From the NCBI GenBank assembly GCA_026014805.1, contig JAOZHR010000026.1, forward strand, positions 1 to 64,000: 64,000 bases of DNA. Reading direction: 5' to 3'. Made by a program: the position numbers and the translations under genes. This document shows positions 1 to 64,000 of this stretch, piece by piece. Within the stretch, counting starts at the first letter, position 1, and each line of letters starts with the position of its first letter. The notes beneath the pieces were generated by a model, which had not been told where the DNA came from, searched no databases, and saw only the letters and a program-made list of their open reading frames with translations. The DNA comes from Candidatus Bathyarchaeota archaeon. Its GTDB lineage: Archaea; Thermoproteota; Bathyarchaeia; Bathyarchaeales; SOJC01.

Positions 1-170
1 GCCCATATGTGTGTCTTTGTTATCTTTAGGTTCTCTGACTCAATCCTGGTTGTAGTGATGTTTATAGCATAGAAAGTAACGACGGTCGCCAGCAAAACAG
101 AGACCACTAGAATAATCAGAGTGGTAACGACGGTGCTAAGTCCTTTCCTATTCTTTAAAACCTGCTTCAT
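1..170 (-). CDS. Archaeal type IV pilin-like protein, N-terminal part (runs off the window)
   Basis: The minus strand opens with ATG at 170-168 and stays open to base 1, giving at least 56 residues. The N-terminus is a class III (prepilin/archaellin) signal: basic residues, then RKG followed by LSTVVTTLIILVVSV, a hydrophobic helix of about 25 residues, then a polar stretch. In archaea such proteins are cut by a PibD/FlaK-type peptidase just before the hydrophobic helix and assembled into pili or related filaments. The processing site is therefore predicted after G10. The C-terminal domain lies outside the window, so pilin, archaellin and other secreted class III substrates cannot be told apart. 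The TrmB-type gene lies upstream of this start, on the same strand. Confidence 0.75.
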   Translation of the reverse strand, partial: MKQVLKNRKGLSTVVTTLIILVVSVLLATVVTFYAINITTTRIESENLKITKTHIW

Positions 171-307
171 TATACTTTCTCCGGAAATCATTGATACAAA
201 AATATGTCTCGGCGAAGTATGTTCATTTGTGTGTAACAGAAAAAGACGCAACGCAACGATAAAAATCGACGCTTATTCTTTCAAATACAGTGACAAAATG
301 TGGTTTT

Positions 308-1231
308 CTAAGATGAAGAAACGATTTTCAAGGGCTCTTCAACCTTCCACAACTCCGAAAAAAGCTTTCCCAAAGCCTTAACGAAAGCCCCGTAATTCGT
401 CCACAAAGCCGCAATTTTCGCCCGCTTCGCTTTTCCGCTATAATTTTCAGGATTTTTTCTAATCGTGAGGAGAAGCTGCTCTTGATCCACCAAAATGAAC
501 GTGGGAACATCTTTAACATCTGAAAGCGCATACCTCATATTCGTCAGCCTTATTTTTTCAATAAAAAAGCGGCTTTTGGGCGAATTACATGTCAGAAGTT
601 TAACATCGAAGTTTTTCTTTGAAAGCTTTTCAAGTTTATCTATAAAACCTGAATGGTATAATCTTGCAAGGTCTTCTTCACAGGCAAGGACGTTGATTTC
701 ACGCTGCGCGTTTTGGATTATTTCGTTTGCCTTGAAATCAATCTGCTCTTCACCTTCAAGTATCTGGAAGACTTCCTTTCTGTTTTGTTTCACTTCAGGA
801 CGGGGAAGAGAGAGCCATATGTTGATTAAGTCTTTCTTCTTCCTTTCTAACCGCTGGATTCTCAGCTTCTTTGCCTCGATAAGAGCATCTATCGCCCGTT
901 CAAAAGGTGTAGCGATGAACTTCAAAGGCTTCTCGAAAACTGATGATACTAAACCTCTTTTTTCCAAGTCTCGCAGTATTCTGTAGGTCTCTGTTCTGTG
1001 GAGAGTAAGTGCCTCAGAAATCTCACTTGCTTTTTGTTCTCTGAAACGAGCAAGATAAACATAAACTCTGATCTCGTTCTTAGACAGACCGAGCTTCTGA
1101 AACATATTCTCAATGAGTTCTATGGATCTAATTGGTCCCTTATCTTTTCTTACAAATTTCCATACCCCAGTGTTTTTGTCATAAAGTTTAGCAACTTTTT
1201 GGGGGCTTTCTACAATTGTTTCCATGAGCAA
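308..1231 (-). CDS. TrmB-family transcriptional regulator
   Basis: This 307-residue protein has a TrmB-type winged helix at about residues 40-110 (LGLSKNEIRVYVYLARF, then a recognition helix with TETYRILRDLEKRGLV), a coiled-coil linker at about 115-150 and a C-terminal region like the TrmB effector domain. TrmB proteins are DNA-binding sensors, often of sugars, that repress or activate transport and metabolic genes. The start is TTG at 1231; an in-frame ATG two codons later (1225) is an equally good choice. It is divergent from lonB at 1470, so the 1232-1469 gap should hold both promoters. The ligand cannot be deduced. Confidence 0.85.
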   Translation of the reverse strand: MLMETIVESPQKVAKLYDKNTGVWKFVRKDKGPIRSIELIENMFQKLGLSKNEIRVYVYLARFREQKASEISEALTLHRTETYRILRDLEKRGLVSSVFEKPLKFIATPFERAIDALIEAKKLRIQRLERKKKDLINIWLSLPRPEVKQNRKEVFQILEGEEQIDFKANEIIQNAQREINVLACEEDLARLYHSGFIDKLEKLSKKNFDVKLLTCNSPKSRFFIEKIRLTNMRYALSDVKDVPTFILVDQEQLLLTIRKNPENYSGKAKRAKIAALWTNYGAFVKALGKLFSELWKVEEPLKIVSSS

Positions 1232-1469
1232 ACCATCCTAAATATTCTAAATCTGAATCGAAGTAAGTTCGAGTTCTGAGTTCAACTTCTATTTTATACT
1301 TCTGAACTCACAATATGAATTAGAAATCAACAACACATCCAAAATCTGGCAGACATATTCTTGAAAGAGACATATGAATGAGTGGAAAATAAGCTGTATA
1401 TTAAGATTAGAGATATAGTTTTCTGATGAGACCGCCTCGCATCATTATGAAAGTGCAGAAGGGAGAATA

Positions 1470-3686
1470 GTGGATTATTTCGGAGAAGAAATAGAAACGA
1501 TCCGTGGAAAGAAATGGAACTGGAAAACCTTCAAATCTACCGAAGGCTATCCCGTCTCCGACAACCTTCTTGATTGGGTCATCGGACAAGAACGTGCTTT
1601 GAATGAGTGCTACTTATGCCTTGACGAATGGGTTCACAAACTCAAAAATCTTGAGAAAGAAAAATGGTATGACGCGTGGAAAGACCCTGACAAAGAAAAA
1701 CCAAATGCCACGAAGGCGGCTCCCCCAGGTCCTTACTTACTTCTGCTAGGCGACCCGGGAACTGGAAAGTCTCTTATCGGCAGGGCACTTGCTGCCCATT
1801 TAACTGAGTTATATAAAAAGCATAAAATTCATCTTCAAGATGTTGTTTGTTGGCAAAACAATTTGATTCCCAGCGAACCAAAAATTTCTTGCCACCCTGC
1901 AGGTGAAGGAAAAAAAGTAATCTTTAAGCAAAAATTGAAAGAAACCAAAAAACTTTTTCTCCAAAAAGTGGGAATGAAAGCTCTGATTTATTTGATGATT
2001 ACAGTGGCATCTATCTTCATGTTCGCGGGTTTTTACTATCTATTGCAACAGAAACTACAATGGGATGCCAATGTTGCTAACGCGTTTGGGTTACCAGTTC
2101 AAGAAGTGTATGGAGGTAACTTTGCCACGTACATACTGGACGCCTTCGTTGCCATAGGCACCACTACATTCCTGCCAGCCGGCATGATGCTCATGTTTCT
2201 GATACTAGTAGTTGCTTTAGGACGGTTTGGAATGATGGGAGGCGCAAAAGGTGTTGGGGGAGCTAAGGCTACTAAAGTGCCAAAACTCATAGTGGACAAC
2301 ACCAAGAGAGTTGCACCATTCATTGACGCAACAGGTCATGGTTCGGCACAGTTGTTCGGCAGCATCGCTTGGGACCCGCTGCAGACTGGCGGTTTAGGAA
2401 CACCCGAACATCAAAGGGTGTCGGCAGGCGATGTCCACCGGGCACATACGGGCATCCTCTTCATTGACGAGATTAAAAACTTGAATCCGTCCCAGACAGT
2501 GACTTTGTTAACTGTACTGGAAGATGGACAGTTATCTATTACTTTGAGAAGCCGCTGGGACGAAGGAAATACCGCGGCGATGGCTGTAGCTACCGAACCG
2601 GTGCCATGCATGTGCTTTCTGGTAGGGGCTGGAAACTTTGACAGCATTGGACATGTACACCCTGCTCTTATGGACAGAATCTACGGCTACGGCAAGGTGG
2701 TTAGAATGAACAACGACATGCCCAACACTGTTGAAAATCGAAGGAAATGTGTTCAATTTATCGCTCAAGAAGTTTCACGTTTCCATCTAATACCTTTCAG
2801 CAGAGAAGCATGTGAAGAGATTATAGATGAAGGACGTAGAAGAAGCAACAAAAGAGACGGATTAACGACAAAATTTCGGCCAATGATATCTATAGTGAAA
2901 ACTGCTGCGACCTTAGCTATTAGGGAAGATTGCATAGTTGTTGACAGAAAATATGTGAGGGAAGCTATAGAAAACCATTGCAAAACAATTCAGAAGCAGA
3001 TCCTTGAACACCAAATAAGCGAAAGAGGCAAACTTCTTGACATTAAACCCGAAGGCGCAAGACTTGGCCGAATTTACGGTCTAGCAGTCGTTGCTGATCC
3101 ATACAGCGGTGAAATGACGGGCAACGTATTGACCGTCAAAGGGTTTCTAGAGAAGCGTGACCATGGAAATAATAATCACCTGAAAGGATACTACAAAGTA
3201 ACTGGAATCGCGAAAGGTGGCAAAGAACGGTTTATTACGGACAGCGTCGCAAAAGTCAGAAGTGTCATCTTACAAAAATATGGAGTAGACGTGGCTCAAG
3301 ACTTTTTCACTCACATAGACTTTGCTCAATCTTACGGCGTTGACGGACCAAGCGCCGGCGTTACAATGACCATTCTACTCTGCTCCTTGATAGAAGGAAA
3401 ATCAATCCGTCAAGACGTCGCCGTTACTGGCGAAATTAACGTCGGTGTGGATGGAGAAATACCCGTAACAGCTGTAGGCGGACTTCACGAGAAAATCAAG
3501 GCTGCCGAGGCATGGGGCTTCAGAAAGGTCATGATTCCAGCGAGAAACTATAAACATTCGATAGATCCCAGAGACTACGACATAGAGGTAGTTGCTGGCG
3601 AGACATTGAAAGACTACCTAAAAGAGTGTCTGGCCGATCACCAAAAGCCTTTCAACAATTTTAGAAAAATCGATTTTGGCAAATAA
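1470..3686 (+). CDS. lonB: Membrane-bound archaeal ATP-dependent protease Lon (LonB type)
   Basis: This 738-residue protein has the archaeal LonB layout. A Walker A motif GDPGTGKS lies near residue 94. A membrane insert with two hydrophobic helices at about 170-192 and 233-255 follows. Walker B (LFIDE) is near 331. The C-terminal Lon protease domain carries the catalytic Ser in DGPSAG near 628 and the Lys in GGLHEKIKAA near 675. LonB degrades misfolded and regulatory proteins at the inner face of the membrane. The start is GTG at 1470 with GGGAG just upstream. The family usually has 620-700 residues, so this one is slightly long. It is followed on the same strand, after a 250-base gap, by the small-protein island at 3940-5975. 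Confidence 0.95.
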   Translation: MDYFGEEIETIRGKKWNWKTFKSTEGYPVSDNLLDWVIGQERALNECYLCLDEWVHKLKNLEKEKWYDAWKDPDKEKPNATKAAPPGPYLLLLGDPGTGKSLIGRALAAHLTELYKKHKIHLQDVVCWQNNLIPSEPKISCHPAGEGKKVIFKQKLKETKKLFLQKVGMKALIYLMITVASIFMFAGFYYLLQQKLQWDANVANAFGLPVQEVYGGNFATYILDAFVAIGTTTFLPAGMMLMFLILVVALGRFGMMGGAKGVGGAKATKVPKLIVDNTKRVAPFIDATGHGSAQLFGSIAWDPLQTGGLGTPEHQRVSAGDVHRAHTGILFIDEIKNLNPSQTVTLLTVLEDGQLSITLRSRWDEGNTAAMAVATEPVPCMCFLVGAGNFDSIGHVHPALMDRIYGYGKVVRMNNDMPNTVENRRKCVQFIAQEVSRFHLIPFSREACEEIIDEGRRRSNKRDGLTTKFRPMISIVKTAATLAIREDCIVVDRKYVREAIENHCKTIQKQILEHQISERGKLLDIKPEGARLGRIYGLAVVADPYSGEMTGNVLTVKGFLEKRDHGNNNHLKGYYKVTGIAKGGKERFITDSVAKVRSVILQKYGVDVAQDFFTHIDFAQSYGVDGPSAGVTMTILLCSLIEGKSIRQDVAVTGEINVGVDGEIPVTAVGGLHEKIKAAEAWGFRKVMIPARNYKHSIDPRDYDIEVVAGETLKDYLKECLADHQKPFNNFRKIDFGK

Positions 3687-3939
3687 GGTGGACAACACCC
3701 ACAGAATTTTTTGGGCATACTCATATTCTATTTTAATGAATGTACAAAAGAAGCAGTCTCTGCAAACACCCACATTTCACTATTGCTTTTATGATTTTTC
3801 TGAATCTAAAGAGAGTAAGCGGACTTCCTAGCGAATTATTGGCAAGGGCTCTTAGTGTGTAAGGCTTTGTCACATACAAATTCTCTTATTTTACGAAAAC
3901 GTTGTAGAAAACTGTACACGTTCATAGGGTGATGATTGA

Positions 3940-4593
3940 ATGGCAGAAGAACTGGAAGAGAAATCGAAAGAAAGCCAAAGTGAAAATGTTCCATGGCAGC
4001 CACTTCCTCAAGACGATGCTTATTTTCCATATACAAGCCAACCACAAAACGAAGCAGCAGCAGAGGTAGAAGAAAGCATGGACACAAAAGAAAAGCATAA
4101 AGAGATTAGGAGCAAGTTTAACGAGTTTATGAAAGCAATAAGTGAAGAGACTTCGCAGCTAACTGATTTCGTTTTGGAGGAGAAAAAACTGATAAAAGAA
4201 CTCTGCAGTCTTTTAACTCAAATCCTGAAAAATCTTAAGATTTCCTTTAACATCCATCCAGATTGCATATCAAAGCTAAGGGGAGCCAGACAAATCAAAT
4301 TTAACAAGGAAGGATACTTAACGATAATTAGAAACGACGATAACGTGGACTCGAAACTTCTGGAAGATTATCCCCCAGACACGATCTTGGCAGTCATGAT
4401 GGTCATCATTCCAGAGCTTGAAAAGGCAATCAAAACCTACCGAAAGAACATAAGCCAGAGAGTTAACCTTCTAGAGAAAATCAAACACGAACTAAAAAAT
4501 CTGCAAAAAGCGGTCTCGCCAGACGAGAAAGAACCCTCTGAAATGCTTCAAGATGAAGAATTAAGAAACCCTGTGATAGCAAGCGAGGGCTAG
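3940..4593 (+). CDS. Helical acidic protein, paralogue of the gene at 8978 (function unknown)
   Basis: I do not recognise this 217-residue protein as a named family. The first 45 residues are acidic, Gln/Pro-rich and probably disordered. Residues about 55-200 are mostly helical, with EEKKLIKELCSLL, a short beta-like centre (KEGYLTIIRNDDN) and a long amphipathic helix at the end. The order and spacing match the protein at 8978-9499, which has EEKRLVAVFFESLSKL, PTGHLIILHGDG and an equivalent final helix. They look like distant paralogues. The start has a good GGTGAT ribosome site six bases upstream of ATG. It heads a same-strand run of three small genes facing the VWA/AAA+ pair, which suggests a role as a partner of that ATPase. 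Confidence 0.75.
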   Translation: MAEELEEKSKESQSENVPWQPLPQDDAYFPYTSQPQNEAAAEVEESMDTKEKHKEIRSKFNEFMKAISEETSQLTDFVLEEKKLIKELCSLLTQILKNLKISFNIHPDCISKLRGARQIKFNKEGYLTIIRNDDNVDSKLLEDYPPDTILAVMMVIIPELEKAIKTYRKNISQRVNLLEKIKHELKNLQKAVSPDEKEPSEMLQDEELRNPVIASEG

Positions 4594-4623
4594 AAACTCT
4601 TAACTACGTTTTTGGTGTAGAAG

Positions 4624-5172
4624 TTGGGAAATGTTGTTACAGAGATACGCAGTTTCTATTCAATAAAAGAAATAAACGAATTTCTAGAAGAAGACATAGA
4701 GCAATATAAATTAATGGTAGAAGAATACAGCCAATGGCTTGGCTCTTTCCTGCGAGATTCAGAAGACGTGCAGGAAAACAAAGAATGGGCTAAAAAAATG
4801 GCGGCACTACAAAAGGCGAAACCGAAAGGAAAAGCTAAGACAACAAAAAAGAAGGGCAAATCAAAAAAGACAAAATCGTCAACTAATGGTTGGATTCAGT
4901 TCAGGGAAATCGTTCTCAGTGCATCTGAGCAGAGTGAAGCTGAGATTCTCTTTGAGGCTATAGAAGAAATCAATGGAAAAATAGGGCGACTAGAAAAGGT
5001 AAGGGACTCTATAATAGAGCTGGAAAAATCCAGACTTGGCAAAGGTATAATATACATAATTTACATTTGTAATGGTGTTCCAGAGAAAATCGTTCTCCGC
5101 CATAAGGAAGACCAGGAATTTGAAAAGAAGTTTCAATATATAGCTGATTTTTCTATCCTGAAAGAAACGTAG
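4624..5172 (+). CDS. Coiled-coil protein with central Lys-rich linker (function unknown)
   Basis: This 182-residue protein of no recognised family has an N-terminal helical segment (about 1-60), a strongly basic low-complexity linker at about 62-86 (KAKPKGKAKTTKKKGKSKK), and a second helical part with a predicted coiled coil at about 95-145. It ends in a short beta-like segment, GIIYIIYICNG. The basic linker could bind nucleic acid or an acidic partner; the flanking paralogue-type protein is acidic. The start is TTG at 4624, supported by GGTG six bases upstream. It lies 30 bases after the preceding gene, so the two are probably co-transcribed. Confidence 0.65.
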   Translation: MGNVVTEIRSFYSIKEINEFLEEDIEQYKLMVEEYSQWLGSFLRDSEDVQENKEWAKKMAALQKAKPKGKAKTTKKKGKSKKTKSSTNGWIQFREIVLSASEQSEAEILFEAIEEINGKIGRLEKVRDSIIELEKSRLGKGIIYIIYICNGVPEKIVLRHKEDQEFEKKFQYIADFSILKET

Positions 5173-5291
5173 AAGGTTAAATTATCGAGCTGCTTTGTGT
5201 GTAGCAGAAATTTACACACAAAGTAAAAACTGTTGAGGGCCAATGGTGATTGTTTACTGAGTATCTATAAAATCCACTGAATAATGGGGTC

Positions 5292-5975
5292 TTGAATATT
5301 TGCCCGTCAAATAGTTCGCTAGCTGTTGCAGTCAGAGTAAAAATTCACAGTTTGCTAGGGGTTAGACTGGCGGAGAACGTCGGAAGTGGAGAGATAGTCA
5401 GCTTTGACGTCAATGCGCGAATGGAAGAGAGTGAGCGGCGAATTGGGCAGATTAGTGTGACTTTTGCCTTAAAAGTAGGGACTAAACCGAGCATAGTGAA
5501 GTATGAAGTGGACGGGGTAGCTATGCTTGAGGGTAAAGATGAAGAAATTAAAAAAATGCTAGAAGTAAATCCTGAGACGCAGATTCCCTTCGTGTTTCAA
5601 AGAGTGTACCAAAATGTCTTCATGTCTATGTATTTGTTAGCCACTTTGATTGATGCACCTTATCCCCCATCAAATTTGCTTCATTCGAGTCAACAGCCAA
5701 TGCCTATAGCACAGATCAGTGCAAGTATTGCAGCCACTACAGCTACAGAAGAGAAAACTATGCAGACAGTAGTCGCGGCGCCAAGAGAAGAGAGGACTTT
5801 GCAGCAGCCCCCGACAAACACGGCACCGCAAGAAAGGACAGCTGCACAGCCGGCTATGGTGCCACGAGAAGAGACGACAACACCTATAAAAGAGCAAAAA
5901 GTTGGAGCTACTGCAGAAGCTCAACAAAGTAATTTAACGCAGCGGGATAGAGAGGAGCAAGCTCCAGAAACGTAA
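5292..5975 (+). CDS. SecB-like domain protein with long disordered tail
   Basis: Residues about 5-130 of this 227-residue protein show alternating beta strands (VAVRVKIHSLLGVRL, RIGQISVTFALKVG, SIVKYEVDGVAML). A helix-then-Pro pattern follows, IPFVFQRVYQNVF ... DAPYPPSNLLH. This order resembles the SecB chaperone fold, where strands precede the helix ending in a PP-x-N motif. SecB-like proteins are known in some archaea. Residues about 135-227 are a Gln/Thr/Ala/Glu-rich tail with repeated PREE/PQE units, probably disordered. The start is TTG at 5292. The stop lies only seven bases from the stop of the convergent VWA gene. The SecB assignment is an inference from pattern, not from a search. 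Confidence 0.55.
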   Translation: MNICPSNSSLAVAVRVKIHSLLGVRLAENVGSGEIVSFDVNARMEESERRIGQISVTFALKVGTKPSIVKYEVDGVAMLEGKDEEIKKMLEVNPETQIPFVFQRVYQNVFMSMYLLATLIDAPYPPSNLLHSSQQPMPIAQISASIAATTATEEKTMQTVVAAPREERTLQQPPTNTAPQERTAAQPAMVPREETTTPIKEQKVGATAEAQQSNLTQRDREEQAPET

Positions 5976-5982
5976 ATTTCTT

Positions 5983-7701
5983 CTAGGTTTCGAGTGCAGC
6001 TGCTGAGGCTTTCATGTAAATTTTTGAGAATTTCTTTATGAGGTCTTTTTGGCTGTAGACAGCGCTACTTATTTTGAAGAAGTTCTTCATTCTTTCGCTT
6101 TCCAAGCCAACTCCTATTACTATTACGCCTTTCTTCTCTAGTGAGCTGATGCTCTTTGACAGTACACTTGATATGTTCGGATAACCGTATGGCCATCCAT
6201 CAGAGAAAACTATCAAGAATCTTTGCTCGTCAAATCTACGCGCAAGGATTTCTCCTGCAACTTGAATAGCATCAGGCATGTACGTTAAGCCACTGAATTT
6301 TAGTCCCCCAATTCTTGCGCGTACTCTGCGAGAATACGCCTCTGAAGAATCCTTTAATATGTAGAAACGATCGCTGAAGGCAAAGAAAGACCAGGAATTT
6401 GGGTCCATCAGGAGTTCTTTTGTAGCTTCCGCAACGCATATAGCCAGTGCTCGACCAAGCTCGCCCTTAATTTTCATGCTTGCACTTGCGTCATAGAGAA
6501 TTCCCCAAGCAAAACTTCTGCTCAAATATTCATTCTCCATGAAAACGTCTGTTCTCGGACTCCTGCTTGCAATCTTTTGGATAACTTCAGTGAGGTCTAA
6601 TTGTCCTTGTTCTTTTCTAGGGTCTTCGTCTAGAGCGTCCATGGCAACTCTAAGACTGTCCAAGAGTCGTCGACTCCCCCCCTTAAGAAGAATTCTAGCC
6701 CTCAGATATTTAGTATAATCTTCATTTGGAAAACTGGCAGATTTGAATCTCGTCCCCAGTATGTATTTCTCGATTCTCGCCAGTATTTTCTGTTCTCGAG
6801 TTTTTTGATGCACCCACGAGTCGAAAGCTTGCAGAGCCTCTGCGTTTGTTTCTTTTTTCCAGTATGACTCAATTGGTCCTTTGGATAGATGTATTCCTCC
6901 TAAAGTTTCCAGAGATTTTTTGAAGATTTGTTCAATTTTAATCTCATATGGTATCTCGTGTTGAGAGAATACAGTGCATGGCCCAATTTGTTCAGTATGT
7001 GGTAGGGAAGGAGCTTCCAAGATAGGTCCATGGGATTCGAGAATCTGGGTTATGTCATTTGCAGTTTCGTTAAAAGCTTCGCTGATTTTAGCTTCTTTTC
7101 CAGCCAACGATACAGCAATTTTTTCTTCGAGCGAACTCAGTCTGGTAGTCAACTGGTTGACTGTGTCTTCTTCTTCTGGACAGAGTATCCCTTTTATAAT
7201 GCCCATGTTAATCTTTGACAGCAAAGCTGCCATTATTCGAGTGGCTGAATTGAAGATTCTTTCAGCAGACTTCATTTTTATAAAGGCAAAAGAATTTGCG
7301 AAAGCCAAGTCGACGAGCTTGTCTTGATGCCTTGCTGAAATATAGGTTTTGACGTAAGCATCATGGACTAGAGTTTCGGAGAAAGATTCGACGAGTGTGC
7401 GTTTTGATGTTGATGCAACTGCATTTTCATCGTCAATTGGCAGTAAAGTATGAACAGTCAAATGGGAAACACAGGCTCTGAATAATCTTCCAACTTTGAC
7501 TTTTCCAGAGTTTTCTTGAAATTCGTATCCTAAGAAAGATATGTGTCCATCTTTTGATATGGAAGGTGCGGGCAAAGCTATGTTGAAGCCGGCGTCATCC
7601 CAAGTGAGAGTTGGTTGCTGAAGTTTTGAGTCTAAGTTGATTCTTGTTTTCTTGTTATCTTTTTGAAGGGAGACGTCCCAGGCATAATCGAGGAACCCCA
7701 T
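5983..7701 (-). CDS. VWA-domain protein, NorD/CbbO-like partner of the adjacent AAA+ ATPase
   Basis: This 572-residue protein has a helical N-terminal two thirds of no recognised family and a C-terminal von Willebrand A domain at about 390-560. The metal site (MIDAS) looks intact: DASAS near residue 402, a Thr in SGLTYMPDA, and an Asp in VFSDGWP. In the CbbQ-CbbO and NorQ-NorD systems a VWA protein of this layout recruits a MoxR-type AAA+ ring to a target enzyme for remodelling or metal insertion. The ATG at 7701 has GGTAATC upstream on its strand. It follows the AAA+ gene by 33 bases, so they form an operon. No rubisco, NO reductase or gas vesicle genes lie nearby, so the target is unknown. 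Confidence 0.8.
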   Translation of the reverse strand: MGFLDYAWDVSLQKDNKKTRINLDSKLQQPTLTWDDAGFNIALPAPSISKDGHISFLGYEFQENSGKVKVGRLFRACVSHLTVHTLLPIDDENAVASTSKRTLVESFSETLVHDAYVKTYISARHQDKLVDLAFANSFAFIKMKSAERIFNSATRIMAALLSKINMGIIKGILCPEEEDTVNQLTTRLSSLEEKIAVSLAGKEAKISEAFNETANDITQILESHGPILEAPSLPHTEQIGPCTVFSQHEIPYEIKIEQIFKKSLETLGGIHLSKGPIESYWKKETNAEALQAFDSWVHQKTREQKILARIEKYILGTRFKSASFPNEDYTKYLRARILLKGGSRRLLDSLRVAMDALDEDPRKEQGQLDLTEVIQKIASRSPRTDVFMENEYLSRSFAWGILYDASASMKIKGELGRALAICVAEATKELLMDPNSWSFFAFSDRFYILKDSSEAYSRRVRARIGGLKFSGLTYMPDAIQVAGEILARRFDEQRFLIVFSDGWPYGYPNISSVLSKSISSLEKKGVIVIGVGLESERMKNFFKISSAVYSQKDLIKKFSKIYMKASAAALET

Positions 7702-7734
7702 GTAGATTACCGCATGTTGGGATATAATTCTAAA

Positions 7735-8760
7735 TCATTTTGGTTTAGGAAAAACTGATTCGATGACTCTTCTAATATCGTCTTGCACTTCAGTATTATC
7801 ACTGGTCAATGCAATTATGGTTTCTTCAGCAGCTACATTAGGAGTGTTGCCGTCGTAAATGAGAGTAGCCCAGTTTATCAGATCACCTAGAGATGGTCCG
7901 TAAGGGACGTCTCCTGCCTTGTATTGTCTACGTAACTCGGCGCCAACTTGAACGATTTTATAAGCCACATCTTCGCTAATTTTAGAGCGTTTCAGAAGCA
8001 TATTTACTTCGAGGGGTGAAATTTTGTCGCCAACGCTTGTATAGCCGAAGTTTATCCATACAGCCAAGCGTCTTCTCATAGCCGCGTTCAACGGTTTGGT
8101 TCCTGCAAACTCTGCTGAATAAGGGTTCATGCTGATGATTAAGTATCCATATTTGTGTCTGTCCACAACTTCGTTGTCTTTCTCGTTCAGCACAAGATGA
8201 CCTCGAGTGTCAAGAACTGGATTAAGCCGTGTAGCAACATCTTGCTTCATCATGTTGGCCTCGTCGAGGTACATTATTCCCCCCGCTCTTAGCCATCTAG
8301 TAACCATTCCGTCGATCCAGTTCTCTTTTCCAAGGCCAATAAAGCGCCCAATTAAGTCATATGAAGATGTTTGAAGGCCGCAGTTGACTTCCCAAACTGG
8401 CAATCCGCAGAGTTCTGCCACTAGATAAACGATGTGAGTTTTTCCAGTTCCCGATGGTCCTATGAGAGAGCATTGTTTGAAGTAGTAGAGTGCACGGACG
8501 ATGCGTTCCACGTAGCGTTGTCCACTGTCAATGTATTCAGGAGTGTTCTTAGGAATCATGTCAGCAAGATGAGCAAAGCTATAGTTGGGATGAAGGTCAT
8601 ATTTTTGGATTTCATATTTGTGGTAAAGGGGAGACTGGGACATGGAGCGTTCTCTGTTTATGGACACTGTTATTTTGTAGTTGCCCCGTCGAATAGAGGT
8701 AACTCTTTGAATTCGGCTAGTTTCCTCTGCCTTTCTTAGACCTTGGTGTCCATATCCCAA
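7735..8760 (-). CDS. MoxR-type AAA+ ATPase, CbbQ/GvpN/NorQ subfamily
   Basis: This 341-residue AAA+ protein has Walker A GPSGTGKT near residue 100, Walker B GGIMYLDEAN near 160, sensor 1 ISMNP, and an arginine-finger region NAAMRRRL. The segment WIDGMVTRWLRAGGIMYLDE is characteristic of the CbbQ/GvpN/NorQ branch. Members form rings that, with a VWA partner, remodel protein complexes. The start is uncertain. TTG at 8760 gives the full length, but a TATA-like box at 8777-8785 would start transcripts close to that codon. ATG at 8643 is the alternative, trimming 39 poorly conserved residues. It is transcribed ahead of the VWA gene and is divergent from the helical gene at 8978. Confidence 0.88.
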   Translation of the reverse strand: MGYGHQGLRKAEETSRIQRVTSIRRGNYKITVSINRERSMSQSPLYHKYEIQKYDLHPNYSFAHLADMIPKNTPEYIDSGQRYVERIVRALYYFKQCSLIGPSGTGKTHIVYLVAELCGLPVWEVNCGLQTSSYDLIGRFIGLGKENWIDGMVTRWLRAGGIMYLDEANMMKQDVATRLNPVLDTRGHLVLNEKDNEVVDRHKYGYLIISMNPYSAEFAGTKPLNAAMRRRLAVWINFGYTSVGDKISPLEVNMLLKRSKISEDVAYKIVQVGAELRRQYKAGDVPYGPSLGDLINWATLIYDGNTPNVAAEETIIALTSDNTEVQDDIRRVIESVFPKPK

Positions 8761-8776
8761 AACAGCTTCGCCTCAA

Positions 8777-8786
8777 TGATATATAG
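8777..8786 (-). promoter_or_regulatory. TATA-box-like element for the AAA+/VWA operon
   Basis: On the minus strand this reads CTATATATCA, an archaeal TATA-box-like sequence. Transcription would start about 25 bases further on, near 8755, so the message is either nearly leaderless from TTG 8760 or has a leader to ATG 8643. Confidence 0.4.
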
Positions 8787-8977
8787 AGATGGCGGACGGG
8801 ATATAAATATTACGTACTACGACTTGCGATACGCTATTCTTATCTCAAACTTCGAACAACATACCTTGAACGCGTTCAGTTTGAGATCTCTTAAATAATT
8901 AGTGTATGTAAAGAGACGCAACATACAAGGGCTTTTAGCAATCTACCCGTGAGAAGCTAAGTAAGGAAATGCTCCTT

Positions 8978-9499
8978 ATGAGTCAAGAAGGTAGTCCACC
9001 ACAAGAAATAGCACAATTACCGTTCCAAGAAGAACAGAAGAAGACTAAGCAGGTTCAAATATCCCTTCAGGAACTCCTTGATTCACTAAAAAGTGTAAAA
9101 GATGATATTGGTCAAATCTGCGAATTAACTTCTGAAGAGAAAAGGCTCGTAGCGGTATTCTTCGAATCATTGTCAAAACTTATGCAACCACTCGCAGCAA
9201 CGATGTCAATTTCCCCAACAGCGCTTCCGGAAGGAATAGGGAATGTGGTTCAGGCAAACATAGATCCCACTGGCCATCTCATAATTTTACATGGGGATGG
9301 GAAAATGGAATTAAAGGACTTGAGTGAAGAGGCGAATCGTGATCTTATGATCAGTGTTATCAAAGATGTGATGCCGAAGTTCAAGCAACTCTCTGATGCT
9401 TACAAGCAAAGAATCGAAGATAGGATTAGATTCCTATCATCGGTCACTAGGGAGCTGCAAAAGATATCTAAGGCGTTCTCAACAGCGACCGCTCAGTGA
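8978..9499 (+). CDS. Helical protein, paralogue of the gene at 3940 (function unknown)
   Basis: This protein has about 173 residues from ATG 8978; ATG 8969 is in frame, but the AGGA ribosome site at 8964-8967 sits too close to it. The family is unrecognised. It has EEKRLVAVFFESLSKL, a central beta-like hairpin (PTGHLIILHGDGKMEL), then SVIKDVMPKFKQL and a final amphipathic helix. This is the same order as in the 3940-4593 protein, but with a shorter leader and no acidic tail. It is divergently transcribed from the AAA+/VWA operon across a 200-base region; CTTAAATAATTA at about 8891-8902 is a possible TATA box. The paralogue pair flanking the ATPase operon suggests two interchangeable or complementary partners. 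Confidence 0.75.
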   Translation: MSQEGSPPQEIAQLPFQEEQKKTKQVQISLQELLDSLKSVKDDIGQICELTSEEKRLVAVFFESLSKLMQPLAATMSISPTALPEGIGNVVQANIDPTGHLIILHGDGKMELKDLSEEANRDLMISVIKDVMPKFKQLSDAYKQRIEDRIRFLSSVTRELQKISKAFSTATAQ

Positions 9500-9576
9500 T
9501 TTCACATGTAAACTTGATTTTCACAGATAGTTTGAGTTTCCTCTTCTCTCTATAGTGTACACTACGTAGCAAGACA

Positions 9577-10776
9577 TTATTCTTTGAATGGTTTAATCTG
9601 GGCTAAGAAAGCGAGCAGTAGAGAGGCTGCAATAGTTATTAAAAAAGGCGTTTGCGGCGAGCTAGTATATAATATGCCACCTACATAAGGCGCTGAGATA
9701 CTCACCACCTGAGTCGTTGTCTGAACAACTGAAATCCATCTAGCTCGCGAGTCAGGCGGAGCGATAGCCCCCACGGTAGCGCCAATAAAAGCCCACATGG
9801 GAAAAGATGCGCCACGTAGAAACATAGCAATCATAAGGGCAGCGAAGTTGTTCACTGAAATGAAGATGCTTAACGCACAGGCTACAAAAATCATCGAAAG
9901 AGAAATCGATGCTGTCTTTCCATATTTGTCACCGATTTTTCCCACAAGTAGCGACAAGGTGGACCCTCCAAAGTAAGTAAATGAACCTAAAATTCCGATC
10001 TGAACAGCATTGTATTTGTACACGTCTTCTAGAAACTGTGGCACCAAGGGAAATACGAGAGAAAGAAAGAATATTACAGCTGCAAAGAGTGCAGAAAGAA
10101 AGAATATTCTCCAACGATTGAAAGTTACTGTGCCAGGGGTGGTTGTTCCAGTCTCAACAGTAGACTCGGTCTTTCTTGGAAGTTGGCTACTAATTCGTGA
10201 AGTTGCAACCATAGTGATGAAGTAAAATATGGTTGAGAGAAAGAAAACCATCTGCATCCCAGCTGTCTCAGCCAAATAACCCGCTACCGCGGGTGCAAAC
10301 GTGTAACCTATACCCCAGGCTGAAACAAGCAGTGTGAATGTTGATGCCATCTTGCTTTTCTGCGCACGTCCTACAATGTAAGCGCTTGAAGCTGGTCCTG
10401 AAAATAGGATTCCATAGAGAAACATTGCTGGGGGAAGTTGTGTCCAATTTGTTGCAAATGCAAATAAGAGCGGTACAGGCACCCATATTGCCCAAGCTAG
10501 TACTAAAATCTTCTTTCGATCGTATTTATCTGCCAGATAACCTCCAGGAATTATTGTGATTGCAGATGCTATTGTCAAGATGGAGTACAGAAAACCAACG
10601 TTTTCAGGTGTTGCACCCAAGTTTCTTATGAATAGGGGAAGAAGGTAGATGGTGAGTCCGTCGCCGAAGGCGGCGAAGATGTTTGAGATGAATAATATTT
10701 TTAGGTTTCTGTCTAAGGTGTGGAACGGGAAAGCTTGTTGAAGTAGACTCCTCGTTCGCTGGAATGTTTTTGCCAT
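9577..10776 (-). CDS. Major facilitator superfamily transporter
   Basis: This 399-residue membrane protein has about 12 hydrophobic helices. The MFS loop 2-3 signature GGYLADKYDRKKIL lies near residues 77-90, and a second, related loop (VGKIGDKYGKTASI) opens the C-terminal half. Such proteins are proton- or ion-coupled transporters, often drug or metabolite exporters. The substrate cannot be read from the sequence. ATG at 10776 has AGGT nearby on its strand. It shares orientation with the ZIP gene at 10856-11575, which lies upstream with an 80-base gap, so the two may be co-transcribed. Confidence 0.9.
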   Translation of the reverse strand: MAKTFQRTRSLLQQAFPFHTLDRNLKILFISNIFAAFGDGLTIYLLPLFIRNLGATPENVGFLYSILTIASAITIIPGGYLADKYDRKKILVLAWAIWVPVPLLFAFATNWTQLPPAMFLYGILFSGPASSAYIVGRAQKSKMASTFTLLVSAWGIGYTFAPAVAGYLAETAGMQMVFFLSTIFYFITMVATSRISSQLPRKTESTVETGTTTPGTVTFNRWRIFFLSALFAAVIFFLSLVFPLVPQFLEDVYKYNAVQIGILGSFTYFGGSTLSLLVGKIGDKYGKTASISLSMIFVACALSIFISVNNFAALMIAMFLRGASFPMWAFIGATVGAIAPPDSRARWISVVQTTTQVVSISAPYVGGILYTSSPQTPFLITIAASLLLAFLAQIKPFKE

Positions 10777-10855
10777 GGGGCTCTACCTTTCTCAACTGAC
10801 AAGCGAAAGACTCTGAAAAGCTTTGCTACAGAGAATTCCCGTTTCGGAGAGCTCT

Positions 10856-11575
10856 TTAAACCTTTAAAAGCTGCATCGAAAAAATGCCCAACAGAAAAAA
10901 TATTATTGAAATAATAGAATTCTTAGTGTTAGTTTCTTTGTGCAGTTCAGGGATAAGATCCGTCATCGCTATGTAAATAAAGCCACCCGCTGCAAAGGCA
11001 AGGATATAGCTTATGCTCGGGAGGTACGAAATAAAAAAGTAGGTAGCCAAAGCTCCAACTATAGCAAATATCGCACTTAGAAGATTGAAAAGAAGAGCTT
11101 TTGTCTTACTGAATCCTCCGTAGATAAGCACACCAAAGTCACCAAGTTCTTGGGGTATTTCATGCATTATAACCGCTACAGTAGTGATTATGCCAAGGGA
11201 TTCAGCAGAGAGAAAGCTTGCAGCTATGATTATACCATCAATGAAGTTGTGAATCCCATCGCCCAAAAGGTTCAGGTAAGCGAAGGGATGAACTGGACAT
11301 TCTCTTTCATGGCAGTGACGCCACAAGCTTCTTTCAAGGAGAAAGAATCCCACGATGCCAAGAACAACCGTGATGAAAATGCTTTCATCAAGTGTGGAAA
11401 AAGATTCCGGGATTAAATGAAAAAAAGCTCCTCCCAACAAAGTTCCAGAAGCAAGACTAATCAACACGAGAAGAGTTTTCTTCAGAATGTTATCTTTCAC
11501 GGTTAAGAATAATATTCCAATCAGTGAAACGATGCTAACCAGAAACGTTGCAGTAAGAATCCATACAAGAATCAT
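10856..11575 (-). CDS. ZIP-family divalent metal transporter (ZupT/GufA-like)
   Basis: This 239-residue protein has about eight hydrophobic helices. The two metal-binding helix motifs of the ZIP family are clear: HNFIDGIIIA near residue 110 and HEIPQELGDFG near 140. A short His/Cys-rich loop (RHCHERECPVHP) precedes the first, perhaps a metal sensor or capture site. ZIP proteins import zinc, iron or other divalent cations into the cytoplasm. Length and motif spacing are usual for prokaryotic ZIPs. It precedes the MFS gene on the same strand. Confidence 0.92.
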   Translation of the reverse strand: MILVWILTATFLVSIVSLIGILFLTVKDNILKKTLLVLISLASGTLLGGAFFHLIPESFSTLDESIFITVVLGIVGFFLLERSLWRHCHERECPVHPFAYLNLLGDGIHNFIDGIIIAASFLSAESLGIITTVAVIMHEIPQELGDFGVLIYGGFSKTKALLFNLLSAIFAIVGALATYFFISYLPSISYILAFAAGGFIYIAMTDLIPELHKETNTKNSIISIIFFLLGIFSMQLLKV

Positions 11576-11922
11576 GCTGTCTCGCCTATTAGTGTTAATT
11601 CGTGAGCTAATAAAACATCTCTTTTACTATAGACTTCAAAGGAAAACTGTCAACGTATTTTTTATGTGATTATATGCATATAGTTTTGGGATATGTCAGA
11701 GTGTTTTAAAATTGGCTGTGCAGAGTGTTGAACTTAAAGAGGTTGGCAGAGCAGAGATACTAAGCTTAATGGATAACTCGATAGATTTGCACGCGCGCGC
11801 ATGCGCGTACAGTGGTTTATAAGTGTGCAGCGCACGCGGCAGTGCAGTCGCATATTGATTCTGAATCCACAAGGCTAAAATTGGTATTGCTCTGAGAGAG
11901 ATTTGAAGGAAGACGAAAGCGC
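11576..11922. promoter_or_regulatory. Intergenic region with alternating purine-pyrimidine tract and TATA box
   Basis: I see no gene here. Bases 11789-11810 form a strictly alternating purine-pyrimidine run (GCACGCGCGCGCATGCGCGT and two more) with a GCGCATGCGC palindrome, a sequence prone to form Z-DNA. TTTATAA at about 11815-11821 follows directly and is well placed as the TATA box of the gene at 11923. Confidence 0.45.
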
Positions 11923-12246
11923 ATGACTGAAAGTCGCGGTCGGGAATCTCTGAAGAAGTTTGCGCAAGTTATCGAAAGCTTAGACTTGGATAGGCGGGCT
12001 GCAGCCGCTAAATGGCTTGAAGGTGTTATAGTCGCGCAAATCTTGACTACTGAAGAAAGGGGAGACGTAGTTAAAGCGGCGAATGAATATATTGCGACTG
12101 TTGAAGAAGAGGAAACTGTAGACGCAGTAAACGCGTTGATAGAATATCTTAAGCGCGTGCAAAGAAGTGCAAATCGCGCGTTAAAAAAGACGAGTAACAA
12201 GCATCCAGCTAAAAAGCGTATTTATGCCGACAATCCATTGCAGTAG
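11923..12246 (+). CDS. Small helical protein of unknown function
   Basis: This 107-residue protein is predicted nearly all helical, with alternating acidic and basic segments and a basic C-terminus (KKTSNKHPAKKR). No family is recognised. ATG at 11923 has GGAAGA about ten bases upstream, and a TATA box lies about 100 bases upstream. Residues 5-90 are amphipathic and could pack as a small helical bundle. A long minus-strand frame overlaps it but lacks a ribosome site or conserved pattern. Confidence 0.55.
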   Translation: MTESRGRESLKKFAQVIESLDLDRRAAAAKWLEGVIVAQILTTEERGDVVKAANEYIATVEEEETVDAVNALIEYLKRVQRSANRALKKTSNKHPAKKRIYADNPLQ

Positions 12247-12498
12247 GTCTAGAAAGACCAAACCAAACGCGCCAAAGAGTATGCAAATCGAAGGAGTTAG
12301 AAAGAGAATAGAGACGTATGCGCGCATGAATTGAAAAAACTTGGATTTTACTGTGTTCTCGAAAAGCTTTTTGTAATAAACTTCCTCATGATATGCTGAA
12401 TAAAATGCAATTGTAACACTGATTCGTATTTTTAATTCATATGTCTTAAGTAGGAAATGCTTCGATTCTGATTTGGACACTGAATTCGAGGGCATCAA

Positions 12499-12984
12499 AT
12501 GAGTTTCTCTTTGCTACCAGAGTTCTTCCTCTTCGTTGCTGTCGACGTTTTCGTAGCCATGAGTCTATTGACATGTCTTCTAGATGATTATTTCCCTAAG
12601 ACAATACCTTACCTGTTTCAGGCCGCGGCAATAGTAGGCTATGCCCACCTTGTATTGAGCAGAGAGTTTATGACCTTGTCCGGAGGTCATATGCGATTCT
12701 GGTATAGTTTCCTCTACCTAGCCGTAGCCTTGGCCAGCGTTATTGCTCTCAATGTACATCTTGCAGCCATAAAGAAGCAATGGACTCTTGCAAAGATTTT
12801 TTCTGGCGCCGTGGTGTTTCCGACGTTTCTAATTTCAGGGTTCTTCGTTTTCAACTATGCGATGGAAATGGCAACAGTGTTTCTCTTTCAGATAGCTATG
12901 CTTTTCAGTGCAATAGTTCTCGGGCTTTCGATATCCGTGTTCGTGACTCCGCAAATCGTGAAAAAATATTGGAAAAGGAGGTGA
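12499..12984 (+). CDS. Multispan membrane protein of a surface-protein operon
   Basis: This 161-residue protein has four or five hydrophobic helices (about 5-28, 37-57, 66-91, 97-122 and 125-150) separated by short polar turns. The C-terminus is basic (KKYWKRR) and probably cytoplasmic. No family is recognised. It is followed after six bases by the secreted protein at 12991, and the ribosome site of that gene overlaps this gene's stop codon, so the two are translationally coupled. A role in assembling or exporting the following secreted proteins is plausible but inferred from position alone. Confidence 0.7.
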   Translation: MSFSLLPEFFLFVAVDVFVAMSLLTCLLDDYFPKTIPYLFQAAAIVGYAHLVLSREFMTLSGGHMRFWYSFLYLAVALASVIALNVHLAAIKKQWTLAKIFSGAVVFPTFLISGFFVFNYAMEMATVFLFQIAMLFSAIVLGLSISVFVTPQIVKKYWKRR

Positions 12985-12990
12985 GATCGA

Positions 12991-13539
12991 ATGGGTCGAG
13001 TGTTTAACAAGTCTGTAAAGATGATGATTCTGACGCTGATATCTTTGCTCGTTATCTCTGCAAGCGCAGCCGTCTATTACTCGTTGGAAATGACATCAAC
13101 TATCACCACTGCCGCAAACGATGTATACTTTGCGAAAGGTCCAGATAATTCCACTGCAGGAGTAAACCTCTTCAATGACAACAAGAGTGCAACGCTAACT
13201 CAGCTCATAGCTTATCCGAACATGACCATGACTTACGATGATGCAATCAGGGTGAGGAACAACCACACAAGTACGAACTACAACGTTAGGTTAACGCCTG
13301 TTTCGCTGTCTGGCAGTGCTGCATACTTTGTGTACATCAACTTTACGTTGCAGACCTCTACTACGATATCATTGAATTATACGTCAGATGGATCTAGCTG
13401 GACCACGCCTTCAGCAACCAGTTTCACACAGGTTATTGCAGACACAGAATATGCGATCGTTATTCAAACAATGGCAAACGCGACTGCGACATCTGGTCAA
13501 ACTGCAACAATCGAGATGGCTATTGATATTGAGCAATAA
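12991..13539 (+). CDS. Secreted beta-rich protein, possible filament subunit
   Basis: This 182-residue protein has an N-terminal hydrophobic segment at about 10-28 (MMILTLISLLVISASAAVYY). A Thr/Asn/Ser-rich beta-strand domain with several N-glycosylation sequons follows. The AAVYYSLEM region after the hydrophobic core resembles the GSAYYSLLM region of the next gene, so both may share a processing or assembly signal. The ribosome site AAGGAGGTGA, five bases upstream of ATG, is near-perfect and implies high expression. A T-run at 13549-13557 just downstream is a likely terminator. A subunit of a TasA-like or AbpA-like surface filament is a reasonable guess, not shown by a motif. Confidence 0.7.
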   Translation: MGRVFNKSVKMMILTLISLLVISASAAVYYSLEMTSTITTAANDVYFAKGPDNSTAGVNLFNDNKSATLTQLIAYPNMTMTYDDAIRVRNNHTSTNYNVRLTPVSLSGSAAYFVYINFTLQTSTTISLNYTSDGSSWTTPSATSFTQVIADTEYAIVIQTMANATATSGQTATIEMAIDIEQ

Positions 13540-13540
13540 T

Positions 13541-13558
13541 CTCCCCTCTTTTTTTTTC
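13541..13558 (+). terminator. Poly-T transcription terminator
   Basis: A CTCCCCTC segment followed by nine T residues lies two bases past the stop of the abundant-looking secreted protein. It fits an archaeal oligo-T terminator that would let the small subunit be made in excess over the 490-residue protein downstream. Confidence 0.5.
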
Positions 13559-13580
13559 TAATCCTTGGAGGAGAGTATCC

Positions 13581-15053
13581 GTGAGTAGGGTAAAGGTAAG
13601 TCTAGATCATAAAAGGATTCGACGTTTGGTTTGGTTAGTGTTAACTGTCTTGGCTTTGTTTGGTTACGCGCTGCAGAGTGCGGTGGGAAGCGCGTACTAT
13701 TCTCTGTTGATGCAAGCTTATATGACGATTAGTTCCCCGCCTATTATTCTTCAAGAAGGTACGGCTGGCACAAGCACAATCTACACGAACTCGACCAGTG
13801 CAAAGGTCAGTGTATCGGGCTATGGCTACGATTTTGTTGACAACAATGACACTGATGTGGATTTAAGTGCAAACAAAGGGACTCATAGCAATTTTACAGC
13901 TCAGAAATACGGTCCAGACTTGATTAATGACACTCTAACGGAAGAAAATACGTTTAGTGGTAGTGATTCAATATGGCTTTATGTTAACGCCGATGATGAG
14001 AGCAAGACTGACTGGACAAGGGTCGGAACGAATCCTTATCTTGACGCCATTGATTATTCTACCAATTATGTCAATACGAGTTCCAAACTCGCAGAAGTTG
14101 GCGATTTCGGTTTTCCTAATTCAGGGAAGTCAACTGAAACAATTAATTCTGTTTACATTCAAATTTACGGTCAATGCGAGTCTGCAAACAAAGCAATAGA
14201 CGTTTACATCTGGGATGGGTCAACATGGACATTAGTCGATACAGTTATATTTACAGTTTCTTGGTCATGGCAACAAATAGATATTTCAACAACTCTTAAC
14301 ACTTGGACAAAGATTGATGCTGCAAAAATGTACCTTAAAACACCCAACTTTGCAGCGTTATACGAGGTTGACAGTGCAAGACTTGAAATTGATTATACGT
14401 TAGGGCCAAGTTATGAATTAGACTTGGAGGTTCAATGGACATCCGTAGACTACACAAGAACATACGAGGAATTATGCATAAAAACTGGAACGTTCAGTGG
14501 CTCAGAAGACATTATGGTATATGCGTGGAACGTTTCTACGTCAGATTGGCATTTTCTTTACAATTTAACAACAAGTAGCTGGAATAATGTTTCAGTAACG
14601 GATTGGCTCAATAACGAAAATTTTACGGCAAGATTTCTGGGTGGAACAGAAAGCAGCGATACAAATCAAGACAGTTGGAACATAGATGCAAACCTTTTAC
14701 ACGTTTGGACAGAAAACTATGATTACGTCCTCAGAGTAAACAACACCGTTACAGATTCTTGGCAGATTAGGCTAAAGAAATACGCTGACTCCAACATTAA
14801 CCGTTTGCAAAATTGCACCATCTACTTCCACAACTCGTCAGATGGCACTTCACGCCAAATCTACATCCAGAACGGAGCTTACATCAACCAAACTGGACCA
14901 TGGTATGATCTAGGTGACTCGGAAACCATCTACATAGCCATGAAGGTAGAAGCAAACAGCACAGGAACATCATATGTTTATGTATTTCTTGAAATCCTTA
15001 CCCCAAGCATTACGACATACGCTCAATACATCATAACATTCGAAATAACCTAA
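13581..15053 (+). CDS. Large secreted beta-rich surface protein
   Basis: This 490-residue protein starts at GTG 13581 behind a strong GGAGGAG site. It has a basic N-terminus, a hydrophobic helix at about 15-38 and then the GSAYYSLLM region shared with the preceding protein. The rest is Thr/Ser/Asn-rich beta structure with many N-glycosylation sequons. Residues about 125-270 form a jelly-roll-like domain whose pattern (TETINSVYIQIYG, VYIWDGSTWTLVD, KIDAAKMYLKT) recurs near the N-terminus of the dockerin protein at 47674. The last 100 residues resemble the domain of the 182-residue neighbour. It looks like an adhesin or tip component assembled with that smaller protein. Confidence 0.75.
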   Translation: MSRVKVSLDHKRIRRLVWLVLTVLALFGYALQSAVGSAYYSLLMQAYMTISSPPIILQEGTAGTSTIYTNSTSAKVSVSGYGYDFVDNNDTDVDLSANKGTHSNFTAQKYGPDLINDTLTEENTFSGSDSIWLYVNADDESKTDWTRVGTNPYLDAIDYSTNYVNTSSKLAEVGDFGFPNSGKSTETINSVYIQIYGQCESANKAIDVYIWDGSTWTLVDTVIFTVSWSWQQIDISTTLNTWTKIDAAKMYLKTPNFAALYEVDSARLEIDYTLGPSYELDLEVQWTSVDYTRTYEELCIKTGTFSGSEDIMVYAWNVSTSDWHFLYNLTTSSWNNVSVTDWLNNENFTARFLGGTESSDTNQDSWNIDANLLHVWTENYDYVLRVNNTVTDSWQIRLKKYADSNINRLQNCTIYFHNSSDGTSRQIYIQNGAYINQTGPWYDLGDSETIYIAMKVEANSTGTSYVYVFLEILTPSITTYAQYIITFEIT

Positions 15054-15139
15054 ATGCTCACTACACTACAGATTTGCCCTAAGGATTTTACCATCATTAA
15101 ACCTATAACCAACCAAGCCTCAAAAGAAAGGTGACAAAA

Positions 15140-15526
15140 ATGCTTCCATACGACGCAGCCTTCTACGTGCCTTTCGCAGTAATTACCCTAACCTTAACAC
15201 TATACTTCACACTTCTTATGAAACTCAAACCATCCACAGAAATAAAGCTGTCAAAATACATGAGAAAAATTACTCCCAAAGAAGCGCCTAAAAAAGCCCA
15301 AAAGGCCCTAAAACCTCAAAAACCTGCAACACCAACCAAACTCCCAACAGAGAATAAAGTCGAAGAGAAAGAATGCCCTCATTACGTGGGCTACCTAACA
15401 ACATTGCTTAAAGGCAGTCCTTTTCCAGATGAATGCTTCGGATGCCGCAAAGTCATACAATGCCTAAGAATTGAACCTACGAAAGTCATTGAAAGCTTCT
15501 ATTTGCAGGCAACCGAGGCAGAATAG
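15140..15526 (+). CDS. Membrane-anchored Cys-motif protein
   Basis: From ATG 15140 this is about 128 residues. GTG at 15131 is in frame, but AGGTGA overlaps it and is spaced for the ATG. One transmembrane helix at about 8-30 is followed by a basic Lys/Pro/Ala-rich linker and a C-terminal domain with four Cys (ECPHYVGYL, then DECFGCRKVIQC). The Cys cluster could bind zinc or a metal on the cytoplasmic side. No named family is recognised. It closes the surface-protein operon, 77 bases after the 490-residue gene. Confidence 0.65.
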   Translation: MLPYDAAFYVPFAVITLTLTLYFTLLMKLKPSTEIKLSKYMRKITPKEAPKKAQKALKPQKPATPTKLPTENKVEEKECPHYVGYLTTLLKGSPFPDECFGCRKVIQCLRIEPTKVIESFYLQATEAE

Positions 15527-15596
15527 AGTTTCGCACGCATAAATATTAATGGCTCATTTTTTGTGTATAATGCAATGGATCTGTGGGACGCCTAGA

Positions 15597-15628
15597 CCCC
15601 CCCTCCCCTCCCCCCCTCCCTTTTTTTT
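15597..15628. other. C-rich tract (G-quadruplex-prone on minus strand) ending in eight T
   Basis: The plus strand carries a pure C/T run ending in TTTTTTTT at 15621-15628. The complement holds four G-runs of 3 to 7 separated by single A bases, the pattern of a G-quadruplex. It sits between the 3' ends of two convergent genes, so it may act as a terminator or a polymerase barrier. Confidence 0.5.
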
Positions 15629-15640
15629 GGGTCTGTTGCT

Positions 15641-15665
15641 GGCAAGGTTGGATTCGAACTCATGA
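15641..15665 (-). repeat. tRNA 3'-end-like fragment
   Basis: Read on the minus strand this gives GAGTTCGAATCCAACCTTG followed by CCA, like a tRNA T-loop, acceptor strand and 3' end. The T-stem does not pair fully and no 5' half is present, so it is not a functional tRNA. It is one of several such fragments up to 23 kb. Confidence 0.4.
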
Positions 15666-15773
15666 ACACAGTGAAGGTGTCTACTGCATAGTTTCCTTTT
15701 TTGATGATTAGTTTGCGAGCGCATGGTTGCTCATATAGAATTGATCTGAACTAGGTCAAATAAGTCAACATAG

Positions 15774-17195
15774 TCAATGGTGATGTTCAGTTAGGTGGTG
15801 ATACTGCTCTTGTGTCATCAGAGAACCAAAGGCTCTCTCAACAACCTCACTCAAAGCAGGGTGAATGTGCATTCCATTGATTATTGGCTCCGCACCTTGT
15901 GCAGAGGTAAACATTAGGTTTATGATTTCCTGTATGAGAACAGATGCATAAGGCCCAATTATATGTGCCCCGAGGATCTTCATGGTATTCTTCTCCACTA
16001 TAACTTTGACAAAGTAGTCTTTCATGTTCATGGCTTCTCCTTTGGCGGTGTCTTGATATCTATGAAATCCAATCAGTACGTTTTCCTTACCGTGCTTCTC
16101 AATTGCTTCTTTCTCTCCTAGTCCGACGCCTGCAATCTCAGGATGGGTGAAAACAGCGTGAGGCACTGCATGGTAATCGACCTGTACTGCTTCTTTCAGA
16201 ACAGCATTATAGTAAACTACTCTTGCTTCGTAGTTTGCTACATGCTTAAAGGGATACTTGCCATTCGCGTCACCAAGAGCCCATACATTTGGCTGCGAAG
16301 TCTCCAAGTATTCATTAACAATAATCCATCCCTTCCTGTCTGCTTTCACGCCTCCCTTTTCGGGATGGAGCACGTCTGCGTTTGGTCCTCTTCCTGTTGC
16401 TATTAGCAACTCATCCGCAGTTATCACGACTCTCTCTTCGCTTTCCCTATTAACAGCAACGAGTCTTTTCTCGCCCGTAGATGTCTCTTCTGCCTCTCGA
16501 ACCTCGTGGTTAGTAAGAACCCTCATGTGCTTTTGTAACTCTTTTTTGGCAAGTGTTGAAACTTCTGGTTCTTCTTTTGGCAGGAACTGGGGGTTTCTAC
16601 CAATTATTGTGACTTCTGAGCCCATTGCTGAAAAGAAATGGCCATATTCAGCGGCTATATAGCCTCCCCCTACTATGGCAATGCTTTTAGGTAGTTGACT
16701 CATCTTGATGACTGTATCACTAGTATGATAGCTTACATTCTCCAACCCTTTTATTGGAGGTATTGTGGGTTTTGAACCAGTGCACAAGAATATCATCTTT
16801 GACTTTATAGTTTCATCACCAACCTTCAGCGTGTATGGCGCAACAAATTCGGCTACAGTGGGATAATAGTCAATATTTTCAGAACGCGAAAGCCCTTGTC
16901 GTATCATATTTATGTCCTTGTTTATGATGCCCCTCATCCTTTCCATGATCATCTTAAAATCTACTTTTCTAATGCCAACTTCTATTCCCAAATCACCCGC
17001 CCCATCAATCATTCTAACCAACTCAGCAGGATAAAGCAACAGCTTAGACGGGATACAACCCCGAGTCAAACATATACCGCCAGGTTCATCCTTATCTATA
17101 ACAGCGATCTTCAACTTCGGATTTTCACGTATCATAGCGTTCACAATACTCATCGCGGAACCTGTACCCACCGAGATTAAATCGTATTCCCTCAA
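15774..17195 (-). CDS. FAD-dependent pyridine nucleotide-disulfide oxidoreductase (dihydrolipoamide dehydrogenase-like)
   Basis: This 473-residue class I flavoprotein disulfide reductase has the full layout. The FAD-binding N-terminus is VGTGSAMSIVNA. The redox pair is GGICLTRGCIPSK near residues 40-52. An NAD(P)-binding motif IVGGGYIAAEYGHF lies near 175, followed by the second FAD motif ALGDANG and a C-terminal dimerisation domain with the catalytic HPALSEV His-Glu dyad. Such enzymes reduce lipoamide, mercuric ion, mycothione-like thiols or related disulfides with NAD(P)H. No lipoamide-complex genes are near, so the substrate is open. It ends in a His-rich tail (HHLTEHHH), which might bind metal. 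Confidence 0.92.
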   Translation of the reverse strand: MREYDLISVGTGSAMSIVNAMIRENPKLKIAVIDKDEPGGICLTRGCIPSKLLLYPAELVRMIDGAGDLGIEVGIRKVDFKMIMERMRGIINKDINMIRQGLSRSENIDYYPTVAEFVAPYTLKVGDETIKSKMIFLCTGSKPTIPPIKGLENVSYHTSDTVIKMSQLPKSIAIVGGGYIAAEYGHFFSAMGSEVTIIGRNPQFLPKEEPEVSTLAKKELQKHMRVLTNHEVREAEETSTGEKRLVAVNRESEERVVITADELLIATGRGPNADVLHPEKGGVKADRKGWIIVNEYLETSQPNVWALGDANGKYPFKHVANYEARVVYYNAVLKEAVQVDYHAVPHAVFTHPEIAGVGLGEKEAIEKHGKENVLIGFHRYQDTAKGEAMNMKDYFVKVIVEKNTMKILGAHIIGPYASVLIQEIINLMFTSAQGAEPIINGMHIHPALSEVVERAFGSLMTQEQYHHLTEHHH

Positions 17196-17504
17196 ACTAG
17201 AATCTCCGCACTATTACATTCAAGGCAATACTAAAGCATTTTCAGCGCGTGCACAAACGCAAATGATCCCCATAGGAAAAAATTCAGGATATGCAGGGTG
17301 CATCAGTGGCAAGCGGGACGTGGTTCGAACCACATACCGGACACGGATTCCGGGAAATTTCCTCTGCTCCTTTTTTATTGTTTAGAACAAGACTCTTTAA
17401 GTATGAGCACGCCTGAAGTTTATTAGCAAATCCGATTTTGAATCAGAATCCCCACTTAAATAAATTTATAGTTTTGGTCATACCAATTTCAGAAGAGGAT
17501 AATT
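17196..17504. other. Intergenic region between divergent genes
   Basis: There is no gene here. It holds a tRNA-3'-like fragment at 17306-17334 and, at 17455-17470, ACTTAAATAAATTTAT, a TATA-rich stretch well placed for the CBS gene at 17505. Confidence 0.4.
17306..17334 (-). repeat. tRNA T-arm and acceptor-like fragment with CCA
   Basis: On the minus strand a palindromic GTGGTTCGAACCAC is followed by GTCCCGCTTGCCA. This resembles the T-arm, acceptor strand and CCA of a tRNA. No matching 5' acceptor strand occurs upstream, so it is a remnant or mimic. It shares CTTGCCA with the fragment at 15641. Confidence 0.4.
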
Positions 17505-17969
17505 ATGAAAATCGAGAAATTAATGGTTAAGAACGTTATTACCCTGCAGGGAGACGTCTCAGCCTACGATGCTGTAAAACTCATGAATAAGAATAGAATA
17601 GGTTGTTTGGTGGTTTACAACGGTCAGGTTGCTGGGATTTTGACTGAGAGAGATATGCTTGAAAGAGTTTTAGAAGAATGCAGGAATCCGAAAGAAATTA
17701 AGGTTTCAGAAATAATGACAAAACAGGTCACCGTTGGAAGGCCAGACATGCAGCTTGTCGAAGCTACAGAACTTATGTTTGAGAAAAGGGTGAAGAAACT
17801 ACCTATAGTAGAAGGAAACCGATTAGTAGGTCTGGTTACCTTGACCGACATAGCTCGTGTTGCAAAACTGGATGAAAAAACGATGGAACTAATTGAAACA
17901 CGCGCACGCTTCCTAGAGGCTTTCATAAAAGGCTTTTGTATCGAACCCGCCTGCACATTTACTGTCTAA
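17505..17969 (+). CDS. Tandem CBS-domain protein
   Basis: This 154-residue protein is made almost entirely of two CBS repeats (about 1-65 and 66-130), each with the typical strand-helix-strand pattern (GCLVVYNGQVAGILTERDM and KLPIVEGNRLVGLVTLTDI). Such pairs bind adenosine nucleotides and act as energy sensors or regulate a partner protein. The C-terminal extension has two Cys (GFCIEPACTFTV), unusual for the family. ATG at 17505 has GAGG upstream and a TATA-like stretch about 40 bases further. No obvious partner enzyme lies beside it. Confidence 0.88.
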   Translation: MKIEKLMVKNVITLQGDVSAYDAVKLMNKNRIGCLVVYNGQVAGILTERDMLERVLEECRNPKEIKVSEIMTKQVTVGRPDMQLVEATELMFEKRVKKLPIVEGNRLVGLVTLTDIARVAKLDEKTMELIETRARFLEAFIKGFCIEPACTFTV

Positions 17970-18156
17970 AAGATACGCACACTCTACTCCCTACTTTCCA
18001 AGACCCGAATGAGCAGGCCCACATGTTCTCTTGCGCGCGCCCCTCCTCATTCCTGAAAACAGGGTAGATTTTGAACTTATTTTTGCAAAAGAAGTTTTTG
18101 GTGGGGTAACTGGCTGATAGTCCCCGTTTAGAGCCTGGAATAATTTCTACACGATC

Positions 18157-18615
18157 TTGTTAAATATGCCTCCATTCAACTCTGGTCATAAGGTTGCACA
18201 TGCATTTTGTTTTGGAAAATTTGTGTCAATTAACTCTGAAGAATCTACACGACTGACTGAGAACATTTGGCGAAAATGTCATAAATTGAATGTGAATATA
18301 GTAAGTGTGGTGAAAACGGTGTTCACTGAAGACGAAATACTGCGAGTTTCGAGCGTTTTGAGTGCGCTGGGCAACCCCACAAGGTTAAGAATAGTTGAGC
18401 TCATAAGCGAGACTAAAAGACCTTTACACATAAAGGCCGTTGCCGAAATCCTGAAAAAGGATTACGCCGCCATCTATCGTCACGTCAAGGTTTTACAAAG
18501 AAGCAGATTGTTAGAGGTCTATGAGGTGGGGCGTTCACGTGTGCTGTATCCGAAAAATTTGGACTTGATCAAACAGTTGGTTCAAGTTGCTAACAAAATG
18601 ATACAAATAGAGTAA
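18157..18615 (+). CDS. ArsR-type winged-helix transcriptional regulator
   Basis: Residues about 55-150 form an ArsR-like winged helix (LSALGNPTRLRIVELISE, then YAAIYRHVKVLQRSRLLEV). The open frame reaches back to TTG 18157, but the first 50 residues have no family counterpart, and GTG 18307 gives the usual ArsR length of about 100. A TATA-like TTAAATAT at about 18158 also argues for a later start. It lacks the Cys pair typical of metal sensors of this family. It lies 88 bases upstream of the ECF gene, whose promoter carries paired palindromes, so it probably controls that gene. Confidence 0.8.
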   Translation: MLNMPPFNSGHKVAHAFCFGKFVSINSEESTRLTENIWRKCHKLNVNIVSVVKTVFTEDEILRVSSVLSALGNPTRLRIVELISETKRPLHIKAVAEILKKDYAAIYRHVKVLQRSRLLEVYEVGRSRVLYPKNLDLIKQLVQVANKMIQIE

Positions 18616-18642
18616 TAAGAGTTGCGGTAAACACATAGTATT

Positions 18643-18673
18643 TTGCGCAAAATATAAATATAATTTAGCGCAA
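18643..18673 (+). promoter_or_regulatory. Promoter with TATA box between two TTGCGCAA-like palindromes (probable operator)
   Basis: TTGCGCAA at 18643-18650 is a perfect palindrome. TAGCGCAA at 18666-18673 differs from it in one base. Between them lies the TATA-like ATATAAATATAAT. Their centres are 23 bases apart, about two helix turns. A dimeric repressor bound at both would cover the TATA box. The ArsR-type protein encoded just upstream is the natural candidate. Confidence 0.55.
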
Positions 18674-18702
18674 GAAGTATTTTCTTCGTAGATGATGTAT
18701 CC

Positions 18703-19311
18703 TTGCAAAAGATAGGCACTCGAGAGATTGCTGTGGTCAGTGTGCTAGGCGCTCTTTCTGCATTATGTGAGATAATACCGGGACCGCCGTTCGACGTTCC
18801 ATTCCCACTTCTACCTAAGATTTCTTGGGACATTACAGGGTTACCCATGATGGTCAGTTTGCTTCTTTATGGCCCCTTGTGCGCCATATACACATGCCTT
18901 GTAGGATGTTCAATTATATTTCTTCGCGGAAACGTTTATGGAGGCGTCTTTAAGGTCCTTGCGGAGCTGGCGACCTTACTGGCATTTGCGTTGCTTAAAA
19001 GAGGTGTTGTTGCTAACTCGCTCGCTGCAGTTGCCTCAAGGGTCGTTGCAATGACTATAGCTAATTATTACTTGCTTCAACTCTTCTATGGAATGCCAGA
19101 GCCACTTGTGGTCAGCCTTCTAGTCCCAGTAGGGTTGTTTAACATGACGCAAGCTCTAATCAACATTATTCCTGCATACATTATCTATTTAAGGGTGAGA
19201 AGGGGATGGTGGCCTAGCCGGGCGCATGACAACATGAAAAACGAAAGCCGCAAGCTCAATAATCGTAACATGTTCATTGTTCATAGCGATTGTAGCGACC
19301 AGCACTCATGA
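18703..19311 (+). CDS. ECF transporter S component (substrate-binding membrane protein)
   Basis: This 202-residue protein has about five or six hydrophobic helices. The early motif FPLLPKISWDITGLPMMV, then LLLYGPLCA, is typical of ECF S-components of the RibU/PanT-like kind, where the region after the first helix contacts the vitamin. It would pair with shared EcfA/EcfT subunits encoded elsewhere to import a vitamin or cofactor precursor. The start is TTG at 18703. The last 30 residues are hydrophilic and not part of the family. The substrate is unknown. Regulation by the neighbouring ArsR-type protein through the palindromes at 18643-18673 is likely. Confidence 0.82.
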   Translation: MQKIGTREIAVVSVLGALSALCEIIPGPPFDVPFPLLPKISWDITGLPMMVSLLLYGPLCAIYTCLVGCSIIFLRGNVYGGVFKVLAELATLLAFALLKRGVVANSLAAVASRVVAMTIANYYLLQLFYGMPEPLVVSLLVPVGLFNMTQALINIIPAYIIYLRVRRGWWPSRAHDNMKNESRKLNNRNMFIVHSDCSDQHS

Positions 19312-19390
19312 AAATCCAAAACCCCAAAATATGATTCTTCCTCCAAAATGTGGACCAAGACAGCTTTGAATCCTCGTTTAAACCCTGGTA

Positions 19391-19434
19391 GCTGGCGGGG
19401 TGGGATTCGAACCCAACCAACCAACCAACCAACG
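19391..19434. repeat. tRNA-Arg 3'-end-like fragment followed by (CCAA)n
   Basis: The GGCGGGGTGGGATTCGAACC segment and two further bases match the T-arm and acceptor region of the tRNA-Arg gene at 23002-23076 in the same orientation. Instead of continuing into the tRNA body it runs into tandem CCAA units. It looks like an attachment-site scar or a mimic. Confidence 0.45.
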
Positions 19435-19527
19435 AAAAGCAGAACAGAACATGCTTTCAGAAGGCATTTTGTCAGTATTTGATCGGATAGCAAAGAACTA
19501 TAAGGCAATGCGGCAGAATAGGCGATT

Positions 19528-19713
19528 ATGAAAACCGATAATCTCGTTGCAGGGTTAATAGTTCTAGCTTTCGCTGCGATTCTGTTTGCTGATGCTATCC
19601 TGACTACCGTAGACCCAGCCAGTGAGTTGTTTTCGCCCAATGACGTTAAAGGTATAGTAGGCTTCGCCTTGATATGGATCGCTGTATTCTATTTCAAAAA
19701 AGCAAAGGAATAG
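19528..19713 (+). CDS. Small two-helix membrane protein
   Basis: This 61-residue protein has two hydrophobic helices (LVAGLIVLAFAAILFADAIL and GIVGFALIWIAVFYF) joined by an acidic turn and ending in Lys residues. GGCGAT just upstream of ATG 19528 is a weak ribosome site. No family is recognised. Its clean two-helix layout and Lys-rich end argue for a real gene. Confidence 0.5.
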   Translation: MKTDNLVAGLIVLAFAAILFADAILTTVDPASELFSPNDVKGIVGFALIWIAVFYFKKAKE

Positions 19714-19817
19714 AACCAGAAATTTCCTTTCTTTTTTCCTCACTTCTCTTAACCAAATGAAGGTTGGATATCCATCTATTTCTACTTAGACCCTGATTAG
19801 TTGCTTCATCAACTGTT

Positions 19818-19861
19818 AGGGTGGAATTCTGACCCACCCAACCAACCAACCAACCAACCAA
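19818..19861. repeat. Degenerate T-arm-like fragment followed by (CCAA)n
   Basis: GGGTGGAATTCTGACCCA resembles the T-arm fragment at 19398 with a few changes, and is again followed by five tandem CCAA units. A similar ACCCTG segment precedes both copies, so the two look like duplicates about 430 bases apart. Confidence 0.4.
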
Positions 19862-19918
19862 AATCTAATGTATTAGAGCGCATGTTTTTCTGTGCTTTCT
19901 CTAAACTTAAGCTGATAT

Positions 19919-20767
19919 TCAAAGCTTGAGAGCTTTTCTTCCAATCGCAAGCAATACGGAGGGATGAGCATTACCAAACTTTCTGTTCCTTTCTTTCAAT
20001 TCTTCGCCTATCTTCTGAAGTCTGATGCGAGCTTTTGGATCTGCAACTTCCTTTAATCTTTTAAGATTGTCATTAATCTCTTTGATAGAACCATCAATTT
20101 CCTCTTCACTTTTTGGGTCGTCACATCTAAACTTTTTTTCACAGAAAAGACACTCCACTGGATGTGTAGATTCGAATATCTTAACCCGTTCAAGCTCTAA
20201 ATTGCCAATAACTTCTTCAATTCTGTGCTTAGTGAAAGTCGTTTTATGAGTCTCACCTAACAAAGAATCGATTTGTGCTTCCCAAGCATGTTGTAGTATG
20301 TTTGCTTTCTGTGCTCCAGTCTGTTTTCCATCGCAGAATTCTTCTTGAATAATGAAGTTTCCACCTGGCTTCAATACACGACGCATCTCAGCTAACACCT
20401 TCTCTATTCTATCAAGATGATGCAACGAATAAGCCATGCATACCATGTCAAAAGAATTATCGTCAAACTCTAACGATTCCGCATTCATCTCCATTAGTTT
20501 GACGGGCTGGTCTCTAAACCGTTTCTCAGCGGACTCCAGATCCTTCTTTGAAATGTCAATCCCAACAAAACAGTCATAGTCCTTCAACGCTTTCATCAAA
20601 GTATCAATAAAATCACCAGAACCAGTTGCAATATCCAGAACTTTTCCACCAGAAATCAACCCTAACTTGACCCGAATTTTAACTGCACCTGATGCTGCCA
20701 ATTTTTTTGGCAAATTCTCCAAATCAGTACTCACCTTCCAGCCAGTCTGGTTGTCCTGCAAGCTCAT
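19919..20767 (-). CDS. Class I SAM-dependent methyltransferase (UbiE-like)
   Basis: This 282-residue protein has a SAM-binding motif I (GGKVLDIATGSGDFIDTL) near residues 39-56, an acidic residue after strand 2 (CFVGIDIS), and MVCMAYSLHHLD and MRRVLKPGG, typical of the methyltransf_11/UbiE type. The C-terminal part from about residue 170 has CLFCEKKFRCDD, two Cys pairs that might bind zinc, and a coiled-coil end. The substrate is unknown: small molecule, lipid quinone or metalloid are all possible. ATG at 20767. Confidence 0.85.
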   Translation of the reverse strand: MSLQDNQTGWKVSTDLENLPKKLAASGAVKIRVKLGLISGGKVLDIATGSGDFIDTLMKALKDYDCFVGIDISKKDLESAEKRFRDQPVKLMEMNAESLEFDDNSFDMVCMAYSLHHLDRIEKVLAEMRRVLKPGGNFIIQEEFCDGKQTGAQKANILQHAWEAQIDSLLGETHKTTFTKHRIEEVIGNLELERVKIFESTHPVECLFCEKKFRCDDPKSEEEIDGSIKEINDNLKRLKEVADPKARIRLQKIGEELKERNRKFGNAHPSVLLAIGRKALKL

Positions 20768-20833
20768 AAGTTTTCTTATAGTATAGGCGTTAACACTTTT
20801 GTAGCTTACAGGACAAATGTAGTATGTTGATTT

Positions 20834-20899
20834 TGGTTGGTTGGGTGGGATTCGAACCCAGCACCAAGTGGAGATATCACCTGAACATTCCCTTTTTTT
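20834..20899. repeat. T-arm-like fragment plus GAGATATC repeat with T-run
   Basis: (TTGG)n leads into GGGTGGGATTCGAACCCA, a T-arm-like palindromic stretch, then AGTGGAGATATCACC and CCCTTTTTTT. The last part recurs at 21672, 39239 and 39433. It lies just after the 3' end of the NicO-like gene. Confidence 0.5.
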
Positions 20900-20902
20900 C
20901 TT

Positions 20903-21598
20903 CTACAGTCCCAAGCTTGTTTCAAGAATCAGCCATATTCCAACACTGGAGATCACGATGCCAGCAAGAATTTCCATGTGCTTTTCTATTCTTTCCAGCC
21001 TTGTGATATATTGAATTGCTTTGAGTGCAATCGAGGTTAGAACCACCATCATTCCAATTGTAGCGATGGCGTAGGAAAGCATGACCAGTAAGGTCGTGGT
21101 TGCTCCGTAAGGAACTGCAGCAATCAATACAGGGATTAGCGTGAAACAAGGTGCTATTCCCACTATCGCAGTAACCCAAGCACCCCAGCCAATTTTGTTT
21201 TTTCCAAGTCTTCCTGCTTTAGGTTTATGGAGACCATGCTCATGAAGGTGCTCGGGCTGGTCAGACCCATGGGAATGCGAATGTCCACCTATTTTTCGTT
21301 TCCAAGATAGAAGTGCGTATGCAAGTCCGAAGGCAATAAGTAGAAATCCTGAAATCTGCTGTGCTGAATTAGCAATGAACTGGGACATTGTAACACTCAC
21401 AAGCAAGGCTACAATACCTATGCCCATGGAAACAGAAATGTGTAGAATTCCCGCAACTATTGTGACTCCAACCATTCGCTTCATGGTCCAGTTATTAGCA
21501 CGCCCAATCATTGCTAATGGAATTTCATGATCCGGAACCAGTGTGTGTAAAATAGCTGCTACAGCTGCTGAAATCATGAGAATTACTGTTGTACTCAT
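20903..21598 (-). CDS. NicO/RcnA-like metal exporter with His-rich loop
   Basis: This 231-residue protein has about six hydrophobic helices. Helix 1 carries HTLVPDHEIP, the Hx4DH pattern of the nickel/cobalt transporter superfamily. A cytoplasmic His-rich loop (GGHSHSHGSDQPEHLHEHGL) lies near residues 103-122. A WGAWVTAIVGIAPCFTLIPV helix follows. This layout is that of NicO/RcnA-type efflux proteins and their UreH/TauE-like relatives, so nickel or cobalt homeostasis is likely. The exact metal and direction cannot be read. ATG at 21598. Confidence 0.75.
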   Translation of the reverse strand: MSTTVILMISAAVAAILHTLVPDHEIPLAMIGRANNWTMKRMVGVTIVAGILHISVSMGIGIVALLVSVTMSQFIANSAQQISGFLLIAFGLAYALLSWKRKIGGHSHSHGSDQPEHLHEHGLHKPKAGRLGKNKIGWGAWVTAIVGIAPCFTLIPVLIAAVPYGATTTLLVMLSYAIATIGMMVVLTSIALKAIQYITRLERIEKHMEILAGIVISSVGIWLILETSLGL

Positions 21599-21671
21599 CT
21601 ATATCCCAAGCTTTCCAGTTCTAATTGACTCAAAATCCTGAGCGTTCTATAAGAACATTCTCATGGAAATA

Positions 21672-21716
21672 AACCCACATACAGTAGAGATATCACCCGC
21701 AAATCCCTCTTTTTTC
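21672..21716. repeat. GAGATATC repeat with T-run, second copy
   Basis: AACCCACATACAGTAGAGAT leads into ATCACCCGCAAATCCCTC and TTTTTT. It aligns with 20856-20899 over its whole length, though its T-arm part is worn down to AACCCA. It lies after the 3' end of the aldo/keto reductase gene. Confidence 0.5.
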
Positions 21717-21726
21717 TGCAACTGAA

Positions 21727-22839
21727 CTATTCTGTCCAGTAAACCCATCCGTTTGATACCTTGGATTTTTTCAAGACTCCCCTTTTCACTCTTCTAGCGA
21801 GAGAATTAGTAATATTGTCCTCTTTGCCCTTAGTCGAGAGACCTTTAGACTCTAAGGCTTTGACCACATGCTCTAGCGTTCTCTTATTGGGATGTTTAAA
21901 GAATCCCTCACGAATTAGTCCCTCAAGCGCCTGACACGCCTGACCGCCCCAGGTTTGAGGTCCCTTGCGCTGTGCCGCGCGCGGGAAAATCTGCTGGACA
22001 TCAAACTCATCAACCATAGCGCTCATTTCTATATCAGATGGTCGCTTCTCAAAACGATTGGCAGCATCCAACACCTTGGGCAGAAGCTGCATATCACCCG
22101 CTGTGATCAAAAAGCTGTCCGGGAAACCCAATGACCAATGCACCGACTTATCAATGGCATCTTGAGTCTCTAACGGTTCATAGAAATACGTATTGTAAGT
22201 CTTGGAACGGCCTCCACATGGCCACCGAGCAATGGATTTCATGGTTTGTACTGCAACGTTGCGCTTACGGCACAACCCAACTAACTCATTGAAGTCCGCT
22301 GCATAACGGGGATTCTGCATCAGCAAATAGTTGTATGGCAATAAGACTGTATCGAAATCAAAACGCTCCAAGCTGCGTTTGTGCATTGCTGGCACTTTGT
22401 TACCGTGACCTGTTACGCCCAGAAACCGCACCAAACCTTTGTCACGCGCTTCAATAAAGGCCTCCAAGGCGCCCTCAGGCCCCATCACTTTTCCCCAACC
22501 TGCCGGATTGGTCAAACCATGCAACTGCCAGAGATCGATGTAGTCGACGCGTAGCCGTTCCAACGATCGCTTCAGATCGTCCAAGGCACCTTGGCGTGAG
22601 CGTCTGCGGGTTTTGGTGGCAACGAAGAAATCATTTCGATGCTTGACCAACCAGGGCCCGATGACCTTCTCTGCGTTGCCGTACATGGGCGCTGTGTCAA
22701 TATGATTCACTCCGTATTCCTGCAACAGCGCCAATGCGCTATCCGCTTCTGCCTGCCTTGCCTTGTTGAGCGCCCAGGAGCCGAAGATGGCGCGCGTGCT
22801 TTGATGTCCTGTACGTCCGAATTCCTGTCTCGGAATCAT
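21727..22839 (-). CDS. Aldo/keto reductase with C-terminal winged-helix-like extension
   Basis: This 370-residue protein has an aldo/keto reductase barrel at about 1-300. The conserved DTAPMYGNAE carries Asp and the catalytic Tyr, followed by FVATKTRRR (Lys) and LWQLHG (His). It reduces an aldehyde or ketone with NAD(P)H, substrate unknown. Residues about 305-370 form a separate basic domain like archaeal winged-helix tails (GFFKHPNKRTLEHVV ... GWVYWTE). The barrel-coding part is visibly GC-richer than the tail and the surroundings, suggesting that a transferred gene was joined to a resident 3' end. ATG 22839 has GGAGGG upstream. It lies close to the tRNA-Arg 3' end, a classic integration target. 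Confidence 0.88.
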   Translation of the reverse strand: MIPRQEFGRTGHQSTRAIFGSWALNKARQAEADSALALLQEYGVNHIDTAPMYGNAEKVIGPWLVKHRNDFFVATKTRRRSRQGALDDLKRSLERLRVDYIDLWQLHGLTNPAGWGKVMGPEGALEAFIEARDKGLVRFLGVTGHGNKVPAMHKRSLERFDFDTVLLPYNYLLMQNPRYAADFNELVGLCRKRNVAVQTMKSIARWPCGGRSKTYNTYFYEPLETQDAIDKSVHWSLGFPDSFLITAGDMQLLPKVLDAANRFEKRPSDIEMSAMVDEFDVQQIFPRAAQRKGPQTWGGQACQALEGLIREGFFKHPNKRTLEHVVKALESKGLSTKGKEDNITNSLARRVKRGVLKKSKVSNGWVYWTE

Positions 22840-22864
22840 CTCAATATCCCTCCGTTTTACTCAA

Positions 22865-22925
22865 GCTGCATTAGCTCAGTTGGTATCGCCACAGCCCTTA
22901 TAATGTGTACCGGGGCGGTCGCATC
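22865..22925 (+). pseudogene. Degenerate tRNA 5'-half-like sequence
   Basis: GCATTAGCTCAGTTGGTA matches a bacterial-style tRNA D-arm. It is followed by CTTATAA, like an anticodon loop with TAT, but the stems do not pair properly and no T-arm follows. It lies in the GC-rich block beside the tRNA-Arg gene and is probably a piece of imported DNA. Confidence 0.35.
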
Positions 22926-22996
22926 TTTGCCAGCAGCAGCTTCTCCACATCCTTGGCATCGGATTCGCTGGTCACTGGAATAAACAGCCAACGCAT
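22898..22996 (-). pseudogene. Short GC-rich open frame fragment beside tRNA-Arg
   Basis: A 32-residue frame starts six bases past the tRNA-Arg 3' end (MRWLFIPVTSESDAKDVEK). Its composition is like that of the aldo/keto reductase gene, not the flanks. No family is recognised. It may be the broken edge of an imported segment rather than a working gene. Confidence 0.25.
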
Positions 22997-23001
22997 GCAA
23001 G

Positions 23002-23076
23002 CGGGCGGGGTGGGATTCGAACCCACGACCACAGGCTTAGGGGGCCTGCGCCCTATCCGAACTAGGCTACCCGCCC
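23002..23076 (-). tRNA. tRNA-Arg(CCT)
   Basis: The cloverleaf is complete on the minus strand: acceptor GGGCGGG/CCCGCCC, D-stem GCCT/GGGC, anticodon stem CAGGC/GCCTG with loop CCCCTAA, T-stem GTGGG/CCCAC with loop TTCGAAT, discriminator G. No CCA is encoded. The anticodon is CCT, reading AGG. Position 33 is C instead of the nearly universal T. Its 3' end borders the GC-rich insertion-like block on the left. Confidence 0.9.
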
Positions 23077-23489
23077 CTAACTTAGTTTCGTTAGAGAAGT
23101 CACAGACTTTAAGATTTTGGTCAAGTTTAGATTGATCAAATTGGTCAATTTCTAGACCCAACAGTGAATAAACATAGCTTGGATCCTGTCTATGATACTT
23201 GAAGACTGGTTTACCATTCATATAGTCAATGTAATGTTTCACACAGTAGTAATTCTTTCCAATGTGCTGAAGATAACCTTATACTCCGCATATTTGGCAT
23301 TTTATTTTCAAAGTCTGCACCTTTGCTTAAAGGAGCTCCTGGGGTCAATATCGAGCTTAAAAGGACCTTTGAAGAATTATTTGTACTGGTTATGTTAGCA
23401 GTAAAATGCTATGAACCGCAGAACTTCATTGGACCCGTGATAAGGTGTATCTAAGACGCTTGGATTTGAACTGACAAGCATTTCTACAT
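23077..23489. other. Gene-poor stretch
   Basis: I see no supported gene in about 410 bases. The right side of the tRNA-Arg gene should carry its promoter. Short open frames here lack ribosome sites or recognisable protein patterns. Confidence 0.4.
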
Positions 23490-24098
23490 TTAGAAACTTG
23501 CCAGCAATTTCCTCAAGTCTGGAATGAACTTATCGAACATCTTCACTTTGTTACTTTCTTCAACTGGTGTTTCACTCATAATATGTGCTCCATCAGTGTC
23601 AATTTCAACGATTGCTCTACCCTTCTTTGCTGGTTGCCGAATAGAGAGAGTGCGATCTTCATCTGGAGTAACAAAAAATACTCTTATGTGCTTGGTTATA
23701 TCGTCATCTGACAGTTTGATCTTCCAATATCCCGTCTGAGCTATTCTTTCACGAAGAGTTATTTTGCCGGAGATGACCGCAACCACTCTGCAAGATTTGG
23801 GCTGATAGATAATAAGATCAACGTCTGGAAGGTGTGAACCAAACTCGCCATAGTCAATCAATAGATTCCGTTTCACTCTGTTGAGTTCTGTGGGAAGATT
23901 TCTGCTCAAGGTTTTTTCAAGCCGATAACCGCCTACTATTCTTAATCCGAGATCTTCAACTTCTTTTCTAATTATGTACAAGACCAAATTTTCGTAGTTT
24001 TTCCCTTTGAAAGCTCTCCATGATTGTTCATGATCACCGCTTGGCGTAGGGCTTTTCAACCAATCTTTATAATGAATCTTCTTAGCCTCGTTCAACAA
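23490..24098 (-). CDS. Type II restriction endonuclease, BsaWI/CCGG-family-like, 5' end frameshifted
   Basis: From TTG 24098 this is 202 residues. The nuclease core shows Pro-Asp at 91-92 (LPDVDLIIYQ) and VVAVISGKITLRERIAQ at about 106-121. This gives the PD...SxK...E variant active site of BsaWI/Cfr10I-like enzymes that cut within CCGG-type sites. Upstream, a second frame opens at GTG 24180, one base after the methyltransferase stop, and encodes NIRDLIKLYEEKKK. Removing one base in the seven-T run at 24140-24146 would join the two into about 229 residues. As it stands the gene is frameshifted or restarts at TTG. It is tightly coupled to the methyltransferase upstream. Confidence 0.72.
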   Translation of the reverse strand: MLNEAKKIHYKDWLKSPTPSGDHEQSWRAFKGKNYENLVLYIIRKEVEDLGLRIVGGYRLEKTLSRNLPTELNRVKRNLLIDYGEFGSHLPDVDLIIYQPKSCRVVAVISGKITLRERIAQTGYWKIKLSDDDITKHIRVFFVTPDEDRTLSIRQPAKKGRAIVEIDTDGAHIMSETPVEESNKVKMFDKFIPDLRKLLASF

Positions 24099-24181
24099 TT
24101 TAGATATATATTGATACGTATCGTCACCGTAGATCTTTCTTTTTTTCCTCGTATAACTTGATCAAGTCTCTGATATTCACC

Positions 24182-25429
24182 TCATCCTCTCCTCTTGTAA
24201 TGAGTCCATTCGACTTTACGAGAACCTTCTGCACAAGGTTGCTTTTTAGAAGATTTTCTCATAATCAATAGATACTTAAAACCTCGCAAAAAGAAATTGA
24301 ATCTTCTCGCACGATTATACCACAAACCTGTATGTGAGGACTGCCCTCTTCTCGCTACACAGATAATGTCAACAGGTTCGAAGTACTTACATAAGTACTC
24401 ATATATCTTAAGGCCTACCGGTGTAAACTTCTTCTTAACCCATTGATCTCCTATTAACCAGCCCAATATCTTTCCCTCTTTCAGTAGCCCATGCGATTCA
24501 ACCATTACTTTCTCAAGTTCCTCATAAAACTCCTCTTTCTCACTGGAGATATCGCCAATACAGCCTGGATGTTCGTTGTATCTGATGTTGTCTCCATAAG
24601 GTGAGTCTATGAAGACCATATCAGCAGAGTTTCCCTTCAGAGGTATCTTTCTTGCGTCACTCTGTATCATGTCAAATCGCCCAGGTGGAGGTGAAATATC
24701 CAATCCGACAACTCTTCTTTTCTCCTCTTCACAGACATCAATTGTCGTTCCACTACCACACATAGGATCTACGACCAGATCGCCGGGTTCAGTGTATCTC
24801 CAGACGAGATTGTAGATTATCAAGGCTGGAGTGACACCAGGATATTTGTTGTCTCCTTTAGTAGTTAGACCATAATTTTGTCTAGGAAAATCCCAGAATG
24901 TTGTTGCTTCGATAAGAGGGATTTCCTCTTCAATATCTACTTCGTCAATCCTTTCTTTGATTTTTTCTTTCTGCCTTGCAATTAAGTGGAATGATTTCTT
25001 TCGCTCCAGCTTTAGATCGTTATTTAATAATAGAGGACTTGGCACGAAAAGATCTAGAGTCTCTATCAATCTCTTGCCAAGTATCGGTGTGTTTCTCCGT
25101 ATTTTGAGTTTGTTCAAAATCTTTCTTGCATTTTCTATTGCCTTTCTTTCCCCAAGTGTCTCTACTCTAACTTGGTAGGGGTATTTTCCCTTCCAAGCAT
25201 CAGGCTGAATATTCAATCCTCCATCTGAAACAGCCTGAAATGCACCATACATAACATCCGTATCCAAATTGCTCAAAAAAAGAATATCTCCTTTCCTGAT
25301 CCTAATTACTATAGGTGCATAAACCTTATGTGCCCCAAAAAGTTGCCTTTGAAAGCATTCAGCCTCTGTCTTCTCAGTACAGGCAAAAATGAATCCACGA
25401 ATTAGTTGTTCTTTACCTGTTTCCTTCAT
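24182..25429 (-). CDS. DNA methyltransferase with N-terminal DCD-like domain
   Basis: This protein has 415 residues. Residues about 11-90 read like a DCD domain of the PUA-like superfamily (RGFIFACTEKTEAECFQRQL, then VYGAF-like YGAFQAVSDGGLNI, then WKGKYPYQVRV). A helical linker follows. The methyltransferase core has PGDLVVDPMCGSGTT (motifs X/I, about 215-229), VVGLDIS, and the catalytic DSPYGDN at 275-281. The S-P-Y core suggests exocyclic amino methylation, with N4-cytosine the best guess. The motif order I then IV differs from the usual beta class. Together with the downstream nuclease it forms a restriction-modification pair. The DCD-like part may read modified bases. Confidence 0.85.
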   Translation of the reverse strand: MKETGKEQLIRGFIFACTEKTEAECFQRQLFGAHKVYAPIVIRIRKGDILFLSNLDTDVMYGAFQAVSDGGLNIQPDAWKGKYPYQVRVETLGERKAIENARKILNKLKIRRNTPILGKRLIETLDLFVPSPLLLNNDLKLERKKSFHLIARQKEKIKERIDEVDIEEEIPLIEATTFWDFPRQNYGLTTKGDNKYPGVTPALIIYNLVWRYTEPGDLVVDPMCGSGTTIDVCEEEKRRVVGLDISPPPGRFDMIQSDARKIPLKGNSADMVFIDSPYGDNIRYNEHPGCIGDISSEKEEFYEELEKVMVESHGLLKEGKILGWLIGDQWVKKKFTPVGLKIYEYLCKYFEPVDIICVARRGQSSHTGLWYNRARRFNFFLRGFKYLLIMRKSSKKQPCAEGSRKVEWTHYKRRG

Positions 25430-25603
25430 TACTACTCGACCTAGTCTCGCCGAGGGTATTTTTACTATGTGGGAGCAGATATATTAGTGTAAATCCCTCA
25501 ATTTGCCTATTTCAGTCCGAAAAAGGAAACGCTACAATCTCCTCTTTTTAGAACACCCTAGAAAGATATTACATTCATTACATCTATACTATGTCAGACT
25601 TTG

Positions 25604-26164
25604 CTAAAGAAAGATTGCCATTCTGTAGTCGTCTCTGAATTGCCCATTGACATAATCTTCTTTCTCGAGCTTCGCTTCTATCTTGAATCCACACTTTTCA
25701 TATACATGTATTGCTCTACCGTTCTCAGTATCAACACGAAGATATATCTTCTTCAACCTCTTCTCTTGAGCTATTTCAAGGAGATGCATTATCATGTTAG
25801 TCCCCAGACCTTGGTTTTGGTAGTCATCATGTACAGTTAACCCAAGCTCTGCTTTATGTCTGACAGCTTCTTGAAAATGAAAGGATAAAGATGCTGAACC
25901 AATAAGCCGCTCCTTACCATCTTCTTGGATTAGAGCAAGTATTGGCAAGTGCTTGTTGTAGTCAATATCGTTGGTCCAGCCTTCAATCCTCTCTCTCGTG
26001 AATGGGTGAATGAGATTTTCTAGGCTTTCCTTTGAAAGAGTGGAGAACATTTCCCACAACATTTCAGTGTCACTAGATAGTTCAGGTCTTAGGAACACTT
26101 CAACTCCACTCTTTAGGACAACGTTTTTTGTCCATTCACTGGGATAGTTGGACATCAGCTTCAC
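25604..26164 (-). CDS. GNAT-family N-acetyltransferase
   Basis: This 186-residue protein has a single GNAT fold. The acetyl-CoA binding strand and loop read ELGLTVHDDYQNQGLGTNMI near residues 108-127, with the Q/RxxGxG/A signature as QNQGLG. It is followed by KKIYLRVDTENGRAIHVYEKCGF, the typical motif B region. The substrate is unknown; several distinct GNAT genes lie in the next 4 kb (26922, 29087). Confidence 0.88.
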   Translation of the reverse strand: MKLMSNYPSEWTKNVVLKSGVEVFLRPELSSDTEMLWEMFSTLSKESLENLIHPFTRERIEGWTNDIDYNKHLPILALIQEDGKERLIGSASLSFHFQEAVRHKAELGLTVHDDYQNQGLGTNMIMHLLEIAQEKRLKKIYLRVDTENGRAIHVYEKCGFKIEAKLEKEDYVNGQFRDDYRMAIFL

Positions 26165-26249
26165 CTTTCTACTCTAGAAACAAGTTTCAACCTTAAAATC
26201 TTCTGTACACTAGGGCCGTTAATAGTGCTGCGGTTATAAACCAAATTAG

Positions 26250-26365
26250 GTATAGAAGTTTCTTTCGGAAATGATATTAGTTTCCAAGGTGTATTGTATT
26301 TGGTGGAAGAAGTGAGAAGAATAGCTTCTATTGTTGTGTGGACTTTGCCTTTTTCTGTGCATTGA
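26250..26365 (+). pseudogene. Decayed 5' leader and signal-peptide start of a secreted-protein gene
   Basis: This stretch aligns with 47614-47725, the leader and start of the dockerin protein: TTCTTTCGGAAATGATATTA here, TTCTTTCAGAAATGATAATA there, then GTATTGTATTTGG against ATATTGTATTTGG. The equivalent GTG is at 26312. The frame reads VRRIASIVVWTLPFSVH and stops at 26363. It is a truncated duplicate that kept promoter, leader and part of a signal peptide. Confidence 0.5.
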
Positions 26366-26450
26366 GACTAGAAGAATTGTCAGCATGAATATCGAAATCG
26401 CTTAAATGTGAATTCATACTTACATCGCCCTTACGGAGGAGAAAATAAGG

Positions 26451-26873
26451 TTGGAGACAGTAGAAGTATCATCTGCCGGAGGAGTAGTTTTTAAGGTCAT
26501 TGATAAGAAACTTCGAGTTGCCTTGATTTCTATTGGGAATCTTTGGTTTTTGCCTAAGGGCTTGATTGAACCAGGTGAAACTGTTGAGGAGACAGCTCTA
26601 AGAGAAGTTAAGGAAGAAACTGGTTTAGAAGGTGAAATTGTTGAGAAGATTGGCAAAATAAGTTACGATTTCATTAGAGACAAGCACTATTTCAAAACGG
26701 TTCATTTCTACCTTCTGAGACATATTGGAGGGTCTGTACGCAATCATGATTCTGAAGTAGATAGAGTAAAATGGTTTCCTATTTCGGCAGCTCTTCTACT
26801 CTTAACTTACCGATTGGAAAAAAACATCTTAGAAAAGGCAGAACAGATGCTGAAAAGGAGAGACCAGATTTAG
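26451..26873 (+). CDS. Nudix hydrolase
   Basis: This 140-residue protein carries a complete Nudix box at about residues 36-58 (GLIEPGETVEETALREVKEE, then TGL), the magnesium-binding site for cleaving nucleoside diphosphates linked to another group. The size and the PKG lead-in before the box resemble diadenosine polyphosphate or ADP-sugar hydrolases. The start is TTG at 26451, behind GGAGGAG about 12 bases upstream. The substrate is not deducible. Confidence 0.9.
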   Translation: METVEVSSAGGVVFKVIDKKLRVALISIGNLWFLPKGLIEPGETVEETALREVKEETGLEGEIVEKIGKISYDFIRDKHYFKTVHFYLLRHIGGSVRNHDSEVDRVKWFPISAALLLLTYRLEKNILEKAEQMLKRRDQI

Positions 26874-26921
26874 ACTTTTCTCTTTCTTCTATGTGCTGAT
26901 GCTCTACTAGACGTGTTAATT

Positions 26922-27449
26922 CTAATGCTGTTTTGTTAGTATCTTCGGTTCTTTCCATTCTTCCCTGAGGATACTGTAAAGATGATGGTCTCTATAATTT
27001 CCTTTAGCATACCATGATTTTCGCATAGTTCCTTCTTTCAAAAAGCCAGCTTTTTCTAAAGCCCTTTGGGAAGCCACGTTTTGGGTATTTGTTGATGTTT
27101 GGATTCTAACAACGTCTTTTTTGAGAAATAGATAGTCTACCATCAGTTGGATGACTTCTGTTCCATAACCTTTTCCTCTTTCCCCTAGAACTAAGGCAAA
27201 GCCTATTTCCATCATTCTACCTCGCATCCAAGCGGTAATGTGTCCAATCTTAGCTTCATCCTTCTTCTCAATTATGAAGAAGACCGTGTCTTCAAGCATG
27301 ACCTTCTCAAGTTCTGCTTGGGAAATTTTTAATACGTCTTGGTATTCACCCATGTACTCTGAACTGCTCCACCATTGTGCAACTAAAGAAACATCCTCTT
27401 TCTCAGCTCTTCTCAAATTTACATTCTTGCCTTCAAGCAATCTTAGCAC
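26922..27449 (-). CDS. GNAT acetyltransferase, RimJ/RimL-like
   Basis: This 175-residue protein has the RimJ/RimL layout: NLRRAEKEDVSLVAQWW at the N-terminus, GERGKGYGTEVIQLMVDYLF as the acetyl-CoA site near 88-107, and NVASQRALEKAGFLKEGTMR near 124-143. These enzymes acetylate protein N-termini, aminoglycosides or small amines. The start lies at 27449. Confidence 0.88.
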   Translation of the reverse strand: MLRLLEGKNVNLRRAEKEDVSLVAQWWSSSEYMGEYQDVLKISQAELEKVMLEDTVFFIIEKKDEAKIGHITAWMRGRMMEIGFALVLGERGKGYGTEVIQLMVDYLFLKKDVVRIQTSTNTQNVASQRALEKAGFLKEGTMRKSWYAKGNYRDHHLYSILREEWKEPKILTKQH

Positions 27450-27682
27450 CCTTCACTTTGTCTTCTTGTTTAGTTTTATCCCTTGTGAGAGAAATTACAG
27501 TTTAGAACTCACTAAGCGTATTTGTGACTTTGCTTTTTCTGTGAAGAGACAACTGAAAATACTTATCTTTACGAATTTGACATTATTGTTTCTTCTGAGC
27601 ACTGTAATCGACGGAAGAGTTGCCATCATAAATAATCGAAAATCCTATTTATATCCGATTTATCTTGTAAGAGTTGATTGAA

Positions 27683-28132
27683 ATGGGAAACCAGCGCATC
27701 ATGGTTCGCACAAGAGCCATTATTTTTGATGAAAACGGCAAGGTGCTTGTTCAGCATCATTCAAGTTCCAAACCTGATTTCTACAGACTACCAGGTGGAG
27801 GCGTCAAATTTAAGGAAAAGATAGAAGACTGCCTAATCCGCGAGATAAAGGAAGAAACTGGATTAGATGCGAAAGTTGATCGTCTTCTCTGGGTTCGTGA
27901 CTTTTTAGATCAATTTCCCTATCACTCCATCGAAATGTTTTTCTTAGCAACCATAATAGGAGGCAGATTCAAGCCAACTCCAGAGGCTGAAAACATCGAA
28001 TTACTGTTTATGACTCTTGAAGAGCTAGAAGAAGTGGTATTCTATCCCAAAGCATTTATTCCGAAATTGAAACTTCTTCGAGATGACAGAAATTGGACTG
28101 AAGAAAACCCATACATCAGATCAGCAAACTGA
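27683..28132 (+). CDS. Nudix hydrolase
   Basis: From ATG 27683 this is about 149 residues (TTG 27674 is in frame). The Nudix box runs from GGGVKFKEKIEDCLIREIKE into ETGLDA near residues 36-59, all key Glu/Arg residues present. It is unlike the Nudix protein at 26451 outside the box, so they are not recent duplicates. A TATA-like TATTTATAT lies at about 27645-27653. The substrate is unknown. Confidence 0.88.
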   Translation: MGNQRIMVRTRAIIFDENGKVLVQHHSSSKPDFYRLPGGGVKFKEKIEDCLIREIKEETGLDAKVDRLLWVRDFLDQFPYHSIEMFFLATIIGGRFKPTPEAENIELLFMTLEELEEVVFYPKAFIPKLKLLRDDRNWTEENPYIRSAN

Positions 28133-28503
28133 TGTTACCTAGACTTTGCTCCTCTTTTCCATACACCATGGCTGCTGGCAATGTCATTCTTTAACTTTAA
28201 CAAGTTTTCCTTCTTGAACAACATAGACATGTTCCCATTGAGGAGGTCTTATTGTGGTAGAGCCGCAAGAGTTATATCGCAATACGACGCGCGCATTTCA
28301 ATTTGATAGTCTACCATGATTTCCGCGCTATCGGCTGTGCCACCACTCCTTCTAAAATGAGTGGTTGACCGATGGTCTCGAGAAGTTCATTGGGAATCCT
28401 TCCCTACGCATTGTAAAAAAGCCCCGGTTTGTCCCAAAAGTCCCGGCGGGAACTGGCGAGACGCGTGACCGCACAAGCTTTAATACCTCTCCCCGCCTTT
28501 ACC
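28133..28503. other. Intergenic region with hairpin and short coding remnant
   Basis: There is no intact gene here. CCACTC and GAGTGG near 28341-28364 form a hairpin with a ten-base loop. On the minus strand, 28282-28184 reads a short frame containing PPQWEHVYVVQEGKLVKVKE, protein-like but only 32 residues long. CTTTAAT near 28480 may be the TATA box of the cupin gene. Confidence 0.35.
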
Positions 28504-28893
28504 ATGCTTCTCAAGGATAGGAGTACCTTGGACAGGGCAAAGAGCAAACAAGCTTATGGGTTTCCCACAGTCATAACAGACTTACCAGAGGCAGACATGC
28601 CATTCCAAGGCGTCAAAGCATGGATCCTGCAAAGCGAAAAACACCAACTGATCTTCTTCGAAATGCAACCCACAACACTAGTGCCAGAGCACAGCCACAG
28701 CTATCCCCAATGGGGCATGGTAATCGAAGGAGAGATGAAACTAACCATCAACGGCAAAACAAAAACCATCAAGAAAGGCGAAGACTATCTCATCCCCGCC
28801 AAAACTAAACACCAAGCAAAATTCCTAACTAAGACAAGAGTAATCGACTTCTTTTCTGAAAAAAACAGATACAAAACCAAGACCGCCAGATAA
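28504..28893 (+). CDS. Cupin-domain protein
   Basis: From ATG 28504 this is about 129 residues. A cupin barrel with motif 1 HSHSYPQWGMVIEGE and motif 2 PAKTKHQAKF supplies the His/Glu set for a metal ion. It is a single-domain cupin of unknown substrate. The frame is open back to TTG 28429, but the extra 25 residues are basic and unlike the family. A TATA-like CTTTAAT about 24 bases before ATG 28504 suggests an almost leaderless message. Confidence 0.85.
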   Translation: MLLKDRSTLDRAKSKQAYGFPTVITDLPEADMPFQGVKAWILQSEKHQLIFFEMQPTTLVPEHSHSYPQWGMVIEGEMKLTINGKTKTIKKGEDYLIPAKTKHQAKFLTKTRVIDFFSEKNRYKTKTAR

Positions 28894-29086
28894 CAGTTCA
28901 GCTATGAAAATGCTCCAAATGCGCGTGCAACCATGTTGGATAAGTCATTGTTCCAATAGAGTGCATGCATAATTGTGGGGTTGCCCTAGCCTGGCAGGAG
29001 GTCTGAGGTTCCGAAAGATGTGGAATCTTCAGTAACTAGCTTCTAGAGGTTAGTAACGTTTAGCATACCGTAGGCATCTCTCAACA

Positions 29087-29557
29087 TCAGTCCTCTTCTC
29101 CCAACATCTTCTTCATTCTCAACGCGCCTTCTCCATCTTCATAAAATCGTCTTACAACCTTGGATGGGAGAAATCCTAAACGTTTCCAGAAACCTAACCC
29201 TTCACGATTCGTGATACGAACTTCTAGTTCAACATACTTAGCCCCATAGGCTTTTAGTTTCTCAAAAGTGAAGTTGGCAAGGGCGGTACCAATCCTCTTA
29301 TGCCTACAAGAAGGAGCAACTGCAATTGAAGCCACATGTCCCTTATGACGAAAGCCGCAGGTAATCATGTAGCCCACAATCCGCTCGTTTGTCTCTGCGA
29401 CGATGAATAGTTCAGGGAATCTCTGAGACAAGCTCAAAAAGGTCTCTTTTGAAAATGCTTCCAAGCCGAAAGAACATTGTTCTATCTCCAATATCGAACC
29501 GAGATCAGCAGAGGTAAACAATCTTAACTTAAGACCTTTCATGCAGACAAGCTTCAT
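29087..29557 (-). CDS. RimI-like N-acetyltransferase
   Basis: This 156-residue GNAT protein opens with LRLFTSADLGSILEIEQCSF, as in the archaeal RimI/Ard1 group that acetylates protein N-termini. The acetyl-CoA site is VASIAVAPSCRHKRIGTALA near 75-94. An ELEVRITNREGLGFWKRLGF helix follows. ATG at 29557, with ATG 29542 possible. Confidence 0.88.
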   Translation of the reverse strand: MKLVCMKGLKLRLFTSADLGSILEIEQCSFGLEAFSKETFLSLSQRFPELFIVAETNERIVGYMITCGFRHKGHVASIAVAPSCRHKRIGTALANFTFEKLKAYGAKYVELEVRITNREGLGFWKRLGFLPSKVVRRFYEDGEGALRMKKMLGEED

Positions 29558-29808
29558 AAGGAGATTATGAGAACCATTAATTATCTATGTTGCATGCATT
29601 TCCTAGCTTCCGTTCAAAACTAAATGTGCGCGCGGCTCACTGACATATTTGAACTTGTGAAGATAGCTGAAGGTACGGAGAAAAATGCAGCCCTTAGAAC
29701 TTGCGCGCTCAGAAAGTAGAGAGTTTTGGAGGATACTTAGACAAATTAGAAAATGGCAAAGTTGATATTTAGCCCCACCTTACTACAAACAAATTTACCC
29801 CATAGCAA

Positions 29809-30675
29809 GTGATAAAGCAAATGGTCACCCAACCCCGAAAACGCCTCATATTCAACTGGACCACCCCTAGAAATCTTCTAGCCATCCTCCTCTTCATCAT
29901 ACTCGCCATCTTAATACAATACATCATCATCGCACTCGCCAGCCCCATGGGCACTGAAGACCCAACAGCGATCGCCCTGCCAATCTTCAACATCACCTTA
30001 AGTTTTCTATACCACCTCCTCCCCTCAGCAGTCATAATCACTCTCACTGCAAGCTTTACGCACCTCACAATCCATACCGCCACCATACCAGCAAAAACTC
30101 AAACCTTTAAAAAACCACACAGACAAAAAATCCGCCAAAAGCCGACCAGCCTAAAACCCTTACGAAAATTCTACAAAAAACTTCGAAGAGCAACGAGAAA
30201 AATTAAGAACAAAATCCTAAAAACCCCAACCATCGCATACATCGAACGCAGAGTAATCCTAGCAAGAGCCATCATAAAAAGCGCCATAACCATCACAGCT
30301 ACTTTCATCATCATAATCCTCCTCGTCACCATTGCAGCTTACCCAAAATTCATCCCAACCGCCACCTCCAACTTCTATCAATGGAACGCCGCCTTCCTTA
30401 GCTTCGTCACCTCAACCATAAGAGCCTCCGAAGCCATTGCGAACACAATCCCACCTATAGGTGCCATGGCAACAACGATACACAACGCGTTAATCGCTGC
30501 CGCTCCTGCATTCCGCAACACTCTCGAAGAGACGGCTTCCGCCATAACAAACGGCCTTGTCTCCATCAGCTCAACTGAAAAATACCTTATAATCCAGAAC
30601 ACTGCCGCGTGGACTGTTGCCATCATAACACTCCTATACGGTCAATACATCAAGATCCGCCGCTACAGACGGTAG
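29809..30675 (+). CDS. Membrane protein of unknown function
   Basis: This 288-residue protein (GTG 29809; ATG 29821 is also in frame) has hydrophobic helices at about 22-45, 58-85, 160-182 and 262-280, with a strongly basic cytoplasmic-like stretch at about 98-140 (RQKIRQKPTSLKPLRKFYKK). The region from 190 to 255 is Ala/Ser/Thr-rich and amphipathic. Codons are unusually C-ending compared with neighbours. No family is recognised. Confidence 0.65.
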   Translation: MIKQMVTQPRKRLIFNWTTPRNLLAILLFIILAILIQYIIIALASPMGTEDPTAIALPIFNITLSFLYHLLPSAVIITLTASFTHLTIHTATIPAKTQTFKKPHRQKIRQKPTSLKPLRKFYKKLRRATRKIKNKILKTPTIAYIERRVILARAIIKSAITITATFIIIILLVTIAAYPKFIPTATSNFYQWNAAFLSFVTSTIRASEAIANTIPPIGAMATTIHNALIAAAPAFRNTLEETASAITNGLVSISSTEKYLIIQNTAAWTVAIITLLYGQYIKIRRYRR

Positions 30676-30724
30676 TGTAGGAATTATGTATCATTACTAG
30701 AAAAGATTTATAACTAAAGTAGTA

Positions 30725-30754
30725 GGCGCAGCGCGCGCCCTTCCACTTTTTTTT
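30725..30754 (+). terminator. GC-rich stem followed by T-run
   Basis: GGCGCAGCGCGCGCC can fold on itself and is followed by CTTCCAC and eight T. It lies about 50 bases after the membrane protein stop, suited to end its transcript. Confidence 0.45.
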
Positions 30755-30894
30755 CTTCAAGATGGACTGGATAGTGATAACTAAAATTGATACTATCATG
30801 AATAGTTGTATTCACTCGACCTAGAATCCGAATGACACAAAAGAAGGAAGTTGGTAATGATATATAATTCCGAGATTACAGACGGTAAACAAAC

Positions 30895-31764
30895 ATGCCA
30901 GACAGACCAAGATTTGGCACTGCAGGAATCCCATACTGGTTTAAAGAATTAAAAACACCAATTAGCGAACTCCCTCGTTTTCTACAAGAGGAAGAACTGG
31001 ATGCTCTAGAATACGAAGCTGTACGATGGGGAAGAAAACCCCAGATAAAACAAGAAGCAGCAGAAAAGCTAGGAAAAAACGCTGAAAAACACGACATCTG
31101 GCTGACAATCCATGGCTCCTACTACATAAACCTCCTCAGCAACAAAGAAACACTCGAAGCAAGCAAAAAACGCCTAATCGCCTGTGCCATCGCCGCTCAA
31201 TGGATGAAAGCCCACACAATCGTCTTTCACCCAGGCTACTACAGCCAAAAGCAATCTCACAAAGAAGACCTGCAAAACTGCATAAAAACACTCAGAGAAA
31301 TCACACAAGCCATGCAGTCAATGAATATAAAAGCAAACCTCGGACCCGAAACCTCAGGGAAACTCGCTCAGCTTGGAAGCCTAGAAGAAATCATAACCAT
31401 GTGCGAAAATATAGAACAAACACAACCCGTTATCGACTGGGCACACCTCCATGCAAGGCAAAGGGGCAATCTTCGAACCACTAACAATTTCCAACAAGTA
31501 ATCGAAAAAATCGAAAATCGCCTTGGCACCAAAGTAGCCAGAAACCTTCACTGCCACTTTTCACAAGTTGAATACACTTTCCGAGGAGAAAGACGCCACC
31601 ATCCCTTGGACGCCCCGGGGTACGGACCAAAATTTGGGCTACTAGCAGAAGTTATAGCCAACCTTGACCTAAAACCAGTAATTATCTGTGAAACTCCACT
31701 TCTCGACGAAGACGCCAAAAAAATGCGCGACATCCTACACCAAAAACTGCAATCCCTCACTTAG
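30895..31764 (+). CDS. nfo: Endonuclease IV family AP endonuclease
   Basis: This 289-residue TIM-barrel protein carries the endonuclease IV metal ligands in order: HPGYY near 108, LGPETSGK near 151, VIDWAHLHARQRG near 180, HCHFSQVEYT near 218, and ICETPLLDED near 264. It cuts DNA at abasic sites during base excision repair, with three zinc ions in the family. The length is usual for archaeal members. ATG at 30895. It precedes the moeA pair on the same strand, with a 52-base gap. Confidence 0.9.
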   Translation: MPDRPRFGTAGIPYWFKELKTPISELPRFLQEEELDALEYEAVRWGRKPQIKQEAAEKLGKNAEKHDIWLTIHGSYYINLLSNKETLEASKKRLIACAIAAQWMKAHTIVFHPGYYSQKQSHKEDLQNCIKTLREITQAMQSMNIKANLGPETSGKLAQLGSLEEIITMCENIEQTQPVIDWAHLHARQRGNLRTTNNFQQVIEKIENRLGTKVARNLHCHFSQVEYTFRGERRHHPLDAPGYGPKFGLLAEVIANLDLKPVIICETPLLDEDAKKMRDILHQKLQSLT

Positions 31765-31816
31765 GTACGATAAGTTTTTCTATAATGCCCCTCTTGCAAT
31801 GAAGTGGTGCGCCTAG

Positions 31817-33064
31817 TTGGCACGACTTGAGGGTTTCCAAGATCTCAAACCTGTCAAAGAAGCTTTGAACGAATTCTTTAAGGTGCTTCAACCAAAAAGA
31901 CTAGACACCCTCCTTATTCCTGTAGAAGAAGCGATGGGACGAGTCACCGCCAAAAGCATCATCGCAGAGAGAAACTTGCCCCCTTTTGACCGCTCAGCAA
32001 TGGATGGGTACGCGCTAAAAGCAAAGGACACTTTTGAAGCTTCACAATTCCAACCCAAAACTCTACGTCTCGTCAAAAAGGAAACTGTAGAAAAAGGAGA
32101 AGCAAAGGAAATATGGACAGGGAACCCCTTTCCGAAAGGTGCAGACACAGTTATAATGCTGGAACACACAAGAAAGGCAGATGGAAAAATTGAAGTTCTC
32201 ATTTCTTTGACGCCCGGCGCGAATGTTTCCAAGAAAGGCGAAGACCTGAAAAAAGGCGACCCTGCGGTAGAGGACGGAGTAGAGCTAAAACCGCATCATC
32301 TGGGCTTGCTAGCCGCGTCAGGGTTAAAAGAAATTGAAGTTGTGAGAAAGCCGAGGGCCGCAATACTGCCAACGGGCAACGAACTTGTCGCATTGGGAGA
32401 CAAGTTGGAGCCGAACCGAATTATTGAGGTTAACAGCATAATCTTATCAGGGATGTGCACTGAACTTGGGGTGAAGGCGTTCAGTCTCGGCATCGCAACC
32501 GACAACGAGAACGAGATTAAAGATAAAGTTTGTGAGGGCTTAGCGAAGGCAGACATGGTAATTACAACCGGCGGAACAAGCGTTGGCATTCATGATGTTG
32601 TCCCAAAAGTAATTGAACAAATAGAACGTCACAGCGTCGTTGCTCACGGGATAGCCATGCGCCCAAGCATGCCTACTGCACTTGCTGTTGTACATGGAAA
32701 GCCAGTGATAATCTTATCTGGAAATCCCGTGGCAGCAGTAGTAGGATTTGAAGTTTTTGCTCGTCCACTTATACAAAAACTACTAGGAATAAGGAGTGAC
32801 ACAAGAGTGAAGTTAAAAGCTAAACTGACGCGGAGAGTCGCGGGAATTTTAGGCCGACGTGTTTTCCTAAGAGTGAAAGTAGTAGGAACGGACGGTAAGT
32901 TTCTAGCCGAGCCGATTCGTGTTAAAGGCTCAAGTATCATAACAACGATGACGAAAGCAAATGGTTACGTTGTTATCCCTGAAGATAGAGAAGGCTTGAG
33001 AGAAAATGAACTAGTCACTGTCCATCTTTTCGATACCATAAAGGAGGAAGTAGAAAATGTTTAA
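31817..33064 (+). CDS. moeA: Molybdopterin molybdenumtransferase MoeA, first copy
   Basis: This 415-residue protein has the four-part MoeA layout: FDRSAMDGYALKAKDTF near 55-71, MLEHTRKADG, the MoCF-like domain with TTGGTSVGIHDVVPKV near 250, and LSGNPVAAVVGFEVF near 295. It inserts molybdate (or tungstate) into adenylylated molybdopterin. Start TTG 31817. Its end overlaps the second moeA by eight bases, so they are co-translated. The two proteins differ throughout, so the duplication is old. In archaea such pairs are thought to divide molybdenum and tungsten handling. Confidence 0.93.
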   Translation: MARLEGFQDLKPVKEALNEFFKVLQPKRLDTLLIPVEEAMGRVTAKSIIAERNLPPFDRSAMDGYALKAKDTFEASQFQPKTLRLVKKETVEKGEAKEIWTGNPFPKGADTVIMLEHTRKADGKIEVLISLTPGANVSKKGEDLKKGDPAVEDGVELKPHHLGLLAASGLKEIEVVRKPRAAILPTGNELVALGDKLEPNRIIEVNSIILSGMCTELGVKAFSLGIATDNENEIKDKVCEGLAKADMVITTGGTSVGIHDVVPKVIEQIERHSVVAHGIAMRPSMPTALAVVHGKPVIILSGNPVAAVVGFEVFARPLIQKLLGIRSDTRVKLKAKLTRRVAGILGRRVFLRVKVVGTDGKFLAEPIRVKGSSIITTMTKANGYVVIPEDREGLRENELVTVHLFDTIKEEVENV

Positions 33065-34301
33065 GAAACTAATTAGCCTAGACGAAGCAAAGAAAAGAAT
33101 CAAAGAAGCGCTTTGTCCAAAGCCTATTGGAATCGAAGAGATTCCTCTATTGAAAGCTGTTGGACGTGTATTAGCTGAAGATATTACTTCGCCTATCGAC
33201 GTTCCGCCATTTCGTCGCTCAACAGTAGACGGATACGCAGTCAAAGCTGAAGACACGTTCAACGTTAATGAGGAAAAACCATCAGTGCTGAGATTGAAAG
33301 GAAGCGTCACTGTAGGCGAAATCTCGAGCTTAACTGTAGAAAAAGGCAGCACTTTAGAAATTATGACTGGTGCGCCGTTACCTGCTAATTCCGATGCAGT
33401 CGTCATGGTGGAAAACACCACAGAAAAAAACGGAAAAATATTTGTCTTCAAACCGGCGGCGAAGGGCGAAAACATAATGGGGATAGGTTCTGACATTCAC
33501 AGAAATGAGACCGTACTAAAGTGTAGGAATGTCCTGTCCTCTCGCGAGTTAGGAGTATTAGCGGCATTAGGGTTTACACGCGTAAAGGTGTTTAAGCAAC
33601 CTAAAGTTGCGATTATTTCCACAGGAGCGGAAATAGTTGAGCCTGGGAAGCCTTTGCCACCCGGAAAAATCTACGACATAAATACCTATACGTTAACCGC
33701 AGCAATCTCAGAAAGCGGTGGAGAACCAATTGGCTTTGGAGTTGTTCAAGACGATGAAGAATCGCTGAAAGCGACGCTAAGGAAGGCAATGAACGCAGCG
33801 GACATCGTTATAACCTCGGGAGGAGTTTCTGTTGGGCCAAAAGACTTTATCCCAAAAATTATAGATGACTTCGGGAAACCCGGGTTAGTGGTTCACGGCG
33901 TAGCCACTAAGCCTGGAAAGCCCCTTGCAGTCGCAATTGTCGGTAACAAGCCCATTTTTTCGCTTCCAGGCCATCCTACATCTTCGCTTCTGATGTTTCA
34001 TCTGCTTATTCGACCAATACTTTTCAAGATTGCTGGAAAGAAGATGGAACCACATATCACCATAAAGGCAGTTATTAGAGAAAAGCTGTTTTCAGCGCGA
34101 GGGCGGCGAACTTTCATCACTGTTACTCTCTCTCGTGACGATGCTGGTCGATGGTTAGCTTCTCCAGTTCCAACCGGGCAGTCAGGCGCCATTACAACGT
34201 TGGCAAAGGCAGATGGATACGTGGAATTAAAGGAAACTCAACAATTTGTGGAGGCTGGAAAAGAAGTCAAAGTTTTCTTGTTCAAAACTTTGGAGAATTG
34301 A
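33057..34301 (+). CDS. moeA: Molybdopterin molybdenumtransferase MoeA, second copy
   Basis: This 414-residue protein is laid out like the preceding one: PPFRRSTVDGYAVKAEDTF, MVENTTEKNG, TSGGVSVGPKDFIPKI and LPGHPTSSLLMFHLL. ATG 33057 lies inside the end of the first copy, behind GGAGG. The conserved loop is RRSTVDGYA here against DRSAMDGYA in the first, and LPGHPTS against LSGNPVA. These differences near the active site fit a split in metal preference. Confidence 0.93.
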   Translation: MFKKLISLDEAKKRIKEALCPKPIGIEEIPLLKAVGRVLAEDITSPIDVPPFRRSTVDGYAVKAEDTFNVNEEKPSVLRLKGSVTVGEISSLTVEKGSTLEIMTGAPLPANSDAVVMVENTTEKNGKIFVFKPAAKGENIMGIGSDIHRNETVLKCRNVLSSRELGVLAALGFTRVKVFKQPKVAIISTGAEIVEPGKPLPPGKIYDINTYTLTAAISESGGEPIGFGVVQDDEESLKATLRKAMNAADIVITSGGVSVGPKDFIPKIIDDFGKPGLVVHGVATKPGKPLAVAIVGNKPIFSLPGHPTSSLLMFHLLIRPILFKIAGKKMEPHITIKAVIREKLFSARGRRTFITVTLSRDDAGRWLASPVPTGQSGAITTLAKADGYVELKETQQFVEAGKEVKVFLFKTLEN

Positions 34302-34308
34302 AGTCTTT

Positions 34309-34722
34309 CTATTTTAGATTCTTTCTTTTTGCAGCAACATATACGGTTACTATCCATGTGAGTATCAAGTATACTGTCCACGCTATAATAGCCAGTAGAT
34401 TGCTCAAATCTGCGTTTGCTGTGTAGTTTGCAATTGAAATGTTAAGCATGAAGGCGATATTAGTTGTGGCGATAAAGAACAGGCTGACAACGAGCCATAA
34501 AGACCAGCGTTGCAGTCGATACAGTCCAAAGGCAGCAATCAAGCTTAGAACCGCCAAAAAAGTTATGTGCAAAAGGCGTAGGTCATATACTCCTAGGATA
34601 ATAAGGTTTGCAACACTTGCTACCAAGTAGAAAAGGGCAGAAAAGAACATACCTTTGTACTCTATTTCTAATCTCGACCGCAAACCCATGCTGAAGCCTT
34701 CTTTTAGACTATCGCTATACAC
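34309..34722 (-). CDS. Four-helix membrane protein
   Basis: This 137-residue protein has hydrophobic helices at about 27-45, 50-67, 71-92 and 107-130, a basic C-terminus, and no recognised family. GTG 34722 gives the full frame; ATG 34689 is an alternative. It is convergent with moeA, with seven bases between the stops. Confidence 0.65.
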   Translation of the reverse strand: MYSDSLKEGFSMGLRSRLEIEYKGMFFSALFYLVASVANLIILGVYDLRLLHITFLAVLSLIAAFGLYRLQRWSLWLVVSLFFIATTNIAFMLNISIANYTANADLSNLLAIIAWTVYLILTWIVTVYVAAKRKNLK

Positions 34723-34773
34723 AATTAAGTAATAAATCTATTTCGGCATTGTTTTTCGCTATTACTACACTGT

Positions 34774-34882
34774 CTACTTGGGTTTTCGGAAAAGTTTGCA
34801 GTTATCCATGTCAGTGACATATTCGAAGCCGGCTTCAACTAGTTTATACGCTTCTTTTAGTGTCTTTGCAGTTCTAACGTGG
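34774..34882 (-). pseudogene. C-terminal fragment of an archaeal tyrosine integrase
   Basis: The minus strand encodes YQFHVRTAKTLKEAYKLVEA, then GFEYVTDMDNCKLFRKPK and a stop at 34776-34774. This is the tail typical of archaeal tyrosine recombinases (a GFEYV...FRK end). Nothing before it is integrase-like, so only the tail of the gene remains. It abuts the broken phosphatase on the other strand. Confidence 0.5.
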
Positions 34883-35070
34883 AACTGATAGATTGGGCTG
34901 ACATGATTTTCGTGATGGAGGAGCATCATAAAGAAGCACTGAAACAGATTGATGCTAGGGGTGACGCGAAGATCGTCGTGTTGGGCATCGAGGATAACTA
35001 TTTGAAGGGTAATCCGGAACTGACAATAATTCTAAAGGAAAAATTATCAAAATATTTCAGCAAGATTTAA
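34879..35070 (+). pseudogene. C-terminal half of a low-molecular-weight phosphatase-like protein
   Basis: A 63-residue frame from GTG 34879 reads IDWADMIFVMEEHHKEALKQ and later KIVVLGIEDNYLKGNPEL. This is the C-terminal half of the small tyrosine-phosphatase-like family (COG4551 type). The N-terminal half with the Cys-x5-Arg active site is missing; an integrase tail takes its place. It should be inactive. Confidence 0.6.
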
Positions 35071-35124
35071 CATACGGAGTTGTACAAAAAGAGCAAAAAA
35101 AGGGGAAAATGGTTTGTTAGGCGG

Positions 35125-38100
35125 TTACCAGCTTTCTCCATAGTTGTTCGCTGCAGCTACTATGTCGAATATGTCTATGTCTCCATCATCATCTATGTCA
35201 CAGTTGGGATCATACAGCGGATCTGGCTTTGAGACGCCATAAATGCCAGCCATTTGAACAATGTCATAGATATCTACGTCGCGGTCTCCATCAACATCAC
35301 CTGCTAGGGTTACGAAGACCCAGCCGTAGACCATCGAGTCGTCTGCCGTGGCGCTTATGGTGTAGTTGCCTTTTGCCTCGCCTGTAGTGTTCCACGTGAA
35401 GGTGACAATCGTGGAGGTTCCGGCTGTTAGAGTTACATTCTGTATGTCTACGATTATTTCGTCTCCGAGGAGAATTGCATTCTGATCAGCGTAAACGGTG
35501 ACGTTGAAGGTTTTGGTGAAGTTGCCTTGGTTGTGAACTGTCACGTTAAAAGTTGACGTGGTTCCTTGCCCTATAACAGTTTTTGAGGATGAGACATTTT
35601 CTAATATCGCGTCAGGGGTTGCATGTTGGATACTTATTTCACGCGTGCTTAGGGTGATTTCAAAGTAGACAGAGTAGTGAGTACCATTGGTGGTGATGAT
35701 GGGGAATGGTGGATAAGTAAGCCTAGTACCATCGACGAATACTTTGATTTCTGTTGTGTTTAGCTCTACTGGAATGGTGGTGTTGATATATACTATTCGC
35801 CCTTCGGGCCCTGTAGCCTTGAATCGCAAGGTGTTCCGGGTAGCTATGACTTGAGTAAGAGTGGTGTCGCTCTCTACAGCTAGGTCGTACTCTTGGCCTT
35901 TTGCTTTAACGACGATCGTGTATTCGACGGGCTCTACTGTAACTGTGTCATCTATCAAAATGTTGTCCCACAGGCTTCTTTCGTAATCAACGGGGCCTGC
36001 ATATGCGCTTATGGTGTAGCTTCCTTTGAATCCTGTTGTATCCCACGTTAGGATTATGGTAGTGCCTTCTCCACTTGACAATGTGACTTCAGTCGTGGCT
36101 ACTTCAGTCTCGTTAGCGCGAACGCCAACATCAAAGGTCTCAGTGTAGTCTCCTTGGTTTTCTACGGTTACGCTAATGGGCACTAGTGTCCCTGATGTTA
36201 CCTGTGTTTGGAGAGACGTGACATCGACGAGAGTGACATTGTGATACTCAGGGATCGATGATCTTGCGGCCATCACTACGGCGACGTCAAATTCGTCAAT
36301 GAAACCGCCAAAAGGGAACAAATCAGCTCCCGGCAACCAGTTAGAGTCAGGAATTCCTATTCCCTGGCTGCCGTAAGCAGTCGCTACCAACATGACATCG
36401 AATATATCGACCTTGAGCTCACCATTAGGCTTTCTGACAAAGTCAATCTCGCCCAGTACTGGAGTTTCCATCCAGTAGAATGGGTTTTTCTTCAGTGTCA
36501 AGCTGCCACCTATTCCACTTGTGAATGCAGTTGCATACCACGCGCCAGCTCCTTCGAAAGCGTCCGTCCATGGTAAGTTGCCAGGTGTAAATCCTTTTGC
36601 ATCTTCCGCGCTCCAGTAGTTTATGACAAGAGTTCCAGTGCGAGTTGTATTCACCCATACATCAGCATGTCCCAGAGGACCTTCGCGTTCTATATGCCAT
36701 TCTGAGCCTCGAGTTAGCGACACGCCGCCGACGGATATATCGACAACCCAGTATACTTTGTGGCTTAGACCCAGAAAACCAGCGGGGCCAGTCCAGCTCC
36801 CGCTCCAAGCACGGCTTGTGTTGCTCAAAGTACCCTTTCCAAGCAGGTTAAATGACTTGAAGGGTGGGGTAGCGTAGTAAGCGTTCCAATAGCTGTAGGA
36901 GTTGAAATAGATTTCAATAGTATGGGAGCCAATAATGTTGAGGTGGTGAACGTCTTCAACGTCTGTATAGAACCAGCCGTCTCCAAGTTGGAAGTCGAAC
37001 CAGATGCTGACATAAGCGTTAGTTGCGTCAACATTTTCTAGCTGGTTACCAGTCACGGGTTCCACGAAATAACCATCGGTTCTAAACGTGTATGTGACTT
37101 TTGTCTTGTTCTCGCCGCCATCATCCCATATACCAACAAGCCGCTCCGTGACGAAGCCGTCTTGGTCGGCTGAAAGGTCATATGGGGGTACATCGACGCC
37201 GCCGTACAGGTTCATCCTGTCAAGGTTTTGCCAGTCGTAGTACCAGCTTGAGTAAAATATGTTCATGGCTGTAGGTGCACCGCAGAGTCCCAATCTGATG
37301 GGTTCACCAGTAGGCTTAGGTCTGCCGTTGACTACGTCGTAGCGGTAGGCGTTCATGAAAGTATAGCCGTTTACTGGGCCGACACCTGCCATGTTGACGA
37401 CGCCTAACAGCTTGTTACTCCAACCCCAGAAGGAACGGCTGCTCCATAACGGAACAGTCACAGCTAGTTCAGTCATGTAGCCAAGGGCAAGCTTTGTGGC
37501 GGCAATGGCATCTTCATAGCTGGTGGCATATCTGCAATCTTCAAGAAGTGTGTCGAGGTAAGGATGAGTGCCATTGCCCGTCACGTAGTTCTGTCCGTAG
37601 GGAAACGCGAAGTCGGAGTGGTATAGACCGTGAAGAGCTTTTGGTGGGAACCTTCCCACTCTATGTGAGCCGGTGTAAAGGTGGTAGTCGTGTTGACTGA
37701 ACACCTTGTCGTATATGCTGTTGAAGTCACCTTCTGTTAGGTGCACGGGTATACCATGTTTCTTCATGTTGCTGGCAATCAGCTGACCGACATTGAATGT
37801 TCTGGAGTCGTCGGTCCTCACTACAACTTCTAATGGATCCAAGTCTTGTCCAGCCTTAGAATGACCAGCTGGATAGGTTCGAATGTACTCGGCTGAGCCT
37901 GGAAAAGCAGCGTCGTAGTATGGGTTCAGCGTCGTGCCCTGTAGGAATCCCTCTGCATCCAAAGCGGCAGCCGCTACAACAGGGTCATACTCGTACGGAT
38001 AGTAGGGATACCACATCGACGCGTTTCCCCAACCCTTGTATGGCGCTGCAATCATCTGGTCAATTCTTTCAGCGAATCCACCACAAATCTCGTCTACAAC

Positions 38101-39147
38101 CCATTCCTTGTCGGTCAACCATGCTAAGGCTTGCCTAAAGCCTGTGTAGTTTGTAGGTGAACGTACCCCTGGGTACATAGCGATAGTATAGTTGTTGTTA
38201 AGGTCGAATTGATAGAATCCTTGGTCAGCGACTGGAGCCAACACAATGTTTGGATCATTTATGGCATCGATATACAAGTCTTTTCCAGGGTGCGCATCCT
38301 CAGCGTTATAGTCTATTGTGACATAAGATGCAGCGGTGTAGTTTATCCACCATTCAGAACCTGCAGGCCAGTTCCAAGAGCCTAGGAAGTAGCCCAAAGC
38401 CCACCAGCCTTCAAGCTCCCATGCAAAGTCAGGATCAAACCACCACTCGCACGGCGGTGGCTGAGCGTAGCCACAGTTGCGACCAAAGCGGGCTGTTCCA
38501 TTGTTCATGTCCACGAAAACGCTTTCGATACCACTAGCAACATATTTGATCCATGGCCATCCATTTAGGGAGTTGTTGACGCCGTCTTTCCAGTGTTCGT
38601 TGACTATTGGCACGTCCACCGGATTAAGCAGCTCTACCAGATTTTCGTTAGCGTGGACAATGTAATCCACACCTTCAGTAAGGGTGTAGGTGTAATTGTC
38701 CGGCGTGGAAGGTAGGCAAGTCACGTTGATTTGGTTCACTGAGACAAATGGGTAAGCTAGAGAGAAGTTGCCTGTCCAGTAAGGGACGCCGAACCCGTTG
38801 TATGGATCGTCTGTTCCGACATATTTACCTTGTAAATTGTTGTTTTCTAGGTTTTCTGGTCCAAAACTAGCTATCCATATGTTATCATCAATTGGGTTAG
38901 TGGGAACCGGATCTATGTAACGTGCAATGTCACATCCAACGATGTCAATCTCTCCAGCTTTTAATGCCTCGTAGGCTTGCTCCACATCAGCATAGTAGCG
39001 AATGATGAGGTCGTCAGTTCTAGGTCCTTTCGCCGCTGTTACCGAAAAAATTGAATGATTAGACATATTCAGTAGAGCCATAGAAAGTAGAAGAATAATG
39101 GTCAATCTACTCGTAACCGATAGAATTTTTCCTTTGGTTCCTTTCAT
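35125..39147 (-). CDS. Giant secreted solute-binding (family 5, oligopeptide-type) protein with CARDB-like and dockerin domains
   Basis: This protein has 1340 residues. A signal peptide (about 1-38) precedes a family 5 solute-binding fold (RTDDLIIRYYADVEQAYEAL onward, to about 640). An uncharacterised stretch follows to about 925, then an internal dockerin-like pair (KVDIFDVMLVATAYG, DEFDVAVVMAA). CARDB-like beta domains lie at about 990-1090 and 1185-1280. A C-terminal type I dockerin lies at about 1282-1340 with two calcium loops (DVDGDRDVDIYD and DIDDDGDIDIFD). It probably binds peptides or sugars at the cell surface and docks to a cohesin partner. No permease genes lie nearby, which is unusual for this family. 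ATG 39147 follows GGAGAT. Confidence 0.88.
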   Translation of the reverse strand: MKGTKGKILSVTSRLTIILLLSMALLNMSNHSIFSVTAAKGPRTDDLIIRYYADVEQAYEALKAGEIDIVGCDIARYIDPVPTNPIDDNIWIASFGPENLENNNLQGKYVGTDDPYNGFGVPYWTGNFSLAYPFVSVNQINVTCLPSTPDNYTYTLTEGVDYIVHANENLVELLNPVDVPIVNEHWKDGVNNSLNGWPWIKYVASGIESVFVDMNNGTARFGRNCGYAQPPPCEWWFDPDFAWELEGWWALGYFLGSWNWPAGSEWWINYTAASYVTIDYNAEDAHPGKDLYIDAINDPNIVLAPVADQGFYQFDLNNNYTIAMYPGVRSPTNYTGFRQALAWLTDKEWVVDEICGGFAERIDQMIAAPYKGWGNASMWYPYYPYEYDPVVAAAALDAEGFLQGTTLNPYYDAAFPGSAEYIRTYPAGHSKAGQDLDPLEVVVRTDDSRTFNVGQLIASNMKKHGIPVHLTEGDFNSIYDKVFSQHDYHLYTGSHRVGRFPPKALHGLYHSDFAFPYGQNYVTGNGTHPYLDTLLEDCRYATSYEDAIAATKLALGYMTELAVTVPLWSSRSFWGWSNKLLGVVNMAGVGPVNGYTFMNAYRYDVVNGRPKPTGEPIRLGLCGAPTAMNIFYSSWYYDWQNLDRMNLYGGVDVPPYDLSADQDGFVTERLVGIWDDGGENKTKVTYTFRTDGYFVEPVTGNQLENVDATNAYVSIWFDFQLGDGWFYTDVEDVHHLNIIGSHTIEIYFNSYSYWNAYYATPPFKSFNLLGKGTLSNTSRAWSGSWTGPAGFLGLSHKVYWVVDISVGGVSLTRGSEWHIEREGPLGHADVWVNTTRTGTLVINYWSAEDAKGFTPGNLPWTDAFEGAGAWYATAFTSGIGGSLTLKKNPFYWMETPVLGEIDFVRKPNGELKVDIFDVMLVATAYGSQGIGIPDSNWLPGADLFPFGGFIDEFDVAVVMAARSSIPEYHNVTLVDVTSLQTQVTSGTLVPISVTVENQGDYTETFDVGVRANETEVATTEVTLSSGEGTTIILTWDTTGFKGSYTISAYAGPVDYERSLWDNILIDDTVTVEPVEYTIVVKAKGQEYDLAVESDTTLTQVIATRNTLRFKATGPEGRIVYINTTIPVELNTTEIKVFVDGTRLTYPPFPIITTNGTHYSVYFEITLSTREISIQHATPDAILENVSSSKTVIGQGTTSTFNVTVHNQGNFTKTFNVTVYADQNAILLGDEIIVDIQNVTLTAGTSTIVTFTWNTTGEAKGNYTISATADDSMVYGWVFVTLAGDVDGDRDVDIYDIVQMAGIYGVSKPDPLYDPNCDIDDDGDIDIFDIVAAANNYGESW

Positions 39148-39238
39148 TTCGCTTATCTCCTTTCTCGGTCACTTTCTGCTCTACATCTTGAGCTAAGCAG
39201 TTTCCCGCTTCCTCGACTTTTGTCAAGGCTTAAATGTT

Positions 39239-39280
39239 AAAGGGGGAATCACAAGAATATCTCCCTTGTAGAGAGGGTGT
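39239..39280. repeat. GAGATATT repeat copy (minus orientation)
   Basis: On the minus strand this reads CTACAAGGGAGATATTCTTG then GATTCCCCCTTT, a diverged copy of the GAGATATC repeat found at 20834, 21672 and 39433. It lies in the divergent region upstream of the solute-binding gene. Confidence 0.35.
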
Positions 39281-39432
39281 TTCTTTTAATGATGTATTTA
39301 TAATTTCTGGAACTTTCTTCTATGAGCCTTTTTTTATTGTCTTTATATTGTTTGCAACGTTTTTCACAATACTCTTCTGCGGGCGCATTATGAAAGCACT
39401 TTAGAAGGGAATTTTTAGGTCGGTTCTGCAAG

Positions 39433-39477
39433 CAAAAAAGGGGGAAGTTGCGGGAGATATCTCCACTCTAAGTGGGA
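39433..39477. repeat. GAGATATC repeat copy (minus orientation)
   Basis: On the minus strand: CCCACTTAGAGTGGAGATAT, then CTCCCGCAACTTCCCCC and TTTTTT. It contains a perfect GGAGATATCTCC palindrome and a CCAC/GTGG hairpin just before it. It matches the copies at 20856 and 21672 in order and spacing. The rest of 39148-39542 holds no gene that I can support. Confidence 0.5.
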
Positions 39478-39542
39478 ATAAATCTATTTCCTCATTGTGC
39501 ACGCTCATAAAATTGAATAGTCAGTTTTGCCTATTTCAAGTT

Positions 39543-39983
39543 ATGGCAGAGCCTAGATCTTATGTGAAACCTCCCAAAAGCCAGATGCCGCTGATTCAAG
39601 GCTTTAAAGACTATGTAGAGAAACATTTTGGAAGTTTTAGCTTTGGCGAATTACGTTATGTGCTCCCTGGAACTCCAATTTACGACTCGATAGTTGAGAT
39701 GGAGCGTACCCTTGGAAAGCTTCAAGAAGGGGAGGAGTTGGGGGGTTGCTGTGGAAGATTGCCAACGGGTGAGGCAATCATCTATTTGGTCAACAAACAT
39801 AAACGAGGACACAAGCTACCTTCTTACGGTTTACTGTATGAGATGATTCATCTAGCGAAGCTTGACTTAAGCGCAGGGGAAGTTGAGAAAGAAACATCTA
39901 AACATTTCAATTCAGCCCTAGAGCATGCACGCATTTTTGCTTATAACACCACACATAAACACAAGAAATCTTATCCAAAATGA
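39543..39983 (+). CDS. Conserved-looking protein in an operon with agmatinase (function unknown)
   Basis: From ATG 39543 this is about 146 residues; the open frame reaches back to 39495, but the extra 16 residues look like noise. It is mixed helical and strand, with PGTPIYDSIVEMERTLGKL and EELGGCCGRLPTGEAIIYLV; the paired Cys are notable. The end overlaps the upstream ATG of the agmatinase frame by four bases. No named family is recognised. Confidence 0.65.
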   Translation: MAEPRSYVKPPKSQMPLIQGFKDYVEKHFGSFSFGELRYVLPGTPIYDSIVEMERTLGKLQEGEELGGCCGRLPTGEAIIYLVNKHKRGHKLPSYGLLYEMIHLAKLDLSAGEVEKETSKHFNSALEHARIFAYNTTHKHKKSYPK

Positions 39984-40063
39984 AAACTAACACATGCTTT
40001 CTCCCGTTAACCCAGCAAAAACATTTAGGATTAGTAGACTCGATAGGAATAGCGGATGAGAAC

Positions 40064-40957
40064 ATGAGTAACTTCGAACTTTACGTTTCACACTCTCCCA
40101 TCTTCAGTGGATGCCAAACACCATTTGAGCAAGCTGATTACATAGTCGTCGGTGTTCCATTTGACGTAACCAGCACGTACAGAACAGGCGCAAGGTTCGC
40201 ACCTCTCGCCATACGAGAAGCATCACTAAATATCGAAACCTACAGCTTCCGCTCAAACCTTGACGCAGAAGACTTGAGGATCAACGACTTGGGCGACCTC
40301 CACATCAGCAACAATGTAGAAAAAACCTTGAAACGCCTCGAAGACACCGTAAGAGATTTGGTAGAATCCAAGAAAACGCCTATACTCATTGGTGGAGAGC
40401 ACACCCTCACCTTAGGCGCAATGCGCGGTGTAAGTGGCAGAAACACAGCGGTGATAAGCCTTGACGCCCATTTAGATCTACGCGACAAGTATATGGACTT
40501 AACCACAAGTCACACAACCTTTATGCGAAGGCTCAACGAACAGGTAAAACCAGACAAGATTGTAGAAGTGGGCACGAGAGCTGTCTGTAAAGAAGAATTG
40601 AGTTACGCAAGGGACGCTGGAATACAATACTTTACAACGAAACAGATATGGGAAAACGGGTTGGAAACAACGGTCAAAGCCATAAAAAAAGCTGTGGAAA
40701 ACTGTAAAAGAACCTATTTGACAATAGACATGGACGTGCTTGACCCCGCCTTTGCACCAGCAGTGCAAAACCCAGAGCCAGATGGACTATCTATCCACGC
40801 TCTCTTAGACCTCATTTGCAGCTTCTGCGACAGCTGTACAGTTGGTATAGATTTGGTAGAAGTGACACCGCCTTACGATAATGGGGTTACAGCAATTCAA
40901 GCCGCGAAAATACTTTTTGAAGCCCTCTGCCAAACTGAAAGAGCACGGAAACGCTAA
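40064..40957 (+). CDS. speB: Agmatinase (arginase/ureohydrolase family)
   Basis: From ATG 40064 this is about 297 residues, the usual family length. ATG 39980 is in frame and overlaps the preceding stop, but adds 28 residues without family match. The manganese ligands are present: GGEHT near 110, DAHLD near 135 (with Ala-His), and DMDVLDPAFAP near 222. The enzyme hydrolyses agmatine to putrescine and urea, feeding polyamine synthesis, which in archaea also serves hypusine formation on aIF5A. The stop overlaps the convergent NSUN gene by four bases. Confidence 0.92.
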   Translation: MSNFELYVSHSPIFSGCQTPFEQADYIVVGVPFDVTSTYRTGARFAPLAIREASLNIETYSFRSNLDAEDLRINDLGDLHISNNVEKTLKRLEDTVRDLVESKKTPILIGGEHTLTLGAMRGVSGRNTAVISLDAHLDLRDKYMDLTTSHTTFMRRLNEQVKPDKIVEVGTRAVCKEELSYARDAGIQYFTTKQIWENGLETTVKAIKKAVENCKRTYLTIDMDVLDPAFAPAVQNPEPDGLSIHALLDLICSFCDSCTVGIDLVEVTPPYDNGVTAIQAAKILFEALCQTERARKR

Positions 40958-42312
40958 CCGTATTTTGCAAGTTTTGCGATGAAAAAACCATTACATTCAT
41001 GAATATGTGGATACAGGCGTTGGCTACTGGTTTGACCTCGAAGTCCTGGTAATCCTATTCGAGGTTTGGTTTCTGCCAGCGTGAACTCGGGGTTCAACTT
41101 TAAAAATCGCTCAATCAAAATCTCGTTTTCTTCAACAGTTATGCTGCACGTTGAGTAGACTAGGCTACCGCCTTCCTTCACGAGATTAGCGCAATTGTTT
41201 AGCATTTTCCACTGAATTGCCGCCATATTCTTTATTGACCGTTTAGAAAGCCGCCACTTAGCCGAGGGTGTCCGACTGAACGCTCCAGTGCTGGTACAAG
41301 GCGGATCCAAAACAACAAGGTCAGCCTTAACATCGTGGATAGGCAAGGGATTACACGCATCCCAAACAGCGGGCTGGGCGTTCTTTACTCCCATCCTCTT
41401 GATTCCACGCTCCCAAACTTTCATTCTCCGCTTGGAATAATCTACTGAGTAAATCATGCCTTGATTTTCCATTAACTGAGCTAGATATGTGGTTTTTGCG
41501 CCAGGTGCAGCACAGACATCCAACAAGGTCATACCAGCTTCGGGGGCAGCCACCTCTGCAGCCAGGCAACTTGCCTTGTCTTGAATATAGAATAGACCGT
41601 CGCTAAAGCTGGCGGTTCTCACTAGAGGCTTTTTCTTCTTAACAACCTTATACGTGTGTAGCAATCCCTGCACTCTTTCTAGAGTTATTCCTTCGGCACC
41701 TATTTTTTTCAGCAACTCTTCTTCGTCCGGCATCTTTAGAGTGTTGACACGAATGTAGATGGGCGTGCTCGAAATTGTGCTCTCGAAATATCGCAATGCT
41801 TCGTGGCGACCAAACAATTTGAAACAGTATTTCACAAACCAATACGGCTGAAATGTTTGCAGAGACACCTTTTCCGCATCGTTTAAGCCTTTCAAAACCT
41901 CTTTTGGCTCCAAACTAAGCAAGGGGCCCAAAACCTCCTCAGCGCTCTTTAGCCTTCGCCACCCTAGAATAGAACGACCGACCTTAGCTATGTTTGCTGC
42001 TTTTTCGTAACTGGCACTTCCTTTAATTTTTATTTCGTATGCGTAGAGACGCAAAAAGGCACGGACGCCAAGAGGAAAATCGTTAATGGAGTTTGGTTTT
42101 AAGATGGTGTTGATCATTTGATCGATAAAGTTTTGTCTTCTAACAGTTTCAAGCACCAGTTTGTGCGCTAGACCTATTACGCTTTGATCTTGAACACCTA
42201 GCTGTTTTGACGCCTTGGTTAGTGCGAGTCTTCCACTTGACCTTCTTAATTCAACCCAGCATAAGGCTTCAACAGCTAATGCCCAAGCATCACGCAGCAA
42301 CTTCACACACAC
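40954..42312 (-). CDS. NSUN/Sun-type RNA m5C methyltransferase with NusB-like N-terminus
   Basis: This 452-residue protein has a helical NusB-like N-terminal part (about 1-150), a linker with a PUA-like or RRM-like fold, and a Rossmann methyltransferase core. The core has LDVCAAPGAKTTYLA near 267, DPPCTSTGAFSRTPSAKW near 333, and VYSTCSITVEENE near 384. The two Cys (in PPC and TCS) are the catalytic and release Cys of RNA m5C enzymes. rRNA is the likely target, tRNA possible. GTG 42312 or 42306. It is divergent from polB, with a very short shared promoter region. Confidence 0.92.
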   Translation of the reverse strand: MCVKLLRDAWALAVEALCWVELRRSSGRLALTKASKQLGVQDQSVIGLAHKLVLETVRRQNFIDQMINTILKPNSINDFPLGVRAFLRLYAYEIKIKGSASYEKAANIAKVGRSILGWRRLKSAEEVLGPLLSLEPKEVLKGLNDAEKVSLQTFQPYWFVKYCFKLFGRHEALRYFESTISSTPIYIRVNTLKMPDEEELLKKIGAEGITLERVQGLLHTYKVVKKKKPLVRTASFSDGLFYIQDKASCLAAEVAAPEAGMTLLDVCAAPGAKTTYLAQLMENQGMIYSVDYSKRRMKVWERGIKRMGVKNAQPAVWDACNPLPIHDVKADLVVLDPPCTSTGAFSRTPSAKWRLSKRSIKNMAAIQWKMLNNCANLVKEGGSLVYSTCSITVEENEILIERFLKLNPEFTLAETKPRIGLPGLRGQTSSQRLYPHIHECNGFFIAKLAKYG

Positions 42313-42335
42313 ACAGCAATTTGATGCAACAGACG

Positions 42336-42346
42336 ATTTATTAAAA
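42336..42346 (+). promoter_or_regulatory. TATA box for polB
   Basis: ATTTATTAAAA matches an archaeal TATA box. Transcripts would start about 42368, which excludes the upstream ATG at 42354 and supports ATG 42384 as the polB start. Confidence 0.5.
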
Positions 42347-42383
42347 CCTTGAGATGCATATACAGTGCATGAGACCGGAAACG

Positions 42384-45098
42384 ATGGCGAAACAAAAGGG
42401 ACTAGAAGAATTCTTGCAACCCGTCCCTACAGCTTTAGAAGAGAAGAGAGAAGAATCAACCAGGCAGACAGTAGCGCCTAAAGAAGAGAAAACGGCGACA
42501 GAAACGGTTCTGAAAAAAAAGGATCCTAATCAACTTCCACCTTCATACTTCGTTTCCGCCTCTTACGACGGCAAAAGGGGTGCCGGCTGCATCAAGCTGT
42601 ATGAACCAAAGACTGAAAGCATCTACCTTTGGCACGACACTACTGGGCATAAACCATACCTTCTCACAAACCTGTCCCCTTACGAATTAGACCAGCTGGA
42701 AGGCGTAAAGAATCATCCAGGTTTCGACCACTTTGATACAGTGGAGAAGTTTAACGCACTTCTCGACAAGACTGTAACGCTGACGAAAGTGGTGGCGAAA
42801 GATCCGCTAGCGATTGGAGGTAGACCGAGAGGATGCTTGCGCGAGATTATCCCCGAAGAACACGCGAAAATCGCAGAGCCTGAGCAGTCTGAGGCAAAAG
42901 TTTGGGAGGCGGCGATTAAGTATTATCAATGCTACATCTACGACCGCAACTTAGTGCCAGGCATGCCTTACACCGTTGAAAACCGAGAACTCGTACCTGC
43001 AAAGATGGATGCTGCAGAAAGCGCCGTGAAAAAAATTAAAGCTCTATTTGGTGGCGAAACAGCAGAGGAGAGGGAACATATTGAGCGGTGGGCACGCCTG
43101 CTGGAGTATCCAGCGCCATCATTCAGACGGGTCGCTTTAGACATCGAAGTTTTCTCACCTGTGGCTACACGTGTACCTGACCCTCGCGAAGCGCCATATG
43201 AAGTTATCTGCGCTTCTATGATAACTACGGATGGCAATGACCAAGTTTTGTTGTTGAAAAGAAAAGACGTGAGAGAAGGTGTGGAAAAACTGCCTTCCGC
43301 CACAAAAGTGGAGTTTTTTGAACGTGAAGAGGATTTGCTCCGGGCTATTTTCAAGATCTTGTGGGATTATCCCTTTGTCATTACTTTCAACGGCGATGAC
43401 TTTGATTTGCGGTATTTGGCGCACAGAGCGGAGAAGTTAGGTATGTCGAGAAATGAAGTTCCTATTGAGGTGCGTCGTCGCGTCTGTTTGCTGAAGAACG
43501 GTGTCCACATTGATTTGTACAAGTTTTTCTACAACCGTTCCATCCAGATTTACGCTTTCAGCAACAAGTATCGCGACGTAAGGCTTGATGATGTAGGTAA
43601 GGCTCTGGTTGGCTTATCGAAAATTGGGTTGGACAAGCATTTCGCTGATTTAAGCTATTTTGAATTAGCGCGTTATTGTCTGCGAGATGCAGAGATTACT
43701 TTCAAGTTAACGAGCTTTAACGGCGACCTCACGATGCAGTTGATTTTGGTGCTTGCCCGAATCAGCAAGATGCCTATGGAAGACGTTAGCAGGCAAGGAG
43801 TGTCCCGTTGGATTAGGAACTTCATGTATTTTGAACATCGTAGGCGAGGTATGCTAATTCCTAACACAGAGGATATTCTGGCTTTGAAAGGAAAGACGGC
43901 TACAACCGCCATTATCAAGGGCAAAAAATACAAAGGTGCAATTGTGGTTGAACCGGTACCCGGAGTTCATTTTAACGTGGCAGTGATGGATTTTCCAAGT
44001 CTATACCCATCTATTATTAAGGTTTGGAATTTAGGCTACCAAACAATACTTTGTCCTCATGAAGAATGTAAAGAAAACATTGTGCCTGATACTCCACATT
44101 GGGTTTGTCGCAAGAAAAAGGCTTTGGAGAGCTTGCTCATCGGTTCGTTGAGAGATTTAAGGGTGATGTGGTATAAACCAAAGGCGAAGGACAAAACGTT
44201 GTCAGCCGATGTTCGGAACTGGTACAATGTTATTCAGAGAGCTTTGAAAGTTATTTTGAATGCAAGTTATGGCGTGTTTGGTGCAGAGTCCTTTGACTTG
44301 TACTGTCCGCCCGTTGCGGAGGCAACTGCTGCAATTGGGCGGCATTCTATAACGGTGATAGTTGATAAGGCGAGAGGGCTAGGCATTGAGGTTCTTTATG
44401 GTGACACGGATAGTGTATTCTTGAAGAATCCTTCCAAGGCACAAATCAGGGAGCTAGCGGAATGGTCTGAGAAGGAGTTGACGATGGGATTGGACGTTGA
44501 CAAGGTTTATCGCTATGCCGTTTTTAGTTCTCGCAAAAAGAATTATTTAGGTGTTCTTGAGGATGGCAGTGTCGATGTTAAGGGTTTGACAGGAAAAAAG
44601 AAGCACATTCCCACATTTATCAAAGATGCTTTTAACGAGATGAAAGGAAGGCTTGGGAAGGTCGGGTCTTCCGCCGAATTTGAAGCGGCTAAGAGGGACA
44701 TTAAGAAAATCGTTTTGGACCGTTATTCAAGGCTAAAAAGAAGGAAATGGACCCATTTAGATGATTTGGCGTTTCATATGGTGCTTGGAGATGCACCTGA
44801 ACGTTATGTAAAGACTACACCTCAACACGTGATGGCAGCGAGAATTCTAAAGGATAAAGAAATCGAGATGAAAGCTGGGGACCGTATAAGTTTTATAAAG
44901 ATAAAACCTAGGGAAATCGTTGTTAGAGGAAAAAAACAATTAGTTAGTGTAATGCCGCTACAGTTTGCAGCAGATAGCGAAGTTGACGTGGACAAATACG
45001 TTGCCTATTTACAATCCACCTTTGACCAAGTATTAGATGCGCTAGGATTGGAATTCGACGAAATTATCGGACTGACTAAACTCGAAAGATTTATGTAA
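42384..45098 (+). CDS. polB: Family B DNA polymerase
   Basis: From ATG 42384 this is about 904 residues. Exonuclease motifs: ALDIEVFSP (Exo I), FNGDDFDLRYL (Exo II) and YCLRDAEIT (Exo III). Polymerase motifs: VMDFPSLYPSIIKVWNLGYQ (A), KVILNASYGVFGAES (B) and YGDTDSVFL (C, near 671). It is a proofreading replicative or repair polymerase. At the extreme N-terminus QKGLEEFL matches the PCNA-binding consensus Qxx(L/I)xxF(F/Y/L), as in the N-terminal tails of TACK PolB1 enzymes. A disordered Glu/Lys-rich tail to about 45 precedes the folded part. It is divergent from the NSUN gene. Confidence 0.95.
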   Translation: MAKQKGLEEFLQPVPTALEEKREESTRQTVAPKEEKTATETVLKKKDPNQLPPSYFVSASYDGKRGAGCIKLYEPKTESIYLWHDTTGHKPYLLTNLSPYELDQLEGVKNHPGFDHFDTVEKFNALLDKTVTLTKVVAKDPLAIGGRPRGCLREIIPEEHAKIAEPEQSEAKVWEAAIKYYQCYIYDRNLVPGMPYTVENRELVPAKMDAAESAVKKIKALFGGETAEEREHIERWARLLEYPAPSFRRVALDIEVFSPVATRVPDPREAPYEVICASMITTDGNDQVLLLKRKDVREGVEKLPSATKVEFFEREEDLLRAIFKILWDYPFVITFNGDDFDLRYLAHRAEKLGMSRNEVPIEVRRRVCLLKNGVHIDLYKFFYNRSIQIYAFSNKYRDVRLDDVGKALVGLSKIGLDKHFADLSYFELARYCLRDAEITFKLTSFNGDLTMQLILVLARISKMPMEDVSRQGVSRWIRNFMYFEHRRRGMLIPNTEDILALKGKTATTAIIKGKKYKGAIVVEPVPGVHFNVAVMDFPSLYPSIIKVWNLGYQTILCPHEECKENIVPDTPHWVCRKKKALESLLIGSLRDLRVMWYKPKAKDKTLSADVRNWYNVIQRALKVILNASYGVFGAESFDLYCPPVAEATAAIGRHSITVIVDKARGLGIEVLYGDTDSVFLKNPSKAQIRELAEWSEKELTMGLDVDKVYRYAVFSSRKKNYLGVLEDGSVDVKGLTGKKKHIPTFIKDAFNEMKGRLGKVGSSAEFEAAKRDIKKIVLDRYSRLKRRKWTHLDDLAFHMVLGDAPERYVKTTPQHVMAARILKDKEIEMKAGDRISFIKIKPREIVVRGKKQLVSVMPLQFAADSEVDVDKYVAYLQSTFDQVLDALGLEFDEIIGLTKLERFM

Positions 45099-45265
45099 CA
45101 TCTATATGCTCAAAAATGACCAAAGATATTAGATCTATTGGAGACATATTTTGGGTCAGACAAAATCTAAGAGAGCTTAGGAGCACCGCACACACCGAAA
45201 GCCACACTCGTATTTGAAACTTGTTAGGCTCATGTATAGACGACCCAGTCAAATTAAGAACCTGC

Positions 45266-45451
45266 TCAGCGCTTCCTCCGCTTTAGATACTGCACCAACT
45301 CAGATGCCTCTCTAGCCGTCTCCACAGTCCTCAGCCGCCTTGCCTTAACCAACCACACCCTAACCCCGCAATAGGGGCACCTCCGACTCTTCTTCTCACC
45401 ATTAGCCACCAACAAATTTCCACAACTACAACAAACCACAATCAAATACAT
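45266..45451 (-). CDS. DUF1922-like zinc ribbon protein
   Basis: From ATG 45451 this is 61 residues; the open frame reaches further back, but that part is hydrophobic noise. CCSCGNLLVANG and RRCPYCGVRVW form a zinc ribbon, followed by a helix TVETAREASELVQYLKRRK. This matches the small archaeal DUF1922 family. The function is unknown; nucleic acid binding is likely. It is divergent from the gene at 45524. Confidence 0.7.
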   Translation of the reverse strand: MYLIVVCCSCGNLLVANGEKKSRRCPYCGVRVWLVKARRLRTVETAREASELVQYLKRRKR

Positions 45452-45523
45452 AGACGAAACCTGCGAAAACTTTTTCCACACAAATAAGTATTTAACACAT
45501 AACCATAAAAAGACCAAGGTGAA

Positions 45524-45862
45524 ATGAGCATTAATACAATCACCCTCAACGAACTCGCGGCAAAATACCTCCGCAAAAAAGGCTACAAAATAGAACAAAA
45601 CATCATACTAGAAGGCGCATCCGGCGTATCTCACAAATTCAACCTCCTAATAACCAAATCAAACGAAAAACGCGTAGTCCAAATACTCAACTGGAAACGC
45701 ACAGTCGGCGTCAACATAGTCATAAACTTCGACAAAGCATCAGAAGACGTCGGCGTTAAAAAACCCATAGTAATCTCAGAAAAATTCAGCAGCCACGCAA
45801 AAGCCTACGCAAACCGAAAAGGTGTAACACTTTTAACCAAACAAAAACTAAACAAATACTAA
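45524..45862 (+). CDS. PD-(D/E)XK nuclease-like small protein (Mrr-like)
   Basis: This 112-residue protein starts LAAKYLRKKGYKIEQN, then SHKFNLLITKSNEKRVVQIL and later GVNIVINFDKASEDVG and KAYANRKGVTLL. This pattern is that of small archaeal restriction-endonuclease-like proteins, where the middle strand pair normally carries D...(E/Q)xK. Here the acidic residue is replaced in part (HKFNLL, VVQIL), so activity is uncertain. It overlaps the end of the AK6 gene by four bases, tail to tail. Confidence 0.6.
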   Translation: MSINTITLNELAAKYLRKKGYKIEQNIILEGASGVSHKFNLLITKSNEKRVVQILNWKRTVGVNIVINFDKASEDVGVKKPIVISEKFSSHAKAYANRKGVTLLTKQKLNKY

Positions 45863-46443
45863 AACGAAGCTAGGAACTCGTCAAGGCGCCCCTCCAACTC
45901 CAACTTTGTTAACCAATCTACAACGCCAACACCACATCTCCTACGCCCATCAACAACGCAAATTATTTCATCAACTACCTCCTCAACCGTTTTATCTGAA
46001 ACATCAACTTCACAAACCTTTTCTTCGCCATAGGCCTTCACAGCGTCAAATAGGCAAACATCCAAAATTTCAGCTGCAACATTCTCAGCAACCTTACTCT
46101 CCTTAAAACCTCGTTCCTTCAAAACCTCCCATAACTTGTCGGGGTTACGTCTCAAAACAAAAGCCAAGAAAGCATCATCAACCCCTATTACATCCATAGC
46201 AAAATGACCATCAACAATAATATAGCCTACAGATTGCTGAATAATCTCGCTGACTCGCCTAGAAAGCTCCTTTAAATCAACAATCAAAGTCCCACGTTTC
46301 TCATCCAAGCCACAGCTCAAACTTTCCTTCCTGACTAGACCACTCAAGTTGACGTGTATACCGCTTAGGCGAGAGGCTAACATACTAGAAACAGAAGACT
46401 TGCCAACGCCAGGCGTACCAACGACTACCAAAACGCGTTTCAT
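45859..46443 (-). CDS. Adenylate kinase 6-type NTPase (AK6/Fap7-like)
   Basis: From ATG 46443, preceded by GGAG, this is 194 residues. P-loop GTPGVGKSSV near residue 9, YIIVDGHFAMDVIG as the switch region, VLRRNPDKLWEVLKERGF as the lid part, and AAEILDVCLFDAVKAY. These are AK6/Fap7 family features. The family acts in small ribosomal subunit maturation and has adenylate kinase and ATPase activity. The C-terminal WLTKLELEGRLDEFLASF is typical of archaeal members. Confidence 0.88.
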   Translation of the reverse strand: MKRVLVVVGTPGVGKSSVSSMLASRLSGIHVNLSGLVRKESLSCGLDEKRGTLIVDLKELSRRVSEIIQQSVGYIIVDGHFAMDVIGVDDAFLAFVLRRNPDKLWEVLKERGFKESKVAENVAAEILDVCLFDAVKAYGEEKVCEVDVSDKTVEEVVDEIICVVDGRRRCGVGVVDWLTKLELEGRLDEFLASF

Positions 46444-46537
46444 CTTATTCTCCAAGTACACATAAAATGTCGCTTCTGACTAAAATGCTCCACGCTCAAA
46501 TAAGAAGCAGAGAAGGAAAATGTTTCCTAGTACCGTG

Positions 46538-46963
46538 TCATATGAACAGCGTTATATCTGCTTCGGCAGCAATTTCAAGAAAGGTTGCAGCACCGGCAAT
46601 TTCGTCTACTTCAGAAATCAAGTCTTCCCTCTTTACTCCAAACATTTCCATACTTGGACTGCAAGCATATATCTTAAACAAACCAGATTGCTTCAAACGC
46701 TTGAGCATTTCATAAGGCGTAGGATACTTCATCCTCTCCAAGTTCCTCCTCATTTTCTCCTCTAAATGCTTATACGTTGCCGGCAAACACGCTTTTTCCA
46801 TGGCTCCTTTCACAAGCATGTTCAAACCCCAGAAAGTAAAGTACAAATGTGCCTCCATATCCATTGCTACAGCTGTAGACGCCAAGATAAAAGTGCAATA
46901 AAGCTTATCTAAAGTACCAGCTTGAACAACGATAGCTAATCTTTTCCTGTCGCTTTTGTCCAT
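46538..46963 (-). CDS. DsrE/DsrF-like sulfur-carrier family protein
   Basis: From ATG 46963 this is 141 residues. It opens with RLAIVVQAGTLDKLYCTFIL and has AVAMDMEAHLYFTFWGLNML and later KIYACSPSMEMFGVKREDL. This is the DsrE-like peroxiredoxin-fold family with a conserved Cys in the ACSPSM loop. Members bind or move sulfur, or act in redox protein partnerships. A TATA-like ATAAAAAGG sits close upstream. The partner is unknown. Confidence 0.82.
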   Translation of the reverse strand: MDKSDRKRLAIVVQAGTLDKLYCTFILASTAVAMDMEAHLYFTFWGLNMLVKGAMEKACLPATYKHLEEKMRRNLERMKYPTPYEMLKRLKQSGLFKIYACSPSMEMFGVKREDLISEVDEIAGAATFLEIAAEADITLFI

Positions 46964-47077
46964 AACAAGACCCCTTTTTATATTTCGCACATTTAGAGAG
47001 TAAACTATAAGACGGTATTAAACTCTCCGAAATAATACAAAATCACTTCTCGAAAATAGGGAAACGGAGAAAAACTC

Positions 47078-47556
47078 AAAAGTCCAACAACAAAACTGTA
47101 ATAGGGCAAACCTACAGCTTACATCTCAACGTTACAGTTGAGAATCTCGGCAATACTTTAGAAGTCTTTAACATAACAGCCTACGCTAATGCAAAAGCTA
47201 TTCAAACGAAAAACATCACTTTGGCAAGTGAAAGCTTCACAACCATTAACTTCACTTGGGACACAACAGGCTGGATGAAAGGCAACTATACAATCAGCGC
47301 AAACGCAACTGTAGTACAAGGTTAGACAAACACAACGGACAACACTTTAGTTGATGGTTGGGTCTTTGTGACTATTCTTGGCGACGTTAATGGAGATCGA
47401 GACGTGGACATCTTTGACATCGTTCTCATGGCGGGGATCTATGGCATGACAGAGAAAGACCAACAATTCATAGCGAACTGTGACATCGATGGCGACGGAG
47501 ACATAGACATTTTCGACGTGGTTATTGCAGCAGGGAATTACGGACAAAATTGGTAA
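47078..47556 (+). pseudogene. Truncated CARDB-dockerin gene with in-frame TAG
   Basis: One frame encodes a CARDB-like domain (KTVIGQTYSLHLNVTVENLG ... TINFTWDTTGWMKGNYTISA), then a TAG at about 47324, then TNTTDNTLVDGWVFVTILGD and a complete dockerin (DVNGDRDVDIFD, DIDGDGDIDIFD, NYGQNW). The intact relative at 50800 has GEIDTTDN where this one has G-stop-TNTTDN, consistent with GAG to TAG. No signal peptide or upstream domain exists, so the gene has lost its 5' part. Confidence 0.7.
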
Positions 47557-47673
47557 TACAGTCGCATCACGTATTCCGCGTCTGAGAATTGACTGTCCTC
47601 ATTCACCAACAAATAGAACCTTCTTTCAGAAATGATAATAGTGTTTAAGGCATATTGTATTTGGGGAGAAAGT

Positions 47674-50600
47674 GTGAAAGGAGTAGTTTCGTCGCTCATA
47701 CTGACTTTGCTGATTTGCAATGCCATGTTGGCAATTGGTTTTCAATCGAATAAGGCTTCTGAGGCTGTTTATGTCAACGCTGAGAGAAGGGCTGACTCAT
47801 TTAGGAACCCAACGCAACGCGATAGAGACACGTACACCTTTGTGGACAAAACTCACGATCCAGTTTGGATTGAAAGAGACAATCTACACGCGACCCGAGG
47901 AATTTGGAATAGAGATGAGCAGCAGGAAGCCCAGAAAAAATGTTGGGTAAACTACTTCGACAACACCGAAAATGGGAGTTGGGTATTCACCGGTGACAGC
48001 CCTTACTTGCATAATGACACAGACGGTTACATAACGTCCATGGGAGCGGGCAACTGCTCATGGTTCCAATTCCAAGATACAAGCCTGACAACCCTGCAAA
48101 CTGTGTATCTAATGATTGAATGGAAAACTCGCCACATAATGTCCACCGAAGAAACCAAGCTTTACTTGGACAATGGTACATCCTATGTAGATTTAGGGTC
48201 TTTCAATCTAACCTTGGAGTACAGGTGGACGAAAATCAACATAACCAGCACACTAGATACAATTTCAAAAGTCAACGATGCGAAACTGAAAATTGTATCG
48301 CTTTCTGCTGGTTTTTATCTTGTTGCTGTGCGTAGAGCATACTTGAGAATCTATAACGGTCCAGTCCCACTGCAGACGGGCACAGCGACGTATGGTAAAG
48401 TAGGTGGTCAAGTAATGTTGTCTGTGAAATGGACCGACCCTGACGGATTGAGCGGTTACGCTTTGTACCATAACGCAAGCGGAAACTGGATTGCCCAAAC
48501 AGGCGCCTTAGAAGGAATAGAAGCTTGGAGTAATCACACGATAACACTGCAAAATGATGCGGCTTCTGTTTTGGGTTACAGATTTTGGGCGAACGACACA
48601 GACAACAATTGGGAACCGGCGGAGGTTTTGTTTGTTTACCCTGTGAAGAACTTCAGTCCTGACCTACTGCAATATTTAGAGGACATTAGCGGTTCGCCAA
48701 TAGCACATAGTTATGGCAGAAAAGATTTTTATGACAGCGTAACTGGAAGATTCTGGAAGTTCTATAGCGACGGAACAAACATCAAGTACTCATCAACCGA
48801 AGATGGACAAACGTGGAACTCTTCGCAAACAATAAGGATCGGCGATAGTGGCTTTCAGTTTTACGTTCATGGCTTCAACGGAACAATACACTATTTATAC
48901 AACTCTGAAAGGACAAGCGACAACATATATTATCGAAGGGGAGTCTTAAATTCTAATGGCGCAATAACTTGGAGCGCGTCAGAACAAGTTGCGGTTGATG
49001 CTGGTACATCACAAAGATTTTATGCTTGCTCGGTCGTTACAGACACGGACGGTTATCCATACCTTGTTTTCGGCAATCGAACAGACCCAAATTCAAAGAC
49101 ACTAAACTTAGTCAAAAGTAACCATAACAATGGAACTTGGCAGACGGCAAGCGGGTTTCCAAAGCAAATCAACGAAAACCCAGACGACGATTTAGTATCT
49201 GGAGTTGCCTTAAGCTTGCCGGATAACAAAATCTACATAATTTACTGTAGTGCAGGAAACGAGGAGCCACCTATGGGAAGACTATGGCAAAACCCTACTT
49301 TAGGACCTTTAGAAAACGCCTCAGACTACACAATGTCAAGCAATTACCATTTCAGCGCTGTCTCCGACAGTTATGGACACGTCCACATTGTTTATCGGAG
49401 AACAAACAATAGGGTTGAATATAGTTTCCGCAACTACACAACAGAAGCGTGGGAGACTAAAGACGAGTTTGTTACGTCTCACCTAACAAGCGAATCTCTA
49501 AGCAGTGCTGTTTATTCGTGGCCAGTGATATGTTGGAACCCAGATTTAGAAGAAATCTACGTGCATTGGTGGACATTGGAAGACAAGAGTGCTTGGCTAA
49601 AGATAAGGAACTCTACTGCATGGGAGCAGAGACGAAGAATCATAAGGTTAAACAGAAATATCACATTGATTGACGGCGATGTTATAGTACCACAATCGCA
49701 TCAAAACAAAATTTTACTCAATTTCGTAGGACAGAACGTGGTAGACGAACAAAAGGCGATTTGGGCTTACTTATACACCAACAAACCTCCCATGGCAAGT
49801 TTTACTGAATCCGCAGAAACAGTCTACACCGGGGAAATCATCGCCTTTAATGCGAGCGAGAGTTTTGACCCGGATGGAACAATTGTTTATTACTTCTGGA
49901 ACTTCGGTGACGAAACAAACGCTACCGGAGTAATTACGGAACACGCGTATGCTGACGACGGCAACTACACAGTCACTTTGACCGTTACTGATGACGATGA
50001 AGAAACTGACTCTGCCCTCGCCATTAAGACTGTCTTAAACCGTCCTCCTCTTGCCTTGTTCACCGAGTCTGCTGAAACTGTTTACACCGACGAATTTATC
50101 ACTTTCAACGCGACTGAGAGCTATGACCCTGACGGTGTTATAGTTTCATATCTCTGGAATTTCGGCGATGGCAGCAACGCTACAGAAGCCGTGATAGAAC
50201 ACGCTTATGCTGACAACGCCAACTACACAGTAACACTTAGGGTAACGGATGACGATGAAGCAACAACCACAGTTGCTTCAACTAAAATAGTTCTGAATAG
50301 ACCTCCAGTCGCCATTTTCACGGAATCAGCTGAGAGTGTGCTCACGGGCGAGATTATCCATTTTAATGCCTCAGACAGTTACGATCCAGATGGTTTCATT
50401 GCTCTCTACTTTTGGGGTTTTGGTGACGACGCCAATGCTACTGGAGTAACAGTTGACCTTGCTTACATTGATATTGGTAATTACACAGTTACCTTGACGG
50501 TTACTGATAATGATGGAACAACACACGTGGCAATGTCAACTAAAATAGTTTTACGCCGCGATATAGCTGTCTTGACTGTTGTACCCTGCAAGACAATAGT

Positions 50601-51054
50601 TGGAATAGGATTTAACATCAGCATAGACCTTACGATTGAAAATCAAGGCAACTTCACAGAGAACTTCAACGTAACTGTTTACGCCAACTCCATCGTAATT
50701 GGAATACTACAAGTAACATTAAACGCGGGAAACAACCAAACCTTAGCATTCACGTGGGACACAACAGGCCTTGTTTACAGCAACTACACTATAAGCGCCA
50801 CGGCAGACACCGTTCCAGGCGAAATCGACACGACTGACAACACAATGGTTGATGGCTGGGTCCTTGTAACTATTCCTGGCGATGTTGATGGAGACCGAGA
50901 CGTAGACATCTACGATATCGTCCGTATGGCTGGCATCTATGGCGTATCAAAACCAAACCCACAATACGACCCCAACTGCGACATAGACGGCGACGGAGAC
51001 ATAGATATTTTTGATATAGTGGCTGCATCTGGAAACTACGGAGAAAGTTGGTAG
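47674..51054 (+). CDS. Secreted multidomain protein: Asp-box propeller, three PKD domains, CARDB and dockerin
   Basis: GTG 47674 with GGAG upstream gives about 1126 residues and a clean signal peptide (VKGVVSSLILTLLICNAMLA). The frame is open from 47632. A jelly-roll-like domain (about 95-245) resembles that of the 490-residue protein at 13581. A beta-propeller-like region (about 335-700) has an Asp-box STEDGQTW, as in sialidases. Three PKD domains (about 705-960), each with FDPDG or YDPDG and NYTVTL, are followed by a CARDB-like domain and a C-terminal dockerin with two calcium loops. It may act on or bind glycans and dock to a cell-surface cohesin. The dockerin is nearly identical to that at 35.1 kb. 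Confidence 0.88.
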   Translation: MKGVVSSLILTLLICNAMLAIGFQSNKASEAVYVNAERRADSFRNPTQRDRDTYTFVDKTHDPVWIERDNLHATRGIWNRDEQQEAQKKCWVNYFDNTENGSWVFTGDSPYLHNDTDGYITSMGAGNCSWFQFQDTSLTTLQTVYLMIEWKTRHIMSTEETKLYLDNGTSYVDLGSFNLTLEYRWTKINITSTLDTISKVNDAKLKIVSLSAGFYLVAVRRAYLRIYNGPVPLQTGTATYGKVGGQVMLSVKWTDPDGLSGYALYHNASGNWIAQTGALEGIEAWSNHTITLQNDAASVLGYRFWANDTDNNWEPAEVLFVYPVKNFSPDLLQYLEDISGSPIAHSYGRKDFYDSVTGRFWKFYSDGTNIKYSSTEDGQTWNSSQTIRIGDSGFQFYVHGFNGTIHYLYNSERTSDNIYYRRGVLNSNGAITWSASEQVAVDAGTSQRFYACSVVTDTDGYPYLVFGNRTDPNSKTLNLVKSNHNNGTWQTASGFPKQINENPDDDLVSGVALSLPDNKIYIIYCSAGNEEPPMGRLWQNPTLGPLENASDYTMSSNYHFSAVSDSYGHVHIVYRRTNNRVEYSFRNYTTEAWETKDEFVTSHLTSESLSSAVYSWPVICWNPDLEEIYVHWWTLEDKSAWLKIRNSTAWEQRRRIIRLNRNITLIDGDVIVPQSHQNKILLNFVGQNVVDEQKAIWAYLYTNKPPMASFTESAETVYTGEIIAFNASESFDPDGTIVYYFWNFGDETNATGVITEHAYADDGNYTVTLTVTDDDEETDSALAIKTVLNRPPLALFTESAETVYTDEFITFNATESYDPDGVIVSYLWNFGDGSNATEAVIEHAYADNANYTVTLRVTDDDEATTTVASTKIVLNRPPVAIFTESAESVLTGEIIHFNASDSYDPDGFIALYFWGFGDDANATGVTVDLAYIDIGNYTVTLTVTDNDGTTHVAMSTKIVLRRDIAVLTVVPCKTIVGIGFNISIDLTIENQGNFTENFNVTVYANSIVIGILQVTLNAGNNQTLAFTWDTTGLVYSNYTISATADTVPGEIDTTDNTMVDGWVLVTIPGDVDGDRDVDIYDIVRMAGIYGVSKPNPQYDPNCDIDGDGDIDIFDIVAASGNYGESW

Positions 51055-51179
51055 CTATGATATCACGCTTTCCCTTTTGCCCTCGAGCACATGGTAATGA
51101 TAGAAGACTCTTTCGCAAGCTTTATCTGTGACCTAAACTCACGTTCTAAAAACATGAAAACAAGGGGCACTTCTAGAAT

Positions 51180-52094
51180 TTGACAAACATAAAGCGCAAA
51201 GTTTTTCGCATACGAACTTTGAGAATAATCAGTCAGTTTGCCTTCATTATACTTCTCAATGCTGCCTTATTCGGCTTCGAACCCTTACTGCTTCTCCTGC
51301 CAATTCTACAAAGCTTAGGAAACCCGCTAAAAACTGTGGGAGATGCCTTTGCAGCGATGCAGTACATGCTTTGGGAACCCGCTTTTCCATGGCTTCCTCT
51401 TGCCTCCTTTCTTATAGTCGCAGTGCTCTTGGGTAGAACGCTATGTAGCTGGGCTTGCCCATTTGGCTTTATTCAAGACATACTTGGCTTTGTAAAAAGA
51501 AAACACATGGAAATTTCACCTAGGACGCATCAAGACATGATTTACTTCAAATATATAATTCTTGGAGCAGTTTTGTTTATTAGCATAACAGTATCAGTCA
51601 CCTCAGTGATGGGAATAGGTGGAAGCTACAAAGATGCTCTGGGAGTTTTTGCCCAAGCACCCTTTAACGCGTTGAGCCCCCATGACACGTTGTTTGCAAC
51701 GCTACCCACCGTAGCGCTCAAAGCATTTCATGCAGAGCCACCGTTCCAAGACATCTTGGGGGGGATAGGCGCTCTTTCGCCATTGTTTTGGACTCGCTTG
51801 TTCATATTGGCGATTGTTTTGGCTTTAGCAGTCTATACTCCCAGGAGTTGGTGTCGATACTTCTGTCCAGTAGGAGCCATGATGGCTTTGCTAAATCGTT
51901 TCAGTTTTCTAGGGTTAAAAAGAGATGTAGTACACTGCACAAAGGAAAGTTGCCGCAGCTGCGTGGAAGCATGCCCCATGAAAGTTCCGATTCTCGATTT
52001 GCCATGGGAAAAGTTCACCCATCCCGAATGCACATACTGCCTTGAATGCGTAGATGCATGCGAAACAAAAGCATTAAAACCAAAATTCCCCTAA
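51180..52094 (+). CDS. NapH/MauN-like membrane polyferredoxin
   Basis: This 304-residue protein (TTG 51180) has four or five hydrophobic helices, two CxxxCP motifs at helix ends (CSWACPFGFIQD near 89 and CRYFCPVGAMMAL near 227), and two C-terminal 4Fe-4S clusters (CTKESCRSCVEACP and CTYCLECVDAC). This is the NapH/MauN/CcoG-type layout for electron transfer from the membrane quinone pool or to a periplasmic or copper-handling enzyme. No partner is encoded beside it, so its electron path is unknown. Confidence 0.9.
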   Translation: MTNIKRKVFRIRTLRIISQFAFIILLNAALFGFEPLLLLLPILQSLGNPLKTVGDAFAAMQYMLWEPAFPWLPLASFLIVAVLLGRTLCSWACPFGFIQDILGFVKRKHMEISPRTHQDMIYFKYIILGAVLFISITVSVTSVMGIGGSYKDALGVFAQAPFNALSPHDTLFATLPTVALKAFHAEPPFQDILGGIGALSPLFWTRLFILAIVLALAVYTPRSWCRYFCPVGAMMALLNRFSFLGLKRDVVHCTKESCRSCVEACPMKVPILDLPWEKFTHPECTYCLECVDACETKALKPKFP

Positions 52095-52198
52095 AAAACG
52101 TTGCTAGCTCGGTTAAATCATATTTTTGTAGAATTAAAAACTTATATACGAGTTTGTTTTTGATGCCTTTGTTAAATTTCACTCTAAGGTGACATGTT

Positions 52199-53575
52199 TT
52201 GACTTCAATAAAAGAAGTGCCGACAGATAAAATAACTCGTTTTGAACGCGTGGGAGCCCATACCCACATCAAAGGTCTAGGATTGGACAAGAAGGGTAAC
52301 GCCATAAAAATTAAAGATGGAATGGTTGGTCAAGAAAGAGCACGTGAAGCCGCAGGGTTAGTTGTTAGAATGATCAAAGATGGTAAACTAAGCGGCAAAA
52401 CAATCATACTGGCTGGCCCTCCGGGAACAGGCAAGACAGCCATCGCCATAGCGATTTCCAAAGAACTTGGTAAAAATGTTCCTTTTATTCAGATGAGCGG
52501 TAGCGAAGTCTATAGTAGCGAACGCAAAAAAACTGAAGTTTTGATGGAAGCCATACGCAAGTGCATTGGTGTTGAAATTCACGAAATGAGAAAAGTGTAC
52601 GAAGGCGAAATTGTCGACATCAACATTTCAACCGCACCACATCCTTACAATCCCTATCAGAAAGTTCCAGAGAGCGTCCGCTTAACATTGAAAACGACAG
52701 ATGAAGAGAAATCCATCGAAGCAGGTGCTTCAATAACCCAGCAGTTGATTCAACAAAACATCTCAGAAGGCCATGTTGTCCAAATTGATGCAGAGAGTGG
52801 ACGAGTAGCCAGTTTAGGATTAAGCGTGGACAGTGCAAAAGGCAAAACTTACGATGTCGACACCAGACAGAAAGTTCCGAGACCCGCTGGCGAAGTTTTA
52901 AAAGAGAAAGAGTTTGTCTACACACCAACGCTTACGAATTTGGACGAACTCAACGCTAGAAGTCGTTCAGGCGGCTTGTTTTCTACGTTTTTCGCAGGCG
53001 CTGAATCGAAGGAAATAGATTCAGAAATTCGTGTAGCTGTTGATCAACAGGTGAAAGATTGGGTGGACAAGGGCAAAGCGTTCATTCACCCTGGTGTGCT
53101 CTTCATTGACGATTCCCATCTGTTGGATTTGGAAGCGTTTAGCTTTCTCGGTAGAGCTATGGAAAGTGAACTTGTTCCGATAATAATACTTGCCACAAAT
53201 AGGGGAATGGCACGCATTCGCGGGACGGACGTTAAAAGCCCACTTGGATTTCCGATAGATCTCATCGACCGAGCTGTGATCATTGGAACACAGCAGTACG
53301 ACCCAGAGAGCATTCAAGGAATCCTTCGAATAATATGCGGAGAAGAGAAGATAGAGATGGAAGACGATGCAATTCGGAAACTTACAGAAGTTGGGTCGAA
53401 GAGCTCGCTTCGATACGCTGCGGGGCTTCTAAGTTTGGCAGCTCAAAGCGCCAAAACTGCAAGTCGAGATAGAGTAACTGTCGAAGATATAGATAGGGTT
53501 GACAAGCTGTTCATGGACATTGGAAAGGCAGCAGAGTATTTGAAGCGATATGAAGAGAAGATGATGACACATTAA
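52199..53575 (+). CDS. TIP49/RuvBL-like AAA+ ATPase
   Basis: This 458-residue protein starts at TTG 52199 behind AGGTGA, with TTATATA about 55 bases upstream. It opens with THIKGLGLDKKGNAIKIKDG and MVGQERAREAAGL, has Walker A GPPGTGKT near 73, the MSGSEVYSSERKKTEVL segment, a middle insertion domain (about 120-290) as in RuvBL1/2, Walker B LFIDDSHLLDLE near 302, and sensor 1 ILATNRG. Eukaryotic homologues drive chromatin remodelling and assembly of box C/D particles and PIKK complexes. The usual DE of Walker B is DD here. Confidence 0.93.
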   Translation: MTSIKEVPTDKITRFERVGAHTHIKGLGLDKKGNAIKIKDGMVGQERAREAAGLVVRMIKDGKLSGKTIILAGPPGTGKTAIAIAISKELGKNVPFIQMSGSEVYSSERKKTEVLMEAIRKCIGVEIHEMRKVYEGEIVDINISTAPHPYNPYQKVPESVRLTLKTTDEEKSIEAGASITQQLIQQNISEGHVVQIDAESGRVASLGLSVDSAKGKTYDVDTRQKVPRPAGEVLKEKEFVYTPTLTNLDELNARSRSGGLFSTFFAGAESKEIDSEIRVAVDQQVKDWVDKGKAFIHPGVLFIDDSHLLDLEAFSFLGRAMESELVPIIILATNRGMARIRGTDVKSPLGFPIDLIDRAVIIGTQQYDPESIQGILRIICGEEKIEMEDDAIRKLTEVGSKSSLRYAAGLLSLAAQSAKTASRDRVTVEDIDRVDKLFMDIGKAAEYLKRYEEKMMTH

Positions 53576-53667
53576 AAAGAGGCAGCGGACTGAAGAAGAA
53601 ATCTTGATTAGGGAGAAACAAGACTTTAATTCAGGCGTTCCTTTTTCATAAAGAGGATGTTGAAAGT

Positions 53668-53988
53668 ATGGCTGAAAGAAAACAAAGAAAGAATCTACCC
53701 GACCTTTTGGACTTGGACAAACCTGAACACTTCATATTAACGGAACCTAAACCAATAGAAATCGCTTCAGCCTATTCCATCTCCGTCAAGTACGACAAGA
53801 ACGGCAGACCATTAATATATGTCAAGAAATATGGCGATGTTGACACAAAAGGGCTAAGGAGAGAGATTGAACGAAATTATCCCGGTGCTTCCATTCAAGG
53901 TTTGGAAAAACCACAATTGATTGAAATAGAGGATAAGCAGAAGAAAAATCCTAGGAAACCTCGCGTTAAACACAGCAAAAAAAGATAG
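53668..53988 (+). CDS. Small basic protein of unknown function
   Basis: This 106-residue protein has a short beta-rich middle (AYSISVKYDKNGRPLIYVKK) and a strongly basic tail (KKNPRKPRVKHSKKR). No family is recognised. The start ATG 53668 lies about 90 bases after the TIP49 stop, same strand. GAGGATG lies at 53654-53660, a weakly placed ribosome site. Nucleic acid binding is suggested by charge only. Confidence 0.65.
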   Translation: MAERKQRKNLPDLLDLDKPEHFILTEPKPIEIASAYSISVKYDKNGRPLIYVKKYGDVDTKGLRREIERNYPGASIQGLEKPQLIEIEDKQKKNPRKPRVKHSKKR

Positions 53989-54197
53989 GACATATTTTTA
54001 GAAGAGTTCTCGCCCGAAATTCGGCGTCCTGACGTGAGATTAAGGCTTAGTGCGTCAATCCTTTTTATAGTTTTCACTTTTACAAACGTAAAGCGACGTT
54101 TCGAAGAGTCTAACATGTCAAAGACAAAGAATGGATAATTCACGTTTACTGCGACATTTTTAATAAACTCGCATCATAATTATTTGATGTGAAATCG

Positions 54198-54416
54198 ATG
54201 TCTAAAAAGAAAGAAGCGGCACTCCATCCACCGCCACCACCAAAAAGACCTGAAAGAAAAGAAAATCTGCGATGGCCTTCACCAACTCCTTTACCCAATT
54301 TTCCAACAGAAAATGCAGGACGCATATTGAAGCAAATTCTGAACCGACTGGACGCTATCGAAAAACGCCTAGAAAACATTGAAAAAATAATGACGAAAAG
54401 TCAGCAAGCCACCTGA
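54198..54416 (+). CDS. Small Pro-rich coiled-coil protein
   Basis: From ATG 54198 this is 72 residues (GTG 54189 is in frame). A basic Pro-rich first half (HPPPPPKRPERKE) is followed by a short leucine-zipper-like coiled coil (ILKQILNRLDAIEKRLENIE). No family is recognised; an oligomerisation tag or adaptor is plausible. AATAATTATTTGATG upstream is AT-rich and may hold the promoter. Confidence 0.5.
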   Translation: MSKKKEAALHPPPPPKRPERKENLRWPSPTPLPNFPTENAGRILKQILNRLDAIEKRLENIEKIMTKSQQAT

Positions 54417-54671
54417 AATATCAAGAAGCGTTCTCTAAGAGACAGTTTCTAGGCTGCAAAATATGCCTCGAGTCTTCCAACATAGTTGCTTTTCTTTACG
54501 ACTTGGTCGATTAGCAATCTCACAAAACGGGCATTCTGCGTATCCACTAACGCGCTCGAAAAACTTGGTAGAATCATTGCCAAAGTTAGCTGCACAATGC
54601 GTGCCCCTCATAATGGCTTGTCTGGTTCGTCTCTAGAGAGGAGACTTCCAACGTCACAAGGTTGAGTCAAC

Positions 54672-55673
54672 CTAGTCGCTTCTATTATACTTGAAATGTT
54701 CGTACCCTCGCGCCTCTATTTTGATCAGCTTGCCCCCGTGCTTGACAAGTAATGTTTTTTTTGCTGTGGTTTTTCCGATCTTCAAGAGGGTACCTCCTTG
54801 TTGCACAACCGCTTCTTTAGTTCTTCTCCAATGTTCTGGTTTAATGGTGACAATCAACTCGTATTCTTCGCCGCCGTAGAAACCCAACTCCATAGGGTCA
54901 AGGCTATGCAGCTTAGCAAATCGGTACGTTTCCTGAGCGATGGGTGGGGCATCGACTACGAACCCAACGTTGCTGGCGCTGCTGATTTCGTGGAGACTCC
55001 ATGCTAATCCGTCGCTTGAATCTATAGACGCTGTAGTCGCACCTGTTTTCGCTAAAGCCAAGCCTTCTTTGAGCCGTGCGTAAGGCATTAAAACAGCGTC
55101 CACAAGCTTCTTCTTGATCTTCTGTGGTGCGGCGAGTTTTTCTTTCAATATTTTAAGACCAGAGGATGTTAAACCGAACAAACCTGTTGTCGCTACAATA
55201 TCTTCGGGGTGTGCGCCACTTCGCAAGATGAGAGCTCTTTTTTTTGCCAATCCGAAAGCTGCAACGCTGATTATAAGATCATGTGTTTCGCTTGTGTCCC
55301 CGCCTAAAACATAAGCGTCATATTCTCTTACGCCTGCATTCAATCCTTTTCCAATCTGCTCGATGTCTTGCTTTGTTAGATTTCGCGGGATGCCTAAAGA
55401 CACGAGGAGTCCTAAAGGTTTTACGCCTTTTGCAGCAAGGTCGCTGACGTTCATGACGACTGCCTTGCGGGCTGCCTGCCAATAACTCATACAGGGCGGG
55501 ACGTCGGTTTTGCCTACAAGCATGTCCGTTTTCAGAACTACAAGATTATCATCGCCGTATTCGATGGCTGATACGTCGTCGCCGAAAGGCACTGACATGA
55601 TTGGAGCTTTGTCTAAATGCTTCCATATGGTTTCGATTATTTTACGTTCACCAAGCCTATCTGCTGTGTTCAA
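54672..55673 (-). CDS. thiL: Thiamine-monophosphate kinase
   Basis: This 333-residue protein has the ThiL signatures: PFGDDVSAIEY near 25, MNVSDLAAKGVKPLGLLVSL near 74, GGDTSETHDLIISVAAFG near 119, and SIDSSDGLAWSLHEIS near 215. It phosphorylates thiamine phosphate to thiamine pyrophosphate with ATP. The length is usual. It is divergent from the GNAT gene at 55813. Confidence 0.95.
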   Translation of the reverse strand: MNTADRLGERKIIETIWKHLDKAPIMSVPFGDDVSAIEYGDDNLVVLKTDMLVGKTDVPPCMSYWQAARKAVVMNVSDLAAKGVKPLGLLVSLGIPRNLTKQDIEQIGKGLNAGVREYDAYVLGGDTSETHDLIISVAAFGLAKKRALILRSGAHPEDIVATTGLFGLTSSGLKILKEKLAAPQKIKKKLVDAVLMPYARLKEGLALAKTGATTASIDSSDGLAWSLHEISSASNVGFVVDAPPIAQETYRFAKLHSLDPMELGFYGGEEYELIVTIKPEHWRRTKEAVVQQGGTLLKIGKTTAKKTLLVKHGGKLIKIEARGYEHFKYNRSD

Positions 55674-55812
55674 TTTGACACCCTTCTCTTGTAGAGGAAT
55701 TGTTGTAGCTTGGCTTAAATATCACCTTTTTTGACTGCTCCCCCCTTTTGGATAGGGAAATGATTAAATTTATGAATGTTGTTTTGCTGTAGGAAATTCG
55801 GGGGAAAATGAT

Positions 55813-56757
55813 TTGTTGAAAATTAGGCGTTTCGTTCAAGGAAGAGATGAAAAAGACTGGGTTAGAGTATGGAATGCAGCGCACAAGGAATATGACGATA
55901 TGAGGCAAATGACGGTGGACGAATTTAGGATTGCTGAAAAAGCACCTAATTTTGATCCTGAAGGGAGATTTATTGCAGAACTGAATGAGCAGCCAGTTGG
56001 AATTATTCATGCCCATGTTGACAAAAAAAGAAGGGAAAAGAAGGGGTTCATGAGATCTTTTGGCATTATTCCTGAGTTTCGAGGTAAAAGCATAGAAGAA
56101 AAACTTGCGGAAACTGCTCTGAAGGAGTTAAAGAGTCGGGGGATGATGATTGTTCAAGGGTGGGCTGCCGATAGCAGGGAAGATAGGATTCGCCTTTGGG
56201 AGAACCTGGGGTTTAAACTGGTTCGTAAGTTTAGCTTAATGAAAGGAGACTTGGATGAGATTCCTTCAGGTATTGGAGAAAACGAGGAAGTGGTGCTGAC
56301 AACGGTTAGAAAAGATTCGGACGAGGATTTGAAAATGCTTAATTGGCTTGGTAACGAATGCTTCAAGGAACACTTCAACTATAGACCTGGCACTGTTGAA
56401 GAGACGATTTATTTTCTGCGAAAAGATCCGTTTTTCAGGGTTCAAGAATGGTTCTTCGTTAGTCTGGGTGAGGAACACGTGGGGTATATCGGAGTAGGTG
56501 TTGATGAGAAGTATAATGTTGAGAGGAATGTTAAGTGTGGGTGGATCATGGATATCGGTGTGTTGAAGCCTGACAGAATACGAGGGATTGGAACTAGATT
56601 GATGTTGCAGGGTATGGGGACGCTGAAGGATAAGGGTATGACTATGGCGATGTTGGGCGTAGACGATTGGAATGTGACGAAGGCGATGAAATTATATGAG
56701 AAGGTTGGCTTCAAAGTGACCAAGAAGGATCTGACTTACGAAAGAAACCTTGAATAG
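55813..56757 (+). CDS. Tandem GNAT acetyltransferase
   Basis: This 314-residue protein holds two GNAT modules. The first has MRSFGIIPEFRGKSIEEKLA near 78, the second WIMDIGVLKPDRIRGIGTRL near 245. The duplicated layout resembles MshD or other fused acetyltransferases in which one half is often inactive. The second site (RIRGIGTRL) matches the acetyl-CoA loop better than the first. TTG start. It lies just upstream of tRNA-Thr(CGT). Confidence 0.85.
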   Translation: MLKIRRFVQGRDEKDWVRVWNAAHKEYDDMRQMTVDEFRIAEKAPNFDPEGRFIAELNEQPVGIIHAHVDKKRREKKGFMRSFGIIPEFRGKSIEEKLAETALKELKSRGMMIVQGWAADSREDRIRLWENLGFKLVRKFSLMKGDLDEIPSGIGENEEVVLTTVRKDSDEDLKMLNWLGNECFKEHFNYRPGTVEETIYFLRKDPFFRVQEWFFVSLGEEHVGYIGVGVDEKYNVERNVKCGWIMDIGVLKPDRIRGIGTRLMLQGMGTLKDKGMTMAMLGVDDWNVTKAMKLYEKVGFKVTKKDLTYERNLE

Positions 56758-56830
56758 CCAAATTCTTCTTTTTTCTACTAGAATCTCCGAATATTTAAAA
56801 TGCTGTTTTGCTCAGTCATTTAACACAGAT

Positions 56831-56907
56831 GCCTCGGTGGCTCAGCATGGTAGAGCAACGGTTTCGTAAACCGTCGGCCGCGGGATCGAAGCCCGCCCGA
56901 GGCTCCA
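56831..56907 (+). tRNA. tRNA-Thr(CGT)
   Basis: Acceptor GCCTCGG/CCGAGGC, D-arm GCTC/GAGC, anticodon stem ACGGT/ACCGT with loop TTCGTAA (anticodon CGT), T-stem GCGGG/CCCGC, discriminator T as expected for archaeal tRNA-Thr, and an encoded CCA. The T-loop reads ATCGAAG, with A at position 54 where T is normal. Confidence 0.95.
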
Positions 56908-57076
56908 AGAGCTATAATGCCGTTCGTACTAATTTCAGAGTCTTCCAGCCTCCTTATTCCTCTACCCAGACGAATTCGGTCATTCCAATGCGCCCCGACC
57001 ATTTTATGGAAGTCAAATAGAAGAAAAGATTTGGGAACTTCTGCCTTTTAGAAGGCGCTCCGACATTGTTTCGATT

Positions 57077-57628
57077 CTAAAGTATGTTTTGTAGATCGGC
57101 AAGATAGTTAATAACGTCGACGCAGGTTGCTGCAAGATATGGTCTTTTGCCTAGAGAGATTTTCCTACCGAAACGCAGAATATATTTTTCGTCTTTCTTC
57201 GGCAGCCCCACCTGATCGCCCAAAACAAACACAGGATCCTCCCCAAACTCCACATTCCAAATGTCTTCACCTTTCTCCTCAAGAACAAATACGTTCCGCT
57301 TTTTCCTCACAAGCCCTTGCAAACTCTCCTTCTCAACACTTATTCCCTGATGTGAGTCACCAGACAAAACCTTTCTAAGGATTTCCTCCCAAGTCCGCTC
57401 GTCGGTTCTCACATCCCGAACAATGTGTCCATCCACAGTTAAGCAAAGTGGAGGACAAGGTGGTCCACCCAAGATAACATGAAAGACAACGTTACGCCTT
57501 ATGGCGCCAGAAGTAAACAAACCCAAAAGCAGACATTGATAAACAACGTCTAACCTACCAGCCTCCCTCAAGCTTTCGAAATTACCATCGGTTTTGCCCC
57601 GACGAGAATACAAGATAAACTCTCTCAT
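57077..57628 (-). CDS. trmY: tRNA pseudouridine-54 N1-methyltransferase
   Basis: This 183-residue protein matches TrmY: MREFILYSRRGKTDGNFESL, then AGRLDVVYQCLLLGLFTSGA, HVILGGPPCPPLCL and the knot region VFVLGDQVGLPKKDEKYI near 132. It is a SPOUT enzyme that methylates pseudouridine 54 of archaeal tRNAs. The start ATG is at 57628. It lies next to a tRNA-Thr whose position 54 is A. Confidence 0.9.
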   Translation of the reverse strand: MREFILYSRRGKTDGNFESLREAGRLDVVYQCLLLGLFTSGAIRRNVVFHVILGGPPCPPLCLTVDGHIVRDVRTDERTWEEILRKVLSGDSHQGISVEKESLQGLVRKKRNVFVLEEKGEDIWNVEFGEDPVFVLGDQVGLPKKDEKYILRFGRKISLGKRPYLAATCVDVINYLADLQNIL

Positions 57629-57794
57629 ACACTCAATAATGACACATTTGAGGGATTTCTAACTTTCCGTTCCATACCCATTTAGAACCCAACAGAATAA
57701 AATAATCAAAGCGCTGAACGCGCATATTAGCCAGAAAAGAAACAAATAAACAACTCCCTTAAACATCTCTAAATGCCATAGGAGAAGAACAGTC

Positions 57795-58193
57795 ATGCGA
57801 CAAAGAAACACTTCCCTTCCCGAAAAAGCAGGGGCATACTTCAAGCAAGGCTACAACTGTACCCAAAGTGTTCTACTTGCAATGCAAGAACACTACAAAC
57901 TCGAAAACGAGCTCATCCCGAAAATCGCTACGGCCTTCGGAGGCCGGAATCGGAAGATGCGGCTCACTATGCGGAGCCCTAACAGGCGCCATAATGGCAA
58001 TCAGAATAAAACATGGAACCAACCAGCAAACCCAGAAAACCGAGAAAAAGCATACACACTAGCCCAGAAGTTTTATGAACAATTCGTAAAAGAATGCGGC
58101 AGCACTTATTGTCGAGAACTCATCGGATACGATCTAACCAATCTAGAAGACCTTGAGAAGGCTAGGAAGTTAAACGTGTTTGACAAAAAATGA
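57795..58193 (+). pseudogene. C_GCAxxG_C_C-family redox protein with two compensating frameshifts
   Basis: The frame reads through as 132 residues, but only the ends match the C_GCAxxG_C_C family (GYNCTQSVLLAMQEHYKLEN, and CGSTYCRELIGYDL near the end). Between about 57944 and 58025 the family's core is in another frame: GIGRCGSLCGALTGAIMAIR. One extra C at 57944-57945 shifts into the wrong frame and a second indel near 58020-58025 restores it. So the Cys-rich core is missing from the encoded protein. Either two sequencing errors or a decayed gene. Confidence 0.7.
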
Positions 58194-58247
58194 TCCCACT
58201 TCGTAAAGAAAGCCGTTGAAATACTAATTAACTTAGAAACATAGCGA

Positions 58248-58320
58248 AGCCCCGAGCGGGAATTGAACCCGCGACCTACAGCTTACAAGGCTGTTGCTCT
58301 AGCCACTGAGCTACCGGGGC
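58248..58320 (-). tRNA. tRNA-Thr(TGT)
   Basis: Acceptor GCCCCGG/TCGGGGC (one G-T pair), D-arm GCTC/GAGC, anticodon stem ACAGC/GCTGT with loop CTTGTAA (anticodon TGT), T-stem GCGGG/CCCGC with loop TTCAATT, discriminator T. No CCA is encoded. Intronless. Confidence 0.95.
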
Positions 58321-58435
58321 ACACGTGTATTCTCCGACAGAACCAACAAACAAACAGCTTAAATATTTTGTTAAATACACACGCACATTTCACTTTATGC
58401 TACAGAGTTGTCGGAATGCAATTTAAGACCGATTA

Positions 58436-58912
58436 TCAGGTTTCCAATTGAGCCGCTATTTTGTTTCCAAACTCTTTGCATCTAGGAAACTCTTCCTCTA
58501 GAATCGGCCCCTTCATTCCTTGAACTTTTATTGACAGCCCATGAACCAGCAGTTTGGATTCAGGGACCTTTTCCTTTATTCTTTTCTCCATTTTCTTCAC
58601 CGCCTTTTCGAAGAAGTAGCCACTTTTTTTCCCAAGGTATGTGTCAAAAGCAGCAAACAGTTTTCCCTTCAAGTCGAGTTTCCCAAGCCTGTCGATAAAC
58701 GCCTTTACCCCCTTAGTTGGTCCGCCATAATGGTTCGGAGAACCAATCAAAATCGCATGGTAATCAAGGATCTTGTCGAGGTCAACCTCTTTGAGCTCAC
58801 TGAGGGCAACTTCTATTCCTTCAACTTTTCTTATTCCTTCAACGATTTCTTCCGCTACAAGTTTGGTGTTACCATATTTCGATTCGTAAATAACGATGAC
58901 TTTCGCCAACAC
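58436..58912 (-). CDS. Flavodoxin-like protein
   Basis: This 158-residue protein has the FMN phosphate loop IYESKYGNTKLVAEEI near residues 7-22 and the isoalloxazine loops GSPNHYGGPTKGVKAFID near 58 and FDTYLGKKSGYFFEKAV near 89. It is an electron carrier or a small flavoprotein of the archaeal FprA-tail type without the beta-lactamase half. Start ATG 58912. Confidence 0.9.
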   Translation of the reverse strand: MLAKVIVIYESKYGNTKLVAEEIVEGIRKVEGIEVALSELKEVDLDKILDYHAILIGSPNHYGGPTKGVKAFIDRLGKLDLKGKLFAAFDTYLGKKSGYFFEKAVKKMEKRIKEKVPESKLLVHGLSIKVQGMKGPILEEEFPRCKEFGNKIAAQLET

Positions 58913-58936
58913 CTCACCTCCTTTCAGATTCTTTAG

Positions 58937-59046
58937 TGCCGGGGGCGGGATTCGAACTCGCGACCTCTGGGCTTGGGCTCACAAGGCCCCTTTTCAGCTC
59001 TCCAGATTATGAGTCTGGCGCCCAAACCAGGCTAGGCTACCCCGGC
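58937..59046 (-). tRNA. tRNA-Met(CAT) with variable-loop intron
   Basis: Acceptor GCCGGGG/CCCCGGC, D-arm GCCT/GGGC, anticodon stem CCAGA/TCTGG with loop CTCATAA (anticodon CAT), T-loop TTCGAAT, discriminator A. After the anticodon stem the gene continues with an insert of about 35 bases (58965-58999) before the rest of the variable loop. The insert ends CCAG, which pairs with CTGG of the stem, and GCT/AGC pair inside, giving a bulge-helix-bulge with AGA and AGG bulges. Splicing leaves the variable loop AGGTC. The T-stem has one A-C mismatch. Elongator Met is likely; Ile2 is not excluded. Confidence 0.85.
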
Positions 59047-59185
59047 TCAACCAATCTTTTTTACAAGCCACAATAAAGCCTTTCCGAAACAAAACAACCT
59101 CTTTTCAATAAAAACTTATCTAAACAACCATCACTCTTAACCCCTATCAGAAACTCACACAAAATAGCGGCAGGAGAAAACATCA

Positions 59186-59707
59186 ATGGGCTATGAACAA
59201 TGGTGGAAAACCTTAGAAAACCTCATAACCGAACTTCGAAAAAAACAGGTAACAATCTCCACAGAAGTCATGACCTCTCTACGATCTGCAAAAACCACGA
59301 TAAACATCTACAAGGCAGACCCATCACGTTTAGAATCTATTCCTGTCATAGAGAACTACCTAATGACTGTCGAATCCAACCTCATAAACAGAGCAAAAGA
59401 GAGATTTGGCCAAGCCTTCATAGAGCGTTGGATTAAGAAGCTGGAAAAAGCTAGAAGAGAAGAAAACCTAAAAGCTGAAACGGCGACTTCACGGTTTATT
59501 CCAGGGCTTCCAAAAGGTAAGCATTGGATAAGAGTTTCAACTTCCGACGACATCCTTAAAGAAAACGTTGAAAAGTTGGCTGGCGAATTAGGGCTTTCCT
59601 GCAAGATGCAAAAAGACGGTTACGTATTAGTGTATGGCAGCAAGGAAGACGTGAAGGATTTTGTCAAAAAAATGGCGAAGGAATACCGAGGAATAAGGAA
59701 AAGTTAG
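59186..59707 (+). CDS. DUF2096-like archaeal protein
   Basis: This 173-residue protein is helical in the first 110 residues (WWKTLENLITELRKKQVTIS, LRSAKTTINIYKADPSRLES). It ends in a small alpha-beta domain with GKHWIRVSTSDDILKENVEK and DGYVLVYGSKEDVKDFVKK, resembling the uncharacterised archaeal DUF2096 family. The end domain has a ferredoxin-like pattern suited to nucleic acid or small-molecule binding. It lies upstream of smc on the same strand, with a 126-base gap holding the TATA-like TTATTTATAG. Confidence 0.65.
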   Translation: MGYEQWWKTLENLITELRKKQVTISTEVMTSLRSAKTTINIYKADPSRLESIPVIENYLMTVESNLINRAKERFGQAFIERWIKKLEKARREENLKAETATSRFIPGLPKGKHWIRVSTSDDILKENVEKLAGELGLSCKMQKDGYVLVYGSKEDVKDFVKKMAKEYRGIRKS

Positions 59708-59833
59708 ACGCTTTTGTTTAAAAAACTGTTAAACGTCAGATTAAGTTATTTATAGAAGAATTCTATAGAAGAAGCTGTAAAGCCAATAGGCTGGCTAGCG
59801 AAAGCCGGAAAACCGTGGAGCGACCCCAGAAAG

Positions 59834-62800
59834 ATGCCCTACGTGAAAAAAATCGAATTAAGAGGCTTCAAATCTTTTGGGCCAAAAACAGTAACTGTCA
59901 CCTTAGACAAGGGTTTCACTGCCGTAACAGGACCAAACGGCAGCGGCAAAACAAACATCGTGGACGCTATTCTTTTTGTCTTAGGTGAACTCAGCGCGAG
60001 GAGAATGCGCGCCGAAAACCTGGCTAAATTAATATTCCACGGTTCACCAGATGCGGGATTAGGAAAAGCAAAGTCGGCTAGGGTTGTGCTCCAATTTGAT
60101 AACAAAGATGGGCGTATACCTATAGACACCAACACTGTGACGATATCTAGAGAAGTTTTCAGAAACGGGCAGTGCGTCTACCGACTTAATGGACGAAGAA
60201 TTTCGAGAACAAACATTAATAATATGCTCTCCATGGCAGGGATCTCATCTACTAGCCACAACATAATATTACAAGGCACAATTAACCGCATGACAGACAT
60301 TTCTTCAAAAGACCGCCGAAAGATTCTTGAAGACATGGTGGGCATCGCTCAGTACGATTCTGAGAAAGCAGAAGCAGAAGAAAAACTACGAGTAGCTGAG
60401 ATTTCAATTCGAACTGCCATGGGAAGAATCGACGAGGTGCAGAAACGAGTTGACGACCTTGAAAGAGAAAGAAACGAGCTACTTCGATATAACTTCATAC
60501 AAAACGAAATAAAACGATTTGAAGCAATAAAGCTTTCTCACCAAATCTCAATCACCGAAGAGAAAGGGACGGAAATCTCTTCAAAACTTGAAGAAGCTCA
60601 ACGCAGATTTGAAAACCTACGCCAAGTCCGCGACAAAATGCGGGATAACCGCCATTCCATTGAACGCGAGTGGAGAAGACTCAGCTCGGATATGGTGGAG
60701 GAAGGCGGTACACGGGTTCTTGAAGTTCAAATTAAAATAGGAGATTTGAAATCAAGACTAACTGAACTTTCAACAAAGACAAGTGCAGGCACAACCACTC
60801 TTGAAGGTTTAAGGAAAGTTAGGGAGAACAATATTCAACAGCTTGATTCGATGCAGGCTGAGATAAGTGAAAATCGCAAAAGAATGCAACAGCTAAAAAG
60901 AAAACGAGAGCGACTGTTAAAGGACTTCGACGCCAAACAAGCTGAACATGATATTCTCACCAGCGAGACTACACAACTCTGGGGAGATATTGGAGAAAAC
61001 AGTAAAGAAATCCGGGAAACCGAACAGCAACTTGACAGGCTTTACCAAGAACTCGCTGACTTGAAGGCCGACTATGCTCAAGGGCAAACATCTAAAAGAA
61101 TTTTGCTCCACAGACTAAACGACCTAAAAACTCGAAAGGAAAGGTTCACCGTCACTCTGGAAGAACTAGAAAAATCTTTTGTTGACTTGAAAGACGTTCA
61201 AAAAGAACAGAAAACGCGGCTGAACAGTCTGCAAAAGTCGCTTGAACGTAGAATCATACAGAAAGAGGCAGTTGAACGAGAAATTGATGAAGCAGGAGAA
61301 ATTGCAGGCACCGCACGCGAAGCAGTTGTCGAGTTTGCAACCCAACGGGAACTTGCCGAAGCAGTCGCTGCAGAAGAAAACGCCTTGAGAAACATTGAAG
61401 AATTAGGCGAACTTGGGGTCATCTCAGGCGTTTATGGACGTCTTAAGAATTTGATCAAAATTGAAGGCCGCTACAAACAAGCTTTAGAAGCGGCTGGAGC
61501 AGGTTGGCTAGACGCTTTAGTAGTGCGTGATTTCGAAGCCGCATTTACGTGTGCTGAAACATTGAGACGTCTAAAACTTGGTAGGATTAGAATTATCCCG
61601 ATAAAGGGGCTGGCAAGGAAAGTTGCGAGTCCGCGAGAATTAAGGAATGTTGAGGGATTCGCAACGGCCTTTGTGAAGTGTGCAAGAGAACATGAGCCAG
61701 CAGTTGATTTCGTTTTTGGCGATACGGTCGTTGCAAGGAACGATAAGACAGCATTGGGTGTATGTCAAAAAGGATACAGAAGTGTAACGACAAATGGAGA
61801 CGTTTACGAAGTTGGGGGAGGGTTAGAAAGCGGCTTTTTCCGTGCACCCATCGATTTCTCCGCAATAATTCCAAGCGAAACCGCTATCAAAAGCCTAGAT
61901 GAAGCCGTGAGAGCCCTTAAAGAACACTTAGCAAGAAGAGGAAAAGACGTTTCATTCTTCGAAGAGGAGATAGAGCTAACTCGAAGCGAGATAATAGGAT
62001 TATCTGAAGCCATCGGCACCCTCGATGCTGAAATAGCTAGAGTTAAAAAAAGCACTAAAGTCACAAAACGAAACATCCGACGAATAGGCTTTTACATTCA
62101 AGGCGTTCAAGCAAAGCTGGAAAAAGAAAAAACGGAAATCGGGCTTCAAAAGGCTCAGCGACATGCAATTCGAAAAGACATGCGAAAACTGCGCACCAAA
62201 TTGGCTGAATTAAGGCGCAAAACAGACCCGACACACATACAGAAGCTAGAAATCCAGAGGGATAGATTAGCCGAGAACATTATCATGCTTAGACAAAACT
62301 TAGGTAGTGTCAAAACAGAGTTCTCAACTTTGCAATCGAAATATGACAACGTTCTAAGGTTAGGCTACCGAAACGTCAAAGTTCAGCTTAGGAAGGTAGA
62401 AAAGCAGCTCGCAGTTGTGGAAAAAGAAGTTTATGAGGCACTGCAAGAAAAAGAACAGTTAAAAGAGGAACTTCTCAAGCTCGAAAAATCTAGAGAAGAA
62501 CTTTCTCGCACTGTCCTAGGCGCAAGAGAAGAAGCAAAGAAGTTCACCGCTCAAATTGACGACATTGATAAGGAACTCAGAAAGATAGATGCTGAATACG
62601 AGCGTGCAGACCGTTTGCGCAATCAGCTTCAACTTTCACATCAAACATTACAACTTCAGGTGGACGGTTTTAGACGACAGTTAAGAGAATTCGGCTATGA
62701 AAAATTAATATCAATAACTCCTAGGCAACTTGAAGAAGCTGAAACTTCTCTTAGAATGATGGAATTTGAAGTAGAACGGCTAGGAGCAGTCAACCAGCTC

Positions 62801-63382
62801 GCTCTTTCTCATTACGCTGAACAAATATCCCGCTATAAGGAACTGTCACTACGCATGAACGAGCTGGAACGCGAAAAGCAATCCATAATAGCCTTCATGA
62901 ACGAAGTAGAACGCAAAAAACGCGCGGTCTTCATGGAGGCTTTCGAAAAAATAAATAAAAACTTGAGGAGATACTTCTTAAAAGTAACAGATGGGGGTAA
63001 TGCAGAGCTAAAGCTAGAGAACCCTGAAGACCCGTTCTCCGGAGGCATCGACATGATAGTTCGGTTTCCAGGCAAACAACCCTTACTCGTAAGCGGAGCC
63101 AGCGGCGGAGAAAGATCGGTTTCGGCAGTTGCATTTTTATTGGCCATACAAGAGCTTACGCCAGCCGCATTTTACATTCTTGACGAAGTTGACGCTCACT
63201 TAGATGCCTTGCATGTTGCAAAACTAGGAGAGCTTTTAGCAGAAGAGGCGGACAAATCTCAATTCATAGTAGTCACGTTGAAGCCTGAGATGGTTAACAA
63301 AGCTCAAAAAATTTACGGAGTTTACGAACGCAATGGAGTCTCCAAAGTGGTTTCCACCATGTTCACGGAGGCCAAATCCTAG
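59834..63382 (+). CDS. smc: Chromosome segregation protein SMC
   Basis: This 1182-residue protein has the full SMC plan: N-terminal Walker A GPNGSGKTNIVDAILF near 33-48, a coiled coil, the hinge at about 515-680 (GVISGVYGRLKNLIKIEGRY), a second coiled coil, the signature LVSGASGGERSVSAVAFLLA near 1085, and Walker B FYILDEVDAHLDALH near 1115. It forms the archaeal condensin with ScpA, encoded immediately after it. The start ATG 59834 is followed by YVKKIELRGFKSFG, the typical SMC N-terminus. The length is usual. Confidence 0.97.
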   Translation: MPYVKKIELRGFKSFGPKTVTVTLDKGFTAVTGPNGSGKTNIVDAILFVLGELSARRMRAENLAKLIFHGSPDAGLGKAKSARVVLQFDNKDGRIPIDTNTVTISREVFRNGQCVYRLNGRRISRTNINNMLSMAGISSTSHNIILQGTINRMTDISSKDRRKILEDMVGIAQYDSEKAEAEEKLRVAEISIRTAMGRIDEVQKRVDDLERERNELLRYNFIQNEIKRFEAIKLSHQISITEEKGTEISSKLEEAQRRFENLRQVRDKMRDNRHSIEREWRRLSSDMVEEGGTRVLEVQIKIGDLKSRLTELSTKTSAGTTTLEGLRKVRENNIQQLDSMQAEISENRKRMQQLKRKRERLLKDFDAKQAEHDILTSETTQLWGDIGENSKEIRETEQQLDRLYQELADLKADYAQGQTSKRILLHRLNDLKTRKERFTVTLEELEKSFVDLKDVQKEQKTRLNSLQKSLERRIIQKEAVEREIDEAGEIAGTAREAVVEFATQRELAEAVAAEENALRNIEELGELGVISGVYGRLKNLIKIEGRYKQALEAAGAGWLDALVVRDFEAAFTCAETLRRLKLGRIRIIPIKGLARKVASPRELRNVEGFATAFVKCAREHEPAVDFVFGDTVVARNDKTALGVCQKGYRSVTTNGDVYEVGGGLESGFFRAPIDFSAIIPSETAIKSLDEAVRALKEHLARRGKDVSFFEEEIELTRSEIIGLSEAIGTLDAEIARVKKSTKVTKRNIRRIGFYIQGVQAKLEKEKTEIGLQKAQRHAIRKDMRKLRTKLAELRRKTDPTHIQKLEIQRDRLAENIIMLRQNLGSVKTEFSTLQSKYDNVLRLGYRNVKVQLRKVEKQLAVVEKEVYEALQEKEQLKEELLKLEKSREELSRTVLGAREEAKKFTAQIDDIDKELRKIDAEYERADRLRNQLQLSHQTLQLQVDGFRRQLREFGYEKLISITPRQLEEAETSLRMMEFEVERLGAVNQLALSHYAEQISRYKELSLRMNELEREKQSIIAFMNEVERKKRAVFMEAFEKINKNLRRYFLKVTDGGNAELKLENPEDPFSGGIDMIVRFPGKQPLLVSGASGGERSVSAVAFLLAIQELTPAAFYILDEVDAHLDALHVAKLGELLAEEADKSQFIVVTLKPEMVNKAQKIYGVYERNGVSKVVSTMFTEAKS

Positions 63383-63387
63383 TGACC

Positions 63388-64000
63388 ATGAAAAAACCTT
63401 TTTATCTGCAACCCCCATGGAACATTCTCTTTGAAATTCACAAACTGGAAAAGGTGAAGCCTTGGAACGTTAACATATCCTTCCTGCTGGCGTCTTTCTT
63501 GGATGAAATGCAGAAGCGAGGCGAGGTTGACTTCCGCGCGTCAGGCGTGGCTTTAGACTCTTCTGCTTTCATATATTTAATGAAGTCAAAGCTTCTGCTA
63601 AAACTTGAGGAACCACCTGCTCCACCTAAACTCCCGCCGGACTTCATACCACCACCAATTTTCCTTCCACTACGGTACGAATTAACCTCTACTACGATTG
63701 AACAATTGCTTGAGGCTTTAGATTCGGTTTTGAAAGGCGAAAAACTATTACCATTGAAGCTCCGTTCAGAACCAATTCTACCCCTGCCAACTGATATTCT
63801 GCCTGAAATCGACCGTTATCTAATGGAAATCGAAAACTTGATGGAAAAACTATATACCAACATGCTTTGCCTCTCCAAAGGAAAACCGTTCTTGAACTTC
63901 AAGAAACTCATATTAAAAATGGATAGGGTTGAAGCAATCCGCACCTTTATTCTTCTTCTCTTTCTAGCTCAAAGGCGAAAAATTTGGCTCTGGCAAGAAG
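63388..64000 (+). CDS. scpA: Segregation and condensation protein ScpA (kleisin), 3' part outside the window
   Basis: ATG 63388 (GTG 63382, overlapping the SMC stop, is in frame). At least 204 residues are visible: YLQPPWNILFEIHKLEKVKP, VNISFLLASFLDEMQKRGEV, ASGVALDSSAFIYLMKSKLL, then a Pro-rich linker. This is the kleisin N-terminal helical domain that grips the SMC neck. The C-terminal winged helix that touches the SMC cap is not reached. Tight coupling to smc is the normal operon order. Confidence 0.92.
   Translation, partial: MKKPFYLQPPWNILFEIHKLEKVKPWNVNISFLLASFLDEMQKRGEVDFRASGVALDSSAFIYLMKSKLLLKLEEPPAPPKLPPDFIPPPIFLPLRYELTSTTIEQLLEALDSVLKGEKLLPLKLRSEPILPLPTDILPEIDRYLMEIENLMEKLYTNMLCLSKGKPFLNFKKLILKMDRVEAIRTFILLLFLAQRRKIWLWQE

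Follow-up and report, generated by a model that had tools for sequence, protein, structure and literature searches.

A conserved gene set around a MoxR-type AAA+/VWA pair is linked to one type of archaeal type IV pilus in Bathyarchaeia and ammonia-oxidising archaea

To our knowledge, the MoxR/VWA systems characterised so far act either by inserting cofactors or by reactivating enzymes. The rubisco activase CbbQ/CbbO, the NorQ/NorD pair, whose client is NO reductase, and GvpN of gas vesicles all include an AAA+ protein of the same group, and Midasin (Rea1/Mdn1) carries distantly related AAA modules that are also paired with a VWA/MIDAS domain. For NorQD, a finger of the VWA protein enters the AAA pore, target binding has been proposed to take place at the MIDAS site, and a linker is twisted as ATP is used (PMC9976466, PMC13036017). 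Among archaea, Makarova, Koonin and Albers (2016, PMC4858521) reported a strong association of a vWA protein (arCOG02900) and a GvpN-like ATPase (arCOG00441) with the subclade 4A type IV pilus loci of thaumarchaea; the sections of that paper concerned with the pair treat it as regulatory and do not cover Bathyarchaeota. Four pilus types have been distinguished in ammonia oxidisers, with comparable diversity in Bathyarchaeota, according to the sections of PMC7554672 dealing with them.

The locus studied here is located near the left end of the window, i.e. the whole stretch of 64,000 nucleotides that was analysed, which is the start of one contig (C26) of a genome of 1.79 Mb in 32 contigs. All open reading frames claimed in an earlier note on this DNA were present; they are given here, together with that of a TrmB-like regulator, with coordinates and strands:

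308..1231, minus strand: TrmB-like transcription regulator (PF01978, E=7e-16), a conserved neighbour of both the module and the pilus operon described below
1470..3686, plus strand: LonB-type membrane protease (Lon_C, E=2e-17; LonB_AAA-LID)
3940..4593, plus strand: H1, the first of two helical proteins of family H (homology with H2 at E=3e-11)
4624..5172, plus strand: K, Lys-rich coiled-coil protein (modelled as a helical hairpin; full-length in 69/151 genomes)
5292..5975, plus strand: S, predicted SecB-fold protein with a disordered tail (AlphaFold2 model and Foldseek)
5983..7701, minus strand: VWA-domain adaptor with an intact MIDAS (from alignment; NorD is the best solved relative)
7735..8760, minus strand: AAA, MoxR-type AAA+ ATPase of the CbbQ/NorQ/GvpN group (AAA_5 and CbbQ_C)
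8969..9499, plus strand: H2, the second helical protein of family H (its gene is divergent from AAA at most bathyarchaeal loci)

The reading frames of this set were kept over approximately 40 related loci, and chance ORFs were thus excluded. H1, K, S, and H2 had no family match in Pfam or NCBIfam, and a PDB search did not give a named family for H or K either. The two H proteins, which the earlier note had taken for paralogues, are indeed so, with 22% identity over 152 aa, and both fall within one HMM family covering 43 proteins. H and K were also considered as a single family, which was rejected. The VWA and AAA genes lie on the same strand with a gap of 33 bases, as expected from the AAA+/VWA operon that had been claimed.

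In Pfam searches, the AAA protein scored 74 bits with AAA_5 and 49.3 bits with CbbQ_C (PF08406), for which the cut-off is 20.6. Walker A (GPSGTGKT), Walker B (LDEAN), N212, and R229-R231 were all invariant in the alignment, and the protein has the Walker A, Walker B, sensor 1 and arginine finger by which a MoxR core is recognised. Its best single-domain score was 92 bits, with a CbbQ/NirQ/NorQ-domain protein, followed by NorQ proteins (90 and 82 bits) and CbbQ (86 bits). Midasin was rejected as the closest relative, since its whole-chain score sums several modules and its best single module reached 53 bits versus 92. The VWA protein matched Pfam VWA_2 with E=8e-5, below the cut-off; its MIDAS has the form D404xS406xS408 ... 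T/S ... D501, in which D404, S406, S408, and D501 are invariant and the T/S lies in a GLTY motif, and NorD was its best solved relative (E=1.2e-7, over the C-terminal domain). Judged from these matches, the pair resembles NorQ/NorD, both in its MoxR-type AAA+ protein with CbbQ_C and in its C-terminal VWA domain with a MIDAS. It differs from NorQ/NorD in its link to a pilus instead of an NO reductase client, and in the additional H, K, and S proteins. As the earlier note had observed, no NO reductase, rubisco or gas vesicle gene was found in the module neighbourhoods. A gas-vesicle system could be rejected as well: the AAA protein scored 37.6 bits with the GvpN equivalog model and missed its cut-off of 266.8, a genome-wide search of the window's genome found neither GvpA nor another gas-vesicle protein, and the only sampled relative with GvpA (G007) does not have the module.

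Of the 151 genomes of the order that were searched, 71 encode the VWA protein, as a single copy except for contig-split pieces and one weak extra match. Genome-wide alignment searches placed family H in 76 and full-length K in 69 of the same 151 genomes. Since both K and S have short general paralogues, strict cut-offs were applied, K being counted only as full-length matches with E of 1e-40 or better and S only at E below 1e-14. VWA, K, H, and S were all present in 61 of 151 genomes and all absent in 67, so that the claim that the AAA/VWA pair keeps company with H, K, and S was supported. VWA and H shared 70 genomes, leaving 1 and 6 unshared (p=1e-34), and VWA and K shared 66, leaving 5 and 3 unshared (p=1e-32). 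The earlier note had named a wide occurrence of the pair without H, K, and S as the finding that would speak against a common system; instead, the families co-occur. We then have gene order from 40 loci whose neighbourhoods were fetched, with ORFs called mechanically and HMMs built from those loci. AAA adjoins VWA at every fetched bathyarchaeal locus, an H gene is divergent from AAA at most of them, and K, often accompanied by a second H and by S, is positioned either on the side of VWA or past H. The TrmB HMM family occurs beside the module at 24 loci. H, K, and S together with AAA/VWA are a real conserved unit.

Type IV pili are hair-like filaments, and genes for such a pilus were found to be the recurrent neighbours of this unit. 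Clustering of the neighbouring genes gave a recurrent operon adjoining the module, in the order c6, c6, c7, c8, c9, c10, c11, c14, c12, in which c9 is a T2SSE ATPase (E=7e-36) and c10 is T2SSF, i.e. TadC (E=1e-17), both by Pfam, and c6 matches the N-terminus of archaeal type IV pilins (Pilin_N) with E=0.001, below the Pfam cut-off. Of 39 loci, 19 had at least one family of this pilus operon in the fetched 20 kb and 15 had two or more; at the other 20, none was found in that stretch. Chemotaxis genes (CheY, CheD, CheC, CheR) were also seen near the module at seven loci. The sister genome G025 has the order pilus operon, TrmB, LonB, H, K, S, VWA, AAA, H, and in the window's genome the corresponding pilus operon lies on a separate contig of 6.1 kb (C28). 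Most likely, the left end of the window thus marks a point between module and pilus where the assembly broke. The earlier note saw no dedicated client for the pair, while a type IV pilus operon abuts the module in relatives; with the window starting at the end of a contig, that operon was beyond its view.

The association was also examined genome by genome, independently of distance, by searching with the TadC of this operon; matches of 540 bits and more, one truncated copy included, were classed as TadC-A. The module (VWA or K) was present in 68 of 71 genomes with TadC-A, in 4 of 48 with only another TadC, and in 2 of 32 without any TadC, the genome and genus lists for these counts having been copied by hand. 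Six module-bearing genomes had no TadC-A match, several of them being incomplete, and three TadC-A genomes had neither VWA nor full-length K, two of these belonging to one genus. In a genus with 28 genomes, 9 had both module and TadC-A, 1 had the module only, and 18 had neither (p=1e-6), and four smaller mixed genera were fully concordant, with both/neither counts of 4/4, 2/4, 2/2, and 2/2. Because module and TadC-A go together even within genera, shared descent alone is not sufficient to account for the pattern. We are therefore confident that the module is tied to one type of archaeal type IV pilus, here called T4P-A.

A scan of named genomes with the VWA alignment matched only Bathyarchaeota and one further archaeon, which is explained by its use of peptide patterns from the bathyarchaeal alignment. 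In a phylum-wide search with the VWA alignment, full relatives were found in two further families (f17 and f49), and full-length K occurred in the same genomes. Archaeal AmoA was present in 9 of 9 tested genomes of these VWA carriers, which identifies those tested as ammonia oxidisers. HMM matches with E near 1e-160 for AAA and 1e-80 for VWA point to orthology with the ammonia-oxidiser pair. Most ammonia-oxidiser loci have pilin, ATPase, and TadC genes beside AAA/VWA. In family f17 the genes for TrmB, K, H, minor pilins, S, AAA, VWA, pilin, ATPase, and TadC are clustered in a single block, which also encodes a large secreted protein and a prepilin peptidase. The locus of G349, from family f49, groups H, K, S, AAA, and VWA with a pilin-like gene, and an ATPase was not found in the fetched stretch. 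These loci fit the thaumarchaeal pair of PMC4858521 in both the kind of gene pair and, as far as the relevant sections describe it, the pilus context. The belief of the earlier note that no named system had this composition thus has to be corrected, the link between such a pair and pili having been in print, in the same sections, since 2016. H, K, and S were not found mentioned in the sections of PMC4858521 and PMC7554672 considered here. What is new here is these three partners, the bathyarchaeal version of the system, and the strict tie to one pilus type.

The predicted structures of S and K give some indication of what the partners may do. The AlphaFold2 model of S has four strands and two helices, with a core pLDDT above 85, and its first 19 PDB matches in Foldseek were all SecB or the SecB-like Rv1957 (E=5e-5, prob 1.00, TM on target about 0.4-0.58). 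In contrast to this likeness in predicted fold, S had no match to the SecB Pfam model PF02556, and profile-profile comparison with seven SecB sequences (hhalign) gave a probability of 0.3%. We thus rejected S as a true SecB and regard it, from its model, as a SecB-fold protein, so that the earlier description as SecB-like stands for the predicted fold and fails for the sequence family. SecA, the partner of SecB, is absent from archaea (PMC4361572). A general paralogue of S is found in a ribosomal cluster near S19, S24e, and Rpb7-like genes, and S itself appears to be a version of that general protein dedicated to the pilus. The model of K is a long helical hairpin with a small beta sheet; archaeal prefoldin was its top structural match, not significant (E=0.7), and a prefoldin fold was rejected. 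A shorter paralogue, K', adjoins a pilin gene and a weak Roadblock-like gene, in several genomes also lies beside the ATPase and TadC genes of T4P-B, a second type of pilus, and is near a secretion ATPase in three of seven further archaeal loci. Since K' adjoins this second pilus locus, K-type proteins look like pilus parts.

We consider it likely that H, K, S, VWA, and AAA, together with TrmB, form a cytoplasmic accessory module of T4P-A, which probably powers or chaperones pilus building. By analogy with NorQD, the archaeal AAA/VWA pair should remodel one target, and the link of the module to T4P-A places that target in the same pilus; on this basis we lean towards a pilus component as the substrate. 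As in NorQ/NorD, the AAA ring would pull or twist through the VWA adaptor, whose MIDAS may grip a component of the pilus machine, be it the platform, the assembly ATPase or a pilin complex, with the platform or a pilus assembly intermediate as the favoured target. Such remodelling might license pilus assembly or change the state of the component. S, as a SecB-fold holdase, could keep hydrophobic prepilins or minor pilins soluble, a more tentative suggestion that draws on the predicted fold, and H and K may be adaptor or scaffold proteins. The adaptor-holdase-remodeller idea of the earlier note thus survives in its NorQ/CbbQ-like remodeller and SecB-fold partner, and not in its coupling to LonB. 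On our reading, an orphan MoxR/VWA pair gains a client, and H, K, and S, which have no Pfam or NCBIfam name, join the parts list of a pilus common to Bathyarchaeia and ammonia oxidisers. It also suggests that a SecB-fold protein can be reserved for a pilus locus where SecA is absent, and names genes for testing PilT-less pilus building and movement in cultivated ammonia oxidisers.

A serious rival is the regulatory role proposed for the vWA/GvpN pair in the relevant part of PMC4858521. In this view AAA/VWA would, like ArnA/ArnB in the case of the archaellum, control expression or activity of the pilus and not act on its proteins, and H, K, and S would be signalling partners of TrmB. TrmB regulators flank the module, and are found in ammonia-oxidiser pilus loci as well, and the chemotaxis genes at seven loci would suit such a role. 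However, a MoxR motor and a SecB-fold protein are parts that one expects in protein remodelling rather than in the control of transcription, and the position of a K paralogue beside the T4P-B ATPase/TadC pair is better suited to a part of the machine; we regard regulation without remodelling as possible but rather unlikely.

It is less probable still that the AAA/VWA ring is a second pilus motor, a substitute for PilT that disassembles, retracts or switches T4P-A with H, K, and S, where S and K would catch the returning pilins. Archaea are without PilT, yet the Aap pili of Sulfolobus retract, according to the sections of PMC11178785 on this pilus, and an extra ATPase strictly tied to a single pilus type is a candidate for the missing motor. 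The same sections, however, describe the retracting Aap pilus with a five-gene operon and no such pair, and the activity would differ from the cofactor insertion or enzyme reactivation of the known MoxR/VWA systems.

In comparison with this motor, a general adaptor-holdase-remodeller-protease system feeding LonB, as put forward in the earlier note, is very improbable and largely refuted by the gene neighbourhoods. LonB adjoins the module in the window and in several further members of family f1, where it lies between TrmB and H1 or K, but is not adjacent in other families or in ammonia oxidisers, and the module tracks the pilus instead. The gene ends 253 bases upstream of H1 and, in a genome-wide search, was the only LonB of the genome, and is thus likely housekeeping. 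LonB was accordingly rejected as a member of the module, to which it is a bystander.

Finally, that separate families are merely chance neighbours, or a phylogenetic echo, in genomes that are indeed related and of whose loci about half have no nearby pilus genes, is already refuted for AAA, VWA, H, K, and S, since these families stay together, in differing gene orders, in both Bathyarchaeia and ammonia oxidisers and come and go jointly within genera.

Paralogues of two components of the pilus-associated module, namely the Lys-rich coiled-coil protein K and the protein S with its predicted SecB fold, and longer proteins with the domain of the helical family H were also encoded in other settings, in the following gene neighbourhoods (L-numbers; genomes and contigs as G- and C-numbers):

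L102:4061-4501 (G000:C21); also L219, L221, L224 and L226: short paralogue of K
L103:4011-4556 (G000:C14:19574-19936): general paralogue of S
L109:3354-3779; L113:3330-3758: further copies of the general S paralogue
L104:4459-6054; L105:4386-5972; L106:2697-4307: long H-domain proteins
L110:3189-4880; L111:3753-5558: further long H-domain proteins

The operon that holds the short K paralogue (about 142 aa) also encodes a type IV pilin, a protein with weak similarity to Roadblock/LC7 and another small protein; in several genomes the ATPase and TadC of a second pilus type adjoin it. Most Bathyarchaeia, including genomes without the pilus module, encode the general S paralogue (about 140 aa), which has no Pfam family, within the ribosomal cluster and close to S19, S24e and Rpb7-like genes. 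In some Bathyarchaeia, an H domain forms the N-terminus of a 530-600 aa protein that has a long coiled-coil tail and is encoded away from pilus genes.

In one bathyarchaeal group (L048 to L053), the module itself is adjoined by the chemotaxis genes CheY, CheD, CheC and CheR, mostly with no pilus genes inside the fetched stretch. A gas-vesicle gene cluster of the GvpA type was present in one relative (G007:C66), a genome without the module.

Secreted or surface proteins were encoded elsewhere in the window:

12991-15526: series of Ser/Thr-rich proteins, secreted or anchored in the membrane, that have hydrophobic segments at the N-terminus
47632-51054: surface protein of 1140 aa with PKD repeats

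Small secreted proteins similar in appearance to the Ser/Thr-rich series adjoin a second pilus locus in L224, and the PKD-repeat protein has a weak C-terminal match to dockerin type I.
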